Shown here piece after piece: positions 1 to 64,000 of a DNA stretch of 64,000 nt. The notes below the pieces were generated by a model, which was not told where the DNA came from, ran no database searches, and saw nothing but the letters and a program-made list of their open reading frames with translations. The stretch spans positions 372,001 to 436,000 of the forward strand of contig NZ_JAGGNW010000009.1 in the NCBI RefSeq assembly GCF_018614875.1. Reading direction: 5' to 3'. The first letter of the stretch is position 1; every line of letters begins with the position of its first letter. The DNA comes from Variovorax paradoxus. Its GTDB lineage: Bacteria > Pseudomonadota > Gammaproteobacteria > Burkholderiales > Burkholderiaceae_C. Both the position numbers and the translations under genes were made by a program.

Positions 1-1110
1 GGCCACGACATCGATTCCCTGGTGCCCACGCTCGAGAACCTCAAGCACCTGGACGGCCCGCAGTTCCTGCACGTGGTCACCAAGAAGGGGCAGGGCTACA
101 AGCTGGCCGAAGCCGATCCGGTGGCCTACCACGGGCCCGGCAAGTTCGATCCGCAGGTGGGGCTGGTCAAGCCCGCCGCGGTGGCCAAGCAGACCTTCAC
201 GCAGGTGTTCGGCCAGTGGCTGTGCGACATGGCCGCGCACGACGGCCGGCTGGTGGGCATCACGCCGGCCATGCGCGAAGGCTCGGGGCTGGTCGAGTTC
301 GAGCAGCGCTTTCCCGACCGCTACTACGACGTCGGCATTGCCGAGCAGCATGCCGTGACCTTCGCCGCCGGCCTGGCCTGCGAAGGCCTGAAGCCGGTGG
401 TGGCGATCTATTCGACCTTCCTGCAGCGCGCCTACGACCAGCTGATCCACGACGTCGCGATCCAGAACCTGCCGGTGGTGTTCGCACTCGACCGCGCCGG
501 CCTCGTGGGTGCCGACGGCGCCACGCATGCGGGCGCCTACGACATTTCGTTCCTGCGCTGCATCCCCAACATGAGCATTGCCTGCCCGGTCGACGAGCGC
601 GAGTGCCGCCAGCTCTTGTCGAGCGCCTACGAGCAGAACCACCCGGTGGCGGTGCGCTATCCGCGCGGAGCAGGTGCGGGCGTGGTTCCGCACCTGGCGC
701 TCGATGCGCTCCCGTTCGGCAAGGGCGAAGTGCGCAGGGAGGGCAAGCGCATTGCCATCCTCGCGTTCGGAAGCCTGCTGTATTCCGCGCTCAACGCGGC
801 CGAATCGTTGGACGCCACGGTGGTCAACATGCGCTGGGCCAAGCCGCTCGACGTCGAACTGCTGCTGAAGGTGGCGGGCACGCACGAGGCCATCGTCACG
901 CTCGAAGAGGGCGCCATCATGGGTGGCGCGGGCAGCGCGGTGCTCGAGGCGCTGCAGGCCGCCAATGTGCAGAAGCCGGTGCTGCAGCTGGGCCTGCCGG
1001 ATCGATTCATCGAGCATGGCGATCCGGGCAAATTGCTCGCATCCATCGGCCTCGACGCCGCGGGCATCGAAGCCTCGATCGCGCAGCGCTTCGGCTCTGT
1101 CGCAGGGTAA
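1..1110 (+). CDS. dxs: 1-deoxy-D-xylulose-5-phosphate synthase, C-terminal part (5' end outside window)
   Basis: Thiamine-diphosphate enzyme that condenses pyruvate and glyceraldehyde 3-phosphate in the first step of the MEP isoprenoid pathway. The frame is open from base 1, giving 369 C-terminal residues of a protein normally about 620-640 long. The transketolase pyrimidine-binding domain is present, with the GIAEQHAV motif whose Glu (codon 343-345) is the conserved cofactor-activating residue, followed by the transketolase C-terminal domain. The N-terminal diphosphate-binding domain lies upstream of the window. A hairpin with a T-rich tail follows about 60 bases after the stop. Identification is secure; only the truncation by the window edge limits it. 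Confidence 0.96.
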
Positions 1111-1170
1111 ACCCCGGCGGGCCGCGTGTAAGCGTTTTTTACAATAACAAAGACTCACAAAAGTCGTCGA

Positions 1171-1198
1171 CGCGGCCACAAGCCGCGTTTCGTTTTTT
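1171..1198 (+). terminator. Intrinsic terminator after dxs, inside the leader of the next gene
   Basis: CGCGGC and GCCGCG are separated by CACAA and followed by TTTCGTTTTTT. It can end dxs transcription, but it lies only 25 bases before the start codon at 1224, so a transcript of the TRAP binding-protein gene that starts upstream must pass through it. Confidence 0.7.
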
Positions 1199-1223
1199 CC
1201 AATGCACTCGGAGTGAAATTTCA

Positions 1224-2306
1224 ATGGATCGTCGTTCCCTCATCAAAAACGCCGGCATCGCCGGTGTTCTGGCCGCCGGCATTGCGCCCGCAGTTCATGC
1301 GCAGGCGGCCGTCCGCTGGCGGCTGGCATCGAGCTTTCCCAAATCGCTCGACACCATCTACGGCGGCGCGGAAGTCTTCGCCAAGACGGTCAAGGCCATG
1401 TCGGGCGGCAAGTTCGAAATCTCGGTTCATGCCGGCGGCGAGCTGATGCCTCCCTTCGGCGTGGTGGACGGCGTGCAGAACGGTTCGGTCGAGATGTGCC
1501 ACACCGTGCCCTACTACTTCTACGGCAAGAACCCCGCGTTCGCGCTGGGCTCGGCCATTCCGTTCGGCCTGAACTCGCGCCAGATGACCGCGTGGATGAT
1601 GCACGGCAACGGCCGCAAGCTCATGAACGAGTTCTACGCCAAGTACAACATGGTGAGCTTCGCCGGCGGCAACACCGGCTGCCAGATGGGCGGCTGGTTC
1701 CGCAAGGAGATCAAGTCCGTTGCGGATTTCAAGGGCATGAAGATGCGCCTGGGCGGCGGCCTGATCGGTGAAGTCATGCAGAAGCTGGGCGCCGTGCCGC
1801 AAAGCCTGCCGGGCGGCGAGATCTACCAGGCGCTCGAAAAGGGCACCATCGATGCGGCCGAATGGGTGGGACCATACGACGACCAGAAGCTCGGCTTCAA
1901 CAAGGTGGCGCCGTTCTACTACTACCCCGGCTGGTGGGAAGGCGGTCCGGAAGTGGACTTCTTCATCAACCAGAAGGCGCTCGACGGCCTCTCGGCAGAG
2001 AACAAGGCCATCGTGGAAGCCGCTGCGGCCGTGGCTTCCTCCGACATGCTCGCCAAGTACGATGCGCTGAACCCCGTCGCGCTCAAGCAGCTGGTGGCAG
2101 CCAAGACCAAGGTGCTGCCGTTCACGCAAGCCATGATGGAGGCCGCCTACAAGGCTTCGCTCGAGGTGTATGCCGAGAATGACGCCAAGAGCCCCGAGTG
2201 GAAGAAGATCTACGCCGACTTCCGCAACTTCCAGCGCGACCAGGTGCTCTGGTTCCGTTTTGCGGAATCGCGCTTCGACTCGTTCATGTCCACGCTCAAG
2301 CTCTGA
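1224..2306 (+). CDS. TRAP transporter substrate-binding protein, TakP-like
   Basis: Periplasmic binding protein of a tripartite ATP-independent transporter, 360 residues. It starts with a Tat-like or Sec-like leader (MDRRSLIKNAG, then a hydrophobic stretch, cleavage near AVHAQ). The segment containing EWVGPYDDQKLGF and then YYYPGWWEGG is typical of the DctP branch that includes the alpha-keto-acid binder TakP. An SD sequence, GGAG, lies 10 bases before the ATG. The matching permease genes dctQ and dctM lie just downstream on the opposite strand, so binding protein and permease are transcribed towards each other. The ligand is not evident from sequence; an organic or keto acid is a reasonable inference. 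Confidence 0.92.
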   Translation: MDRRSLIKNAGIAGVLAAGIAPAVHAQAAVRWRLASSFPKSLDTIYGGAEVFAKTVKAMSGGKFEISVHAGGELMPPFGVVDGVQNGSVEMCHTVPYYFYGKNPAFALGSAIPFGLNSRQMTAWMMHGNGRKLMNEFYAKYNMVSFAGGNTGCQMGGWFRKEIKSVADFKGMKMRLGGGLIGEVMQKLGAVPQSLPGGEIYQALEKGTIDAAEWVGPYDDQKLGFNKVAPFYYYPGWWEGGPEVDFFINQKALDGLSAENKAIVEAAAAVASSDMLAKYDALNPVALKQLVAAKTKVLPFTQAMMEAAYKASLEVYAENDAKSPEWKKIYADFRNFQRDQVLWFRFAESRFDSFMSTLKL

Positions 2307-2328
2307 TCCGGGGTTCATCCCGGCCAGC

Positions 2329-2357
2329 AAAAAGCCCCGCGACGCGGGGCTTTTTTT
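2329..2357. terminator. Bidirectional intrinsic terminator between convergent TRAP genes
   Basis: GCCCCGC-GAC-GCGGGGC is flanked by A5 on the left and T7 on the right, so it can stop transcription from both directions between the binding-protein gene ending at 2306 and dctM ending at 2415. Confidence 0.88.
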
Positions 2358-2414
2358 GTGGGTGCGAGCAAAGGACGGGGCGAGCCCCGGAAGGCTCGCC
2401 GCAGCTTTCGGAAA

Positions 2415-4211
2415 CTACTTCTTGCCGGCGTCGCGGTCCAGCTGTTCCTGCATCGCCTTCATCGGATCTTCTTCTGCGCCCGAAGGCGCAGCAGGCGCTG
2501 TTTCTCCACCGGCCGGCGCCGAGGCACCGGGTGCCGGCTCGGGCGCGGGCTGCGAATCGTCCTTGGGCATGTTGGCCTGCATCTCGGCACCGATCTTGTC
2601 GAGGTCGACCGCCACCTCCTTGTCGAGTCCGCTCGAGACGATGGCCGGGAACGCGATGATCAAGCCGACCATGACGATCTGGATCAGCACGAAGGGCACG
2701 GCCCCCCAGTAGATCTGCATGGTGGTGACGGGTTCGATCCGTTCGTTCGTGACCTTGTCGTTGTAGGCCTTGGTCGGTGCCACGCTGCGCAGGTAGAACA
2801 GCGCGAAGCCGAAGGGCGGATGCATGAAAGAGGTCTGCATGTTCACGGCCAGCAGCACGCCGAACCAGATCAGGTCGATGCCGAGCTTGTGCGCCACCGG
2901 TGCCAGCAGCGGCACGACGATGAACGAGAGTTCGAAGAAGTCGAGGAAGAACGCCAGGAAGAAGATCAGCACGTTCACCAGGATCAGGAAGCCGAGCTGG
3001 CCGCCGGGCATGCCGGTCAGCAGGTGCTCGACCCAGCGCGGTCCGTCCACGCCCTGGAACACCAGGCTGAAGATGGTCGAGCCGATCAGGATGAAAACCA
3101 CGAAGCAGGACAGCTTGGTGGTGGTGTTGAGCGCCTGCTTGAGCAGCCTCATGCTGAGGCGGCCGCGCACCATGGCCATGATGAAGGCCCCGAGCGCACC
3201 CATGGCGCCGCCTTCGGTGGGCGTTGCCACGCCGAGGAAAATGGTGCCCAGCACCAGGAAGATCAGCAGCAAGGGCGGGATCAGCACGAAGGTCACGCGC
3301 TCGGCAATGCGCGACAGCAGGCGCAGCCGAAGCAGGCGGTTGGCCACCGCGATCAGGAAGGCCAGCAGCACGCCGACGCACATCGACACCACGATGGTTT
3401 CGTCGGTGGCAACGGTGGTCACGGGCTCGCCGGTCCACCAGCTGTGGACGTCGGCGATGTGCTTGGCGAAGAACACGGCCGCGGCCGTGGCGATGGTGGT
3501 CAGCACCAGCAGCGACGGCAGCCCGCTGCTGCCGCTCGGTTCGCGGAAGGTGCGTGCTTCGAGCGGCAGGGCAGGAACCCACTTGGGCTTGAAGATGGCC
3601 AGCAGGACCACGTAGCCCGCGTACATGGCGGTCAGCATGAAGCCCGGCACGAACGCGCCCTTGTACATGTCGCCGACGCTGCGGCCGAGCTGGTCGGCCA
3701 TGATGATCAGCACCAGCGAGGGCGGAATGATCTGCGCCAGCGTGCCCGACGCCGCAATCACCCCCGAGGCGATGCGCCGGTCATAGCCGTAGCGCAGCAT
3801 GATCGGCAGCGAGATCAGTCCCATCGAGATGACCGAGGCCGCGACCACGCCGGTGGTGGCCGCGAGCAGCGCACCCACGAAGATCACGGCCAGCGCCAGG
3901 CCGCCGCGCACGGGGCCGAAGAGCTGGCCGATCGAGTCGAGCAGGTCTTCCGCCATGCCGCTTCGCTCGAGGATCAGTCCCATGAGCGTGAAGAACGGGA
4001 TGGCCAGCAGGGTGTCGTTCTGCATGATGCCGAACACCCGCAGCGGAAGCGCCTGCATCAGCGCTTCGGGCAACAGGCCGAGCTCCACGCCGACGAAGCC
4101 GAAGAACAGGCCGCAGGCACCGAGGCTGAACGCCACCGGGAAGCCGAACAGCAGGAAGACGATCAGCCCCGCGAACATGATCGGGGCGAAGTTTTGTGCA
4201 ATGAATTCCAT
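2415..4211 (-). CDS. dctM: TRAP transporter large permease subunit (DctM), long form
   Basis: Inner-membrane DctM subunit that carries the sodium-coupled transport pathway of a TRAP transporter. At 598 residues it is longer than the usual 430 or so. The extra length comes from an insertion with additional hydrophobic segments around residues 210-300 and a C-terminal tail rich in Pro, Ala and Glu (about residues 545-598). Long DctM forms usually accompany TakP-type binding proteins, which fits the neighbour at 1224. It begins 13 bases after the stop of dctQ, consistent with one dctQM transcript reading on the minus strand. The function of the acidic Pro/Ala tail is unknown. Confidence 0.93.
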   Translation of the reverse strand: MEFIAQNFAPIMFAGLIVFLLFGFPVAFSLGACGLFFGFVGVELGLLPEALMQALPLRVFGIMQNDTLLAIPFFTLMGLILERSGMAEDLLDSIGQLFGPVRGGLALAVIFVGALLAATTGVVAASVISMGLISLPIMLRYGYDRRIASGVIAASGTLAQIIPPSLVLIIMADQLGRSVGDMYKGAFVPGFMLTAMYAGYVVLLAIFKPKWVPALPLEARTFREPSGSSGLPSLLVLTTIATAAAVFFAKHIADVHSWWTGEPVTTVATDETIVVSMCVGVLLAFLIAVANRLLRLRLLSRIAERVTFVLIPPLLLIFLVLGTIFLGVATPTEGGAMGALGAFIMAMVRGRLSMRLLKQALNTTTKLSCFVVFILIGSTIFSLVFQGVDGPRWVEHLLTGMPGGQLGFLILVNVLIFFLAFFLDFFELSFIVVPLLAPVAHKLGIDLIWFGVLLAVNMQTSFMHPPFGFALFYLRSVAPTKAYNDKVTNERIEPVTTMQIYWGAVPFVLIQIVMVGLIIAFPAIVSSGLDKEVAVDLDKIGAEMQANMPKDDSQPAPEPAPGASAPAGGETAPAAPSGAEEDPMKAMQEQLDRDAGKK

Positions 4212-4224
4212 GGGGTGCTACCGC

Positions 4225-4821
4225 TCAGCCTTTGGTGTTGGATTCGGCGAGCCGGCGGATCGACTCGGCCAGCTCTTCTTCGGCGGTTTTCTCTTCGCGC
4301 TTCTGCGTGGGGTCATCGATGCGGCCCTGCAGGAAGGCGATGCGCTTGATGAGTTCGGACCACCCCTGAAGCATCAGCAGCGTGAAGCCCAGCGGGATCA
4401 TGGCGTAGACCGGCCAGCGGATCAGGCCGCCGGCGTTGTTCGACATTTCGCCCGAGCGGTAGCCCTGCATGAAGAACGGAATGCCATACCAGAGGATGGC
4501 CAGGCAGACCGGCGTGAGAAAGAAGGTGAAGCCGATGATGTCGACCCAGATCTGGCCGCGCTTGGAGAGGCGGCTGAGGATGACGTCGATCTTCACGTGT
4601 TCCTGGTTCAGGAGGGTATAGCCCGCGGCGATCAGGAAGGACGCCGCGAACAGGTACCACTGAACCTCGAGATAGGCGTTGGAACTGACATTGAAGACCT
4701 TGCGGACCACGGCGTTGACGCCGCTGATGACAGTGGACGCAAGGATGAGCCAGATCACGTACTTGCCGATCTGGGCATTGAGCCAATCGACCGCGCGCGA
4801 AAATCTGAGCAGGAAATTCAT
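4225..4821 (-). CDS. dctQ: TRAP transporter small permease subunit (DctQ)
   Basis: Four-helix membrane subunit that pairs with DctM. The chosen ATG at 4821 gives 198 residues (MNFLLRFSRAVDWLNAQIGK) and has a GGAGA ribosome-binding site 5 bases upstream; the frame stays open further upstream, but that part is polar and unlike the family. The QEHVKIDVI segment is the usual DctQ loop motif. It lies immediately upstream of dctM in the same direction. The 196-base gap to the divergent gene at 5018 must hold its promoter. Confidence 0.9.
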   Translation of the reverse strand: MNFLLRFSRAVDWLNAQIGKYVIWLILASTVISGVNAVVRKVFNVSSNAYLEVQWYLFAASFLIAAGYTLLNQEHVKIDVILSRLSKRGQIWVDIIGFTFFLTPVCLAILWYGIPFFMQGYRSGEMSNNAGGLIRWPVYAMIPLGFTLLMLQGWSELIKRIAFLQGRIDDPTQKREEKTAEEELAESIRRLAESNTKG

Positions 4822-5006
4822 GCTCTTCTCCAGAGAGGAAATGGATGCTTGGATGCAAAAGCGGCCCGGGCTCCACCGGCGAGCGGCGGTCGGGGGCTTT
4901 GGCGGACGCGCGATTTTATCGGCGCCGAAAGCCGTTTTCGGACGAGGCCGGGCGGTGTATTCCCGTAGGCGCGGGCGCAGGGCGCTGCGCCGGCGCGGCA
5001 GCTCGC

Positions 5007-5012
5007 CATAAT
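5007..5012 (+). promoter_or_regulatory. Candidate -10 box for a leaderless transcript
   Basis: CATAAT ends 5 bases before the ATG at 5018 and no Shine-Dalgarno sequence lies between. If this is a -10 element, transcription would begin at or next to the start codon. No convincing -35 box is seen at the expected distance. Confidence 0.35.
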
Positions 5013-5017
5013 GAAAC

Positions 5018-6310
5018 ATGCCGTCGCCGTCGCCGCCCCTGCTGCCCGCGGGCCTGCCGCATTCCATCGATTCCCCCGACATGCGCCGCGCGGGCCGCGA
5101 ACTGCTCTCGCTCGCCCTGATCGACGCGCGCAACCACACGCTCCACCTGCTGTCGCTCTACGAGGAGGCACTGGGTTCGTCCGCCCTTGCCGTGCCGCGC
5201 ACGGACGACGCGGGCGTGGTGCCGCCGGTCTGGCTGGCCGGGCACATCGGCTGGTTTGCCGAATGGTGGATCGGACGCAACACGCAACGGGCCTTCGGCG
5301 CCGATTGCCCCGTGCGCCCGACCCGCCTGGCGGCCATCGAGCCCGGCGCCGACGACTGGTGGAACCCGGCCCAGTCATCGCCCGCGCAGCGCTGGTCGCC
5401 CGGCCTGCCCGATCTTGCGCAGACCAAGGCCTACCTCCTCGAAACGCTGGAGAGCACGCTCGAACTGCTCGAGCATGCGGCCGAGACCGATCCGGGGCTG
5501 TACTTCTACCGTCTTGCGTTGTTCCATGAAGACCTGCGCGGCGAGCAGTTCATCGTGATGGCGCAGACCCTGGGGCTGCCTTTGGGCATCGAGCCGATGC
5601 CCACGGCCGTCTCGCGCGAGCCGCTGCTGCTGCCTTCCACGCGGTGGGAGCTCGGCCTGCCCGACGGCTGCGGATTCGCTTTCGCGCAGGAGCAGGGCGT
5701 GCACCGGCTCGACGTGCCCGAGTTCGAGATCGACGCCCAACCGGTGACGTGGAACCAGTACAACGAGTTCGTCGACGAAGGCGGTTACGACCGCGAGGAA
5801 TTCTGGCATCCCGAAGGCTGGCACTGGCTGGCCTCGCAGATCGAAGGGCGCCGCGGGCCGCGCCATGTCGAACAGATCGGGGCGGCGCGCAACGGCGCCG
5901 GCGGCTCGGTGCTGCAGCACCGTTTCGGTGCCACCGTGCGCGCGGCCGGCCATCACAGCGCGGTGCACCTGAGCTGGTGGGAAGCCGATGCCTGGGCGCG
6001 CTGGGCCGGCCGGCGCATTGCCACCGAGGTCGAATGGGAGATTGCGGCGCACATCGCGGCACGGCGCGGATTCCGCTGGGCCGACGTGCACGAGTGGACA
6101 GCAAACACGCTGCGGCCCTGGCCCGGCTTTCGCGCCGATCCGTGGAGTGCGGGCAGCGAGTTCGATCCCGTGCCCGCATTCGGCCATGCACGCGTGCTGC
6201 GCGGCGCCTCGTTCGCGACCCGCGCGCGTTTGCGTTCGCCGCGGCGCAGGGGGTTCGCGCTGCCCGGCCGCGACGACGGCTTCTTCGGTTTCAGGACTTG
6301 TGCACTTTGA
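5018..6310 (+). CDS. EgtB/SUMF1-family nonheme iron protein with an incomplete metal triad
   Basis: 430 residues: an N-terminal DinB-like helical domain (about 25-180) and a C-terminal formylglycine-generating-enzyme (SUMF1) fold ending in RVLRGASF and DDGFFGFRTCAL. This is the layout of EgtB (ergothioneine synthase) and of SenA (selenoneine synthase, described in Variovorax). EgtB-type enzymes hold iron with one His in the first domain plus an HxxxHxE motif. Here His76 (GHIGWFAEWW) and His170 are present, but the motif reads HEDLRGE, with Arg174 where the third His is expected. No egtD, senB or senC lies nearby; the neighbours are a TRAP transporter and an MFS gene. It may oxidise a different substrate or be non-catalytic. 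A later start at Met22 cannot be excluded. Confidence 0.8.
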   Translation: MPSPSPPLLPAGLPHSIDSPDMRRAGRELLSLALIDARNHTLHLLSLYEEALGSSALAVPRTDDAGVVPPVWLAGHIGWFAEWWIGRNTQRAFGADCPVRPTRLAAIEPGADDWWNPAQSSPAQRWSPGLPDLAQTKAYLLETLESTLELLEHAAETDPGLYFYRLALFHEDLRGEQFIVMAQTLGLPLGIEPMPTAVSREPLLLPSTRWELGLPDGCGFAFAQEQGVHRLDVPEFEIDAQPVTWNQYNEFVDEGGYDREEFWHPEGWHWLASQIEGRRGPRHVEQIGAARNGAGGSVLQHRFGATVRAAGHHSAVHLSWWEADAWARWAGRRIATEVEWEIAAHIAARRGFRWADVHEWTANTLRPWPGFRADPWSAGSEFDPVPAFGHARVLRGASFATRARLRSPRRRGFALPGRDDGFFGFRTCAL

Positions 6311-6329
6311 CCTTGCTCCGAGGCTTGCG

Positions 6330-7781
6330 CTAATCGCCGATGCCGGTGCTGCCCATCTCTGACGACAGCGGCGGCGCCACTTCCTCCAGCGGCTTGCACT
6401 CCGCATCGGCCGCATAGCGCAGGGCCAGCAGCCCCGCGACGATGACCAGCGTGGCGCCGATCGCGTAGCCCACCATCACCGCGCCTCGGCTGCCGGTTTC
6501 GATCAGGACGCCGAACAGCACCGGCGCAGCGAAGCCGCCCGCGCCCATGCCGATGGCGTAGAAGATCGCAATCGCCATGGCCCGCATCTCGAGCGGGAAC
6601 ACTTCGCTGACCGTGAGATAGGCCGAGCTCGCCGCGGCCGAGGCCAGGAAGAACACCGCCGACCAGCACAGCGCCTGGCTGCGCGCGTCGAGCCAGCCCA
6701 TCATGAAGGCCCAGCCGGTGAGCGCGAGCCCGACACCGGCGAGCACGTAGGTCAGCGCGATCATCCTGCGCCGGCCCACGCTGTCGAACAGCGGGCCCAG
6801 CAGCAGCGGCCCGAGCACGTTGCCGAGCGCGAACGGAAAGATGTAGAGCGCCACGTTGTCCTCGGCCACGCCGTAGAAGCGCGTGAGCACTAGCGCATAG
6901 GTGAAGAAGATCGCGTTGTAGAAGAAGGCCTGCGAAACCATCAGCGCCACCGCGACCACGCTGCGCTCGCGGTAGCGGCGCAACAGCACGTGCGCCACCT
7001 CGCGCGCCGACGGGCTGCGGTGGCGCCCGCCGGCGTAGGCCACACGGCCTTCCGCCACCGCCAGCGGGCCATGCTGTGAGCGAACTTCGGCTTCGATGGT
7101 TTCGACGATGCGCAGCGCCTCGTCGGCACGGCCATGCGCCATCAGCCAGCGCGGGCTCTCGGGCACGTCGCGCCGCACCAGCAGAATGGCCACGGCCAGC
7201 ACCGCGCCCAGCGCGAAACCCGCGCGCCAGCCCCACACCGGGCCGAGCACGCGCGCGTCGAGCAGCACCAGGCTGAGCCCGGCACCCAGCGCCGCGCCGA
7301 CCCAGAAGCTGCCGTTGATGGCCAGGTTGACGCGGCCGCGCACGCGCGCCGGAATGAGCTCGTCGATGGCCGAGTTGATGGCCGCGTATTCGCCGCCGAT
7401 GCCCAGGCCCGTGACGAATCGGCAGAACGCAAAGAAGGCGAAGTTCGGCGAGAACGCGGTGGCCAGCGTGCCCAGCGTGTAGACCACCAGCGTGACCAAG
7501 AACAGCTTCTTGCGTCCGAGCCGGTCGGTCAGGCGGCCGAAAAGCAGGGCGCCGATCACCGCGCCCGCGATGTAGATCGAGCCCGACCAGCCGATCTGGC
7601 CGGCGCTGAGCCCCAGCGTGTCGGGCCGTTCGAGCACCGCGCCGATCGAGCCCACCAGCGTTACTTCGAGGCCATCGAGCACCCAGGCCACGCCGAGTGC
7701 GATCACCACGCGCCAGTGCCAGCGCGACCACGGCAGGCGGTCGAGACGGGCGGGAATGTCGCTGTGCACCGCGGCTGTCAT
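6330..7781 (-). CDS. MFS transporter, sugar-porter/metabolite-porter type
   Basis: 483-residue, 12-helix major facilitator permease. The loop between helices 2 and 3 has GRLTDRLGRKK, and after helix 6 comes PESPRWL, both features of the metabolite/sugar-porter branch of MFS. The start at 7781 (MTAAVHSDIPARLDRLPWSR) puts a short cytoplasmic tail before helix 1; the frame continues upstream into the end of the regulator gene and was not used. It lies 35 bases downstream of the ModE-like regulator gene on the same strand and may be cotranscribed with it. The substrate cannot be told from sequence. Confidence 0.88.
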   Translation of the reverse strand: MTAAVHSDIPARLDRLPWSRWHWRVVIALGVAWVLDGLEVTLVGSIGAVLERPDTLGLSAGQIGWSGSIYIAGAVIGALLFGRLTDRLGRKKLFLVTLVVYTLGTLATAFSPNFAFFAFCRFVTGLGIGGEYAAINSAIDELIPARVRGRVNLAINGSFWVGAALGAGLSLVLLDARVLGPVWGWRAGFALGAVLAVAILLVRRDVPESPRWLMAHGRADEALRIVETIEAEVRSQHGPLAVAEGRVAYAGGRHRSPSAREVAHVLLRRYRERSVVAVALMVSQAFFYNAIFFTYALVLTRFYGVAEDNVALYIFPFALGNVLGPLLLGPLFDSVGRRRMIALTYVLAGVGLALTGWAFMMGWLDARSQALCWSAVFFLASAAASSAYLTVSEVFPLEMRAMAIAIFYAIGMGAGGFAAPVLFGVLIETGSRGAVMVGYAIGATLVIVAGLLALRYAADAECKPLEEVAPPLSSEMGSTGIGD

Positions 7782-7816
7782 GGGCTCAACCTTAACCCAA
7801 GCGACCGGACGGCTCT

Positions 7817-8923
7817 TCAATGCCCGTGCTTCTTCTCGCGCGGGAAGGTCCACCAGGGCAGCAGCGCGCGCAGCGACTGGACCTGGCCGCTGTTCGCAGC
7901 TTCGTAGCCGGGCAGCGTCCCCAGCAGGTGCTGCCAGGTCGCACTGCGCAGCACTTCCACCAGCGCCTGCATGGCGGGCTGGTCGAGCGCCGACTTGAGA
8001 CAGGCCAGGTGATAGCGCTCCCGCACCAGGGGCACGAAGTCCAGCCCTTCGGCGTGGGCCGCCGACTCGAGCCCCAGGCCCGCATCGGCCTGCCCCGACG
8101 CCACGGCATGCGCGACGGCGGCATGCGAGGTTTCGCAGCGTTCGTAGCCTGCGAGCGCGGCGGCATCGAGCCCGGCCTGTGCCAGCAGTTCGTCCAGCAG
8201 CACGCGCGTGCCGGTGCCGATCGCCCGGTTGACGTAGCGCGCCCGCAGCCGTGCCGCGTCGGCCAGCGAGCGCAGGTTGAGCGGGTTGCCCGGCGCCACG
8301 AGCAGGCCCTGGGTGCGCCGCGCGAACCCGATCAGCTTGTGCTGCCCGGGCTTGAGCAGCGGCTGGTAGGTGCGCTGGGCCAGCGAGCCGCGCGGCGGAT
8401 GCTCCAGCGTATGAAAGCCCGCCATCACGCAGCGGCCCTGGTTGAGCGCGCGGATCGCATCGACACTGCCGGTGAAATGAATGTCCAGATGCAGCTGCGC
8501 GGTGCCCGCGGCATGGGTGCGCAGCAGCGCGAGTGCGTCGTCATGGCTCGCCTGCAGGCTCAGCACATGGGTGCGGTCGTCGAAGGCGAGCGCGAAGGCG
8601 CGCTCGAGTTCGGCGTGCAGCGCCTCGATCTGCGGCGCCAGCCGGGCCTGGGCCTGGCGCTCGGCCCACAGCAGCTTGTCGCCGAATTCGGAAAGCTGTG
8701 CGCGCTGGCCACGCTCGCCCTGCACCAGCGGATGGCCGAGCGCCTGCTCCCAGTGCTTGAGTTCGCCCCACACGTGGCGGTAGGACAGGTCGAGCGCGCG
8801 CGAGGCGGCCGAGATGGAGCCATGTTCGCGCACCGCCTGCAGCATCTGCATCAGCGGATTGCGGATCTGCCGCGATCCGCTGCGGCGAGGCCGGATCGCG
8901 TAGGAAAGGTCGATCTGTTGCAC
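7817..8923 (-). CDS. ModE-like winged-helix regulator with a periplasmic-binding-protein-like effector domain
   Basis: 368 residues starting with GTG. Residues about 20-90 form a ModE/LysR-type winged helix (SISAASRALDLSYRHVWGEL). Residues from about 130 resemble the ligand-binding domain of molybdate/tungstate binding proteins (a type II periplasmic-binding fold), in place of the TOBE domains of E. coli ModE. Such proteins commonly control molybdate or tungstate transport. The tungstate transporter tupBCA lies 12 kb away and has a palindrome at its promoter, so it is a possible target; that link is inference. A CATAAT box lies on the same strand at 8958-8953, about 30 bases before the start. 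Confidence 0.78.
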   Translation of the reverse strand: MQQIDLSYAIRPRRSGSRQIRNPLMQMLQAVREHGSISAASRALDLSYRHVWGELKHWEQALGHPLVQGERGQRAQLSEFGDKLLWAERQAQARLAPQIEALHAELERAFALAFDDRTHVLSLQASHDDALALLRTHAAGTAQLHLDIHFTGSVDAIRALNQGRCVMAGFHTLEHPPRGSLAQRTYQPLLKPGQHKLIGFARRTQGLLVAPGNPLNLRSLADAARLRARYVNRAIGTGTRVLLDELLAQAGLDAAALAGYERCETSHAAVAHAVASGQADAGLGLESAAHAEGLDFVPLVRERYHLACLKSALDQPAMQALVEVLRSATWQHLLGTLPGYEAANSGQVQSLRALLPWWTFPREKKHGH

Positions 8924-8952
8924 GGGGGCTCGCGGGAATTGGAGGCCGGCCG

Positions 8953-8958
8953 ATTATG
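8953..8958 (-). promoter_or_regulatory. Candidate -10 box of the ModE-like regulator gene
   Basis: CATAAT on the minus strand, 29 bases before the GTG at 8923. No good -35 match was found, so this is tentative. Confidence 0.3.
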
Positions 8959-9023
8959 CAGACCGCTGTGTCCCGGGCCCAGTCCAGTGCACCCGCGGAA
9001 CCGGCTTTGCTGGGCCGCTGGGT

Positions 9024-9063
9024 GCGCCCCCAGTGGGGGAGGCGCCGAAGGCGCTTCGGGGGC
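9024..9063 (-). terminator. GC-rich double stem-loop after the aminotransferase gene
   Basis: Just past the stop of the minus-strand aminotransferase gene are two nested inverted repeats, CCCCC-AGT-GGGGG and GCGCC-GAA-GGCGC. There is no T-run, so it may act as a 3'-end stabilising or Rho-assisted structure. Such GC-rich intergenic palindromes are often dispersed repeats, but only this copy was noticed here. Confidence 0.4.
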
Positions 9064-9069
9064 GTCGTC

Positions 9070-10425
9070 CTATGCTGTTTCTGCGAGGGCGTCGGCCAAG
9101 GCGTTGACGAGGCGGTCGATCTCCGCCTTCTCGGAAATGAAGGGCGGCGCGAGCTGGATCGTGTCGCCGCCGTAGCGCACGTAGAAGCCCTTCTTCCAGC
9201 AGTTCATCGCAATCTCGTACGGGCGGCGTGCCGGTTCGCCCGGCAGCGCGGCAATCGTGATGCCTGCGGCCAGGCCGTAGTTGCGGATGTCCGCCACGTG
9301 CTTGCTGCCCTTGAGGCTGTGCACCGCGTTCTCGAAGTGCGGCGCCAGCGTTTGCACGCGGCCGATCATGTCTTCCTTCTGCAGCACGTCGAGCGCGGCG
9401 ATGCCGGCGGCGCACGCCACCGGGTGCGCGCCGTAGGTGTAGCCGTGCGGGAACTCGAGCATGTAGTCGGGCCCGCCCGCCGCCATGAAGGTGTCGTAGA
9501 TCTCCTTGCTCGCAATCACCGCGCCCAGCGGCTGCGCGCCGTTGGTCACCTGCTTGGCGATGTTCATGATGTCGGGCGTCACGCCGAAGGCATCGGCGCC
9601 CGTGAGCGCACCGCAGCGGCCGAAACCGGTGATCACTTCGTCGAAGATCAGCAGGATGTTGTTCGCGGTGCAGATGTCGCGCAAGCGCTTCAGGTAGCCC
9701 TTGGGCGGAATCACCACGCCGGCCGAGCCCGCGAAAGGTTCGACGATGACGGCCGCGATGTTCGAGGCGTCGTGCAGCGCGATCAGGTCGAGCAGGCGGT
9801 CGGCCAGCTCGGCGCCGTTCTCGGACATGCCGCGCGTGAAGGCGTTGCTTGCGAGCTGCGTGTGCGGCAGGTGGTCCGCTTCCACGCCCTGGCCGAAGAG
9901 CTTGCGGTTGGCCGCGATGCCGCCCACCGAGATGCCGCCGAAGTTGACGCCGTGGTAGCCCTTCTCGCGGCCGATCAGGCGCGTCTTGCTTGCCATGCCT
10001 TTGGTGCGCCAGTAGGCGCGCGCCATCTTCAGCGAGGTGTCGGCGGCTTCGGAGCCCGAGCCGGTGAAGAACACGTAGTCCAGCCCCGCGGGCGTGAGTT
10101 CCTTGATCTTGTTGGCCAGCTCGAACGAGAGCGGGTGGCCGAACTGGAAGGCCGGCGAGTAGTCGAGCTTGGCGATCTGGCGGCTCACGGCTTCGGTGAT
10201 TTCGGGGCGGCCGTGGCCGAGGCCCGAACACCAGAGGCCCGAGAGGCCGTCGAAGATCTTGCGGCCGTCGCTGTCAGTGAAGTAAGCGCCCTTGGCCTCC
10301 ACGATGATCCGCGGATCGGCCTTGAAGTTGCGGTTGCCGGTGTAGGGCATCCAGTGCGCGTCGAGCCAGGCGGCGTCGGTGCGCAGGGCGGGCGTCGGTT
10401 CGATGGCGGGTGTCGCAAGGGTCAT
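9070..10425 (-). CDS. Class III omega-amino acid:pyruvate aminotransferase
   Basis: PLP-dependent fold type I aminotransferase, 451 residues, close in length to beta-alanine/omega-amino-acid:pyruvate transaminase of Pseudomonas. Visible marks are FFTGSGSEAADTSLKMARAYW (glycine/serine phosphate site), LLIFDEVITGFGRCG (the Asp that contacts the pyridine nitrogen) and IAKQVTNGAQPLG, with Lys291 as the Schiff-base lysine. The family moves amino groups from beta-alanine, GABA-like or other terminal amines to pyruvate. The start at 10425 (MTLATPAIEP) fits the family. A LysR gene is transcribed divergently from a 109-base gap and is its probable regulator. The preferred amine donor is not predictable. 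Confidence 0.9.
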   Translation of the reverse strand: MTLATPAIEPTPALRTDAAWLDAHWMPYTGNRNFKADPRIIVEAKGAYFTDSDGRKIFDGLSGLWCSGLGHGRPEITEAVSRQIAKLDYSPAFQFGHPLSFELANKIKELTPAGLDYVFFTGSGSEAADTSLKMARAYWRTKGMASKTRLIGREKGYHGVNFGGISVGGIAANRKLFGQGVEADHLPHTQLASNAFTRGMSENGAELADRLLDLIALHDASNIAAVIVEPFAGSAGVVIPPKGYLKRLRDICTANNILLIFDEVITGFGRCGALTGADAFGVTPDIMNIAKQVTNGAQPLGAVIASKEIYDTFMAAGGPDYMLEFPHGYTYGAHPVACAAGIAALDVLQKEDMIGRVQTLAPHFENAVHSLKGSKHVADIRNYGLAAGITIAALPGEPARRPYEIAMNCWKKGFYVRYGGDTIQLAPPFISEKAEIDRLVNALADALAETA

Positions 10426-10534
10426 GGCGCTTCCCCGCGCAAGGCGGGCTCCGGGGGGTGATGGGATGTGCCCGATTGTTCGCACAGCCTTCAGTGTGGA
10501 GAATGGCGCAATATCAATGTTCACTTGACGTTTC

Positions 10535-11491
10535 ATGCAAGTAAAGGCGAAGGCCCAAAACAGTGCCCCCGGTACCCGCAACCGCGCCGTTCTGGGGCAG
10601 CTCAGCGACATGGACTTGCGCCTGCTCAAGGTGTTCAAGAGCGTGGTCGACTGCGGCGGCATGGCGGCGGCGGAGCTGGAGCTGAACATTGGCACCTCCA
10701 CCGTGAGCCGGCACGTGAAAGACCTCGAAACCCGGCTCGGTCTGGTGTTGTGCCGGCGCGGACGGGCCGGGTTTGCGCTCACGGCCGAGGGGCAGCGCGT
10801 GTATGACGAGACACTCAGACTGCTGGCTTCCGTCGATGCCTTTCGCGGCGGCATCGACGACATCCACAACCGCATGGGCGGCCAACTCGACGTGGCGCTG
10901 TTCGACAAGACGGCCACCAATCCGAAGGCGCGGATCGGCGAGGCGATTGCCCGCTTCACCGAGATCGCGCCGGAGGTGAACCTGGCGGTCCACGTGGGTT
11001 CGATCAATGCCATCGAGCAAGGCGTTCTCGAGGGCAACTTCCAGATCGGCATCATTCCGGCACACCGCAGTTCGAAGAGCCTGGTGTACGCCGACCTGTT
11101 CGATGAGACGATGCTGCTGTATTGCGGCGCGGGACATCCGCTGTTCGGCAGCGGCCATGCGAAGCTCACATGGGCCAGGTTGCGCGAGCATCATTTCGCG
11201 GGGCTGGGCTACCACTCGCCGAACATGGAGCTGAGCCACCGCGCCAAGCTGTCGCGCAAGGCGACGGGCTTCGATCAGGAGGCGATAGCGACGCTGATTC
11301 TTTCGGGGCGCTTCCTGGGGTTTCTGCCCGACCACTACGCGCAGGTCTTCGAGCAGCGCGGGCTCATGAAGGCGGTGCTGCCGGCGCGGTTCAACTATGC
11401 GTGCCGCTTCGTCAGCCTGCTGCGGCGGTCGCCGAAGCCTTCACGGGCGGTGCTGGCGTTTCAGGCGTGTTTGGAAAAGGCCCATGCTTGA
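10535..11491 (+). CDS. LysR-family transcriptional regulator
   Basis: 318 residues with an N-terminal LysR helix-turn-helix (MDLRLLKVFKSVVDCGGM, then TSTVSRHVKDLETRLG) and a C-terminal co-inducer domain. The first ATG (10535) adds 25 residues before the usual LysR start; Met26 at 10610 is an equally plausible start. It is divergent from the class III aminotransferase gene, the classic arrangement for a LysR activator of the adjacent gene. A short inverted repeat CTTG-N8-CAAG at 10525-10540 could be part of its operator, although it would overlap the upstream start. The effector is unknown. Confidence 0.87.
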   Translation: MQVKAKAQNSAPGTRNRAVLGQLSDMDLRLLKVFKSVVDCGGMAAAELELNIGTSTVSRHVKDLETRLGLVLCRRGRAGFALTAEGQRVYDETLRLLASVDAFRGGIDDIHNRMGGQLDVALFDKTATNPKARIGEAIARFTEIAPEVNLAVHVGSINAIEQGVLEGNFQIGIIPAHRSSKSLVYADLFDETMLLYCGAGHPLFGSGHAKLTWARLREHHFAGLGYHSPNMELSHRAKLSRKATGFDQEAIATLILSGRFLGFLPDHYAQVFEQRGLMKAVLPARFNYACRFVSLLRRSPKPSRAVLAFQACLEKAHA

Positions 11492-11567
11492 AGTAGGGGT
11501 GCGCTCCCGCCGACGGGGGACATTCGCGGAGGGGAGTACCCGGTGGCCTGTGCACGCACCCTGAAAA

Positions 11568-12353
11568 CTACCGCTGCCCGCTAGGCAGCAGCAGATGCTT
11601 CGCCCCGATGTGCGCCTCCATCTCGTGCATGTGCGCCTCGGCATCCACCATGTGCTCGGCCATCAGCCGGCGCACCGTGTCGGCGTCCTCGCGGCGGTAG
11701 GCCGCCAGCAACTGCGTGTGATAGTCGACATTGGCCTCGCCGAAGTGGTGATGGTCCAGCGCCTTCTTGTAGACCACGAGGTCGCGCAGGAGGTCGTTCA
11801 GGAAGCGGCACATGAAAGACAGCACCGGATTGGGGCATGCCTCGGCCAGCATGGTGTGAAACGCCAGCTCGGCCTCGCGCTGGGTGCGCAACTCGTCCTC
11901 GTTGGTGGGCTCCAGCGTGCAAAGGCGCACGTTGGCTTCCAGCCGCTCGAAATGTTCGGGCGTCAGTTTGCCCACCACGCTCACGGCCAGTTCGGGCTCC
12001 AGCACCTTGCGCAGCTGGTAGATGTGGTGCCCGTCGAGGTGATGGAAGTGCAGGAAGTTGCGCAGCGGCTCTGAGGCATGGTCGACCGACACCTGCTGCA
12101 GATAGGCGCCGCCGCCCGGGCCGGTGCGGATCGAGATCAGCCCGCGCACTTCGAGCGCCTTCAACGCCTCGCGCACCGTGCTCTTCGAATAGCCGAAGAG
12201 CTCGATCAGTTCCTTCTCGTTCGGCAGCCGGTCGCCGGGCTGCTTGCGCTCGGCAACGATCCAGCGCTTGACGTCCTCGACGATGACGTCGGAGAGCTTC
12301 TGCCGCTTGGGAGGGCTCTGCCCGAAGCCCTTGGCGTCCTGCGTCGATTTCAT
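11568..12353 (-). CDS. GntR-family (FadR subfamily) transcriptional regulator
   Basis: 261 residues. Residues about 15-85 are the GntR winged helix (GDRLPNEKELIELFGYSKSTVREALKALE in shortened view), followed by an all-helical FCD ligand domain with the expected His and Glu residues (FHTMLAEACPNPVL and later His-rich helices). FCD domains usually bind a carboxylic acid, often with a metal ion. It is divergent from the ABC/amidohydrolase operon beginning at 12545, so it is probably that operon's repressor. The start at 12353 (MKSTQDAKGF) was chosen over an upstream Met because family members begin near it. Confidence 0.88.
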   Translation of the reverse strand: MKSTQDAKGFGQSPPKRQKLSDVIVEDVKRWIVAERKQPGDRLPNEKELIELFGYSKSTVREALKALEVRGLISIRTGPGGGAYLQQVSVDHASEPLRNFLHFHHLDGHHIYQLRKVLEPELAVSVVGKLTPEHFERLEANVRLCTLEPTNEDELRTQREAELAFHTMLAEACPNPVLSFMCRFLNDLLRDLVVYKKALDHHHFGEANVDYHTQLLAAYRREDADTVRRLMAEHMVDAEAHMHEMEAHIGAKHLLLPSGQR

Positions 12354-12544
12354 GCGTGAAAGGTCATGGCGAGAGTGAAGAAACAAGTGGCGAGCAGGTA
12401 TCGGGCCCGGGCGCCTTCAATTTTGGCACGGCCATTGCTAGCGGGTTTTTACCAGCATATTAATCCTATTTATCCGCTTAAATTCGCTCGCAATCCCGCA
12501 GCGCCCTCGCTTCTCTTACCTCCCAACCACGTCCGGAGAACTCC

Positions 12545-13750
12545 ATGCAACGCAGACACCTTCTTCAGCTCGCCGCCCTGTCGGCAGCTCCCGCCTCGCT
12601 CCTGGCCGGCCGCGCCGCCTTCGCCCAATCGGCCGACGCGATCCGTTTCGGCTGCCCGGTTCCGATGTCGGGCGCGTTCGCGGCCAACGGCAAGTTCGCC
12701 GACCTGGGCATGAAGCTGGCCATCGAGCAGTACGGCAGCGTGCTCAAGCGCCCGCTGGCCTACACGGTGCTCGATACCGAGGGCAAGCCGGCCACCGCCG
12801 TGCGCAAGGTGCAGGAAGCCTCGCAGCAGCAGGGCGCCAAGTTCTTCGCGGGCGGCATCCTGTCGTCGGAAGCGCTGGCCATGGGCAAGGAGGCCGAGAA
12901 GGCCGGCGGCATCTTCATCACCACCGCGGGTGCCGACGAGATCACGGGCAAGGACTGCAACCCCGCCACCTTCCGCTGGTCGGTGCCCACCTTCGGCGCC
13001 ATCGAGCAGACGGTGCGCCCGCTGATCGCCTCGATGCCGAAGGCCAAACGCTGGTACACGATCACGCCGCAGTATGTGTTCGGCGAAGGCCTGCTGGGCG
13101 CGGCCAAGAACATCTTCCAGGAGAAGGGCATCGAGCACGTGGGCAACAGCTACCACTCGCTCAACGAGAAGGAGTTCAGTGGCTACCTGACCAACGCCAT
13201 GGCGGCCAAGCCCGACGTGCTGCTGCTCTTGAACTTCGGCGCGCAGTCGTCGGCCGCTCTGCGCCAGGCGGTGAGCTTCGGCATGCACAAGAACATGACG
13301 ATCCTCATCGCCTGGGCGTCGGGACTGGAGCAGTTCGACGAACTGGGCGCCGACCTGTGCGACGGCGTCTACTTTGGCGCGCAGTACTGGCACACGGCCG
13401 ACACCTTGCTGAACAAGGACCTTGTCAAGCTCACGTCCGACAAGCTCAAGATCGTGCCCAACTACAGCCTCGCGGGCTCGTATGTCTGCACCAAGATCCT
13501 CATCGACGGCATCGTCAAGGCAGGCACGGTGGACCAGAAGGCCGTCATCGCGGCGCTCGAAGGCATGAAGTACGAAGGGCTCACGGGCAGCGAGGAAATC
13601 CGCAAGGCCGACCACCAGGTCGTCAAGGACTACTACCTGCTCAAGGGCAAGGCCAAGTCGAAGATGAAGAACCCGGCCGACTATGTGGACGTGGTGAGTT
13701 CGGGCAAGTCCTTCCTTACAGTAGACAAGACCGGCTGCAAGCTGGCCTGA
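12545..13750 (+). CDS. Branched-chain-type ABC transporter substrate-binding protein (first of two)
   Basis: 401 residues, with a twin-arginine-like or Sec leader (MQRRHLLQLAALSAAPASLLAG, cleaved near AFAQS) and a Leu/Ile/Val-binding-type fold (Peripla_BP_6). It begins an operon that continues with permeases, ATPases, an amidohydrolase, a second binding protein and an M81 protein, all spaced by 25 bases or less or overlapping. GGAG lies just upstream of the ATG. The fold family binds amino acids, amides, urea and aromatic acids, so the ligand is not fixed by homology alone. Divergent from the FadR-type regulator. Confidence 0.92.
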   Translation: MQRRHLLQLAALSAAPASLLAGRAAFAQSADAIRFGCPVPMSGAFAANGKFADLGMKLAIEQYGSVLKRPLAYTVLDTEGKPATAVRKVQEASQQQGAKFFAGGILSSEALAMGKEAEKAGGIFITTAGADEITGKDCNPATFRWSVPTFGAIEQTVRPLIASMPKAKRWYTITPQYVFGEGLLGAAKNIFQEKGIEHVGNSYHSLNEKEFSGYLTNAMAAKPDVLLLLNFGAQSSAALRQAVSFGMHKNMTILIAWASGLEQFDELGADLCDGVYFGAQYWHTADTLLNKDLVKLTSDKLKIVPNYSLAGSYVCTKILIDGIVKAGTVDQKAVIAALEGMKYEGLTGSEEIRKADHQVVKDYYLLKGKAKSKMKNPADYVDVVSSGKSFLTVDKTGCKLA

Positions 13751-13775
13751 GGCCGCAAAGGACACCGACGCGCCC

Positions 13776-14636
13776 ATGACCGTCTACCTGCTCCAGACCA
13801 TCAACGGAATCGGCATCGGCATGCTGTATTTCCTGCTGGCCGTTGGCTTGTCCATCGTGTTCGGCCTGCTGCGCTTCGTGAATTTCGCGCACGGGGCTTT
13901 CTATCTGCTGGGCGCCTACCTGTGCTTCCAGGCCATGCAGTGGGGGCTCGACTTCTGGGCCGCGCTGGTGTTGGTGCCGCTGTTCGTCGGCGGGCTGGGC
14001 TGGCTGGCCGAGAAGCTGCTGCTGCGCCGCGTGTATGCCAAGGCGCACGAGTTCCACATTCTCGTGACCGTGGGGCTCGCGCTGGCGGTGCAGGAGATCG
14101 TCATCGTGTTCTGGGGGCCGCTCGGCAACAGCGTGGCCACGCCCGACCTGCTGCAAGGCGTGGTGATGTGGGGCAGCTTCATCTACCCGAAGTACCGGTT
14201 GTTCGTGATCGGCTTCACCGCCGTGCTCGCGGTGCTGCTGTGGTGGGTGCTGGAAGGCACGCGCCTGGGCAGCGCGGTGCGCGCGGGCAGCGAGTCGACC
14301 GAGATGGTCTCGCTGCTGGGCATCAACGTGTTCCGCGTGTTCAGCCTGGTGTTCGCCCTGGGTGCGGCTACGGCGGCGCTGGCCGGCGTGCTGGCGGCGC
14401 CGATCCGCGGGGCCGAGCCTTTCATGGGTGTCGAAGCACTCGGCGTGGCCTTCGTGGTGGTGGTGATCGGCGGGCTCGGCAGCTTCGGCGGCGCACTGGT
14501 CGGCGGCTTGCTCATCGGCATCGTGCAGAGCCTCATGAGCACCATCTGGCCGCCGGGCGCCAGCCTGATGATCTACATCGCGATGGCGGCCGTGCTGCTG
14601 CTGCGTCCCCATGGCCTGCTCGGCCGAAGCACATGA
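13776..14636 (+). CDS. livH: Branched-chain-type ABC transporter permease, LivH family
   Basis: 286-residue inner-membrane permease of the LivH family with about eight hydrophobic helices and the signature region near GVEALGVAFVVVVIGGLGSF. It begins 25 bases after the first binding-protein gene and its stop codon overlaps the start of the LivM gene (ATGA at 14633-14636), indicating translational coupling. It forms a heterodimeric channel with LivM. The symbol reflects family only; the transported compound is unknown. Confidence 0.92.
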   Translation: MTVYLLQTINGIGIGMLYFLLAVGLSIVFGLLRFVNFAHGAFYLLGAYLCFQAMQWGLDFWAALVLVPLFVGGLGWLAEKLLLRRVYAKAHEFHILVTVGLALAVQEIVIVFWGPLGNSVATPDLLQGVVMWGSFIYPKYRLFVIGFTAVLAVLLWWVLEGTRLGSAVRAGSESTEMVSLLGINVFRVFSLVFALGAATAALAGVLAAPIRGAEPFMGVEALGVAFVVVVIGGLGSFGGALVGGLLIGIVQSLMSTIWPPGASLMIYIAMAAVLLLRPHGLLGRST

Positions 14637-15604
14637 ACCACGCCATGCCAAGAAAAATCACTTTCCTCCTGGCGCTGATCGTCACGCTCGCGCTGCCGCT
14701 GTGGATGCGCTCGGGTTCGCTCGCGAGCGAGGTGCTGATCTATGCGCTGGCCGCGCTGGGCTGCAACCTGCTGCTGGGCTACACCGGGTTGCTGTCGTTC
14801 GGGCAGGGCATCTTCTTTGGCCTCGGCAGCTACACCATCGCGATCCTGCTCACGCGGCTTTCGCTGCCGATGCCGCTTGCCTTGCTCGCGGCCATCGCCA
14901 TGGGCGCATTGGGCGCAGCGGTGGTCGGCTGGGTCGCCATTCGCCAGCGCGGCACCTATTTCGTGATGCTCACGCTGGCCTTCGCGCAGATGTTCTATTT
15001 CGTGGCGTACACCGCTTCGGGGCTCACGGGCGGCGACAACGGCCTGCTCGACGTGCCGCGCCCCGCGTTCATGGACACGCCCTGGAAGTACTACGCCTTC
15101 GTGGCCGTGATGTTCCTCATCGCCTTCGGCCTGCTGCTGCGCGTGACCGACTCGGTGTTCGGCCGCACGCTGCTCGCCATTCGCGACAACGAGGACCGCG
15201 CCGCCGCGGTGGGCTACGACCTCAAGCGCTTCAAGCTGCTGGCCTTCGTGATCTCGGGCGCCGTGACCGGCCTGGCGGGCGGGCTGCACGCGATGATGAC
15301 CGGCATCGCGCCACTGTCGAATGCCGAATACCACACGAGCGAGATGATCCTGGTCATCACCGTGATCGGCGGCACCGGCAACCTTTTCGCCTCGGTGCTG
15401 GGCTCGGCCTTCTACGTGCTGCTGGCCGACTGGCTTTCCACGCTGTGGCCGCGCTGGCTGCTGTTGCTGGGCCTGCTGCTGATCGGCGTGAGCATCGGCA
15501 TGCAGCGTGGGCTCTGGGGCTTGGGCGAGAGCGCATGGCGGCGCGTGTTCCGCAAGGCCTCGTCCGCCGCAAAGGTACCCCTGACCCAGGGAGAAAAGGC
15601 ATGA
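14633..15604 (+). CDS. livM: Branched-chain-type ABC transporter permease, LivM family
   Basis: 323-residue membrane permease. It contains the LivM-type motif LGCNLLLGYTGLLSFGQG and, in the C-terminal half, VIGGTGNLFASVLGSA. It overlaps livH upstream by four bases and the ATPase gene livG downstream by four bases. The partner for LivH in the membrane pore. Confidence 0.92.
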   Translation: MNHAMPRKITFLLALIVTLALPLWMRSGSLASEVLIYALAALGCNLLLGYTGLLSFGQGIFFGLGSYTIAILLTRLSLPMPLALLAAIAMGALGAAVVGWVAIRQRGTYFVMLTLAFAQMFYFVAYTASGLTGGDNGLLDVPRPAFMDTPWKYYAFVAVMFLIAFGLLLRVTDSVFGRTLLAIRDNEDRAAAVGYDLKRFKLLAFVISGAVTGLAGGLHAMMTGIAPLSNAEYHTSEMILVITVIGGTGNLFASVLGSAFYVLLADWLSTLWPRWLLLLGLLLIGVSIGMQRGLWGLGESAWRRVFRKASSAAKVPLTQGEKA

Positions 15605-16364
15605 CCGAAGTTCTCATCGAAGCCATCGGCGTCACCAAGCACTACGGCAAGTTCGCCGCGCTCGGCGGGGTCGACCTGAAGATCAAGCGCAACACCGTGC
15701 ATTCGGTGATCGGCCCGAACGGCGCCGGCAAGACCACGCTGTTCCACATGCTCACGGGCACCGGCAGCACCACGGGCGGACGCATCCTGTTCGACGGCCA
15801 CGACGTGACGCACGAGCCCGACCACAAGCGCGTGCAGCGCGGCATGGCGCGCTCGTTTCAGGTGACCAGCCTGTTCGCAAGCCTTTCGGTGCGCGAGAAC
15901 CTGCGCGTGGCGGCGCAAGGCGTTGCGCCGCGCCAGGCCATGAACTGCTGGCGCGCGCCGGTCGGCGAACGCGCCTGCGCCGAGACGGTGGCCGAGGTGC
16001 TGGAACGCGTGGGCCTGCAGCGGCTGGCCGACGTGCCCGCGAGCGAGCTCTCGCATGGCCAGCAGCGCCGCCTCGAAGTGGGCATGGCGCTGGCCGCCAA
16101 GCCCAAGGCCATCTTCCTGGACGAGCCGACCTCGGGCATGGGCATCGACGACCTCGACGACATGAAGCGGCTGATCCGCGGCCTGCGCGATGCACACACC
16201 GTGGTGCTGATCGAGCACAACATGAACATCGTGATGGACATTTCCGACACCGTGACCGTGATGCAGCTGGGCCGCGTGCTGGCCGAGGGGCTGCCGGGCG
16301 ACATCCGGGCTGATGCGCGCGTGCGCACGGCCTACCTGGGCAACATGATCACCGGGGGCAAGGC

Positions 16365-16368
<4 letters not shown>
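15601..16368 (+). CDS. livG: Branched-chain-type ABC transporter ATPase, LivG family
   Basis: 255-residue nucleotide-binding subunit. Walker A is GPNGAGKTTL, the ABC signature is ELSHGQQRRLEVGMAL (His replaces the usual second Gly of LSGGQ, as is common in LivG proteins), and Walker B is KAIFLDEPTSGM. It overlaps both neighbours by four bases, so livHMGF is one translationally coupled unit. Confidence 0.93.
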
Positions 16369-17078
<710 letters not shown>

Positions 17079-17112
17079 GGCTTCCCGCAACACCCTTCCT
17101 TATCGCAAAGCC

Positions 17113-18366
17113 ATGAATTCACACACCGAACTTCGTATCGACGGTCAGCGGCTCTGGAACTCGCTAATGGAACTGGCGCAGCTTGGCGCCACCGAGAAAG
17201 GGGGCGTCTGCCGCATCGCGCTGACCGATCTCGACCGCCAGGGCCGCGATCTCTTCAGCCGATGGGCGCGCGAAGCGGGCTGCGAAATCCGCGTGGACGC
17301 CATCGGCAACATCTTCGCGCGGCGGGCAGGCCGCAACAACGCGCTGCCGCCCATCACCACCGGCAGCCACATCGACACGCAACCCACCGGCGGCAAGTTC
17401 GACGGCAACTATGGCGTGCTTGCGGGACTGGAGGTGATCCGCAGCCTCAACGACGCGAAGATCGAAACCGAGGCGCCGCTCGAAGTGGCCGTCTGGACCA
17501 ACGAGGAGGGCTCGCGCTTCGTGCCCGTGATGATGGGCTCGGGCGTGTTCGCCGATGCCTTCACGCTCGAACACGCGCTGGCGCAGCGCGACAACGACGG
17601 CATCAGCGTGGCCGAGGCGCTGGCTTCCATCGGCTATGCGGGCAGCGCGCCGGTTTCGGCCGCGGCGTCGCCCGTGGGCGCGTACTTCGAGGCGCACATC
17701 GAACAGGGTCCGGTGCTCGAAGCCAATGAGCGGGTCATCGGCGTGGTCGAGGGTGCCCTCGGCCAGCGCTGGTACGACGTGATGCTGCAAGGCATGGAAG
17801 CGCATGCCGGCCCCACGCCGATGGAACTGCGCAAGGACGCGCTGCTCGCGGCCTCCGAACTGGTGATCGAGGTGAACCGCATCGCGCTGGCCCATGCACC
17901 GCATGCGCGCGGCACGGTGGGCTGGATTGACAACTATCCGAATTCGCGCAACGTGATTCCGGGCCGCGTCAAGCTCAGCGTCGATTTGCGCGCGGCCGAC
18001 GACGTGGTGCTGTCGGCCATGGACGCCGAACTGAAAGAGGCGGTGCAGCGCATCGCCACCAAGGGCAAGGTCGAGGCCACGGTGGAACAGGTCGTCTACT
18101 TTCCGCCGCAGCCGTTCACGCCCACGCTCGTGTCGGCCGTGCGCGAGGCCGCGCAGGCGCAGGGTCTGACCTGGATGAACGTGATCAGCGGCGCAGGCCA
18201 CGACGCGGTGTACCTCGCGCGCGTCTGCCCCACCGCGATGATCTTCGTGCCGTGCCTCGACGGCATCAGCCACAACGAGATCGAGGATGCGCAGCCTGAG
18301 CACCTCGAAGCCGGCTGCAACGTGCTGCTGCAGGCGATGCTGCAAAGCGCGGGAGTCGTGTCGTGA
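17113..18366 (+). CDS. Zn-dependent amidohydrolase of the N-carbamoyl-L-amino-acid hydrolase/allantoate amidohydrolase family
   Basis: 417-residue M20-type metal-dependent hydrolase. Metal-ligand motifs are GSHIDTQPTGGKFDGNYG, NEEGSRF and EAHIEQGPVLE, then a dimerisation segment and the C-terminal GAGHDAVYLARVCPTAMIF with the last His ligand. Family members cleave N-carbamoyl amino acids, allantoate or beta-ureidopropionate. Its place between transport genes suggests it hydrolyses the imported compound. The ATG at 17113 is chosen; no strong ribosome-binding site is visible. Its stop overlaps the next start (GTGA at 18363-18366). Confidence 0.9.
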   Translation: MNSHTELRIDGQRLWNSLMELAQLGATEKGGVCRIALTDLDRQGRDLFSRWAREAGCEIRVDAIGNIFARRAGRNNALPPITTGSHIDTQPTGGKFDGNYGVLAGLEVIRSLNDAKIETEAPLEVAVWTNEEGSRFVPVMMGSGVFADAFTLEHALAQRDNDGISVAEALASIGYAGSAPVSAAASPVGAYFEAHIEQGPVLEANERVIGVVEGALGQRWYDVMLQGMEAHAGPTPMELRKDALLAASELVIEVNRIALAHAPHARGTVGWIDNYPNSRNVIPGRVKLSVDLRAADDVVLSAMDAELKEAVQRIATKGKVEATVEQVVYFPPQPFTPTLVSAVREAAQAQGLTWMNVISGAGHDAVYLARVCPTAMIFVPCLDGISHNEIEDAQPEHLEAGCNVLLQAMLQSAGVVS

Positions 18367-19481
18367 ACGGGGTGCGGCGCGCCCTGATGGCGCTGGCCCT
18401 GGCGTGGGTCGCGATGCCTTCGGGCGCCGCGGAGCCGATCCTGGTGGGCCAGTCCGCGGTGCTGACGGGGCCGCTGGCGCCCAACAGCCTCGCGTTCATG
18501 GAAGGCCAGACGCTGTTGTTCAACCAGCTGAACAAGGCCGGCGGCATCGGCGGGCGGCCCGTGAACATGATCACCTACGACGATGCCTACGCGGCGGACA
18601 AGGCTGCGGCCAACGCCGAGAAGCTGCTCGGCACCGACCGCGTGGTCTGCCTCTTCGGCACCATGGGCACGGGCATCGGCGCGGCCATGGCGCCCGTCGC
18701 GGCGAAGTACGACAGCTTCATCTTCGGCGGGTTGACCGGCGCGGCGGTGCTGCGCGGACCGAAGGTGCCGATCTATCACGTGCGCGAGTCGTATGCCGAC
18801 GAGGTGCGCCGCGTGATGGCCCACCTTGCAACGGTGGGCATGACGCGCATCGCCATCGTCTCGAGCGACGATGCCTACGGCAAGGGCATCGAGAAGGACG
18901 CCGTGGACGCGTTGCAGAAGAACGGTCTTCAGCAGGTGCTGGCACTGCGCTTCGATCCGCAGGACAAGGACCTGTCGCGCGCCGGGCAGCAGGTCGTTGC
19001 CAGCGGTGCGCAGGCGGTGTACGTCATTGCGGCCGGCATGCCTGCGATCAATGCGATCCGGGCGCTGGTGGCTGCACCGATCCATCCGCAGATCTACACG
19101 AACTCGGTGGCCAGTTCTTTCCTGCTCTACAAGGAGCTTGGTGAGAAGAGCCGCGGCATCGTGCTGTCGCAGGTGATGCCGCCGTTCTGGAAGACCCGCT
19201 TCCCCATCGTCGATGAGTACCAGCGCGCGCGCAAGAACGCGGGCAGCGAGGGCGAAGGCTCCTACCTGGGCCTGGAGGGCTACATCACGGCCAAGGCGTT
19301 TGCGGAGGCGCTGCAGCGCGTCAAGGGTCCGATCACCACCGAGTCGCTGCGGCGGACCATCGAGACGTCGCCGCCCATGAACCTGGGTAGCTACACGCTG
19401 GCGTTCAAGCCCGACAACCGGAACGGTTCGAGTTTCGGCGACATCACGATGCTGGGAAGCGGCGGAAAGTTTGCGCAATGA
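18363..19481 (+). CDS. Branched-chain-type ABC transporter substrate-binding protein (second of two)
   Basis: 372 residues with a GTG start, a Sec signal peptide (hydrophobic MALALAWVAMPSGAA, cleavage near GAAEP) and a Peripla_BP_6 fold (ILVGQSAVLTGPLAPNS). It is unlike the first binding protein of this operon in sequence and length, so the same membrane pore probably serves two ligands or a ligand and its derivative. It overlaps the upstream hydrolase gene by four bases and the downstream M81 gene by four bases. Confidence 0.91.
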   Translation: MNGVRRALMALALAWVAMPSGAAEPILVGQSAVLTGPLAPNSLAFMEGQTLLFNQLNKAGGIGGRPVNMITYDDAYAADKAAANAEKLLGTDRVVCLFGTMGTGIGAAMAPVAAKYDSFIFGGLTGAAVLRGPKVPIYHVRESYADEVRRVMAHLATVGMTRIAIVSSDDAYGKGIEKDAVDALQKNGLQQVLALRFDPQDKDLSRAGQQVVASGAQAVYVIAAGMPAINAIRALVAAPIHPQIYTNSVASSFLLYKELGEKSRGIVLSQVMPPFWKTRFPIVDEYQRARKNAGSEGEGSYLGLEGYITAKAFAEALQRVKGPITTESLRRTIETSPPMNLGSYTLAFKPDNRNGSSFGDITMLGSGGKFAQ

Positions 19482-20950
19482 AAGTCCTGATCGCGCGCCT
19501 CAACCACGAGACCAACACCTTCTCCCCGGTGCCCACGCCGCTCGCGGCCTTCGGGCCCGACGGCCCGACCTTCGGCGAGCAGGCGTACAGGGACAACAAG
19601 GGCATGCGCACCGCGATGTCGGCCTTCATCGACCTGGCCGAGCAGGCCGGCGCAACGCTGGTCACGCCGGTATCGGCCTCGGCCAATCCGAGCGGACCGG
19701 TCGATGCGCAGGCCTACACCACGCTGACGCAATGCATCGTCGATGCGGTGCCGGGCTGCGACGCCATCCTGCTCGACCTGCACGGCGCGATGGTGGCGCA
19801 GAACAGCATGGACGGCGAAGGCGACCTGCTCGTGCGGCTGCGCGCCGCGGCGCCCGGCGTGCCCATTGGCGTGGCGCTCGACCTGCACGCCAACGTCACG
19901 CCCGCGATGGTCGGCAATGCTGACGTGATCGTCGGCTTCAAGACCTATCCGCACATCGACATGTACGAGACGGGCGAGCATGCCGGCCGCCTCTTGTTCG
20001 ACCTGCTCGCGGGGCGCAGCAAGCCCGCCATGCGCTGGCACCAGCTGCCCCTGATGGCGCACACGCTGCGCAGCGCGTCGTTCACCGGCGCGATGCAACG
20101 GGCCATCGAGGCGGCGCGCGAAGCCGAGGCATCGGAATCGCTCGCGGTGTCGATCTTTGCCGGCTTCTCGCTGTCGGACATCGAGGCGCCCTGCATGAGC
20201 GTGGTGGTGGTCGATGCCGAAGCACCCGAGCGCGCGCAGGCCACGGCCGACCGGATCGCCATGCAGATGTGGAACGAGCGCGAGGCCTTCGTCTATCGCA
20301 GCGAACCGCTGGCCGAGTCGATCGCGCGGGCCAAAGCCCTGGCCGACGGCGCGACGCGCCCGGTGCTGCTGCTCGACCATGGCGACAACTGCATGTCGGG
20401 CGGCAGCTGCGACACCATGGATGTGCTGCAGGAAGCGCTGGCGCAGGGGCTCGACGGCATCGGCGTCGGTCCGCTCTGCGATCCCGAGGCGGTGGCCAAG
20501 CTGATTGCGGCGGGCGAGGGCGCCGAGGTGACGGTGGCGCTCGGCAACAAGGTGTCGCTGGAAGGCATCGGGCTCTTCAAGAAGCCCGTGACGCTGACCG
20601 GCACGGTGCGCACTGTCGGTAATGGCGAGTACGTGATCACCGGCCCCACCTACACCGGCCAGCGCAGCAGCATGGGCCGCACGGTGCTGTTCGACACCGG
20701 CGCGGCGCGCATCGTGGTGACCGAGCGCACGCAGGAGCCGTGGGACATCGGCGTGTTCGAATGCGCGGGGCTCGATCCGCGCAAGGAACGCTTCCTGCTG
20801 CTCAAGTCGCGCATGTACTGCCGGCCGGTGTTCGAGCCGATCTCGGCCGCACTGGTGGAGTGCGACAGCCCCGGCGTGACCAGTTCGGACTACAGCCTGT
20901 TTCCGTTTTCCAAGGTTCGCAGGCCGGTCTTTCCGCTCGACATGGCTTGA
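19478..20950 (+). CDS. M81-family (MlrC-like) metallopeptidase homologue
   Basis: 490 residues that match the DUF1485/MlrC protein family. The N-terminal domain carries LIARLNHETNTFSPVPT and ILLDLHGAMVAQ, and later GVALDLHANVT, likely metal-site segments; the C-terminal MlrC domain has LLLDHGDNCMSGGSCDT. MlrC takes part in breaking down microcystin-derived peptides in Sphingomonas, but most homologues have no assigned substrate. The tight coupling to an amidohydrolase and an uptake system suggests breakdown of an imported amide or peptide-like compound. Last gene of the operon. Confidence 0.85.
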   Translation: MKVLIARLNHETNTFSPVPTPLAAFGPDGPTFGEQAYRDNKGMRTAMSAFIDLAEQAGATLVTPVSASANPSGPVDAQAYTTLTQCIVDAVPGCDAILLDLHGAMVAQNSMDGEGDLLVRLRAAAPGVPIGVALDLHANVTPAMVGNADVIVGFKTYPHIDMYETGEHAGRLLFDLLAGRSKPAMRWHQLPLMAHTLRSASFTGAMQRAIEAAREAEASESLAVSIFAGFSLSDIEAPCMSVVVVDAEAPERAQATADRIAMQMWNEREAFVYRSEPLAESIARAKALADGATRPVLLLDHGDNCMSGGSCDTMDVLQEALAQGLDGIGVGPLCDPEAVAKLIAAGEGAEVTVALGNKVSLEGIGLFKKPVTLTGTVRTVGNGEYVITGPTYTGQRSSMGRTVLFDTGAARIVVTERTQEPWDIGVFECAGLDPRKERFLLLKSRMYCRPVFEPISAALVECDSPGVTSSDYSLFPFSKVRRPVFPLDMA

Positions 20951-20968
20951 CCCGCGTGGGTTGACCTA

Positions 20969-20990
20969 CCTATGCAAGACATTGCATAGG
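20969..20990. promoter_or_regulatory. Perfect palindrome upstream of tupBCA, candidate operator
   Basis: CCTATGCAA-GACA-TTGCATAGG is a 9-bp perfect inverted repeat, 54 bases before the tupB start. A TTGACC hexamer at 20961-20966 could be a -35 box, which would place the palindrome over the promoter, as expected for a repressor site. A metal-oxyanion sensor such as the ModE-like protein at 7817-8923 is a candidate ligand. Confidence 0.6.
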
Positions 20991-21043
20991 CAATTCGAGG
21001 TACCCCCCGATACTGCGGCGCTTCCACCCATGAAGCCCACCGC

Positions 21044-21811
21044 ATGAACACCTTTGCACAGAGCGCCGTCGCGGCCTGGCAGCTGCTGGTGTCCGGCGAT
21101 CCGGTGTTGCTGGCCATCGTCGGTCGGTCGCTCGCGGTCAGCGCCAGCGCCTGCATGCTGGCCTGCGGCCTGGGCCTGCTGCTGGGGGCATGGCTGGGCG
21201 TGGCGCGTTTCGGCGGCCGCGCCGCGCTGCTCACGCTGCTGAACACCCTGCTGGCGCTGCCGTCGGTGGTGGTCGGGCTCGTCATCTATCTGCTGCTGTC
21301 GCGCTCCGGCCCGCTCGGCTTCCTCGGCTGGCTGTTTTCGTTCAAGGCCATGGTGCTGGCGCAGACGGTGCTGGTTCTGCCGGTGGTGACGGCGCTCACG
21401 CGCCAGGCCATCGAGGACGCAGAGCGCGCGCATGGTGAACAGCTCAGCTCGCTGGGCGCCAGGCCGCTGGTGCGGGCGCTGCTGCTGGTGTGGGACGAGC
21501 GCTATGCGCTGCTCACGGTGCTGATCGCCGCGTTCGGCCGCGCGGTATCGGAAGTGGGCGCGGTGATGGTGGTGGGCGGCAACATCGACGGCTTCACGCG
21601 CGTGATGACCACCGCCATCGCGCTCGAAACCAGCAAGGGCGACCTGCCGCTGGCGCTGGCCCTGGGCATCGTTCTGCTGGGCGTGGTGCTGGTGCTCAAC
21701 CTCGCGATTGCCGCCGTGCGGGGCTGGCGCGAGCGCATCGACGGCGGGGGCGGCGAAGGCGGCGAAGGCAGCGGTAGGGCGACCTGGTGGCGGCCGGAGG
21801 CGCGGCCGTGA
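21044..21811 (+). CDS. tupB: Tungstate ABC transporter permease
   Basis: 255-residue inner-membrane permease related to molybdate/sulfate/tungstate permeases, with the EAA-type cytoplasmic loop around LGARPLVRALLLVWDERYALL and six hydrophobic segments. It is the first gene of a tupB-tupC-tupA operon in which each start codon overlaps the previous stop. The C-terminal tail is Gly-rich and polar (about residues 232-255), beyond the conserved domain. Tungstate specificity is assigned through the TupA binding protein. Confidence 0.9.
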   Translation: MNTFAQSAVAAWQLLVSGDPVLLAIVGRSLAVSASACMLACGLGLLLGAWLGVARFGGRAALLTLLNTLLALPSVVVGLVIYLLLSRSGPLGFLGWLFSFKAMVLAQTVLVLPVVTALTRQAIEDAERAHGEQLSSLGARPLVRALLLVWDERYALLTVLIAAFGRAVSEVGAVMVVGGNIDGFTRVMTTAIALETSKGDLPLALALGIVLLGVVLVLNLAIAAVRGWRERIDGGGGEGGEGSGRATWWRPEARP

Positions 21812-22527
21812 ACGAACACGCGCAGCTCGCGAGCGTGGATGCCACCGTCTTCGCGCTCTATGGCGTCGACGTTCGCCTGGGGCGCGTGGCGGCGCTGCAG
21901 GGCGCGACGCTGACCATTGCGGCCGGCGAGCGCGTGGCGCTCATCGGCGCCAACGGCAGCGGCAAGACCACGCTGCTGCGTTTGCTGCACGGCCTGGTGC
22001 CGCATGCGGCGGGGAGCTTCACCAGCGCCGCACCGCGTCGCCACCAGGCCATGCTGTTCCAGCGTCCGCACATGCTGCGCGCCTCGGTGGTGGTCAACGT
22101 GGCCATGGCGCTGTGGCTGCGCGGCATGCGCTGGCGCGAAGCCCGCCGCGCCGCCATTCCGGCACTGGCGCGCGTGGGCCTGGAAGACCTGGCCGACCGC
22201 AACGCCCGCGCCTTGTCCGGTGGCCAGCAGCAGCGGGTGGCGCTGGCGCGTGCCTGGGCGCTGCATCCGGCGGTGCTGCTGCTCGACGAGCCCACGGCCA
22301 GCCTCGACCCGACCGCCAAGCGCGAGGTCGAAGCGCTCATCGCCGAAGCCGCCGCCGGCCGCACGCTGGTGTTCGCGAGCCACAACCTCGGGCAGGTCAA
22401 GCGACTGGCCAGCCGCGTGGTCTATCTCGAGCACGGCCGCGTGCTGGCCGATCTGCCCGTCCACGATTTCTTTCACGGGCCTCTACCGGAAGAGGCCCGC
22501 CTGTTCGTCAAAGGAGAGTTGGCATGA
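21808..22527 (+). CDS. tupC: Tungstate ABC transporter ATPase
   Basis: 239-residue ATPase. Walker A is GANGSGKTTLL, the signature is ALSGGQQQRVALARA and Walker B is VLLLDEPTASLD. The GTG at 21808 overlaps the tupB stop and has GGAGG 8 bases upstream, so it is preferred over an upstream in-frame GTG. It lacks the C-terminal TOBE domain of ModC, as TupC proteins do. Confidence 0.9.
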   Translation: MNEHAQLASVDATVFALYGVDVRLGRVAALQGATLTIAAGERVALIGANGSGKTTLLRLLHGLVPHAAGSFTSAAPRRHQAMLFQRPHMLRASVVVNVAMALWLRGMRWREARRAAIPALARVGLEDLADRNARALSGGQQQRVALARAWALHPAVLLLDEPTASLDPTAKREVEALIAEAAAGRTLVFASHNLGQVKRLASRVVYLEHGRVLADLPVHDFFHGPLPEEARLFVKGELA

Positions 22528-23384
22528 ACCTGTTCCTCAAGCAGCAGCGCGCAAGCGCAGGCATCCGCGCTTCGCTGGCCGTTGCGGTCTTCGTCATAGC
22601 AGCCGGCGCCGCGCGCGCCGAGACCATCACCATGGCCTCGACCACGTCTACCGAGCAGTCGGGCCTGTTCTCGCACCTGCTGCCGGCCTTCAGGAAGGCC
22701 AGCGGCATCGACGTCAAGGTGGTGGCGGTGGGCACCGGCCAGGCCATCGACATGGCCAAGCGCGGCGATGCCGACGTGCTGTTCGTGCACGACACCGCGG
22801 CCGAGGAGAAGTTCGTGGCCGAGGGCTTCAGCGCCAGGCGCTATCCGGTGATGTACAACGACTTCGTGCTGGTGGGCCCGCAGGCCGACCCGGTCGTCGC
22901 GAAGGGCGGCGACATCGTCGGCGCACTCAGGAAGATCGCGGCCGCCAATGCGCCTTTCGTGTCGCGCGGCGACAAGAGCGGCACCGACGCGGCCGAGCGC
23001 CGCCTCTGGACGCAGACCGGCGTGGCCGAAGCGGCGCAGCCGGTGCCCAACGAGCGCAAGGGCGCGGGCTACAAGGAATGCGGCTGCGGCATGGGGCCGG
23101 CGCTGAACATCGCGGCCTCGTCCGGCGCCTATGTGCTGGCCGACCGCGGCACCTGGCTCAGCTTCAAGAACCGCGACGGCCTGGCGGTGCTGGTCGAGGG
23201 CGACAAGCGGCTGTTCAACCAGTACGGCGTGATGGTGGTGAGCCCGGCGAAATTCCCCTTGCTCAACAGCCAGGGCGCGCAGAAGTTCGTCGATTGGGTG
23301 ATCTCGCCGGCCGGGCAGCAAACCATCGCGGCCTACAAGATCGGCGGCGAGCAGCTGTTCTTTCCCAACGCATCGGCAAACTGA
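22524..23384 (+). CDS. tupA: Tungstate-binding periplasmic protein
   Basis: 286 residues with a Sec signal peptide (cleavage near ARAET). Immediately after it comes ASTTSTEQSG (residues 38-47), the TTS-type oxyanion-binding motif that distinguishes TupA from ModA. A Cys pair (ECGCGMG) lies near the middle. GGAGAG precedes the ATG, which overlaps the tupC stop. Delivers tungstate, and perhaps molybdate, to TupBC; the product would matter to molybdenum or tungsten enzymes such as the cox-type hydroxylase encoded nearby. Confidence 0.93.
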   Translation: MNLFLKQQRASAGIRASLAVAVFVIAAGAARAETITMASTTSTEQSGLFSHLLPAFRKASGIDVKVVAVGTGQAIDMAKRGDADVLFVHDTAAEEKFVAEGFSARRYPVMYNDFVLVGPQADPVVAKGGDIVGALRKIAAANAPFVSRGDKSGTDAAERRLWTQTGVAEAAQPVPNERKGAGYKECGCGMGPALNIAASSGAYVLADRGTWLSFKNRDGLAVLVEGDKRLFNQYGVMVVSPAKFPLLNSQGAQKFVDWVISPAGQQTIAAYKIGGEQLFFPNASAN

Positions 23385-23399
23385 GCCGCGCTTCATTCC

Positions 23400-23416
23400 A
23401 TGACCTGCGAGGTCAT
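23400..23416. promoter_or_regulatory. Perfect inverted repeat between tupA and the NTF2-like gene
   Basis: ATGACCT-GCG-AGGTCAT, 15 bases after the tupA stop and 79 bases before the next start. With no T-run it is more like an operator for the downstream gene than a terminator, but no regulator is adjacent. Confidence 0.4.
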
Positions 23417-23494
23417 CGACGCCGCGCGCAGCCGGCGCGACCATTCCTTCACCCCGCGATGTTGCGGGTCGAACCCTCGAAAGGAATCGCCGTC

Positions 23495-23872
23495 ATGAAC
23501 ACCGCCGCACACGATGCCGCCGCCATTGCCCAACGCTACATCGCGGTCTGGAACGAAACCGATGCCGCGCGCCGCGCCCAGCTGATCGAAGCCGGCTGGA
23601 CCGCCGATGCGCACTATGCCGATCCGATGGCACAGGCCAGCGGCCGCGAGCAGATCGGTGCGCTGATCGGTGCCGTGCACCAGCGCTATCCGGGATTCCG
23701 CTTCAACCTGTTCGGCAAGGCCGAGGCGCATGGCGACAATCTGCGCTTCTCGTGGACCCTGGGGCCGAGCGGGGCTGAAGACCTGATTCAGGGAACCGAC
23801 TTCGCCCGGCTCGATGCCGGCAGGCTGCAGTCCGTTACCGGTTTCCTCGACAAGGTGCCGGTCGGGGCCTGA
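23495..23872 (+). CDS. SnoaL/NTF2-like small protein
   Basis: 125 residues with the start of a SnoaL-like cone fold (AIAQRYIAVWNETDAARRAQLIEAGWTADAHYADP in shortened view) and a later QGTDFARLDAGRLQSVTGFLD strand pair. Proteins of this fold bind or isomerise small hydrophobic molecules, and many have no known role. AAAGGA is present 12 bases before the ATG. It converges with the GAF-Fis regulator gene, with only 7 bases between the stops. No function can be assigned. Confidence 0.75.
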   Translation: MNTAAHDAAAIAQRYIAVWNETDAARRAQLIEAGWTADAHYADPMAQASGREQIGALIGAVHQRYPGFRFNLFGKAEAHGDNLRFSWTLGPSGAEDLIQGTDFARLDAGRLQSVTGFLDKVPVGA

Positions 23873-23879
23873 ACAGGCT

Positions 23880-25016
23880 TCAGTCCGCGGAGCCGGAAGC
23901 ACGGCCGCGCCAGAGCTTGCGGTAGACCGTGGCGCGACTGATGCCGAGGGTGCGCGCGGCTTCGGCCACGTTGCCTCGGGCATCGGTCACGGCCTTGCGG
24001 ATGAGGGCGGTTTCGACGTCGCGCAGCCGCGGCCGGGCTTCGGGCACCGCGCCCGGCGAACTCTTGCCGCCGCGCTGGGGCCGGACCTGGACGCGCAGGC
24101 CCGACCAGAGCGGCACCTCGAGCACGGTGTCGCCGCGCCGGGCCGCATCGAACAGCATCTCCAGCGGCAGCGCGAACAGGTCGTTGCAGTGCAGCGCATG
24201 CTGGCTGCGTGCCAGGGGCTGGTGCAGCATCTGCCGCGCCGCGGCATTGGCGCCCGCGACGGTGCCGCCGGCGTCGATGCACAGCAGCCCTTCGGTGGCT
24301 TCGCCGTGCGGGCAGCCCGGCCATGAGAGATGCAGCCGCAGCTCGCAAGGCTGGTTCAGTACCAGCATGTTCTCGATGCTGCGCGCCGACAGCGTGGCCA
24401 GGTGCCGCAGCTCCGGCCGCTCCACCGTCTGCACGCCTGTCAGGTCGAGCATGCCGATGCAGTCGCCCTGCGGGCCGAAGAGCGGCGCCCCGGCGCAGCT
24501 GTAGACGCTGGTGTCCTCGAAGAAGTGTTCGCCGCGGTGCAGCCACACCGATTCCTGCTCCGCCAGCGCGGTGCTGATGGCGCTGGTGCCGACCGCGCGC
24601 TCCGACAAGTCGACCCCCACACGGGCGATGTTGCGGGCATAGCGGCTGGCGGTGTCGGTGCCGTCGGGCAGCGGGCCCACGTCGACCACGATGCCCTCGG
24701 CATCGGTCAGCACGGCGAAATAGCGCGTGTCGGCAATGGCACGGGACAGCCGCTCGATCACCGGCCGGGCCGCCGACACCAGCGCCCGGTTGCGCTCGGC
24801 CACGTCGCGCACGGCCGACTTGCCCACCGGTTCGAAGGCGACCCGCTGCTGCGGCTGGCGCCCCGCTTCCATGCAGCGCTCCCAGGAACGGACGATCCAT
24901 GGCTCGATGCGCGCGCTGCCCCGCGAGCGGGAGGCTTCGCCATGGATGAGCTCCCGGCGGGCCTGCGCAATGGCAGCGGAACGTTCGGGAAGGGGCGCAA
25001 CGATGGAGGCGGACAT
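23880..25016 (-). CDS. GAF-Fis transcriptional regulator lacking the AAA+ domain
   Basis: 378 residues. The N-terminal region resembles AcoR-type regulators (SWERCMEAGRQPQ), followed by a GAF-like sensor (about 75-210, with VGTSAISTALAEQESVWLHRGEHFF) and a C-terminal Fis-type helix-turn-helix (GNVAEAARTLGISRATVYRKL). The central sigma-54-interacting AAA+ ATPase of full AcoR-like proteins is absent: between GAF and Fis there is only a short PAS-like segment. It therefore cannot act as a classical sigma-54 activator. It is divergent from the cox-type operon and is its likely regulator. Confidence 0.86.
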   Translation of the reverse strand: MSASIVAPLPERSAAIAQARRELIHGEASRSRGSARIEPWIVRSWERCMEAGRQPQQRVAFEPVGKSAVRDVAERNRALVSAARPVIERLSRAIADTRYFAVLTDAEGIVVDVGPLPDGTDTASRYARNIARVGVDLSERAVGTSAISTALAEQESVWLHRGEHFFEDTSVYSCAGAPLFGPQGDCIGMLDLTGVQTVERPELRHLATLSARSIENMLVLNQPCELRLHLSWPGCPHGEATEGLLCIDAGGTVAGANAAARQMLHQPLARSQHALHCNDLFALPLEMLFDAARRGDTVLEVPLWSGLRVQVRPQRGGKSSPGAVPEARPRLRDVETALIRKAVTDARGNVAEAARTLGISRATVYRKLWRGRASGSAD

Positions 25017-25055
25017 CGGGATCGGTTCGCTCGGGTGGGGCGTCTTTTTTTTTGG

Positions 25056-25075
25056 AACTTGCCGGGCCGCAAGTT
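25056..25075. promoter_or_regulatory. Perfect palindrome in the cox divergent promoter region
   Basis: AACTTGC-CGGGCC-GCAAGTT lies 39 bases before the regulator start and 125 bases before coxS. A 7-bp perfect repeat with a 6-bp spacer suits a dimeric Fis-type DNA-binding domain, so it is a candidate site for the GAF-Fis protein. Confidence 0.55.
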
Positions 25076-25200
25076 GTTTCATTTTGAGAATTTCGTGCGC
25101 ACCGCGCAAGCAGCGAGGGTTTTGCCTAGGATAGTGCACCGGGCCGGCATCCAAGATGCCCTTTGCTGAACCAGCCATCACCTTCAACGGAGACAGCCAA

Positions 25201-25698
<498 letters not shown>

Positions 25699-25711
25699 AG
25701 GGAGCAACATC

Positions 25712-28162
<2,451 letters not shown>

Positions 28163-28182
28163 ACACAGAAGGAAATCACACC

Positions 28183-28974
28183 ATGTACGCCTTCACACTC
28201 GAACGACCGGCCACCGTGGCCGATGCCGTCAAGCTCGTTGCCGCCGGCGCCAAGCCGCTGGCCGGCGGCCAGACGCTGCTCGCCTCCATGAAGCTCAGGC
28301 TGTCGGCGCCCGAGCAACTCGTGGACCTGGGCGACATCAAGGAGCTCACCGGCATCAGGAAAGACGGCAACACGATCACCATCGGTGCGATGTCGCGTCA
28401 CCTCGACGTGGCCAACAACGCCGACGTGAAAGCCGCCTTCCCCGCGCTCGCCGATTTGGCTTCGCGCATCGGCGACCGGCAGGTGCGCGCGATGGGCACC
28501 ATCGGCGGCTCGGTGGCCAACAACGACCCCGCCGCCTGCTATCCCAGCGCGGTGCTCGGATCGGGTGCGACGGTCATCACCTCGAAGCGCGAGATCGCGG
28601 CAGACGATTTCTTCCTCGGGCTGTTCACCACGGCGCTGGAAGAGGACGAGCTGATCACCGCGATCCGCTTTCCGATTCCAAAGCGCGCCGTGTACGAGAA
28701 GCTGCGCCAGAAGGCATCGAACTTTCCGCTCGTCGGCGTGTTCCTTGCGCAGTTCGACAACGGCGTGCGGGTGGCCGTGACCGGCGCGGGCAATGGCGTG
28801 TTCCGCCACGCGGGGCTCGAAGATGCGCTCAACAAGAGCTTCACGGCGGCAGCTGCCGCGGCCGTGAAGATCGACGCGGGCGAACTCAACAGCGACCTGC
28901 ATTCCTCGGCGGCCTACCGTGCCAACCTGATCAGCGTGCTCACGCAGCGCGCCGTCACCAAGGCGCTGGGCTGA
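28183..28974 (+). CDS. coxM: Molybdenum hydroxylase FAD-binding medium subunit
   Basis: 263-residue FAD subunit of the same enzyme. The two flavin-binding motifs are AGGQTLL (residues 27-33) and, about 70 residues later, TIGGSVANNDPA. It follows coxL by 20 bases with AGAAGGA as ribosome-binding site. Passes electrons from the iron-sulfur subunit to an acceptor, probably a quinone. Confidence 0.94.
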   Translation: MYAFTLERPATVADAVKLVAAGAKPLAGGQTLLASMKLRLSAPEQLVDLGDIKELTGIRKDGNTITIGAMSRHLDVANNADVKAAFPALADLASRIGDRQVRAMGTIGGSVANNDPAACYPSAVLGSGATVITSKREIAADDFFLGLFTTALEEDELITAIRFPIPKRAVYEKLRQKASNFPLVGVFLAQFDNGVRVAVTGAGNGVFRHAGLEDALNKSFTAAAAAAVKIDAGELNSDLHSSAAYRANLISVLTQRAVTKALG

Positions 28975-29044
28975 ACGAGACAGCGCCGCCATCGCTCGCA
29001 GGCCGGAAGGCGCGACACCCCCGCGTCTTCCGCTACGCTTCGCC

Positions 29045-29947
29045 ATGATCTTCCCGACCATCGATTCCCTCTCCGAAGGTTTGATGCAGGCCGGCTACTT
29101 TGCCGACCGCCGGCTGGCCACGGCCGTGTTCCTCGCGCTCAGGCTGCAGCGTCCGTTGCTGCTCGAGGGCGAGCCCGGCGTCGGCAAGACCGAACTGGCC
29201 AAGGCGCTGTCGAAGGCGCTGAACCGCGAGCTGCTGCGGCTGCAGTGCTACGACGGGCTGGAGCAGCGCGAAGCGCTCTACGAGTGGAACTACGCCGCAC
29301 AGCTGCTGCACATGCGTGCGGCCGAAGCGACAGGCGCGGCGCGCGATGTCGAAGCCGAGGTCTACCAGCCGCACTACCTGATCCGCCGTCCGCTGCTGCA
29401 GGCCCTGCAGACGCCCGCACCCGGTGCCGTGCTGCTGATCGACGAAGTCGATCGCGCCGACGAACCCTTCGAGGCCTTCCTGCTCGAATACCTGGGCGAG
29501 TACCAGGTCAGCATTCCCGAGCTTGGCACCGTGCGCGCGGTGGTGCCGCCGGTCACCATCCTCACGAGCAACCGCACGCGCGAGCTCAACGACGCGGTCA
29601 AGCGGCGCTGTCTCTACCACTGGCTCGACTATCCCGAGCGCGAACGCGAACTCGCCATCGTGCGCGCCCAGGTGCCGCAGGCCGGCGAGAAGCTGTCGGC
29701 CCAGGTGGCCGCGTTTGTCGCGCGGCTGCGCGACGCGCCCTTCGTCAACGCCTTCCAGCGCGCGCCCGGCATCGCCGAGAGCGTCGAGTGGGCGAGGGCA
29801 TTGATCGCGCTCGACACGGTCGAGCTCGACCCCGAGGTCGTGGTCGATACCGCCGGCATCCTGTTCAAGCAGCGCGACGACGTGGCGGCGCTCACGCACG
29901 AGCTGGCATCGGACCTGCTGAAACCCGAGGAGCCGGTCGCGCCCTGA
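29045..29947 (+). CDS. coxD: MoxR-family AAA+ ATPase, CoxD-like
   Basis: 300-residue AAA+ ATPase with Walker A GEPGVGKTEL and Walker B LLIDEVDRADE, and a LTSNRTRELNDAVKRRC sensor segment. CoxD-type MoxR proteins act with the VWA protein CoxE in post-translational maturation of the molybdenum-copper site in form I CO dehydrogenase; a related chaperone role is likely here although no copper ligand exists in the large subunit. The ATG follows TACGCT by five bases without a ribosome-binding site, one of several such arrangements in this window. Confidence 0.92.
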   Translation: MIFPTIDSLSEGLMQAGYFADRRLATAVFLALRLQRPLLLEGEPGVGKTELAKALSKALNRELLRLQCYDGLEQREALYEWNYAAQLLHMRAAEATGAARDVEAEVYQPHYLIRRPLLQALQTPAPGAVLLIDEVDRADEPFEAFLLEYLGEYQVSIPELGTVRAVVPPVTILTSNRTRELNDAVKRRCLYHWLDYPERERELAIVRAQVPQAGEKLSAQVAAFVARLRDAPFVNAFQRAPGIAESVEWARALIALDTVELDPEVVVDTAGILFKQRDDVAALTHELASDLLKPEEPVAP

Positions 29948-29974
29948 GCGCGGCCGAAGGTCGAGGCCGCCCGC

Positions 29975-31189
29975 ATGACCGGCATCCAGCAACTCGGCGA
30001 CGTACGCAGCGGCAAGCTGGCCGGCAACATCACGGCCTTTGGCCGCGCGCTGCGCCGCGCCGGTGTCCGCACCGATGCCATGCGCATTGCGCTGGCCGCC
30101 GAAGCAGCCGCGCTGGTGGGCGTGGAAAGCAGGCTCGACCTGAGTGCCGCCATGGAAGCCGTCATGGTGAGCCGCGAGCAGGACCGCATGGTGTTCCGCG
30201 AGCTCTTCGACGCCTGGTTCCGCGACCCTGAACTTGCCAACAAGCTGCTCGCGCAGATGCTGCCGAGCGCCGAAGGCAAGGCCGAGCCCTCGAAGCGGCG
30301 CCCGCGTGTGCGCGAGGCTCTCGCTGCACCGCGCGATCCCGCCAGGCCGGCCCCGGTTGCCAAGCCCGACAAGGAGATCGAGTTCGATGCCGCCATGACA
30401 TCGAGCGACCGGCAGCGCCTGCAGCATGCCGACTTCAATGCGCTGGGCGCGTCCGAGTACCAACTGGTGGAACGGCTCGCGCGCGATCTCAGCCTGCCGG
30501 TTCCTTCCCTCCCGTCGCGCCGGCTGCGCGCGGCCAACGACGCCGGCCGGCAGCATGCGCGCATGCATTGGCCCGGCGTGCTGCACGAGGCTGCGCGAAC
30601 CGGCGGCGAATTGCTGCGCCTGCCGCGGCTGGCCCGGCGCGAGCAGCCCTTGCCGTTGCTGGTATTGGTCGACGTGTCGGGCTCGATGGAACGCTATGCG
30701 CGGCTGCTGCTGGCTTTCCTGCACGCGGCCACGCGGCGGGCCGGGCGGCGCGACGTGTTCGCCTTCGGCACTCGCTTGACCGACCTCACGCCGGCCTTCC
30801 GGCTGGCCGACACCGATGCCATGCTGGCGGCCGCCGGTCTCGCCATCGACGATTTCGCGGGCGGCACGCGGCTCGGCAGTTCGCTGGCCGAGCTTCGGCG
30901 TTTTCATGCCCGCCGCCTGACCGGCCGCCGCACGCTGGTGCTGGTGATCAGCGATGGGCTCGACACCGGCGAGCCGGCGCTGCTGGACAACGAACTGCTC
31001 TGGCTCAAGCGCCACTCGCGCCGCCTGCTGTGGCTCAACCCGCTGCTGCGCTTCGAGGGCTACGCCCCTTTGGCGCGTGGGGCCGGCGTGCTGCACCGGC
31101 ATGCGGATGCGATGCTGGCGGTCCACAATCTCGGTGCCCTCGAACAACTGGCCGCCAGCCTTGCCGCCCTGATGCGGTCCGGCCGCTAG
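29975..31189 (+). CDS. coxE: VWA domain protein, CoxE-like
   Basis: 404 residues with a C-terminal von Willebrand factor A domain. The metal-ion-dependent adhesion site is VDVSGSMERY (DxSxS). Works with MoxR-type ATPases in assembly of cofactor-containing enzymes. It begins 27 bases after coxD and ends 29 bases before coxG. The N-terminal 200 residues form a helical region often found in CoxE. Confidence 0.9.
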   Translation: MTGIQQLGDVRSGKLAGNITAFGRALRRAGVRTDAMRIALAAEAAALVGVESRLDLSAAMEAVMVSREQDRMVFRELFDAWFRDPELANKLLAQMLPSAEGKAEPSKRRPRVREALAAPRDPARPAPVAKPDKEIEFDAAMTSSDRQRLQHADFNALGASEYQLVERLARDLSLPVPSLPSRRLRAANDAGRQHARMHWPGVLHEAARTGGELLRLPRLARREQPLPLLVLVDVSGSMERYARLLLAFLHAATRRAGRRDVFAFGTRLTDLTPAFRLADTDAMLAAAGLAIDDFAGGTRLGSSLAELRRFHARRLTGRRTLVLVISDGLDTGEPALLDNELLWLKRHSRRLLWLNPLLRFEGYAPLARGAGVLHRHADAMLAVHNLGALEQLAASLAALMRSGR

Positions 31190-31218
31190 GGCTCACAGAA
31201 GGAAAAAGGAAACCCACC

Positions 31219-31833
31219 ATGGAAATGCTAGGAAATCGCCGCCTCGGCATCACGCAGCAACAGGCCTGGGAAGCGCTCAACGACCCCGAGACGCTCAAGA
31301 AGTGCATTCCCGGCTGCGACAAGTTCGAACTCACGGGCGACAACCAGTACAGCGTGGCGCTGGCGCTCAAGATCGGCCCGGTGTCGGCCAAGTTCAGCGG
31401 CAAGGTCGCACTGTCCGACATCGTGGCGCCGGATGGCTACAAGCTCAGCTTCGAGGGGCAGGGCGGCGTGGCGGGTTTTGCCAAGGGATCGTCCAGCGTG
31501 ACGCTCCGGCCGCTGGACGGCGCCGCCGAAGCCGCTTCGCCCGCGGCGGGCTGCGAACTCGACTACACCGTGCAGGCGCAGGTCGGCGGCAAGATCGCGC
31601 AATTGGGCCAGCGGCTCATCGACGGCGCCGCCAAGTCGACCGCCGACGATTTCTTCAAGCGCTTCGAGGCCGAGATGCAGAGCCGCTACGGCCCGCCGCC
31701 CGCCGCCGCGGCTGAGGAAACGGCCGAGGCGCCCGCCGAAAAGGCCGGCGTGATGTCCGGCCTCATGAAGAAGATGGGCCTCGGCAAGAAGGACGACAAG
31801 GACGCATCCGCCGCACCGGGCGACGCCAGCTAG
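31219..31833 (+). CDS. coxG: CoxG-family SRPBCC protein
   Basis: 204 residues, a START/Bet v1-like fold protein of the CO dehydrogenase subunit G family (MEMLGNRRLGITQQQAWEAL, CIPGCDKFE). CoxG is needed for membrane attachment or hydrophobic ligand binding rather than catalysis. The last 50 residues are low in complexity, rich in Ala, Pro, Glu and Lys (AAAAEETAEAPAEKAG, then MKKMGLGKKDDKDAS), and may contact the membrane or partners. AGAAGGAAAAAGGA precedes the ATG. Confidence 0.92.
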   Translation: MEMLGNRRLGITQQQAWEALNDPETLKKCIPGCDKFELTGDNQYSVALALKIGPVSAKFSGKVALSDIVAPDGYKLSFEGQGGVAGFAKGSSSVTLRPLDGAAEAASPAAGCELDYTVQAQVGGKIAQLGQRLIDGAAKSTADDFFKRFEAEMQSRYGPPPAAAAEETAEAPAEKAGVMSGLMKKMGLGKKDDKDASAAPGDAS

Positions 31834-31847
31834 GAACGGACCAGGCG

Positions 31848-32870
31848 ATGGAAAATCTCGACGTCATGGTGCTGCGCACGCTGCGCGACTGGCGGCATGC
31901 CGGCAAGCGCGCACTGCTCACGACCGTGGTGCGCACCTGGGGCTCCTCGCCGCGGCCGGTCGGCTCGATCATGGCGTTGGCCGACGACGGCGCGGTGGTG
32001 GGTTCGGTCTCCGGCGGCTGCATCGAGGACGACTTGATCGCGCGCTACAGCCATGCGCACGGCAACGGCGAAGAGATACCCGTGGGCGCTCCGCCCGTGC
32101 TTGTGAAGTACGGCATCACGGCCGACGAGGCGCACCGCTTCGGGCTGCCCTGCGGCGGCACGCTGGAGCTGCTGCTCGAATACGATCCCGACGCGGCCTC
32201 GCTCGACACGCTGGTGGCCGAGCTTGAACAGGGCCGGCTCATGCAGCGCACCGTGACGCTTGCGACCGGCGCGGTGCGGCTCGCCGAAGCCACCGCGCCC
32301 GACGCGCTCAAGGTGAACGACACCGAGCTCACCAACACCTTCGGCCCCGAATACCGCATGCTGCTGATCGGCGCCGGCCAGCTGGCCGAATACCTCGCGA
32401 CCATGGCCAAGTTCAGCGGTTTTGCCGTGACGCTGTGCGATCCGCGCGCCGAGTACCGCACCGCATGGACGCTGTCCGGCGTGGAGATCACGACCGAGAT
32501 GCCCGACGATGCAGTGCTGGCCTTCAAGCCCGACCGCCGCAGCTGCGTGGTCGCGCTCACGCATGACCCCAAGCTCGACGACCTCGCGCTGCTCGAAGCG
32601 CTGCAGAGCGAGGCCTTCTACGTTGGCGCCATCGGCTCGCGCCGCAACGCCGAGGCGCGGCGCGACCGGATGATCGAGCACTTCGACCAGACGGCCGAGT
32701 CACTCGCGCGGCTGCGCGGCCCCATCGGCATCTACATCGGCAGCAAGACGCCGCCCGAGATCGCGGTGAGCGTGATGGCGGAAATCCTTGCCGTGAAGAA
32801 TGCGGTCACGCTGCCGCGCGAGATGGAAGTGGCGCGGGCCAAGGGCATGCAGCAGCTCGCGATGAGCTGA
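31848..32870 (+). CDS. XdhC/CoxI-family molybdenum cofactor chaperone
   Basis: 340 residues. The N-terminal XdhC domain (TTVVRTWGSSPRPVGSIMAL, GSVSGGCIEDDLI) is followed by a Rossmann-type XdhC_C domain (LLIGAGQLAEYLA). Such proteins bind and modify the molybdenum cofactor and insert it into xanthine-oxidase-family apoenzymes. It is the last recognised gene of the cox-type operon and ends 14 bases before the convergent mnhG. Confidence 0.92.
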   Translation: MENLDVMVLRTLRDWRHAGKRALLTTVVRTWGSSPRPVGSIMALADDGAVVGSVSGGCIEDDLIARYSHAHGNGEEIPVGAPPVLVKYGITADEAHRFGLPCGGTLELLLEYDPDAASLDTLVAELEQGRLMQRTVTLATGAVRLAEATAPDALKVNDTELTNTFGPEYRMLLIGAGQLAEYLATMAKFSGFAVTLCDPRAEYRTAWTLSGVEITTEMPDDAVLAFKPDRRSCVVALTHDPKLDDLALLEALQSEAFYVGAIGSRRNAEARRDRMIEHFDQTAESLARLRGPIGIYIGSKTPPEIAVSVMAEILAVKNAVTLPREMEVARAKGMQQLAMS

Positions 32871-32884
32871 AGCGCGGGCTTCAT

Positions 32885-33241
32885 TCAGTTCGACCTGGCG
32901 GCCGGCGGCACGTCGCCGCCTTGTTGCCGTTCACGGAAGAGCGCGGCACGCATCAGGAAGATGGTGGTGATGGGCGCCGTGAGCGCAATGAACATAACGA
33001 TCAGCACAGCATGCAGAAAGAGACTGAAGCCCTGCACCGAGAAATAGACGATGGTGGCGATCGTCATGCACCACACGCCCACCGTGGCGCCGAGCGTGGG
33101 CGCATGGATGCGGCGGAAGAAGGTGGGCAACCGCACGAGGCCGAAGGAGCCAATGGCGGCGAAGGCTGCGCCGAGCACCGCGAACACGGCGGTGACGATC
33201 TCCGCCCATAAGGGCAGCGGTCCGACGATGAAATCATTCAT
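32885..33241 (-). CDS. mnhG: Mrp-type cation/proton antiporter subunit G
   Basis: 118-residue membrane protein with three hydrophobic helices and the family segment LGAAFAAIGSFGLVRLPTFF. Last gene of a six-gene Mrp operon on the minus strand. Its start overlaps the mnhF stop by four bases. Confidence 0.92.
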   Translation of the reverse strand: MNDFIVGPLPLWAEIVTAVFAVLGAAFAAIGSFGLVRLPTFFRRIHAPTLGATVGVWCMTIATIVYFSVQGFSLFLHAVLIVMFIALTAPITTIFLMRAALFRERQQGGDVPPAARSN

Positions 33242-33516
33242 TCGATCACCTCCCCCCGCAAGAGGAACTTGGCCATGGCCGTCGACCCGACGAAGCCGAA
33301 CAGCGCGGTCAGCATCGCGGCTTCGAAGTACACATTGCTCGCATAGACGATGCCGAGCACCAGCATCATCAGCATGCCGTTGATATAGAGGCAGTCCAGT
33401 GCCATCACGCGGTCTTGCGCGCTCGGGCCCACCAGCAGGCGGGCCAGCGCGCAGAGCATGGCCACCGCCAACAGCAGCAGCGCCAGTTTCAAGGCCCAGA
33501 AAAGCACAGGCGTCAT
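33238..33516 (-). CDS. mnhF: Mrp-type cation/proton antiporter subunit F
   Basis: 92 residues with three helices and the MnhF motif GPSAQDRVMALDCLY. The start at 33516 overlaps the end of mnhE by four bases. Needed for assembly of the multi-subunit Na+(K+)/H+ antiporter. Confidence 0.92.
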   Translation of the reverse strand: MTPVLFWALKLALLLLAVAMLCALARLLVGPSAQDRVMALDCLYINGMLMMLVLGIVYASNVYFEAAMLTALFGFVGSTAMAKFLLRGEVIE

Positions 33517-34004
33517 GATTCGAAGATCTCCATCAAGGGTCGCTCGTAGCGCTGCTTGATCATGGCGATGAAAGCAGCCTCGTCGTCGACGTCGAACACA
33601 TGGATCAGCAGCGTGCTGCTGTCGAACGCGATCTCGCCCCACGCGGTGCCGGGCGTGAGACACATGATCATGGCCAGCACCGCGAGCCCGTTGGGGTCGC
33701 GCAGCTCCAGCGGCACGTTGATGAATTTCGAGGCGATGCGCGAAGTGCGGCGCGTCAGCAGCCGCCGTGCCACGAAGAGCGCCGATTCCAGCATGTCCGC
33801 CGACGCCCGGCCCGCGAGCCGCAGCGCTACCCAGGGCTTGCGCATGCGCACGGTGGCTGGCCGCAAACCCTTGGTGAGCAGGGGAACGGCAATGGCCAGC
33901 ACCACGGCCGACAGCAGCGTGGCGGCTTCGAGCGACTGGTTGAGCAGCAGCCACACGGCAAACAGTGCCAGCGAGAGCGGCGGCGAGGGAATCCAGCGCT
34001 TCAT
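33513..34004 (-). CDS. mnhE: Mrp-type cation/proton antiporter subunit E
   Basis: 163 residues: two N-terminal membrane helices then a soluble domain with LTPGTAWGEI and HVFDVDDEAAFI, typical of MnhE/PhaE. The start at 34004 overlaps the mnhD stop by four bases. A longer upstream frame exists but runs inside mnhD. Confidence 0.91.
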   Translation of the reverse strand: MKRWIPSPPLSLALFAVWLLLNQSLEAATLLSAVVLAIAVPLLTKGLRPATVRMRKPWVALRLAGRASADMLESALFVARRLLTRRTSRIASKFINVPLELRDPNGLAVLAMIMCLTPGTAWGEIAFDSSTLLIHVFDVDDEAAFIAMIKQRYERPLMEIFES

Positions 34005-35704
34005 GGGGCCGGGCCTTTCGCGGGAGGCGTGGGGTTGGGAATCTGCCGTGCGCCCATCACGGCGCTGCGGTAGGCCGTGGGCGTGTGCAACCCTTCGGCG
34101 GTCGTCATGGCGTGGTGCATGACAGGGCCGGCCCAGACGGTCAGCGCCACGCTGGCCGCGAGCAGGCCGGCCACGGGCAGCACTTCGAGTGCCGGCAGGG
34201 CGGGCATGGTGGGATGCGGCTGGGTCCAGAAATGGCGCATGCCGGTGCGGCTCAGCGCAATCAGCGCCAGCAGGCCCGAGGCGATCAGCAGTGCCAGGAA
34301 GATCCATGCCGGTGTCGACATGCCGCCGGTTGCAAACGCCCCCGAAAGCATCGCGAACTTGCCCACGAAGCCCGACAGCGGAGGCAGGCCCGCGAGCAGC
34401 AAGGTGCAGCCGATGAAGCTCAGCCCCAGGAACGCCACGCCGGCGGGAATCGCACGGCCGTAGAGCGCCTGCGCTTCGTCGTCGAGGTTCACGTCGTCGA
34501 GCACGCGCAGGTCTTCCGCCAGGAACGGCGCGTTGCCGGCCTGTTCATGCGGCGCGACGCTCAAGCCGGCGTTGCGCCAGCGCTCGATCATGTCGGTCAG
34601 CAGGAAGAAGGCGCTGACTGCGAGCGTCGAACTCAGCAGGTAGTAGAGCGCGCCGGCCCACACGGCGGGTTCTCCGAGGCCGATGGCCGCGAGCAGCGTG
34701 CCCGCCGACACCAGCACGCTGAAGCCCGCGAGGTTGGAGAGCCGCTGCGTGCCGACGATGCCGAGGGCGCCCGCGAACAGCGTCGCGAGCCCGATCGCGG
34801 TGAGTGCGGATTGCCCGAACGCGGCCGAGGCGCCGGCATCCGGTGCAAAGAGCAGCGTCCACAGCCGCAGCAGCGTGTAGATGCCGAGCTTGGTCAGCAA
34901 CGCGAACACGGCGCCCACGGGCGACACCGCCGCGCTGTAGGCCGGCGCCAGCCAGAAGTTGAGCGGCCAGGCACCGGCCTTGGCGAAGAACGCGGTCGCG
35001 AGGATGGCCGCCGCCGCATGCACGAGGCCGCGGTCGGCCGGCGCGAGCTCGGCGATGCGCATGCCGAGGTCGGCCATGTTGAGCGTGCCAGTTGCGCCAT
35101 AGAGCAGCGCCGCGCCGATCAGGAAGAGCGACGAGGCGGCCAGGTTGATGGCGATGTAGTGCAGCCCGGCCTGCACCCGCAGCCGGCCCGAGCCATGCAG
35201 CAGCAGGCCGTAGGAGGCTGCGAGCATCACCTCGAAGAAGACGAACAGGTTGAACAGGTCGCCCGTCAGGAAGGCGCCGTTCAGGCCCATGAGCTGCAGC
35301 TGCAGCAGCGGATGGAAATGCACGCCGGCGCGGTCCCAGCGCGAGGTGGAATAGATCGAGGCCGCAAAGGCGACCACGCCCGTGAGCGCCACCATCATGG
35401 TCGACAGCCGGTCGGCCACCAGCACGATGCCGAACGGCGCCTGCCAGTTGCCCGGCAGGTAGACGCCGATCGATCCCGGCCCGTCGCCGGTATCGGGCGC
35501 ATTCACCCAGCGCAGCAGCGCCAGCGCCGCCAGCAGGCCCACCAGCCCCGAGACCACGCTCAGCGCCGACTTGGTGCGGCGCCGGCGTTCGCCCAGCAGC
35601 AGCATCAATGCGGCCGTGAGCAGGGGCACGAGGATCGGCACCGCGACGAGGTGCGGCATGCTGAACTCGAGCAATTGGTCGAGCAGATGAACCAGCCCCG
35701 TCAT
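34001..35704 (-). CDS. mnhD: Mrp-type cation/proton antiporter subunit D
   Basis: 567 residues, homologous to the NuoM/NuoN proton-pumping subunits of complex I, with about 14 helices and the conserved antiporter motif around AAAILATAFFAKAGAWPLNF (proton channel lysine). Its start overlaps the mnhC stop by four bases. A polar cytoplasmic loop with several acidic residues (about 410-435) interrupts the helices near the C terminus. Confidence 0.93.
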   Translation of the reverse strand: MTGLVHLLDQLLEFSMPHLVAVPILVPLLTAALMLLLGERRRRTKSALSVVSGLVGLLAALALLRWVNAPDTGDGPGSIGVYLPGNWQAPFGIVLVADRLSTMMVALTGVVAFAASIYSTSRWDRAGVHFHPLLQLQLMGLNGAFLTGDLFNLFVFFEVMLAASYGLLLHGSGRLRVQAGLHYIAINLAASSLFLIGAALLYGATGTLNMADLGMRIAELAPADRGLVHAAAAILATAFFAKAGAWPLNFWLAPAYSAAVSPVGAVFALLTKLGIYTLLRLWTLLFAPDAGASAAFGQSALTAIGLATLFAGALGIVGTQRLSNLAGFSVLVSAGTLLAAIGLGEPAVWAGALYYLLSSTLAVSAFFLLTDMIERWRNAGLSVAPHEQAGNAPFLAEDLRVLDDVNLDDEAQALYGRAIPAGVAFLGLSFIGCTLLLAGLPPLSGFVGKFAMLSGAFATGGMSTPAWIFLALLIASGLLALIALSRTGMRHFWTQPHPTMPALPALEVLPVAGLLAASVALTVWAGPVMHHAMTTAEGLHTPTAYRSAVMGARQIPNPTPPAKGPAP

Positions 35705-36057
35705 TCTGCGGCCGCCTCCTGCCGCTCTTCGCCGTCCACGTGGTCGGTGCCGGTGAGGCCGCGCGAGGCCAGCAGCACGACGAGAAACAGCGCCGTCATC
35801 GCAAAGCCGATCACGATCGCCGTCAGCACCAGGGCTTGCGGCATCGGGTCGGCGGTGTTGGCCAGCGTGGCTGTGATGCCCTTGATCAGCACCGGTTCGC
35901 TGTCGAGCTTGAGCCGCCCCATGCTGAAGATGAACAGGTTGACCGCGTACGAGATGAGCGTGAGGCCCATGATCACCTGGAAGGTGCGGGGGCGCAGCAG
36001 CAGGTACACCCCCGAGCCGGTGAGTACGCCAATGGCCAGCGCGAGCACGATCTCCAT
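35701..36057 (-). CDS. mnhC: Mrp-type cation/proton antiporter subunit C
   Basis: 118 residues with three helices, homologous to NuoK (ISYAVNLFIFSMGRL, then DPMPQALVLTAIVIGFAMTA). The start at 36057 overlaps the stop of the fused mnhAB gene. The acidic C-terminal tail is short. Confidence 0.93.
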   Translation of the reverse strand: MEIVLALAIGVLTGSGVYLLLRPRTFQVIMGLTLISYAVNLFIFSMGRLKLDSEPVLIKGITATLANTADPMPQALVLTAIVIGFAMTALFLVVLLASRGLTGTDHVDGEERQEAAAE

Positions 36058-39011
36058 CAGTGCGCGCCCTCCGGCGTTGCGCTGGCGGCCGCCGCAGCGG
36101 CCTCGGCTTCCTTCTCGCGCTGCTCGTCGGCCCAGCGGTGGCTGCGCACCGATTGGTGGGCCAGCGCCGTGAGGATCAGCATGGTGGCGCCCAGCACCAG
36201 CGCGAACACGCCGATGTCGAAGAAGAGGGCGCTTGGCACGTGCAGCTCGCCCAGGACGGGAAGGTGCAGGTGAGCGGTGTGGGTGGTCAGGAACGGATAG
36301 CCGAACACCACCGCGCCGCTGCCCGTGGCCAGCGCGAGCAGCAGGCCGGCGGCGATCCAGCGGCGCGGATAGATGCGCAGATGCTCTTCCACCCACTCGG
36401 TGCCCGAGACGATGAACTGCAGCACCAGCGCCACCGACATCACCAGCCCCGCGACGAACCCGCCGCCGGGTGCGTTGTGCCCGCGCATGAAGAAGTAGAC
36501 CGACACCAGCACCGCCAGCGGCAGCAGGAGACGCACCAGCACGGCCGGCACCATCAGGTAGCCCACGGCCGTGTCCCTGGCGAGGCGCGGGTTCAGCAGG
36601 TCGCTGCTTCCGTCATCGGCCTGCGCGCGCTGCTGCGCCGGCAGGGCCATCGATTCGCGGGCGGGCCGGAAGCGGCGCAGCAACGCGTAGACCGTGAGCG
36701 CCACCACCCCGAGCACGGTGATTTCGCCGAAGGTGTCGAAGCCGCGGAAGTCGACCAGCATCACATTGACCACGTTGGTGCCGCCGCCCTCGGCGAGCGC
36801 GTGTTCGAGAAAGAAGGGCGAGATGCTTTGCGGAAACGGGCGCGTCATCATCAGCCACGCCAGCGCCGACATGCCGCCGCCGACGGCCGCCGCCACCAGC
36901 AGGTCGCGTCCGCGCCGACCCCAGGGGCGCAGCCTGGCGCGGGCTGGCTGGATCACGTCCTTGCTGCGCATCGGCAGCCAGCGCAGGCCCAGCAGGATCA
37001 GCACCGTGGTCACGGCCTCCACCACGAGCTGCGTCAGCGCAAGGTCGGGCGCCGAGAACCAGATGTAGGTCACGCAACACACCAGCCCGGCGCCCGAGGC
37101 CAGCATCAGCGCGGCCAGGCGATGGAACTTGGCTTGCCACGCCGCCGCCAGCGCGCAGACACCGCCGATGAGCCAGGTCATTGCGAACATCGGCGAAAAG
37201 GGCAGCAGCTCCCGCGTGCCGCGAGCGACAGGCGCCGTCCACAGCGAAGCCGCGGCGCCCGCCGCTGCCACCGCGATCAAGAGCAGCAGCTGCGACTGCA
37301 TGCGCCGCGTGCCCAGCAGGCGGCGGCTGCGCCGGCCGGCCTCGCTGAGCTGCGCGAGCAGGTGCTCGAAGATGGCCTGGCCGTCGAAGCGGTGCAGCAG
37401 CGGCGTGTGTTCGAGCTGGCCCTGCGCGCGGCGGCGGCGCTGCGACAGGTAGAGCACCATGCCGCCGGCCAGCGCCACGAAGCTCATCGCCAGCGGCAGG
37501 TTGAAGCCGTGCCACACGGCCAGGCTGTATTCCGGCAGCACGCCGCCGACCACCGGCATGGCGGCAGCCGCCAGCAGCGGGCCGATGGACCAGGCCGGCG
37601 CCACGCCCACCACCAGGCAGACCAGCACCAGCAGCTCGACCGGCACGCGCATCCAGTGCGGCGGCTCGTGCGGCTGCCGCGGCACGTCGGGCCCGCAGGG
37701 CGGCCCGAAGAACACATCGAACACGAAGCGCGCCGAATAGGCCACGCTGAAGATGCCTGCAACGGTGGCAATGACGGGAAGACTCAGGTTGACCCAAGGC
37801 GTTGCCTGGATGAACACCGTCTCGGCGAAGAACATCTCCTTCGAGAGAAAGCCGTTGAGCAGCGGCACGCCGGCCATCGATGCGCTTGCGATGATCGCCA
37901 GCGTGCCCGTGATCGGCATCAGCCGCAGCAGGCCGCTGAGCTTGCGGATGTCGCGCGTGCCGCTCTCGTGGTCGATGATGCCGGCGGCCATGAAGAGCGA
38001 TGCCTTGAAGGTCGCGTGATTGATGATGTGGAACACGGCCGCCACCGCCGCCAGCGGGCTGTTCAGGCCCAGCAGCAGCGTGATGAGCCCGAGGTGCGAG
38101 ACGGTCGAATAGGCCAGCAAGGCCTTCAGGTCGCGCTGGAACATCGCGACGAAGCCGCCCAGCAGCAGCGTGATCGCGCCCGCGCCGCCCACCAGCCAGA
38201 ACCACTGCTCGGTGCCCGACAGCACCGGCCACAGCCGCGCCATCAGGAACACGCCGAGCTTCACCATGGTGGCCGAATGCAGGTAGGCCGAGACCGGCGT
38301 GGGCGCTGCCATGGCGCGCGGCAGCCAGAAGTGGAACGGGAACTGCGCGCTCTTGGTGAAGGCGCCGAGCAGTATCAGCACCAGCGCCGTGGGATAGAGC
38401 GCATGCGCGCGGATCTCGTCGCCCGAGGCGAGCACCACGTCGAGCTCGTAGCTGCCCGCGATGCGGCCCAGCACCAGCACGCCCGCCAGCAGGCAGAGCC
38501 CGCCGGCGCCGGTGACGGTGAGCGCCATGCGCGCGCCGCGCCGCGCGTCACGGCGGTGATGCCAGTAGCCGATCAGCAGGAAGGAGAACAGGCTGGTGAG
38601 CTCCCAGAACAGCACCAGCTGGATCAGGTTGCCCGAGAGCACCACGCCCGTCATCGCGCCCATGAACGCGAGAAAGAAAGAGAAGAAGCGCGGCACCGGG
38701 TCGGACGCCGACATGTAGTAGCGCGCATAGAGCACCACCAGCGCGCCGATGCCGAGCACCAGCATGCAGAACAGCCATGCGAAGCCGTCCATGCGGAACA
38801 CGAGGTTGAGGCCGAGCTCCGGCAGCCACTCGATTTCCTGGCGCAGCACGTTGCCGCGCGCGATCTGGGGGAAGAACCATGCGGTCTGCACCGCGCAGCC
38901 CAGTGCGACGAGCCCCGCCAGTGTCGACTCCCGATTGCGCGCGTTCGACGGCATCAACGCGGCCAGCACGCTGGCAACAAAGGGGAGTGCGACGAGAAAG
39001 ACCAGGGGCAT
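36057..39011 (-). CDS. mnhA: Fused Mrp-type antiporter subunits A and B
   Basis: 984 residues. The first 750 or so match MnhA, homologous to NuoL (proton antiporter domain with ELTSLFSFLLIGYWHHRR and AYLHSATMVKLGVF). The last 170 match MnhB, with GHNAPGGGFVAG. In many bacteria these are two genes; A-B fusions define the six-gene class, as in PhaAB of rhizobia. The complex exchanges Na+ or K+ for protons and helps in alkaline, salt or bile stress. On the minus strand TAGAAT ends 8 bases before the ATG without a ribosome-binding site. First gene of the mnhAB-C-D-E-F-G operon. Confidence 0.94.
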   Translation of the reverse strand: MPLVFLVALPFVASVLAALMPSNARNRESTLAGLVALGCAVQTAWFFPQIARGNVLRQEIEWLPELGLNLVFRMDGFAWLFCMLVLGIGALVVLYARYYMSASDPVPRFFSFFLAFMGAMTGVVLSGNLIQLVLFWELTSLFSFLLIGYWHHRRDARRGARMALTVTGAGGLCLLAGVLVLGRIAGSYELDVVLASGDEIRAHALYPTALVLILLGAFTKSAQFPFHFWLPRAMAAPTPVSAYLHSATMVKLGVFLMARLWPVLSGTEQWFWLVGGAGAITLLLGGFVAMFQRDLKALLAYSTVSHLGLITLLLGLNSPLAAVAAVFHIINHATFKASLFMAAGIIDHESGTRDIRKLSGLLRLMPITGTLAIIASASMAGVPLLNGFLSKEMFFAETVFIQATPWVNLSLPVIATVAGIFSVAYSARFVFDVFFGPPCGPDVPRQPHEPPHWMRVPVELLVLVCLVVGVAPAWSIGPLLAAAAMPVVGGVLPEYSLAVWHGFNLPLAMSFVALAGGMVLYLSQRRRRAQGQLEHTPLLHRFDGQAIFEHLLAQLSEAGRRSRRLLGTRRMQSQLLLLIAVAAAGAAASLWTAPVARGTRELLPFSPMFAMTWLIGGVCALAAAWQAKFHRLAALMLASGAGLVCCVTYIWFSAPDLALTQLVVEAVTTVLILLGLRWLPMRSKDVIQPARARLRPWGRRGRDLLVAAAVGGGMSALAWLMMTRPFPQSISPFFLEHALAEGGGTNVVNVMLVDFRGFDTFGEITVLGVVALTVYALLRRFRPARESMALPAQQRAQADDGSSDLLNPRLARDTAVGYLMVPAVLVRLLLPLAVLVSVYFFMRGHNAPGGGFVAGLVMSVALVLQFIVSGTEWVEEHLRIYPRRWIAAGLLLALATGSGAVVFGYPFLTTHTAHLHLPVLGELHVPSALFFDIGVFALVLGATMLILTALAHQSVRSHRWADEQREKEAEAAAAAASATPEGAH

Positions 39012-39098
39012 TGCGGCCGATTCTATCGACCGGTCCCCTGGAAAATCCTCTTGGAAACCCGTGAAGATCGACGGCCTTGCGGCCTGGCGATGGATCGA

Positions 39099-39476
39099 TC
39101 AGGCGGCCAGCGCCTGCACGCTGCGTATGCCCAGCCAGGTCAGGAACAGCGATCCGCCAAGGTGGGCCGTTGCGGTGAGCAGCGCCACGCCCGGCCGGCC
39201 TTCGAGGAGCATGGTCACGACCTCGGCCGAGAAGCTCGAGAAGGTCGTCAGGCCGCCGAGAAAGCCCGTGACCAGCGCGAGCCGCCAGGCCGGATCGAGG
39301 TCGGGCAGCAGATGGAACGAGGCAATGGCCGCGCCGATGAGGTAGCCCCCGATCAGGTTGGCGGCCAGCGTGCCCCAGGGCATGAGCCCGCTGGCGCCAA
39401 ACCAGAGCGCGAGGCCCCAGCGCGCCAGCGCGCCCACGGAGGCACCCATGCAGATGGCAAGAATCGGAAGCAGCAT
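39099..39476 (-). CDS. crcB: Fluoride ion channel CrcB/Fluc
   Basis: 125-residue four-helix membrane protein that exports fluoride as a dual-topology dimer. Canonical motifs are GTLAANLIGGYLIG (pore Asn) and GGLTTFSSFSAE (Phe-box and the central sodium site region). It lies 31 bases downstream of a TRAP dctM stop and 87 bases upstream of mnhAB on the same strand. GACAAT on the minus strand ends 6 bases before the ATG with no ribosome-binding site, suggesting its own leaderless promoter. The 31-base gap is too short for a fluoride riboswitch. Confidence 0.94.
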   Translation of the reverse strand: MLLPILAICMGASVGALARWGLALWFGASGLMPWGTLAANLIGGYLIGAAIASFHLLPDLDPAWRLALVTGFLGGLTTFSSFSAEVVTMLLEGRPGVALLTATAHLGGSLFLTWLGIRSVQALAA

Positions 39477-39507
39477 GGGCCTATTGTCGGGGAACGCGTG
39501 GCGGCAT

Positions 39508-40809
39508 TCAGGGCGCCATCTGCTGCGGCAGCCAGGTGACCAGCTGCGGCACGAAGTAGATGATGAGCACGGCCGCCACCATCAGGAAGAACATCGGCAG
39601 CGTGACGCGGGCGATGTAGAGCAGGTCTTTCCCGGTCATGCCCTGCAGCACGAACAGGTTGAAGCCCACGGGCGGCGTGATCTGCGCCATCTCGACCACC
39701 AGCACGATGAAGATGCCGAACCAGATCGGGTCGATGCCGGCGGCGGTGACCGTCGGCATGATGACGCCCATGGTGAGCACCACCATCGAGATGCCGTCGA
39801 GGAAGCAGCCCAGCACCACGTAGAACGCCGCGAGCATCAGGATCAGCTGGAACTTCGAGAGCCCGAGCGAGCCGATCCATTCAGCCAGGTGGCGCGGCAG
39901 CCCGATGTAGCCCATGGCAAGCGTGAGGAAGGCCGCGCCCGCGAGGATCAGCGCCATCATGCAGTACAGCCGCGTGGCGCCGAGCAGCGCTTCCTTGAAG
40001 CTGTGCCAGTTCAAGGAGCCCTGCGCGCCCGAGATGACCATGGCGCCGACCACGCCCACGGCGGCCGCTTCGGTGGCGGTGGCAATGCCCGCGTAGATGG
40101 AGCCGAGTACCGACAGGATCAGCAGCGCGACCGGGATCAGCGACATCGACGCCTTGAGCTTCTCCATGAAAGGCAGCTTGGCGTCGGCCGGCGGCACGCG
40201 GTCGGGATGGCGCAGCGCCCAGAACACGATGTAGCCCGAGAACAGCAGCGCAAGCATGATGCCCGGGATCACGCCCGCAATGAACAGCCGGGCGATCGAC
40301 ACGTCCGCGCTCACGCCATAGACGATCATGATGATCGAAGGCGGGATCAGGAGGCCCAGCGTACCGGCCCCGGCGAGCGTGCCGATGACCATGTCGTCCG
40401 GGTAGCCGCGCCGCTTCAGTTCGGGCAGGCTCATCTTGCCGATGGTGGCGCAGGTGGCGGCGCTCGAGCCCGACACCGCCGCGAACACGGCGCAGCCCAC
40501 CACGTTGGTGTGCAGCAGCCGCCCCGGCAGGCTTTGCATCCAGGGCGCGAGGCCCTTGAACATGTCCTGCGAGAGCCGCGTGCGGAACAGGATCTCGCCC
40601 ATCCAGATGAACAGCGGCAGCGCGGTGAGCGTCCAGCTCGAGGCCGAGCCCCAGATGGTCACGGCCATGGCATCGCCCGCGGGGCGGGACGAGAAGATCT
40701 GCATGGCGATCCACGCCACGCCGGAGAGCGTGAGGCCGATCCACACGCCGCTGCCCAGGATCAGGAACAGCGCGGCAATCAGCAGGCCCGCAACGGCAAT
40801 GTCACTCAT
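39508..40809 (-). CDS. dctM: TRAP transporter large permease subunit DctM, standard length
   Basis: 433 residues, the standard DctM length, with about 12 helices and motifs such as GILIPPSI-like GLLIPPSIIMIVYG and EMAQITPPVGFNLFVLQG. Its start overlaps the dctQ stop by eight bases. Ends 31 bases before crcB. Forms a second, complete TRAP system with dctQ and dctP upstream. Confidence 0.94.
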   Translation of the reverse strand: MSDIAVAGLLIAALFLILGSGVWIGLTLSGVAWIAMQIFSSRPAGDAMAVTIWGSASSWTLTALPLFIWMGEILFRTRLSQDMFKGLAPWMQSLPGRLLHTNVVGCAVFAAVSGSSAATCATIGKMSLPELKRRGYPDDMVIGTLAGAGTLGLLIPPSIIMIVYGVSADVSIARLFIAGVIPGIMLALLFSGYIVFWALRHPDRVPPADAKLPFMEKLKASMSLIPVALLILSVLGSIYAGIATATEAAAVGVVGAMVISGAQGSLNWHSFKEALLGATRLYCMMALILAGAAFLTLAMGYIGLPRHLAEWIGSLGLSKFQLILMLAAFYVVLGCFLDGISMVVLTMGVIMPTVTAAGIDPIWFGIFIVLVVEMAQITPPVGFNLFVLQGMTGKDLLYIARVTLPMFFLMVAAVLIIYFVPQLVTWLPQQMAP

Positions 40810-41311
40810 GGCGCAATGCCTCCGTCTCGACCGGCCTGGCAGGTCTTCCGCGCCACTCGATCACGAACTCGTCGAAGGCTGCGATGGCGAACACCAGCGC
40901 GCCCACGGCCATCGAGAGCTGCGGCAGCCACAGGGGGGTGGCGTCGTTGCCGGTGGAGATGTCGTGGAAGTCGTGCGACTGGAACACCAGCCGCGCGCTG
41001 TACCCGGCGAACAGCGCCGCGAGCAGGGCGCCCGCGCCCATCGCCCAGCGCTCCAGCCAGCGCTGCGCCGCGGGCGGCAGGTTCTGCAGCACCAGGGTCA
41101 CGCGAATGTGCTCGCCGCGCTTGAGCGTGTGCGCGAGCGCAAGAAAACCTGCACCGGCCATCAGGTAGCCGGCATAGGCATCGATGCCCGGAAGATTGAA
41201 ATGGAGCTGCCGCCCGATGATGGAGAGCAGCACCATCACCAGCAGGCCGATCATGAAAAGCGCCGCCAGGGCGGCGGCGCTGTCGTAGAGAAAATCAAGC
41301 GTCTTTCGCAT
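40802..41311 (-). CDS. dctQ: TRAP transporter small permease subunit DctQ
   Basis: 169 residues with four helices (ALFMIGLLVMVLLSIIGRQL, then GAGFLALAHTLKRGEHIRV with the usual basic loop). It starts 21 bases after the dctP stop and overlaps dctM by eight bases. Confidence 0.93.
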   Translation of the reverse strand: MRKTLDFLYDSAAALAALFMIGLLVMVLLSIIGRQLHFNLPGIDAYAGYLMAGAGFLALAHTLKRGEHIRVTLVLQNLPPAAQRWLERWAMGAGALLAALFAGYSARLVFQSHDFHDISTGNDATPLWLPQLSMAVGALVFAIAAFDEFVIEWRGRPARPVETEALRHE

Positions 41312-41332
41312 CGGAGGCTGTTCGGTGCTGCG

Positions 41333-42301
41333 TCACATCTTCTTGTATGCGTCGACCACCGCCTGGCCGTCGGGGCCGGCCTTTTCGAGCCATTCCTTGA
41401 TCATGGTGTCGCCGACCTTCTTCATGTCGGCCTTCAGTGCGGCGGAAGGCACATGCACCGTCATGCCGTTCTTCTTGAGCAGGTCCAGGTACTCGACGTT
41501 CTTCTTCTTCGAAAGGTCCCAGCCGCGCTTCTCCGCATCGGCGGCGGCCTTCAGCACGGCGTCCTGCGTGGGCTTGTCGAGCGCGTCGAAGGCCTTCTTG
41601 TTCATGAGCACCGCATTCTTGGGCAGCCAGGCCTGCGTGTCGTAGAAGTTCTTGATGTACTCGTAGGTCTTGGTGTCGTAGCCGGTGGAGCCGGACGACA
41701 TGTACGACTCGATCACGCCAGTGGCCATGGCCTGCGACAGCTCGGCCTGCTGCACCGTGACCGGCTGTGCGCCGACCAGTTCCCCGATGCGCGCGGTGGC
41801 GGGGCTGTAGGCGCGCCACTTCACGCCCTTGAGGTCGGCGGCCGAAGCGATCTCCTTCTTCACGAAGATGCCCTGCGGCGGCCAGGCCACCGTGTAGAGC
41901 AGCACGATGCCCTGTTCGGCCAGCTTCTTTTCGAGCGCGGGCTTCTGCGCCTGGTAGAGCTTCCAGGCCGCGTCGTAGCTGTCGGCGAGGAAGGGGATGC
42001 CGTCGGCGCCGAACATCTGCCATTCGTTCTGGTAGTTGACCAGCAGGATCTCGCCGAGCTGCGCCTGGCCGCCCTGCACCGCACGCTTGATTTCAGGCGC
42101 CTTGAACAGCGAGGCGTTGGAATGCACGGTGATCTTGAGCTTGCCGCCGCTGCCCTTGTCGACGTCGCTGGCGAACTGCGTGATGTTCTCGGTGTGGAAG
42201 TTGGTCGCCGGGTAGGCGGTGGGCAGGTCCCACTTGGTTTGCGCGAAGGCTGCGGCGCCGAGGGTGAGGCCAGCCAGGGCAATGCCGAACTTGTGATTCA
42301 T
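41333..42301 (-). CDS. dctP: TRAP transporter substrate-binding protein DctP
   Basis: 322 residues with a Sec signal peptide (MNHKFGIALAGLTLGAAAFAQ) and a DctP fold (WRAYSPATARIGELVGAQPV, with the conserved Arg-containing ligand segment). Gene order dctP-dctQ-dctM. Ligand unknown; C4-dicarboxylates or other organic acids are typical. The 150-base region upstream, before the terminator at 42431, must contain its promoter. Confidence 0.93.
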   Translation of the reverse strand: MNHKFGIALAGLTLGAAAFAQTKWDLPTAYPATNFHTENITQFASDVDKGSGGKLKITVHSNASLFKAPEIKRAVQGGQAQLGEILLVNYQNEWQMFGADGIPFLADSYDAAWKLYQAQKPALEKKLAEQGIVLLYTVAWPPQGIFVKKEIASAADLKGVKWRAYSPATARIGELVGAQPVTVQQAELSQAMATGVIESYMSSGSTGYDTKTYEYIKNFYDTQAWLPKNAVLMNKKAFDALDKPTQDAVLKAAADAEKRGWDLSKKKNVEYLDLLKKNGMTVHVPSAALKADMKKVGDTMIKEWLEKAGPDGQAVVDAYKKM

Positions 42302-42430
42302 TGAGCGCTCCGGAACGTATGAAAGTGAAAACGAACGCGAGCATACGTGCAAATTCCGGGCCACTTCTGAGGCATTTCCCTGCCACGCGGCTTGCACAGC
42401 GGCCTGCTTTCCTGCTGCGGCGCAAACGAA

Positions 42431-42453
42431 AAAGCCGCCTTCACGGCGGCTTT
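42431..42453 (-). terminator. Intrinsic terminator after the ComEA-like gene
   Basis: On the minus strand AAAGCCGCC-GTGAA-GGCGGCTTT is followed by TTCGTTTG. It lies 38 bases past the stop of the gene ending at 42491 and before dctP. Confidence 0.85.
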
Positions 42454-42490
42454 GACTGCGGGGTTGCGGCGGACCCCGGAGGCGATTCGA

Positions 42491-42847
42491 TCAGGGCTTG
42501 CCGGGCTTGGCATCGGCAGCGGCGGCCTTGGGCGCCTTGGCGACCTTGTCTGCCTTCGGAGCAGCAGGTGCCGCTGCCTGGCCGCCGAAGGCCTTGCCAT
42601 TGACCGTGAGCCCTTCGGCCGACAGCTTCTCGGCCTTCTTTTCCTTCACGCCCTTGACGCGCTGCATGAGGTCGGCCCAGTCCTTGAACTCGCTTTCCTT
42701 GCGCGCGTCGAGGATGCGCTTGGACATTGCGGGGCCGACGCCCTTGATGCCGTCGAGATCGGCAGCCGTGCCCTTGTTGGCGTCGACGGCGGCGAAAGAG
42801 GCAACAGCGAACAGCATGGCCATCACGGCCAGGATTTTCTTCAGCAT
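42491..42847 (-). CDS. ComEA-like secreted helix-hairpin-helix protein
   Basis: 118 residues: Sec signal peptide (MLKKILAVMAMLFAVASFAA), then a helix-hairpin-helix DNA-binding domain (about 24-75: NKGTAADLDGIKGVGPAMSK), then an Ala/Lys/Pro-rich tail. The signal plus HhH layout matches periplasmic ComEA, which binds incoming DNA during natural transformation, but many Burkholderiales have several such small proteins of unproven function. GGGAG lies upstream. No other competence genes are adjacent, so a role in transformation is only possible. Confidence 0.83.
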   Translation of the reverse strand: MLKKILAVMAMLFAVASFAAVDANKGTAADLDGIKGVGPAMSKRILDARKESEFKDWADLMQRVKGVKEKKAEKLSAEGLTVNGKAFGGQAAAPAAPKADKVAKAPKAAAADAKPGKP

Positions 42848-42970
42848 GATTTCAAACTCCCTGATTTGTTGATACGACGGTGCGCCGGCGGAAGACGCCG
42901 GCTCGCGTTCAACGGTTCGGGGAAAGGAGCGTTGACGGCTCGGCGCCCCGCAGGGGCCGCGTTCACCATT

Positions 42971-42991
42971 GTTCCGAAAGGTGTTCGGAAC
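42971..42991. promoter_or_regulatory. Perfect inverted repeat between lapB and the ComEA-like gene
   Basis: GTTCCGAA-AGGTG-TTCGGAAC, an 8-bp perfect repeat, begins 6 bases past the lapB stop on the minus strand. No T-run follows. It may be a transcription-end structure or an operator for the ComEA-like gene that starts at 42847. Confidence 0.45.
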
Positions 42992-42996
42992 GTTGC

Positions 42997-44175
42997 TCAG
43001 AGCTCTTCGACGCGGCGCGGGGGATAGCTGTCCCAGGCCTGGCATCCGGGGCAATGCCAGAAGTGCTGGTGCGCTTCGAAGCCGCATGCGGCGCAGCGAT
43101 AGCGCATCAGCGGCCGCGTGGCCTGGTCGAGCGCGCGCTGCACCTGCGGGTGGAACTGCTCGTGCTCGAAGCGCTCGCCGGCAAGCCAGCGCGAAGCGGC
43201 AACCAGCGAGGGCTGCTGGGCAAGGTGAGCGATGTAGCCGTCGCGCGGGGCGAGCGGCTGGCCATCGGCCGCCGGAGTCGCGCTGGCCGGCGAGCCGCCG
43301 AGCGCGATCAGGGCTTCGAGCACATCGATCGACGGCGATTCGGCATAGCGCCGCTGCAGCAGCGCGAGCGCTTCGCCCTCGCGGTGGGCCGCCACGGCGG
43401 CCTGTTGCAGTGCCGCGGCATACAACGGCAGGGCGAGCGGGGCGGTGTCGCTCAGGGCGACAAGGGTGTCGAAGGCCTTGATGCCGTCGCCGTTGCGCAA
43501 CTGCAGCGTGGCGGAATCGATGGCGGGGCGGGGCGCCTGCGGGGCCAGCGCCATCGCCTCGGAGAGCAGCCGGGCGGCCGCGGCCAGGTCGCCGGCCGCC
43601 ACTTGTTCGGATGCCTGCTCGCAGAGATGGTGGGCTCGGCGCGTGCTGTAGCTGGCCTGGTCGGATTCGTCGAGCTTCTGTGCCACGGCGGCAGCCTGGG
43701 CCCATTCGCGCGAACGCTCGTAGATGGCCAGGAGCGAAAGCCGCGCCTCGTTCTCGTAGCGCGTGCCCTCGAGTTTTTGCAGCGCGGCTTCGGCCCGATC
43801 GAGCAGCCCGGCGCGCAGGAAATCCTGTGCCAGCGCATGCTGGGCGCGTTCGCGGTCGCTGCGGCTCAGGTCGCCGCGGCCAAGCAGATGCTCATGCACG
43901 CGCACTGCGCGCTGGTATTCGCCGCGCCGGCGAAACAGGTTGCCCAGGGCGAAGTGCAATTCCTGCGTGTCGGGATCGTTCTGCACGGCCTCGATGAAGG
44001 CATCGATGGCCTGGTCCTGCTGCTCGTTGAGAAGAAAATTGAGGCCGCGGAAATACGCCTTGGGAGCTTGCCGGTTCTCGAGCTTGAGCTGCCGGATGTC
44101 GAAGCGCGAGGCAAGCCAGCCCAGCACGAAGGCGACGGGCAGGCTGATCAGCAGCCAGCTGGGATCAAAGTCCAT
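42997..44175 (-). CDS. lapB: LPS assembly protein LapB (YciM)
   Basis: 392 residues: N-terminal membrane anchor (SWLLISLPVAFVLGWLAS), a row of TPR helices (about 45-340) and a C-terminal rubredoxin-type metal site (YRCAACGFEAHQHFWHCPGC) with its four Cys. LapB controls LpxC degradation by FtsH and so sets lipopolysaccharide synthesis. Its start at 44175 lies inside the end of lapA (11-base overlap), the usual lapAB coupling. Confidence 0.95.
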   Translation of the reverse strand: MDFDPSWLLISLPVAFVLGWLASRFDIRQLKLENRQAPKAYFRGLNFLLNEQQDQAIDAFIEAVQNDPDTQELHFALGNLFRRRGEYQRAVRVHEHLLGRGDLSRSDRERAQHALAQDFLRAGLLDRAEAALQKLEGTRYENEARLSLLAIYERSREWAQAAAVAQKLDESDQASYSTRRAHHLCEQASEQVAAGDLAAAARLLSEAMALAPQAPRPAIDSATLQLRNGDGIKAFDTLVALSDTAPLALPLYAAALQQAAVAAHREGEALALLQRRYAESPSIDVLEALIALGGSPASATPAADGQPLAPRDGYIAHLAQQPSLVAASRWLAGERFEHEQFHPQVQRALDQATRPLMRYRCAACGFEAHQHFWHCPGCQAWDSYPPRRVEEL

Positions 44176-44503
44176 GTTGGCGTACGGTGGGGAGGTCGGT
44201 GGCGGAAATGGACGACGGCTCGGCTGCCGCAGCGGGTGCGGCCTGGCCGGGTGCAGTGGCTTCGTCGCCGCGCGTGGCCGGAAGCTGCGCCGCCGCCGCA
44301 CGGTGCTTCCACCATCCGGGCAGCATGCCGAACGCACCCACCACCAGGCCACCGGCAAAAGCCGCGAGCACGACGAGCACCAGGGGCGCGCGCCAATTCG
44401 TGCCGAAGAAGAAATAGACGGTCGCGTCGTGCTGGTTGTTCAGCGCGAAAGCAAAAAGCGTAAAAAAAATGGCTGCCTTGAGCAGCCACAGGAGGTATTT
44501 CAT
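44165..44503 (-). CDS. lapA: LapA-domain membrane protein
   Basis: 112 residues with two membrane helices (about 5-20 and 41-62) and a GMLPGWWKHR segment, typical of LapA/YciS. The tail after residue 70 is rich in Ala, Pro and Thr and not conserved. AGGAGG is not visible, but the region before ATG has GGGAACGGCT. The first codons include a hairpin followed by eight Ts that looks like an intrinsic terminator (44462-44487). Partner of LapB in LPS regulation. Confidence 0.9.
   Translation of the reverse strand: MKYLLWLLKAAIFFTLFAFALNNQHDATVYFFFGTNWRAPLVLVVLAAFAGGLVVGAFGMLPGWWKHRAAAAQLPATRGDEATAPGQAAPAAAAEPSSISATDLPTVRQHGL
44462..44487 (-). terminator. Terminator-like hairpin inside the start of lapA
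   Basis: On the minus strand GGCTGC-TCAAG-GCAGCC-A-TTTTTTTT spans lapA codons 6-14. A 6-bp GC-rich stem plus eight Us is a textbook intrinsic terminator, but placed in coding sequence. It could attenuate lapAB transcription when lapA is poorly translated. The T8 run is also a potential slippage site. Confidence 0.55.
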
Positions 44504-44552
44504 AGCCGTTCCCGTTGCCGGGAGCATTCTACGTTTGCATCCATGCGATCGA

Positions 44553-44876
44553 TCAGGCCTTGCGGCCCTTGGCTTCCTTGGCGTCGAGCTCGGCGGTCTT
44601 GGCATCGACGGCTTCGCGCAATGCCTTGCCGGGCTTGAAGTGCGGCACCCGCTTTTCGGGGATCTGAACGCTCTCGCCCGAACGCGGGTTGCGGCCGATG
44701 CGCGGCGGACGCCGGTTGACCGAGAAGCTGCCGAAACCGCGGATCTCGATGCGGTGCCCGCGCACCAGCGCGTCGCTCATCGCGTCGAGGATGGTCTTGA
44801 CGGCGTATTCGGCATCGCGGTGCGTCAGCTGCGCGAAGCGCGCTGCGAGTTCTTCGACGAGGTCAGAGCGGGTCAT
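44553..44876 (-). CDS. ihfB: Integration host factor beta subunit
   Basis: 107 residues, a histone-like DNA-bending protein. The beta-arm motif [22 protein letters not shown], with the intercalating Pro, identifies the IHF/HU family, and [14 protein letters not shown] plus the place after rpsA identify the beta subunit. It has a Lys-rich C-terminal tail beyond the usual 94 residues. It is separated from rpsA by a strong terminator, so it probably has a promoter in the short gap or is expressed by readthrough. Confidence 0.95.
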
Positions 44877-44895
44877 AGGCCAAACAAAACGTGGA

Positions 44896-44937
44896 CGAAA
44901 AAAAAGACAGAGCGGCCCCAGGGCCTGCTCTGTCTTC
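44896..44937 (-). terminator. Intrinsic terminator between rpsA and ihfB
   Basis: On the minus strand AGACAGAGC, a 13-base loop, GCTCTGTCT and an uninterrupted run of Ts. A nine-pair stem makes it one of the strongest terminators in the window. Confidence 0.92.
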
Positions 44938-44946
44938 GGACTCAGC

Positions 44947-46635
44947 TTACTTGCTGTCGTTGTTGTCGAGCTTGGCGCGCAGCAGGGCGCCCAGGCTGGT
45001 CGTGCCCGCGTTTTCGCGTGCCGACTGCTGGCTCAGGTTGGCCATGGCGCCTTGTTCGTCGACCATGTCCTTCTGCTTGATCGACAGCTGGATGTTGCGG
45101 GTCTTGCGATCCACATTCACGACGATGGCGGTGACTTCGTCGCCTTCCTTCAGCACGTTGCGGGCATCTTCCACGCGGTCGCGCGAGATTTCCGAAGCAC
45201 GCAGGTAGCCGATGATGTCTTCGCCGAGGTCGATTTCAGCGCCGCGGGCGTCCACGGTCTTGACCTTGCCGGTCACGATCTGGCCCTTGTCGTTCACGGT
45301 GGTGAACGTGGTGAACGGGTCGCTGTCGAGCTGCTTGATGCCCAGGCTGATGCGCTCGCGGTCCACGTCCACGGCCAGCACGATCGCTTCGACTTCCTGG
45401 CCCTTCTTGTAGTTGCGAACGGCGGTTTCGCCGGTTTCGTTCCACGAGAGGTCCGAGAGGTGAACCAGGCCGTCGATGCCGGCAGCCAGACCCACGAACA
45501 CGCCGAAGTCGGTGATCGACTTGATCGGGCCCTTGACGCGGTCGCCGCGCTTGGTGTTCTGCGCGAACTCTTGCCACGGGTTGGCCTTGCACTGCTTCAT
45601 GCCCAGGCTGATGCGGCGCTTGTCTTCGTCGATTTCGAGGACCATGACTTCGACTTCGTCGCCCAGCGAGACGATCTTGTTCGGAGCGATGTTCTTGTTG
45701 GTCCAGTCCATTTCGGAGACGTGCACCAGGCCTTCGATGCCGGGTTCGAGTTCGACGAACGCGCCGTAGTCGGCAATGTTCGTGACCTTGCCGAACAGGC
45801 GGGTCGATTGCGGGTAGCGGCGCGAAACGCCCATCCACGGGTCGTCACCCATTTGCTTCAGACCCAGCGAGACACGGTTCTTTTCGGTGTCGAACTTGAG
45901 GATCTTGGCGGTGATTTCCTGGCCGGCCTGAACGACTTCGCTCGGGTGGCGGACACGGCGCCATGCCATGTCGGTGATGTGCAGCAGGCCGTCGATGCCG
46001 CCGAGGTCCACGAACGCACCGTATTCGGTGATGTTCTTGACCACGCCGCGGACAACAGCGCCTTCCTTCAGGGTTTCCATCAGCTTGGCGCGTTCTTCGC
46101 CCATGCTGGCTTCGACCACGGCGCGGCGCGACAGCACGACGTTGTTGCGCTTGCGGTCGAGCTTGATGACCTTGAATTCGAGGGTCTTGTTCTCGTACGG
46201 GGTCAGGTCCTTGATCGGACGCGTGTCGATCAGCGAGCCCGGCAGGAATGCGCGGATGCCGTTGACGAGCACGGTGAGGCCGCCCTTGACCTTGCCGCTG
46301 GTGGTGCCGGTGACGAAGTCGCCCGATTCCAGGGCCTTCTCGAGTGCGAGCCACGAAGCCAGACGCTTGGCGGTGTCGCGCGAGAGGATGGTGTCGCCGT
46401 AGCCGTTTTCAACGCTGCCGATGGCAACGGAAACGAAATCGCCGGCCTGGACTTCGAGTTCGCCCTTGTCGTTCTTGAACTCCTCGATCGGCACGTACGC
46501 TTCGGACTTGAGGCCGGCGTTGACCACCACGTGGTTGTGTTCGACGCGCACGACTTCGGCCGTGATGACCTCGCCGGTGCGCATTTCGGAACGCTTCAGG
46601 GACTCTTCGAATAGGTCGGCAAAAGATTCAGACAT
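44947..46635 (-). CDS. rpsA: 30S ribosomal protein S1
   Basis: 562 residues with six S1 RNA-binding repeats (for example [20 protein letters not shown] and [21 protein letters not shown]). Helps mRNA docking on the ribosome. The ATG at 46635 has GGAAGGAA upstream. The 195-base leader to the end of aroA-cmk contains a small hairpin, GGTTG-AA-CAACC (46739-46750); S1 represses its own translation through leader structure in enterobacteria, so leader folding may matter here too. Confidence 0.97.
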
Positions 46636-46830
46636 TGATGGTTCCTTCCGTCATGCAGGGTTGGCAGGCGCTCATGCGAAATTGCGTGCGGCTGCTGTGG
46701 GTCTGGAGACGGCGGTTTTGTGGGCGTGAGCCCGGGTTGGTTGAACAACCAGCAGGCCGGTGCGCTGTCGCGCGAGAGGAGCCTGCCGGAGCGGTATGCG
46801 CCTTGGGATATTCCGTCGGGCGCCAACCTC

Positions 46831-48843
46831 TCAAGCGGACTTGAAAGGCTGTACTTCTTGCCACCAGTTCAACACTTGGTCGATCGATTGCTCGATGGAC
46901 AGCTGGGAGTTGTCTAGGTGGCGAGCGTCTTGCGCCGGCTTCAGAGGGGCGACGCTACGGGAAGAGTCCCGTGCATCGCGTGCTTCCAGGTCGGTGCGAA
47001 GACTGTCGAGTGTAGTCGAAATACCCTTTGAAATCAACTGCTTATGCCGGCGTTCCGCCCTCTGGGCGGCGCTGGCTGTGAGGAAGACCTTGAGCGCCGC
47101 GTCGGGGAAGATCACGGTGCCCATGTCGCGGCCGTCGGCCACCAGGCCCGGGAGCTGCCGAAAGCGCTGCTGCAGGGCCAGAAGCGCCGCTCGCACCGCG
47201 GGAAGCGTGGAGACGCGGGAGGCGTCCATGCCGGCGGCTTCGCTGCGGATTTCGTCGCTGACGTCCTCGCCGGCCAACAGGACCTTGCCTTCGGTGAAAT
47301 ACAGCGGCAGGGCCGCCGCCAGGGCGGCTATCTGCGCCTCGTGCTGCGGGTCGGCGCCGAGTCCGGCGCGCCGCATGGCGAGGCCGGTCACGCGGTAGAG
47401 AGAACCCGAATCGAGGTAGTGGTAGCCGAGCAGGCGGGCCACTTCGGCCGCGAGCGTGCCCTTGCCCGAGGCGGTGGGGCCGTCGATGCAGATCACCGGG
47501 ACTTCGAAGGCCTCGGCCACCGAGAACAGGGTTTCGAAGTAGTCCGGGAAGGTCTTGGCGACGCAGTGGGGCTCGAGGATGCGCACCGGCACCCGGGCCG
47601 GATTGAACGCCGCGAGCGAGAAGCACATGGCCACGCGATGGTCGTCGTAGGTGCGGATGCTTGCCGCCTGCCAGTCGGCGGGTGCCAGCGGATGCACGCG
47701 GATGAAGTCGGGGCCGGCTTCGACGGTGGCGCCGAGCTTTCGCAGCTCGTTGGCCATGGCGTCGATGCGGTCGGTTTCCTTGACGCGCCAGCTGGCGATG
47801 TTGCGCAAGGTGCTCGGGCCGTCGGCGTAGAGCGCCATCACGGCGAGCGTCATGGCGGCGTCGGGGATGTGGTTGGCGTCGAGGTCGATGGCCTTGAGCG
47901 GCCAAGCGCCGCGGCGCACTTCGAGCCAGTTCGGCCCGCTGTCGACCTGCGCGCCCATTTGCCGCGCCGCGTCGATGAAGCGGATGTCGCCCTGGATCGA
48001 GTCGGCGCCCACGCCCTCGATGCGGATGCCGTTCTGGCCCGCGATGCCCGTCGCCATGGCGCCCAGTGCGATGAAATAGCTGGCGGAGGAGGCATCCGCC
48101 TCGACGTGGATGTCGCCCGGCGAGCTGTAGCGGCTGCCGGCCGGGATGGTGAAGCGCTCCCAGCCCTCTCGCCGCACGGCGATGCCGAAGCGCGCCAGCA
48201 GGTTCAGCGTGATCTCGATGTAGGGTTTGGAGATCAGCTCGCCGACCACTTCGATCGCAATGTCCCGCTCTGCAGCCAACGGCAACGCCAGCAGCAGCGC
48301 CGTCAGGAATTGGCTCGAGACGTCGCCGCGCACGCGGATCGGTGCATCGAGCACCAGTGCGCTGTGATCGACCGGGCGGATGCGCAGCGGCGGATAACCC
48401 GGATTGCCGAGGTAGTCGATGCGGCAGCCGAGCTGCGTCAGCGCATCGACCAGATCGCCGATCGGCCGCTCGTGCATGCGCGGCACGCCGCTCAGTTCGA
48501 AGTCGCCGCCGAGCAGCGACAGCGCGGCGGTCAGCGGACGCATCGCGGTGCCGGCATTGCCAAGAAAAAGCGGCAGCAACGGCGCCTTGGACTTCAGCTG
48601 GCCGCCGATGCCGGTGATGCGCAGCGTACTGCCCGCCGCATCGATGCCGCAGCCGAGCGCACGCAGCGCATCGAGCATCACGCGGGTGTCGTCGGAGTCG
48701 AGCAGGTCGTGGACCGTGGTGGTTCCGCTCGCCAGGGCGGCCAGCAGCAGCACCCGGTTCGAAATGCTCTTGGAACCCGGCAGCCGCACGGTGCCCGAAG
48801 CCCCGGCCATCGCAGGAATGTCGAGGAATGCCGTCGAGAACAT
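46831..48843 (-). CDS. aroA: Fused EPSP synthase and cytidylate kinase
   Basis: 670 residues joining two enzymes. Residues 1 to about 445 are 5-enolpyruvylshikimate-3-phosphate synthase (GSKSISNR at the N terminus, class I glyphosate-type loop [10 protein letters not shown] at 94-102, C-terminal KTFPDYFE). From about residue 449 follows cytidylate kinase with P-loop GPTASGKGT (455-463) and the DARD segment. The two are joined by only a few residues (VAEAFEVP). It links the shikimate pathway and CMP recycling in one polypeptide. Separate adjacent genes aroA and cmk are the common arrangement; fusions are known in Comamonadaceae. The start at 48843 is 1 base from the tyrA stop. Confidence 0.95.
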
Positions 48844-48844
48844 G

Positions 48845-49726
48845 TCAGGAGTCCTGGGTCGCGTCGGTGTTGGGCTGCCAGGCGGCGCGGACCTTGCTGG
48901 CGGCGGCAATCGAATGCTCCAGCGCCTGGGCATCGACGGCCGTCATCAGCGCTTCGAGGTCGAGCAGCGCCTTGCGGAATGCCTGCGATTGCAGCAGCAC
49001 CTGCTCGCGGTTGGCGAGCAGCACGTCGCGCCACATGACCGGGTCGCTGGCCGCGATGCGCGAAAAGTCGCGAAATCCGGGCCCTGCCAGGCGGAGGAAC
49101 TGATCGCCCTGCGGTTGCGCGATGAGCGCGTTGACATAGGCAAAGGCCAACAGGTGCGGCAGATGGCTCACGGCCGCGAAGGCGCTGTCGTGCTCCTCGT
49201 GGGTCATGGTGACCACGTGGGCGCCAATGCCGCTCCAGACCTGCGAGGCGCGCTGCACGTTGGAGCGCAGCGTGGCCTTGACCGGGGTCAGCACGACCTT
49301 GCGACCGGTGTAGAGCGAAGCCTCGGCATGCTCGATGCCGGACACTTCCTTGCCGGCGATCGGATGGGCCGGAACGAAGTTCGCGAACTGGTTCTGCAGG
49401 CCGTGGCGTGCGGCTTCGATCACGTCGCCCTTGGTCGAGCCCACGTCCATCACCAGCGTGTCGTTCGAAATGCCGTGGCGAATGGCCTTGAAGGTGGCTT
49501 CCGAGGCCGCCACCGGCACCGCCAGCAGCACCAGGTCGGAGCCCGAGACCGCCAGCAGCGCGGAAGGCGCCACCACGTCGATCACGCCGAGCTGGCGCGC
49601 CCGCTCTGTGGTGGAGGGCGACTTGCTATAGCCGACCACGCGTTTCACCAGCTTCGCGCGCTTGAGCGCAAGCGCGAAGGAGCCGCCCATGAGGCCGCAG
49701 CCGATCAATCCCAATTGCTCGAACAT
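48845..49726 (-). CDS. tyrA: Prephenate dehydrogenase
   Basis: 293 residues with an N-terminal NAD(P)-binding Rossmann motif ([16 protein letters not shown]) and the prephenate-dehydrogenase helical dimer domain ([34 protein letters not shown]). Converts prephenate to 4-hydroxyphenylpyruvate for tyrosine. It starts 14 bases after pheA and is not fused to chorismate mutase. Confidence 0.95.
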
Positions 49727-49740
49727 GGTGCTTGTCCGGC

Positions 49741-50862
49741 TCAGGCTTTGACGGGGTAGGCGCCAAGCACCTTGTAGAAGGCGCAGAGGCCGCGCAGCTC
49801 GGCCAGCGCCGCAGCCACGTTGGGCTGCGAGGGATGGCCGTCCAGGTCGATGTAGAAGTAGTACTCCCACTGGCCGGTGCGCGCGGGCCGCGACTCGAAC
49901 CGGGTCATGGACACGTTGTTGACCTTCAGCGGCACCAGCAGGTCGTGCACCGCGCCGGGGCGGTTCGGCACGGAGACGATCAGGCTCGTGCAGTCGCGTC
50001 CCGAGGCCGGCGGCATCGCCAGCGTCTGGGGCAGGCAGATCACGGAGAAGCGGGTGCGGTTGTACGAATCGTCCTGGATCGCGTGCGCAACGATGTGCAG
50101 GCCGAAGCGCGTGGCGGCGCGCTCGCCGGCCAGCCCGGCCCAGGCCGGGTTGGTGGCCGCGAGCCGCGCGCCTTCGGCGTTGCTCGAAACGGCGCGCCGC
50201 TCGGCGTTGGGCAAGTGCTTGGACAGCCAGGTCTGGCACTGCGCCAGCGCTTGCGGATGGGCCAGCACGGCCTCGATGCCTTCGAGCGTGTTGCTGCTGC
50301 GCAGCAGATGGTGGCGCACCAGCAGGCTGACCTCGCCGACCACATGGGTGGGCGAATGCAGGAACAGGTCGAGCGAACGCGTGACCACGCCTTCGGTCGA
50401 GTTTTCGACGCCCACCACGCCGTACTGGGCGCTGCCGGCCGCCGTGGCGTGAAACACCTCGTCGAAGCTGGCGCAGTAGATCAGGTCGGCGGCACCGCCG
50501 AAATATTCGATGGCGGCCTGTTCGCAGAAAGTGCCCTCGGGGCCCAGCACGGCGACGCGCTGCGGCGATTCGAGCGCCAGGCAAGCCGACATGATCTCGC
50601 GCCAGATGGCCGCCACATGCAGGTCCTTGAGCGGGCCCGCATTGCTCTTTTGCATCTTCTCGATGACTTGCGCCACGCGGTCGGGGCGGAAATACGGGGT
50701 GCCTTCGCGCTTCTTGACCTCGCCGACCAGCTCTGCCACGTGGGCCCGCTCATTGAGCAGGCTGAGCAGTTGCTGGTCGAGCGAATCGATCTGCACGCGC
50801 AGACCGGCAAGGCTTTCGGAGTTGTCGGGAGAGGAGGGCGGTGTTGGAGCGGAGGCGGTCAT
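49741..50862 (-). CDS. pheA: Bifunctional chorismate mutase/prephenate dehydratase
   Basis: 373 residues: AroQ-type chorismate mutase (about 18-100, LRVQIDSLDQQLLSLLNER), prephenate dehydratase (about 107-285, VAVLGPEGTFCEQAA) and a C-terminal ACT domain (about 295-365) with the feedback motif ESRP. Makes phenylpyruvate for phenylalanine and is probably inhibited by phenylalanine through the ACT domain. It lies 24 bases downstream of serC. Confidence 0.96.
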   Translation of the reverse strand: MTASAPTPPSSPDNSESLAGLRVQIDSLDQQLLSLLNERAHVAELVGEVKKREGTPYFRPDRVAQVIEKMQKSNAGPLKDLHVAAIWREIMSACLALESPQRVAVLGPEGTFCEQAAIEYFGGAADLIYCASFDEVFHATAAGSAQYGVVGVENSTEGVVTRSLDLFLHSPTHVVGEVSLLVRHHLLRSSNTLEGIEAVLAHPQALAQCQTWLSKHLPNAERRAVSSNAEGARLAATNPAWAGLAGERAATRFGLHIVAHAIQDDSYNRTRFSVICLPQTLAMPPASGRDCTSLIVSVPNRPGAVHDLLVPLKVNNVSMTRFESRPARTGQWEYYFYIDLDGHPSQPNVAAALAELRGLCAFYKVLGAYPVKA

Positions 50863-50886
50863 CGGTGCGAGCAGCTGGGCATGCGC

Positions 50887-52023
50887 CTAGGCATGCGATC
50901 GCTCGAATTCTCGCATGTAGCTCACAAGTGCCCGTACGCCTTCCAGCGGCATGGCGTTGTAGATGCTCGCGCGCATGCCGCCCACCGATTTGTGGCCCTT
51001 GAGCTGCAGCAGGCCGGCCTTGCGTGCGCCGGCCAGGAAGGCGTCGTTGCGGCTCTCGTCCGCCAGGAAGAACGGCACGTTCATGCGCGAACGGCAGCCC
51101 GGATCGATCTTGTTGAGATAGAACGAAGAGGCGTCGATGAAGTCGTACAGCAGCCCGGCCTTGGCAATGTTGCGCTGTTCCATCGCGGCCACGCCGGTGA
51201 GCGTGCCTTCGGTCTGCTGCAGCAGCCACTGGAACGTCAGCCCTGCCATATAGATACCCCAGGTCGGCGGGGTGTTGTACATGGACTTGTTGTCGGCCAC
51301 GATCTTGTAGTTGAACGCGCTGGGGCAGATATCGAGCGCATGTCCGAGCAGGTCGTCCCGCACGATCACCAGGGTGAGTCCGGCCGGCCCGAGGTTCTTC
51401 TGCGCCCCGCCGAACGCCAGGCCGACGCGGCGCCAGTCGACGCTGCGCGAGGCCACGTGCGACGAAAAGTCGATGACGAGCGGTGCATTGCAGCCAAGGG
51501 CCGCAAGGTCGGGCAATTGCTGGAATTCGATGCCGTTGATGGTCTCGTTGGTGCACAGGTGCACGTACGAGGCGCCCTGGGTCAGTTGCCAGGTCGAGGG
51601 ATCGGGCAGCCGCGTGTGATGGTCGCCGGCATTGCTTGCGGCGATGTTCGCAGTGCAATAGCGCTGCGCTTCCTTTTGCGACTTGATGCTCCAGCTGCCG
51701 GTGATGACGAAGTCGGCGGCGGTGCCGCGCGACAGGTTCATCGGCACGATGGCGTTCTCACCGAGGCCGCCACCCTGCATGAAGAGGATGTGGAAATGCT
51801 CGGGCACAGCCAGCAGCGTGCGGATGTCGGCTTCGGCCCGGGTGCAGATGGCGCCGAATTCCTTGCCGCGATGGCTCATTTCCATCACGCTCATTCCGCT
51901 GCCCTGCCAGTCGAGCATTTCGGAGGCGGCGCGTTGCAGCACCGCCTCCGGCATGGCGGCCGGACCGGCGGAAAAGTTGTACGGGCGCGTGCCGGCCGGC
52001 TGGGGCTGCTGCTGCTGAGTCAC
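50887..52023 (-). CDS. serC: Phosphoserine aminotransferase
   Basis: 378 residues from the GTG at 52023; it is class V PLP aminotransferase SerC ([17 protein letters not shown] at the start, [22 protein letters not shown] with the Schiff-base Lys). Serves serine and pyridoxal phosphate synthesis. The GTG lies 1 base past the DUF2059 stop (52025), so the two are translationally coupled; a longer upstream frame lies inside the DUF2059 gene and was rejected. Confidence 0.94.
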
Positions 52024-52024
52024 G

Positions 52025-52612
52025 TCACTTCTTGGCGGGAGCCTTGGCCGGTGCCTTGGCGGGAGCGGCGCCTTGCGAGCCGCCGGTCGGAGCGCCAAGG
52101 GCCTTGGCCACGTTCTCGTCGAGCGCGCGCATCTTCGGCTCGATGGTGGCGCGCGTGTCGCTCACGAGCTTCTCGGTCAGCGCGGTCTGCATCTTCGGAT
52201 TGAGGTCCTGGTACTTCTTGCTGAGCGGCGAGTTGATCCAGGCCAGCAGCTGCTTGAGTTCGTCTTCGCTGAAGTTCTGCTCGAGCAGCGGGGTCAGGGC
52301 GCCGGGCGCCAGCTGCACGGCCTTGTCGCGCACGATCGGGTAGGCGTCGTCGAAGTACTTCTTGAGCTCGGCGTCGGCAGCCTTGGCGGCCGATTCGCGC
52401 TTGGCTTCGGGCACCTGGGTCTGCAGATACTGCGAGCCTGCCTGCGCGATTGGAGCGCTCGATTGCTCGACCAGGCCGCGGGCCAGCGACTCGATGCCGG
52501 GGCGCTGCACATCGATGAACTGCTTGATGAGCGCGGCCTTGTCCTGGGCCATGGCGGCCATCGAGCTGCCGGCCAGGGCGACGGTCAGAAGTGCGAGCTT
52601 GAATTTTTTCAC
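52025..52612 (-). CDS. Periplasmic DUF2059 protein
   Basis: 195 residues with a GTG start, a Sec signal peptide (cleavage near AAMAQ) and a DUF2059 domain (residues about 45-165, with [20 protein letters not shown]). The tail is a Lys/Ala/Pro repeat ([13 protein letters not shown]). The start overlaps the gyrA stop by four bases (GTGA). It sits between gyrA and serC. Function of DUF2059 is unknown. Confidence 0.88.
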
Positions 52613-55254
52613 TGAGGGTTCTCCGTTGAAGATGAGGGAATATCGTCCGCGCCAGGCTCAATTTCGCCGTTGGCGTCGTTTTCGACGATACGTTGTAGTC
52701 CGCTGAGTTTGGCGCCTTCGTCGAGCCCGATCAGCGTAACGCCTTGCGTTGCGCGACCCAGTTCACGAATTTCGGCTACCCGGGTGCGCACAAGCACGCC
52801 CTTGTCGGTGATGAGCATGATCTCATCGTCCGCATGCACGAGGGTGGCGGCAACGACCTTGCCGTTGCGCTCACTCTGTTGAATCGCAATCATGCCTTTG
52901 GTTCCGCGGCCGTGACGCGTGTACTCGGTAATGCTTGTACGCTTTCCGTAACCGTTTTCGGTGGCGGTGAGCACGCTTTGCTGCTCGTCCTCGGCCACCA
53001 GCATGGCGATCACGCCTTGTCCCGGGTCGAGCGACATGCCGCGCACGCCGCGTGCATTGCGGCCCAGCGGACGCACGTCTTCCTCGTCGAAGCGCACCGC
53101 CTTGCCGCCGTCGCTGAAGAGCATCACGTCGTGCTTGCCGTCGGTGAGGGCGGCGCCGATGAGGTAGTCGCCCTCGTCGAGGTTCACCGCGATGATGCCG
53201 CCCTTGCGCGGGTTGTTGAATTCGTCGAGGGTGGTCTTCTTGACCGTGCCCATCGAGGTGGCCATGAACACGTACTGGTCGGCCGGGAAGTTGCGCTTCT
53301 CGCCGGTCAGGGCGAGCGCCACGTTGATCTTTTCGCCTTCCTGCAGCGGAAACATGTTGACGATGGGGCGGCCGCGCGACCCGCGCGAGCCCGCCGGCAC
53401 TTCCCATACCTTGAGCCAGTACAGCCGGCCGCGGTTGGAGAAGCACAGGATGTAGTCGTGCGTGTTGGCAATGAAGAGCTGATCGATCCAGTCGTCTTCC
53501 TTGGTGACGGTTGCCTGCTTGCCGCGCCCGCCGCGCTTCTGCGCGCGGTATTCGCCCAGCGGCTGGCTCTTGATGTAGCCGCTGTGCGAGAGCGTGACCA
53601 CCATGTCGGTCGGCGTGATCAGGTCTTCGGTCGACAGGTCGAAGGCGCTGTGCTCGACCAGGCTGCGGCGTGCGCCGAGCTTGCTCTGGCCGAACTCCTG
53701 CCGGATGGTGCCGAGTTCGTCGCCGATGATGACCGACACGCGCTCCGGCTTGGACAGGATGTCGAGCAGGTCGTCGATCTCGGCCATGACCTCCTTGTAC
53801 TCGGCAACGATCTTGTCCTGCTCGAGGCCGGTCAGGCGCTGCAGGCGCATCTGCAGGATTTCCTGGGCCTGCGTCTCCGACAGGCGGTAGAGGCCGTCCG
53901 AACCCATGCCGAACTCGCGTTCGAGGCCCTCTGGGCGGTAGTCGTCGGCATTGACCACCCCGCCGTCGGCGCGCGAACGCGTCAGCATCTCGCGCACCAG
54001 CTTGCTGTCCCAGCTGCGGGTCATCAGCTCGGCCTTGGCGACCGGCGGCGTCGGGGCGTTGCGGATGATCGAGATGAATTCGTCGATGTTGGCCAGCGCC
54101 ACCGCCAGGCCTTCGAGCACGTGGCCGCGTTCGCGGGCCTTGCGCAGCGTGAAGACGGTGCGGCGCGTGACCACTTCACGGCGGTGCTGCAGGAAGACCT
54201 CGATCAGGTCCTTCAGGTTGCACAGCTTGGGCTGGCCGTCCACCAGCGCCACCATGTTGATGCCGAAGGTGTCCTGCAGCTGGGTCTGCTTGTAGAGGTT
54301 GTTGAGCACCACCTCGGGCACTTCGCCGCGCTTGAGTTCGATGACCAGGCGCATGCCCGACTTGTCGGACTCGTCTTGGATGTGGCTGATGCCTTCGATC
54401 TTCTTTTCGTGCACCAGCTCGGCCATGCGCTCCTGCAGCGTCTTCTTGTTGACCTGGTAGGGCAGCTCGTCGACGATGATCGCCTGGCGCTGGCCGCGGT
54501 CGATGTCCTCGAAGTGGCACTTGGCGCGCATCACGACCTTGCCGCGGCCGGTGCGGTAGCCGTCCCTCACGCCATTGATGCCGTAAATGATGCCGGCGGT
54601 CGGGAAGTCGGGCGCCGGCACGATTTCCATCAACTCGTCGATGGTTGCCTGCGGATTGCGCAGCAAGTGCAGGCAGGCGTCCACCACTTCATTGAGATTG
54701 TGCGGCGGAATATTGGTGGCCATGCCCACCGCAATACCGCCTGAGCCATTCACCAGCAAATTGGGCAGTTTGCTTGGAAGGACCTTCGGTTCTTTTTCGG
54801 AGCCGTCGTAATTGTCTTGAAAATCGACCGTTTCCTTGTCGATATCGGCCAGCATTTCGTGCGCAATTTTTGCCAGCCGGATTTCCGTATACCGCATTGC
54901 GGCCGCGTTGTCGCCGTCGACCGACCCGAAGTTGCCTTGGCCGTCGACCAGCATATGGCGCATGGAAAAGTCCTGCGCCAGCCGCACGATGGTGTCGTAC
55001 ACCGACTGGTCGCCGTGCGGGTGGTACTTGCCGATCACGTCGCCCACGATGCGGGCGGATTTCTTGTAGGCCCGGTTCCAGTCGTTGTTGAGCTCGTGCA
55101 TGGCATACAGCACGCGCCGATGCACAGGCTTGAGGCCGTCGCGCGCATCGGGAAGCGCCCGGCCCACGATCACGCTCATGGCGTAATCGAGATAGCTGCT
55201 GCGCATTTCCTCTTCGAGACTGATGGGCAGGGTTTCTTTGGCGAAGGAGGTCAT
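52609..55254 (-). CDS. gyrA: DNA gyrase subunit A
   Basis: 881 residues. The N-terminal breakage-reunion domain contains the catalytic Tyr in a MRYTE segment, and the C-terminal pinwheel has the GyrA-box-like KRGGRGKQ. The quinolone-resistance region reads [10 protein letters not shown]: Gln83, Ser84, Asp87 in E. coli numbering, the residue at 83 being Ser in E. coli. The C-terminal end has an acidic tail. It leads the gyrA-DUF2059-serC-pheA-tyrA-aroA/cmk row. Confidence 0.97.
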
Positions 55255-55479
55255 TGAGCGAGAGGCTGGCGGCAGGAAGGCGAAATTTTACGCTGTGAGG
55301 GGTGTCGCACCGCCGCAACACAAGGCGGCTATTCCGCCTCCGTCCTACGCTTCAGGGGTGTCCAGCGGCCTGTTTGCCAAAGACCCTATGGCACAATCGC
55401 CTCAACGTTTTGGGTGGTGGTCACTTAAAGCGTCCTTGATTCGCAGCGCGGCTGCGGCTTTTTCCCCAAGAGGAGAACC

Positions 55480-56133
55480 ATGAAGAAACTGAATAAAGTG
55501 GCGATGATGTTTGCAGTCGCTGCGCTCGCCACTGCCGCCGGCGCGCAGACCCGTGTCACCGCTGCGAATGGCGGTCCTACGATCGACAACTGGCAAAATG
55601 GCACCGGCGAACTGGTTTGGAAGAACGGCACCAATGAACTGTGCTGGCGCGATGCCAATTGGACGCCGGCTACCGCCGCCGCCGGTTGCGACGGCGCTCT
55701 GGTTCCGCCTGCTCCGGTTGCTGTCGCTCCGACCCCCGCCGCTCCGGTTGCCCCGGCTGCACCGCAAGTCGCCGCTTCGAAGGTCACCTTCGCTGCCGAC
55801 GCATTCTTCGACTTCGACAAGTCGGTTCTCAAGCCCGAAGGTCGCGCAAAGCTGACCGACCTGGTTTCGAAGATCCGCGACGTCAACCTCGAAGTGATCA
55901 TCGCTGTGGGCCACACCGACTCGATCGGTACCGACGCCTACAACCAGCGTCTGTCGGTGCGCCGCGCCGAAGCCGTCAAGGCCTTCCTGGTCTCGAAGGG
56001 CATCGAACGCAATCGCGTCTACACCGAAGGCAAGGGCGAGAAGCAGCCTGTTGCGGACAACCGCACCAAGGAAGGCCGCGCCAAGAACCGTCGCGTGGAA
56101 ATCGAAGTGGTCGGCACCCGCGCCAACCAGTGA
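55480..56133 (+). CDS. ompA: OmpA-family outer-membrane protein
   Basis: 217 residues: Sec signal peptide (cleavage near AGAQT), a short domain with two Cys, a Pro/Ala/Val-rich hinge (about 75-100), and a C-terminal OmpA peptidoglycan-binding domain (FFDFDKSVLKPEG, then VGHTDSIGTDAYNQRLSVRR). It has no eight-stranded barrel and is of the betaproteobacterial type anchored by its C-terminal domain to peptidoglycan. AAGAGGAG precedes the ATG. A strong terminator follows. Confidence 0.94.
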   Translation: MKKLNKVAMMFAVAALATAAGAQTRVTAANGGPTIDNWQNGTGELVWKNGTNELCWRDANWTPATAAAGCDGALVPPAPVAVAPTPAAPVAPAAPQVAASKVTFAADAFFDFDKSVLKPEGRAKLTDLVSKIRDVNLEVIIAVGHTDSIGTDAYNQRLSVRRAEAVKAFLVSKGIERNRVYTEGKGEKQPVADNRTKEGRAKNRRVEIEVVGTRANQ

Positions 56134-56153
56134 TTCGATTGAATCGCTAAAAG

Positions 56154-56180
56154 AAAACCCCGCCTCGGCGGGGTTTTTTT
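56154..56180 (+). terminator. Intrinsic terminator after ompA
   Basis: CCCCGC-CTCG-GCGGGG followed by seven Ts, 21 bases after the ompA stop. Confidence 0.92.
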
Positions 56181-56246
56181 ATGCCTGGCGAATTCCTTCT
56201 GGCGCGGCTCAGTGTCCGCCGGTGTTCGCCGGCGCATTCTCCGTTT

Positions 56247-56252
56247 CATAAT
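56247..56252 (+). promoter_or_regulatory. Candidate -10 box for leaderless ubiG
   Basis: CATAAT ends 6 bases before the ubiG ATG and no ribosome-binding site is present. Same arrangement as at 5007-5012. Confidence 0.4.
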
Positions 56253-56258
56253 CGCGGC

Positions 56259-56987
56259 ATGACAGACAACGTGAATGCCGACCCGGCGGAACTCGCAAAG
56301 TTTTCGGAGCTTGCCCACCGCTGGTGGGATTTGGACAGTGAATTCCGCCCGCTCCATGAAATCAATCCATTGCGCCTCGAATGGATTGACGGTATTGCGC
56401 CGATTTCGCAGCGCCGCGTGCTCGATATCGGCTGCGGCGGCGGCATTCTGGCCGATTCGATGGCCCGCAAAGGCGCCGACGTGCTCGGCATCGATCTGGC
56501 GAGCAAGGCGCTCAAGGTGGCGCGGCTGCATGCGCTCGAAGCCGGAACCGAGGGCGTCAAGTACCGGGAGGTCAGCGCCGAGGCGCTGGCTGCGGAGCAG
56601 CCGGGCAGTTTCGACGTTGTCACCTGCATGGAAATGCTCGAACATGTGCCCGACCCCGCTTCGATCGTCCAGGCCTGTGCCACGCTCGTCAAGCCTGGCG
56701 GCTGGGTGTTCTTTTCCACCATCAACCGCAACCTGAAGTCGTTCATGCTCGCGATCGTCGGCGCCGAATACATTCTCGGCATGCTGCCGCGTGGCACGCA
56801 TGAATACGCGAAGCTGCTTCGCCCCAGCGAACTGGCGGCCCGTTGCCGCGCGGCCGGCCTCGACCTGCGGCACACGCGCGGTTTGGAGCACAACCCGCTG
56901 ACGCGGCGGTACTGGCTCAGTGCCGACACCAGCGTCAACTACATGTTCGCCACGCAGAAGCCGGCCGTGACGGGTTCGCAAGAGTGA
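56259..56987 (+). CDS. ubiG: Ubiquinone biosynthesis O-methyltransferase
   Basis: 242-residue class I SAM-dependent methyltransferase with motif [17 protein letters not shown], the UbiG-specific N-terminal [19 protein letters not shown] and the C-terminal [10 protein letters not shown]. It performs both O-methylations in ubiquinone synthesis. Its stop overlaps the gph start by one base. It lies between the ompA terminator and gph, the usual Burkholderiales order. Confidence 0.95.
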
Positions 56988-57652
56988 TGGGCGCAGCAAT
57001 CGAGGCCGTGCTGTTCGATCTGGACGGCACGCTGATCGACAGCGCGCCCGATCTCGGCGCCGCGGCCGACAAGATGCGCACGGATCGCGGCCTCGAGTCG
57101 TACCCGCTGGAACGCTATCGGTTCATGGCAGGGGCCGGCGCACGGGGCATGCTCGGCGTGGCCTTCGGCATCACGCCCGAGGCACCGGAGTTCCCCGCAC
57201 TGAGGGAAGAGTTCTTTGTTGCCTACGAAAACCGGATGCTGCTCAACACGCAGGTGTTCGACGGGGTGCCGTCGCTCATCGACGCCATCTGCGCACGCGG
57301 CCTCGTCTGGGGCGTGGTCACCAACAAGTCGGCACGGTTTACCGACCCGCTGACGCGCGCCATTCCGCTTTTCAGCAGTGCAGGTGCCATCGTGAGCGGC
57401 GACACCACGCCCTATTCCAAGCCGCATCCCGAGCCCTTGCATGAGGCGGCACGCCGGCTTGGAATTCCGTCCAGCGCCTGCATCTACGTGGGGGACGACG
57501 AACGCGACATCATCGCGGGCCGCGCCGCCGGCATGCGGACCATTGCGGCTACCTATGGTTACATGGGGCCCCAGGCCGATGCCACCCTCTGGGAGGCCGA
57601 TGCCGCGATTACTTCGCCCCTGGAGCTCTTGCAATTTCTCAAGAGGGCCTAA
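56987..57652 (+). CDS. gph: HAD-family phosphoglycolate phosphatase-like enzyme
   Basis: 221 residues with HAD motif I FDLDGTLIDS, motif II VVTNKSA, motif III KPHPEP and motif IV GDDERDI. In this position the enzyme probably removes phosphoglycolate or a related phosphometabolite. The ATG overlaps the ubiG stop by one base. Its 3' end contains the probable ssrA promoter. Confidence 0.93.
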   Translation: MGAAIEAVLFDLDGTLIDSAPDLGAAADKMRTDRGLESYPLERYRFMAGAGARGMLGVAFGITPEAPEFPALREEFFVAYENRMLLNTQVFDGVPSLIDAICARGLVWGVVTNKSARFTDPLTRAIPLFSSAGAIVSGDTTPYSKPHPEPLHEAARRLGIPSSACIYVGDDERDIIAGRAAGMRTIAATYGYMGPQADATLWEADAAITSPLELLQFLKRA

Positions 57653-57658
57653 AATAAT
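57629..57658 (+). promoter_or_regulatory. Probable ssrA promoter inside the end of gph
   Basis: TTGCAA (57629-57634) and AATAAT (57653-57658) are 18 bases apart, and the -10 box ends 6 bases before the first base of tmRNA. Confidence 0.6.
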
Positions 57659-57664
57659 GGACTT

Positions 57665-58049
57665 GGGGCTGCACTGGTTTCGACGTGGGTTCGGAGTCGC
57701 AGCGGGGCATGTCGAGCTGAATGCGCTCGTAAAACAGATTCAAACAAACTAACTGCAAACGACGAACGTTTCGCACTCGCTGCTTAATTGCCAGTGAGCC
57801 TTGCAACAGTTGGCCGATGGGCTGGGCAAGGGGGTCTGGAGCAATCCTGACCTCCCGGCTGCAAGGATAATTACATGGGCTGGCTCCGATCCGGGTACCT
57901 TGGGTCGGGGCGAGAAAATAGGGTGCTGGCGTCCGGTTTAGCGTGTGACTGCGCGACTCCGGAAGCGAGACTCAAATCAGATCACTAAACATGTAGAACT
58001 GCGCGATGAAGGCTTGCGGACGGGGGTTCAAATCCCCCCAGCTCCACCA
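57665..58049 (+). ncRNA. ssrA: Transfer-messenger RNA
   Basis: 385 bases. The 5' end GGGGCTGCACTGG pairs with the 3' end CAGCTCCACCA, including the G3-U wobble of alanine tRNA; the T arm is GGGGGTTCAAATCCCCC. The tag reading frame at 57755-57787 encodes ANDERFALAA then TAA, the betaproteobacterial form. With SmpB it frees stalled ribosomes and marks the nascent protein for degradation. The terminator follows closely. Confidence 0.97.
57755..57787 (+). other. tmRNA proteolysis-tag reading frame
   Basis: Codons GCA AAC GAC GAA CGT and so on give ANDERFALAA, ended by TAA. The final ALAA is the expected protease-recognition end. Confidence 0.93.
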
Positions 58050-58060
58050 TCCATCACAAA

Positions 58061-58091
58061 AAGCCAACCTTCGACGGGTTGGCTTTTTTTT
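58061..58091 (+). terminator. Intrinsic terminator after ssrA
   Basis: AAGCCAACC-TTCGACG-GGTTGGCTT followed by a T run, starting 12 bases after the CCA end of tmRNA. Confidence 0.93.
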
Positions 58092-58192
58092 GCCTGGGCG
58101 CGAGGCTATAGTCGGCGGGGACTGTCACACCATGGCCGCTGCCTCCTCCCCGAAGGGCGGAGCCGCGCGGTTTCGATTCCCCAAAGGACGCC

Positions 58193-59788
58193 GTGCCCGA
58201 TTCCCTGACTTCGACGCTCACGAGCTACTACGACGCGGTGCCCTATGAGTCGCATCCGTTCCCGCAAACCGCCGTCGAGCATCTGGAGGCCATCGCCTTT
58301 CTGTTTGGCCTGGAGGCACCGGCACCGTCCCGGGCACGCGTGCTGGAACTGGGCTGCGCGGCCGGCGGAAACCTGATTCCGTTCGCGGCGCGCCACCCCG
58401 AAGCAAGCGCCCTGGGCCTCGACTTGTCGACGGTGCAGGTCGAGCAGGGCCTCGCGGCCGTCGTGCGCGCCGGGCTGCCGAATGTGGAATTGCGCGCGTT
58501 CGACCTTGCGCAGGTCGATGCATCGTTCGGCCAGTTCGACTACATCATCTGCCACGGGGTCTACAGCTGGGTGCCCGGGCCGGTGCAGGAGGCGATCCTG
58601 CGCGTGTGCTCGGAGAATCTCGCGCCCCAGGGCGTCGCCTATGTCAGCTACAACGTGTACCCGGGCTGGAAGGCGAGGGAGATCGTGCGCGATGCCATGA
58701 TCCTGCGCGGCGGTCCGCGCGATACGCCGGAGGAAAAGCTGTCCTATGCGCGAGGCATGCTCGAATTCCTCGAGCAATCGGCCCGTCCTGGCAGCGTGCT
58801 CGGGAAAACGCTCGAGGAAGCGATGCCGATCATGCGCGGTTCCAGCGACTACTACCTGCTGCACGAATTCCTCGAGCCCTGCAACGCACCCTGCTATTTC
58901 AAGGAGTTCGTGGCGCGCGCCGAGGCGAGCGGACTCAGCTACCTGGCGGAGGCGGAACCGTCGACGATGTTCGTGCAGAACTACGGCGAGAAGGTTCGCG
59001 AGCCGCTGCTGCGCGAGTGCGGCGGCAGCCAGGTCCTGATGGAGCAGTATCTGGACTTCCTGGTCAATCGAACATTTCGCCAGACGCTGCTGGTGAAGCA
59101 GGACCGTGGCAGGGACATCCGCTACCGGCTCGACCAGGACCGCATTCGCGGCTTCGAATTTGCCGGCGTGTTCGCCGCTGCGGACGGCAGCGCGCTGACG
59201 CTCGACGCGCGCGAGCAGCCGTGCAATGCGCTGCGCAACCTGACGGTGACGCTGCGGCTGCCGGTGCACAAGGCCCTGGCGCAGGTGCTCGATGCGCACT
59301 ATCCGGCCAGCGTGTCGTTCGAGGCCCTGGTTGCCGCGGTTCTCGCGCTCCTGGGCGGACCGCGTTCGTCAGCCGAGCCGCTGGTGTTGTCGATGCTCGA
59401 AGAACTGGTGATCCTCGGTGCCGTGCGCGTCCGGCGTGCGCCGGTGCACGCCGCCGCGGAGGTCTCGGCCTTGCCGCGAGCCCTGCCATCGGTGCGCGCT
59501 GCGCCGGGGCTGGCGTTGTCGGCAGGGAACTCGGCGAGCGTCTGCAACCAGTGGCATGAGTCCGTGGGACTTTCCGCGCTCGAGCGCTGCCTGTTGCCGC
59601 TGCTCGATGGCGCGCATTCGCACGCCATGCTGGCTGAGCACCTTGCGAGCGAAGTGGGCGCCGGCCGGCTGCACTTCGTCCAGAACGACCAGCCGCTGAC
59701 CGATCCATCCGTCCTGAAAGACCTTGCGCTGCAGCAGGTGGCGCTTGGCCTGTCGGCCTTGCGGCGCAAGGCACTGCTCGTCGCGTGA
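58193..59788 (+). CDS. Class I methyltransferase with a methyltransferase regulatory domain (PKMT-like)
   Basis: 531 residues from a GTG start with AAAGGA just upstream. SAM-binding motif I is VLELGCAAGGNLIPFAAR (about residues 49-66). The middle region (about 210-300, with KTLEEAMPIMRGSSDYYLLHEFLEP) matches the methyltransferase regulatory domain of PF10119-type proteins, and a winged region follows. Relatives include the rickettsial protein-lysine methyltransferases PKMT1 and PKMT2 that modify outer-membrane protein OmpB. A protein target is therefore plausible but unproven. The C-terminal 130 residues are less conserved. The gene is flanked by the ssrA terminator and ggt. Confidence 0.82.
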   Translation: MPDSLTSTLTSYYDAVPYESHPFPQTAVEHLEAIAFLFGLEAPAPSRARVLELGCAAGGNLIPFAARHPEASALGLDLSTVQVEQGLAAVVRAGLPNVELRAFDLAQVDASFGQFDYIICHGVYSWVPGPVQEAILRVCSENLAPQGVAYVSYNVYPGWKAREIVRDAMILRGGPRDTPEEKLSYARGMLEFLEQSARPGSVLGKTLEEAMPIMRGSSDYYLLHEFLEPCNAPCYFKEFVARAEASGLSYLAEAEPSTMFVQNYGEKVREPLLRECGGSQVLMEQYLDFLVNRTFRQTLLVKQDRGRDIRYRLDQDRIRGFEFAGVFAAADGSALTLDAREQPCNALRNLTVTLRLPVHKALAQVLDAHYPASVSFEALVAAVLALLGGPRSSAEPLVLSMLEELVILGAVRVRRAPVHAAAEVSALPRALPSVRAAPGLALSAGNSASVCNQWHESVGLSALERCLLPLLDGAHSHAMLAEHLASEVGAGRLHFVQNDQPLTDPSVLKDLALQQVALGLSALRRKALLVA

Positions 59789-59828
59789 CTGTTACCCTCC
59801 CCATCGAACTCAAAGAGGAAATTCACCC

Positions 59829-61565
59829 ATGCAGCAGCTCCCCTGGACTTTGACCCTGCGCGCCGCGGTAGCGGCGGCGCTCGTACTGGCGGGCGCAAGC
59901 GCCTCGAACGCCGCGTCGCAGGCGCCCGTCGCGGCCGAGCACGGCATGGTCGTGAGCGCCCAGCACCTGGCCAGCAAGGTGGGTGTCGATGTGCTCAAGC
60001 GCGGCGGCAATGCCGTCGACGCGGCGGTGGCCGTGGGCTATGCGCTGGCGGTGGTCTACCCGGCGGCGGGCAACCTGGGCGGCGGCGGCTTCATGACCGT
60101 GCAGCTGGCCGATGGCCGCAAGACTTTCCTCGACTTCCGCGAGAAGGCGCCGCTGGCCGCCACGGCCAACATGTATCTCGACAAGGATGGCAATGTCGTC
60201 AAGGGATTGAGCACCAACGGGCATCTTGCCGTCGGCGTGCCGGGCACGGTCTCGGGCATGGAATACGCGCGCGAGAAATACGGCACCATGAAACGCGCCG
60301 AGCTGATTGCGCCCTCGATCCAGCTGGCCGAAAAGGGGTTTGCGCTGGAGCAGGGCGACGTCGACATGCTGCGCACTTCCACCAACGACTTCAAGAAAGA
60401 TCCGGTTTCCGGCGCCATCTTCCTGAACAAGGGCGAGCCCTTCGCGGTCGGCCAGAAGCTGGTGCAGAAAGACCTCGCCAAGACGCTGCGCGCCGTCAGC
60501 GCCAAGGGTGTCGATGGCTTCTACAAGGGTTGGGTTGGGCAGGCGATCGTGGCATCGAGCCAGGCCGGCAAGGGCATCATCACCCAGGCCGACCTCGACC
60601 AGTACAAGACGCGCGAGTTGGCGCCGGTGGAATGCGACTATCGCGGCTACCGGGTGGTCTCGGCGCCGCCGCCGAGTTCGGGCGGCGTGATCATCTGCGA
60701 AATGCTCAACATCCTCGAAGGCTACCCGCTCAAGGACCTGGGCTTCCGCTCGGCACAATCGGTGCACTACCAGATCGAGGCCATGCGCCACGCCTACGTG
60801 GACCGCAACAGCTACCTGGGCGACCCTGATTTCGTGAAGAACCCGCTCGACCGCCTGCTCGACAAGGGCTACGCCGAGAAGATCCGCGCCGCCATCGACC
60901 CCAAGAAAGCCGGCGTCTCCAAGGACATCAAGCCTGGCGTCGCGCCGCACGAAGGCAGCAACACCACGCACTACTCGATCACCGACCAGCAGGGCAACGC
61001 CGTGTCGGTGACCTACACGCTGAACGACTGGTTCGGCGCCAAGGTCACGGCCGACAAGACCGGCGTGCTGCTGAACAACGAGATGGACGACTTCACCGCG
61101 AAGATCGGCGTGCCCAACATGTACGGCCTGGTGCAGGGCGAGGCCAATGCCATCGCCCCCGGCAAACGTCCGCTGAGTTCGATGAGCCCGACCATCGTCT
61201 CGAAGGATGGCAAGCCGGTGTTCGTGGTCGGCACGCCGGGTGGCAGCCGCATCATCACGGCGGTGCTGCATACCATCCTGAATGTGGTCGATTACGGCAT
61301 GAACGTGCAGGAAGCCGTCGATTCGCCGCGCTTCCACCAGCAATGGCTGCCGGATGTCACCAACGTCGAAACCTTCGCGCTGAGCCCCGACACGCGCAAG
61401 ATCCTGACCGACATGGGCCACAACCTGGGCGTGCCCCAGCCGGCCAACCACCTGGCTGCGATCATCGTCGGCGCGCCTTCGCTCGGCGGCAAGCCGGTGG
61501 GCGCCAACCGTTTCTACGGCGCCAACGACCCCCGCCGCAACACCGGCCTGGCTGCGGGGTACTGA
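59829..61565 (+). CDS. ggt: Gamma-glutamyltransferase precursor
   Basis: 578 residues: Sec signal peptide (cleavage near NAASQ), large subunit beginning with HGMVVSAQHLASKVG, and the self-cleavage site before the small subunit at NTTHYSI, whose first Thr becomes the N-terminal nucleophile. The small subunit contains PLSSMSPTIV and GTPGGSRII. It acts in the periplasm on glutathione and gamma-glutamyl peptides. AAGAGGAA precedes the ATG at 59829. A GC-rich terminator follows. Confidence 0.95.
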   Translation: MQQLPWTLTLRAAVAAALVLAGASASNAASQAPVAAEHGMVVSAQHLASKVGVDVLKRGGNAVDAAVAVGYALAVVYPAAGNLGGGGFMTVQLADGRKTFLDFREKAPLAATANMYLDKDGNVVKGLSTNGHLAVGVPGTVSGMEYAREKYGTMKRAELIAPSIQLAEKGFALEQGDVDMLRTSTNDFKKDPVSGAIFLNKGEPFAVGQKLVQKDLAKTLRAVSAKGVDGFYKGWVGQAIVASSQAGKGIITQADLDQYKTRELAPVECDYRGYRVVSAPPPSSGGVIICEMLNILEGYPLKDLGFRSAQSVHYQIEAMRHAYVDRNSYLGDPDFVKNPLDRLLDKGYAEKIRAAIDPKKAGVSKDIKPGVAPHEGSNTTHYSITDQQGNAVSVTYTLNDWFGAKVTADKTGVLLNNEMDDFTAKIGVPNMYGLVQGEANAIAPGKRPLSSMSPTIVSKDGKPVFVVGTPGGSRIITAVLHTILNVVDYGMNVQEAVDSPRFHQQWLPDVTNVETFALSPDTRKILTDMGHNLGVPQPANHLAAIIVGAPSLGGKPVGANRFYGANDPRRNTGLAAGY

Positions 61566-61579
61566 CCCCGGCAAATTCG

Positions 61580-61613
61580 GGCGGTCGTGCCACTTCGGCA
61601 CGGCCGCCTTTTT
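61580..61613 (+). terminator. Intrinsic terminator after ggt, abutting rsuA
   Basis: GGCGGTCGTGCC-ACTTC-GGCACGGCCGCC (one G-T pair) followed by TTTTT. It ends only 7 bases before the rsuA ATG. Confidence 0.88.
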
Positions 61614-61620
61614 AATTTCC

Positions 61621-62370
61621 ATGCACCTTCAAGACATACTTTATTCCCAGGGCTTCGGCACGCGGCGCGTGTGCGCGGGGCTGATCCAGCAAGGCCACGT
61701 GAGCGTGGCAGGCAAGGTCGTGGAAGACCCCTTTGCCGACCTCGATTCCGAGGGCCTGCTTTTCACCGTCCAGGGCACCGAGTGGGCCTGCCACGAGAAG
61801 GCCTACCTGATGCTGCACAAGCCCGCCGGCACCGAGTGCTCGCAGAAGCCCTCGACCTACCCGAGCATCTACACGCTGCTGCCATCGCCGTTGCGGCTTC
61901 GGCCCAACAAGGGCGCGGTGCAGGGCGTGCAGGCCATCGGCCGGCTCGACCAGGACACCACGGGGCTGCTGCTGCTGACGGACGACGGGCAGTTCATCCA
62001 CAAGATGGGCTCGCCCAAGCACCATGTGCCCAAGGTCTACGAGGTCACGGCCAAGCATCCGGTGGACGCTGTCCAGATCGAGAAGCTGCTGGCCGGCGTG
62101 GTGCTCGACGACGATCCGAAACCGGTGCGCGCGGCTGCCTGCGAGTCGGACAGTCCGCTGCACCTGCGGCTGACGCTCACGGAAGGCAAGTACCACCAGG
62201 TCAAGCGCATGCTGGCGGCGGTCGGCAACCGGGTCGAGGGCCTGCACCGCTCCCGCATCGGCGACCTGGCGCTGCCCGGCGACCTTGCCGCCGGGCAATG
62301 GCGCTGGCTCACGGCCGCACAGGTCGCGGGGCTGCGGGCACCCGCCAAGCCTCAGAAATCGCCGAAATAA
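61621..62370 (+). CDS. rsuA: 16S rRNA pseudouridine synthase, RsuA family
   Basis: 249 residues: an N-terminal S4-like domain (residues about 1-45) and the RluB/RsuA catalytic domain with the Asp-containing IGRLDQDTTGLLLLTDDG motif and later KYHQVKRMLA. RsuA modifies uridine 516 of 16S rRNA. No ribosome-binding site exists between the terminator and the ATG, so the message may be leaderless, using TTTAAT at 61611-61616 as the -10 box, or be read through from ggt. Confidence 0.9.
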   Translation: MHLQDILYSQGFGTRRVCAGLIQQGHVSVAGKVVEDPFADLDSEGLLFTVQGTEWACHEKAYLMLHKPAGTECSQKPSTYPSIYTLLPSPLRLRPNKGAVQGVQAIGRLDQDTTGLLLLTDDGQFIHKMGSPKHHVPKVYEVTAKHPVDAVQIEKLLAGVVLDDDPKPVRAAACESDSPLHLRLTLTEGKYHQVKRMLAAVGNRVEGLHRSRIGDLALPGDLAAGQWRWLTAAQVAGLRAPAKPQKSPK

Positions 62371-62450
62371 GGGAAGAAAGCGGGTCTTCCCGGTCAGCCA
62401 ATCTTCAGGCGCGGCCGTTAAGATTTACAGCTCTCTCTCGGAACCTTCCC

Positions 62451-63455
62451 TTGCGATTTCCTGCCCGATCGAATGGCCGTTTCCCGGCTTTCCTGTTTTC
62501 ATGCCTGGCGGTCTGGGTGGCACAAGCCGCCGCTGCAGCTCCCGAAGCCCCGCCGATCTTCGTGCTCAACTCGCTGGACGCCAGCGTCAGCGTGATCAGT
62601 CCGGCCGACTGGACGGAAAAGCAGCGCATTGCCACCGGCAAGGAACCGCACCACATCTACATGACGCCCGACGAAAAGTCGGTCATCGTGGCCAATTCGG
62701 CGGGCGATTCGCTCACTTTTCTCAACCCCAGGACGGCCGAAGTGCAGCGCGTGGTCTACGGCATCATCGATCCGTACCAGCTGCAGTTCTCGCGCGACAT
62801 GAAGTGGTTCGTCACCGCGGGCAACCGCCTGAACCACGTCGACATCTACCGCTGGGACGGCAAGGACCTGAAGCTCGCCAAGCGCATCGCGTCCGGCAAG
62901 ACGCCCAGCCACATCTGGATCGACAACACCAGCACCATCGCCTACGTGACGATGCAGGACAGCGACGAGCTGATCGCCATCGACCTGCCCACGCAAACCG
63001 TCCGCTGGCGCGTCGCCACCGGCGCCATGCCGGCCGACATCTTCGGCGTGCACAACGACAAGACCCTGCTCGTGGGCCTGACCGGCAGCGACGGCGTGCA
63101 GGTGTTCGACGTGGCCGGCGCCGAACCCAAGCTGGTCGGCAAGATCCCGACCGGCAAGGGCGCCCATGCCTTCCGTGCGGCCGGCGACGGCAAGAGCGTG
63201 TTCGTGAGCAACCGGGTGGCCAACACCATCAGCCGGATCGACCTGGCGACCCTGAAGGTCGGCGCCGTCTACCCGGTGCCCGGCGGGCCCGACTGCATGG
63301 ACGTATCCGCCGACGGCAAGACGCTGTATGTCACCTCGCGCTGGGCCAAGAAGCTCAGCGTGGTGGATCTGGTGAACAACAAGGTCGTGCGCCAGGTCAA
63401 CGTCGGCCGCTCGCCGCACGGCGTCTGGACGCTGGACCATGCCAAGCGTAGCTAG
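62451..63455 (+). CDS. Secreted YVTN-type beta-propeller protein
   Basis: 334 residues from a TTG start at 62451 with GGAA seven bases upstream. No ATG in this frame precedes the signal peptide (FLFSCLAVWVAQAAAA), so TTG is the best start. Seven or so YVTN-like repeats follow (for example FVLNSLDASVSVIS and KTLYVTSRWAKKLSVVDLVNN). Such propellers bind cofactors, metals or partner proteins in the periplasm. Its stop lies 17 bases past the start of the deacetylase gene, so the two products probably work together. No function can be named. Confidence 0.82.
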   Translation: MRFPARSNGRFPAFLFSCLAVWVAQAAAAAPEAPPIFVLNSLDASVSVISPADWTEKQRIATGKEPHHIYMTPDEKSVIVANSAGDSLTFLNPRTAEVQRVVYGIIDPYQLQFSRDMKWFVTAGNRLNHVDIYRWDGKDLKLAKRIASGKTPSHIWIDNTSTIAYVTMQDSDELIAIDLPTQTVRWRVATGAMPADIFGVHNDKTLLVGLTGSDGVQVFDVAGAEPKLVGKIPTGKGAHAFRAAGDGKSVFVSNRVANTISRIDLATLKVGAVYPVPGGPDCMDVSADGKTLYVTSRWAKKLSVVDLVNNKVVRQVNVGRSPHGVWTLDHAKRS

Positions 63456-64000
63456 CCGCACCGGCAAGAAGACCGTCGCCCTGGCAATGGCCATCGCGGC
63501 GGCCATGCCCGCCGCCTGGGCGCAGGCCGCTTCCTGCGACAAGCCGGTCTACCTGACCTTCGACACCGGCCACATGGGCGTTGCCCCGCTGGTGGCCGAT
63601 GTGCTCAAGCGCCAGAACGTCCGGGTCACCTTCTTTGCCGCCGCCGAGCGCACCCAGACCGACGGCGACAGCCTCGACAGCCACTGGGCGCCATGGTGGA
63701 AGGCGAGGGCGGCCGAAGGCAACGAATTCGCCTCCCACACCTACGACCATGCGTACTGGCGCGGCGACCTCAAGGGCGTGGCGCCGAGCTTCCGCATCAA
63801 GCCTTCGGCGGGTGCATTGGCGGGACGCGAGTTCACCTGGAGCGCGGCCGAATACTGCGCCGACATCAGCAAGGCGTCCGAGCGGCTGGCCGCCGTCACC
63901 GGCAAGAAGCCGCTGCCTCTTTTCCGGGCACCGGGCGGCAAGACCTCGCCCCGGCTGCTCGCGGCGGCCAAGGCCTGCGGCTTCGAGCACGTGGGATGGT
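63439..64000 (+). CDS. Secreted polysaccharide deacetylase (NodB-fold), 3' end outside window
   Basis: At least 187 residues. A Sec signal peptide (VALAMAIAAAMPAAWAQA) is followed by the NodB catalytic start YLTFDTGHMG, where the usual second Asp of TFDDG is Thr, and EFASHTYDHAYW with the metal-binding His pair (HxxxH). The motif LFRAPGGKTSP is the third NodB motif. It overlaps the beta-propeller gene by 17 bases. The Thr change makes the exact substrate, peptidoglycan or exopolysaccharide, uncertain. Confidence 0.86.
   Translation, partial: MPSVASRTGKKTVALAMAIAAAMPAAWAQAASCDKPVYLTFDTGHMGVAPLVADVLKRQNVRVTFFAAAERTQTDGDSLDSHWAPWWKARAAEGNEFASHTYDHAYWRGDLKGVAPSFRIKPSAGALAGREFTWSAAEYCADISKASERLAAVTGKKPLPLFRAPGGKTSPRLLAAAKACGFEHVGW

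Follow-up and report, generated by a model that had tools for sequence, protein, structure and literature searches.

What does a terminator-like hairpin do inside the first codons of lapA, and how would it affect transcription into lapAB? We addressed this question in a window of 64,000 nucleotides (64 kb) from Variovorax paradoxus, the whole stretch of DNA that was analysed; all coordinates are positions in this window. The best matches of its LapA protein in named genomes were found in Variovorax. The gene upstream of ihfB is presumably rpsA, to judge by its sequence, and the site lies among the following features.

43000 to 44175, minus strand: region taken as lapB in the family scan (bounds of the scan, not the gene start; Pfam Zn_ribbon_LapB and TPR)
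44168 to 44503, minus strand: lapA coding sequence without its stop codon, ATG at 44503-44501 (Pfam LapA_dom)
44462 to 44469, minus strand: T8 run, ATT TTT TTT, lapA codons 12-14
44469 to 44489, minus strand: terminator stem-loop GTGGCTGCT-CAA-GGCAGCCAT, lapA codons 5-12 (fold and conservation)
44553 to 44876, minus strand: ihfB (Pfam Bac_DNA_binding), ending 49 nt upstream of lapA
44898 to 44934, minus strand: hairpin with T8 between rpsA and ihfB, read in the printed sequence (predicted fold of -20.7 kcal/mol)

Anatomy of the hairpin at the start of lapA

The hairpin and the T8 run together occupy positions 44489-44462 of the minus strand, within lapA codons 5-14. The earlier note had described this element as GGCTGC-TCAAG-GCAGCC-A-T8 (44487-44462); the full stem starts with the third base of codon 5 and contains 9 pairs, 5 of them G-C, closed by a loop of 3 nucleotides. 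The 21-nt stem-loop has a predicted folding energy of -13.5 kcal/mol (z -3.7), a value equalled by none of 200 shuffled sequences, and the stem is retained in predicted RNA folds of both 59 and 91 nt. The U-run follows immediately, with 7 bases of the T8 lying beyond the last pair. The lapA hairpin has the anatomy of an intrinsic terminator: a stable G+C-rich stem, a short loop and a direct U-run. The proposal that a terminator-like hairpin lies in the first lapA codons was confirmed by the sequence, by the fold and by a conservation far beyond that expected from codon choice, described below.

Scans for similar sites were of limited value by themselves. A loose scan of a 9 kb region returned 16 terminator-like sites, the lapA hairpin included, as compared to 7.1 +/- 2.3 in shuffled sequences, and was therefore considered non-specific on its own. 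When the scan required 7 or more pairs in the stem and 7 or more T in 8 bases, thresholds set after the site had been seen, it found 5 sites across all 64 kb, of which 3 are on the plus strand and 2 on the minus strand. This stricter scan is incomplete, since it missed the bulged terminator downstream of rpsA, a hairpin with T8 that sits 21 nt 5' of the ihfB start. In a loose scan of the family, terminator-like signals were found in the rpsA-ihfB gap of 71 out of 136 loci, many of which are close relatives. Runs of at least 8 T occur 4 times in the window, the two strands counted together; one of these, on the plus strand at 25045, lies within G+C-rich sequence.

An Rfam search identified only tmRNA, elsewhere in the window. 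Near the lapA site it returned two sub-threshold matches (E values of 0.29 and 0.51), neither of them on the site, and a known Rfam RNA family was rejected for lack of a match at or above threshold there. Upstream of the tmRNA match, a TAAAAT sequence (plus strand, 57650-57665) starts 15 nt before it and is likely to be the tmRNA -10 box. Our literature search found no RNA-end map for the family to which Variovorax belongs.

Conservation in Variovorax and its relatives

Within the genus, the pattern WLLKAAIFF, with all codons left free, was present once in each of 96 out of 100 genomes, and every synonymous base was identical in 89 of these 96. The 7 variant genomes had a changed loop codon (5), a GCA to GCG change that leaves a U-G pair (1) or one TTT to TTC change (1). 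Two of the four unmatched genomes carry a lapA gene with one changed residue (I to L in one, K to S in the other), and both genes retain the stem and a T run of 7 or 8; the remaining two gave no lapA match. A codon table built from 45 distinct sequences (57 loci) showed that codons 10-14 are GCA GCC ATT TTT TTT in 44 or 45 of the 45, with ATT TTT TTT in all 45. GCA, ATT and TTT are rare locally, with a usage of 0.12, 0.17 and 0.18, respectively, yet fixed. Codons 15-18 vary across the same sequences. Other lapA codons are also fixed, codon 20 for example, and the sole further rare codon fixed in all 45 sequences across codons 1-66 is AAA at codon 2.

The family sample contained 141 loci (L112-L252), mostly one per genus sampled, with two for a few genera, and 132 of them were analysed. 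L113, a second member of the genus, was omitted, and lapA was not found by motif in eight loci (L178, L203, L213, L229, L241, L244, L246 and L252). By eye, L203 has a lapA-like start overlooked by the motif; in L246, a lapB-like start seems to follow ihfB directly, with no lapA between them. Loci were sorted into groups A, B, C and O with regular expressions of our own: group A is KYxxWLLKAAIFF (45 loci), group B carries four additional codons that separate the hairpin arms (31 loci) and group C is WLFRAFIFF-like (48 loci). Expected counts were obtained by resampling codons, with usage pooled over the locus itself and the 15 closest to it in G+C. By our criterion, whose thresholds were likewise set after the lapA site had been seen, the terminator was found in 43 of 45 group A loci (6.9 expected) and 24 of 31 group B loci (3.0 expected), 67 of 76 jointly (9.9 expected). 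It was found in one of 48 group C loci (1.6 expected) and in one of the eight other loci (0.2 expected). The stem and T-run on which the earlier note had staked its proposal are thus kept in relatives, in the 89 genus genomes as in the 67 loci of groups A and B.

Folding energies followed the same division. They were -14.0 against -9.0 under the null in group A (p < 0.05 in 38/45 loci), -15.6 against -8.0 in group B (25/31) and -7.9 against -7.5 in group C (3/48, 2.4 expected). T richness over the final eight bases, which exceeded the null at p < 0.05 in 23/45, 6/31 and 2/48 loci of groups A, B and C, is weaker evidence by itself. Counting a fixed 5-pair hairpin gave 36 of 48 group C loci (16.9 expected) and 1 group B locus (3.65 expected). 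The group C excess was treated as weak because folding energy gives it no backing; the group B deficit is an effect of the loop limit of this metric, so that folding energy was used for group B. As judged from codon choice, the lapA hairpin and its T-run are under strong selection.

In group B, the 12-pair stem could be followed across 33 distinct sequences: 11 cells were changed on both sides, as compared to 5.0 +/- 1.8 in shuffles (matched in 0/500), and pairing is kept in 83.8% of cells, a share that slid versions of the stem bring to no more than 44.7%. Sliding it by -1 gave more both-side changes (16) but pairing of only 39.6%. The number of pairs with a change on both sides, 4 against 2.6, was not unusual (95/500 shuffles). 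By this covariation, the group B stem is kept through compensating changes.

Hairpin-bearing genera among the best 80 loci include Acidovorax, Comamonas, Delftia, Ramlibacter, Curvibacter, Simplicispira and Rhodoferax, among others. The T-run varies: some relatives have T7 instead of T8, many carry T7C, and in L030, L036 and L066 it is shortened or broken. Wherever present in the family loci, the element occupies the ihfB-lapA junction and does not belong to a mobile element; over the 194 bases of lapA that follow it, terminator-like signals turned up in 2 of 132 family loci. An order-level sample of 40 loci was hand-picked from the better matches, and lapA was not found in 16 of them; the terminator was present at the lapA start in none of the 24 loci of other families.

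Transcription into lapAB and the roles considered for the element

Two further features lie between ihfB and lapA.

44510 to 44523, minus strand: inverted repeat TCCCG-gcaa-CGGGA over the lapA ribosome-binding region (family covariation)
44526 to 44531, minus strand: TAGAAT, predicted -10 box, 22 nt 5' of the lapA ATG

The earlier note had mentioned neither the box nor the covarying repeat, nor rpsA-ihfB as a likely source of polymerase traffic. In the genus, TANAAT occurs within 40 nt of the lapA start in 54 of 57 loci, mostly 22 nt from the ATG. In the family, a span of 60 nt before the start contained it in 40/45, 26/31 and 34/48 loci of groups A, B and C (0.6, 1.2 and 0.2 in base shuffles, respectively); no -35 signal was found upstream of the box in the family loci. 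The distance from box to ATG is mostly 22-24 nt in groups A and B and 6-10 nt in 25 of the 34 group C loci with a box, a spacing that suggests a leaderless lapA mRNA. Another TAGAAT in the window lies 8 nt 5' of an ATG (minus strand, 39025-39011), and the gene that follows is possibly leaderless. TAnAAT is given as the mapped -10 consensus in reports on Burkholderia cenocepacia (PMC4603805) and Cupriavidus metallidurans (PMC7563307), which also report leaderless mRNAs for these bacteria.

We propose that an intrinsic terminator within the first 14 lapA codons probably limits transcription from rpsA-ihfB into lapAB. RNA polymerase arriving from rpsA-ihfB, or initiating at the TAGAAT box, would reach the terminator before the rest of lapAB, and lapAB mRNA would be made only by the fraction that escapes. 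If so, the element would end the rpsA-ihfB unit and set lapAB expression at a lower level; since the terminator lies inside lapA, every upstream polymerase bound for lapAB must pass it. What the analysis shows is the sequence of the site, how well it matches a terminator and the selection acting on it; that it terminates in the cell, and how often, we infer. It is plausible, by reasoning, that a ribosome starting on lapA raises the escape. The hairpin starts about where a ribosome on the lapA ATG would be expected to end; such a ribosome would adjoin the hairpin, which makes masking by translation reasonable. The time available would be short, at about 58 nt from the predicted start.

In agreement with a role as boundary and attenuator, intergenic terminators after ihfB, scored by a looser criterion than the element in the coding sequence, were found in 10 of 132 loci and sit mostly where that element is absent (2/75 loci with it, 8/57 without it; Fisher p 0.02). 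In our own scan, both terminators were missing from 37 of 48 group C loci, and that group can therefore do without this arrangement. Box spacing also went with the element: among loci with a spacing of 16-36 nt the terminator was present in 63 and absent in 9, and with a spacing of 6-10 nt it was present in 1 and absent in 26, a count that omits the 33 of 132 loci without a usable box. A tree built from 127 rows of IhfB plus LapA had poor resolution, with a star on 7 of its 124 inner branches, and supported branches gave only two independent trait pairs, mostly uninformative. Ancestry therefore confounds the associations among the element, leader length and intergenic terminators.

A stronger form of the terminator idea, and a tentative one, is that a two-hairpin gate at lapA reads the origin of the transcript. 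In read-through RNA, the upstream arm of the inverted repeat would fold over the lapA ribosome-binding site, no ribosome would load and the terminator would fire. RNA started at TAGAAT would not contain that arm; it would be translated at once, and the ribosome would carry polymerase past the terminator. If RNA starts about 7 nt past the box, at a predicted position near 44519 (about +/-2), the 5' arm would be present only in read-through RNA. Relatives with a spacing of 6-10 nt would reach the same end via a leaderless mRNA, and the association of leader spacing with the terminator is in line with this, but that association is confounded by ancestry. The repeat, which has the ribosome-binding region as its 3' arm, covaries: across 59 distinct 22-nt spacers there were 37 both-side changes, as compared to 17.6 +/- 3.4 in shuffles (matched in 0/500) and 13-26 when slid. 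Averaged over 58 loci, the predicted openness of the binding site was 0.26 for read-through RNA, 0.35 when the 5' arm was random and 0.44 for RNA from the own promoter. Against this reading, the openness predicted for the window itself did not differ (0.33 against 0.35), and its predicted 59-nt own RNA also pairs the binding site, with codons 4-5. Few single loci beat shuffles at p < 0.05 (11/40, 7/24 and 1/9 in groups A, B and C; p 0.126 for the window), and the start sites are predicted, not mapped. The bases of codons 3-5 (44496-44489, minus strand) read ACCTCCTG, a sequence resembling the 16S anti-Shine-Dalgarno; in the 59-nt RNA as predicted, part of it is base-paired to the lapA binding region. 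If the origin of the transcript is read in this manner, the supply of LapB, a regulator of LPS, would be tied to translation initiation.

Readings other than termination ahead of lapAB were also weighed. A promoter-like box, a short span and a hairpin with U8 form the plan of many Hfq-bound RNAs and are all present here, and the hairpin with its U-run could be the 3' end of a small RNA acting on other mRNAs, either about 58 nt long from the predicted start or a 3' fragment of ihfB. Small RNAs internal to open reading frames are reported in E. coli (PMC7815308). At lapA there is no Rfam match near the site, and codons 4-5, in the gap between the ATG and the hairpin, vary with the protein, with no conserved seed seen; we consider a small RNA unlikely. 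That the hairpin instead acts on translation of the finished lapA mRNA would suit its position just past the start codon and the excess of 5-pair hairpins in group C. The T-run, which a translational effect does not need, is kept along with the stem, and group C has no excess of folding energy, which makes such a role improbable.

The symmetry of TGGCTGC-n5-GCAGCCA would fit a palindromic protein-binding site in DNA, but in group B the arms are 12 nt further apart with compensating pairs added, and the T-run stands on one side only. A DNA operator was rejected on the group B arm spacing and pairs, and a palindromic site is very unlikely. Constraint on the protein, a rare-codon ramp or programmed slippage could be invoked for the conserved residues and clustered rare codons, and is extremely improbable as the account of this sequence. 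The synonymous bases are fixed too, and the structure exceeds the expectation from codon choice, the opposite of the low-structure start of a ramp, a reading that was rejected. The suggestion that the T8 run permits slippage was not supported. Of the two shifted frames, examined in 14 group A loci, one stops after 6 codons throughout, and the second stays open over 7 codons in a single locus and over at least 66 in the rest; the shifted frames show no common product, and many relatives carry T7C.

Significance and comparison with known systems

In E. coli, LapB is reported to work with FtsH to limit LpxC and hence LPS synthesis (PMC7730581), and the putative lapA terminator is a candidate control point for LapB. 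A terminator in coding sequence, kept in so many group A and B loci, also offers a clean test case for whether ribosomes shield first codons from intrinsic termination. A literature search of partial coverage found no paper on such control of lapAB in the Variovorax family, and nothing was found on terminators at lapA or ihfB or on terminators overlapping the next gene.

E. coli lapA and lapB are described as co-transcribed from several promoters, one of them upstream of a neighbour gene; that neighbour is pgpB, with a heat-shock promoter, and the word "terminator" does not occur in the available text on E. coli lapAB (PMC7730581). RNA 3' ends internal to open reading frames are known in E. 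coli, and neither lapA nor yciS is named in the main text of that report as available (PMC7815308). Premature 5' terminators are described as ending transcription near or inside a gene start, but there the sensing system precedes the first start codon (PMC2965389). In Methanococcus maripaludis, termination inside an operon is reported to tune gene levels (PMC10450193); the organism is archaeal, and the likeness is restricted to operon-internal termination.

The lapA element shares with intrinsic (Rho-independent) terminators the G+C-rich stem, the short loop and the immediate U-run. Unlike typical intrinsic terminators, it is embedded in the codons of the gene that follows and is preserved via synonymous choices, and unlike a leader transcription attenuator, it is found inside the coding sequence and not between the promoter and that sequence. 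As regards an anti-terminator pairing that might compete with it, the predicted 59- and 91-nt folds both retain the terminator stem. Work by Davis in 1985 on Tn10/IS10 and by Beuzon in 1999 on IS200 is said to have described two layers of protection against read-through from outside promoters, with the ribosome-binding site held in a pairing and transcription blocked where the gene starts. The same two layers are tentatively proposed here at lapA, with the difference that lapA is a fixed housekeeping locus rather than a mobile element and that its terminator lies within the codons.
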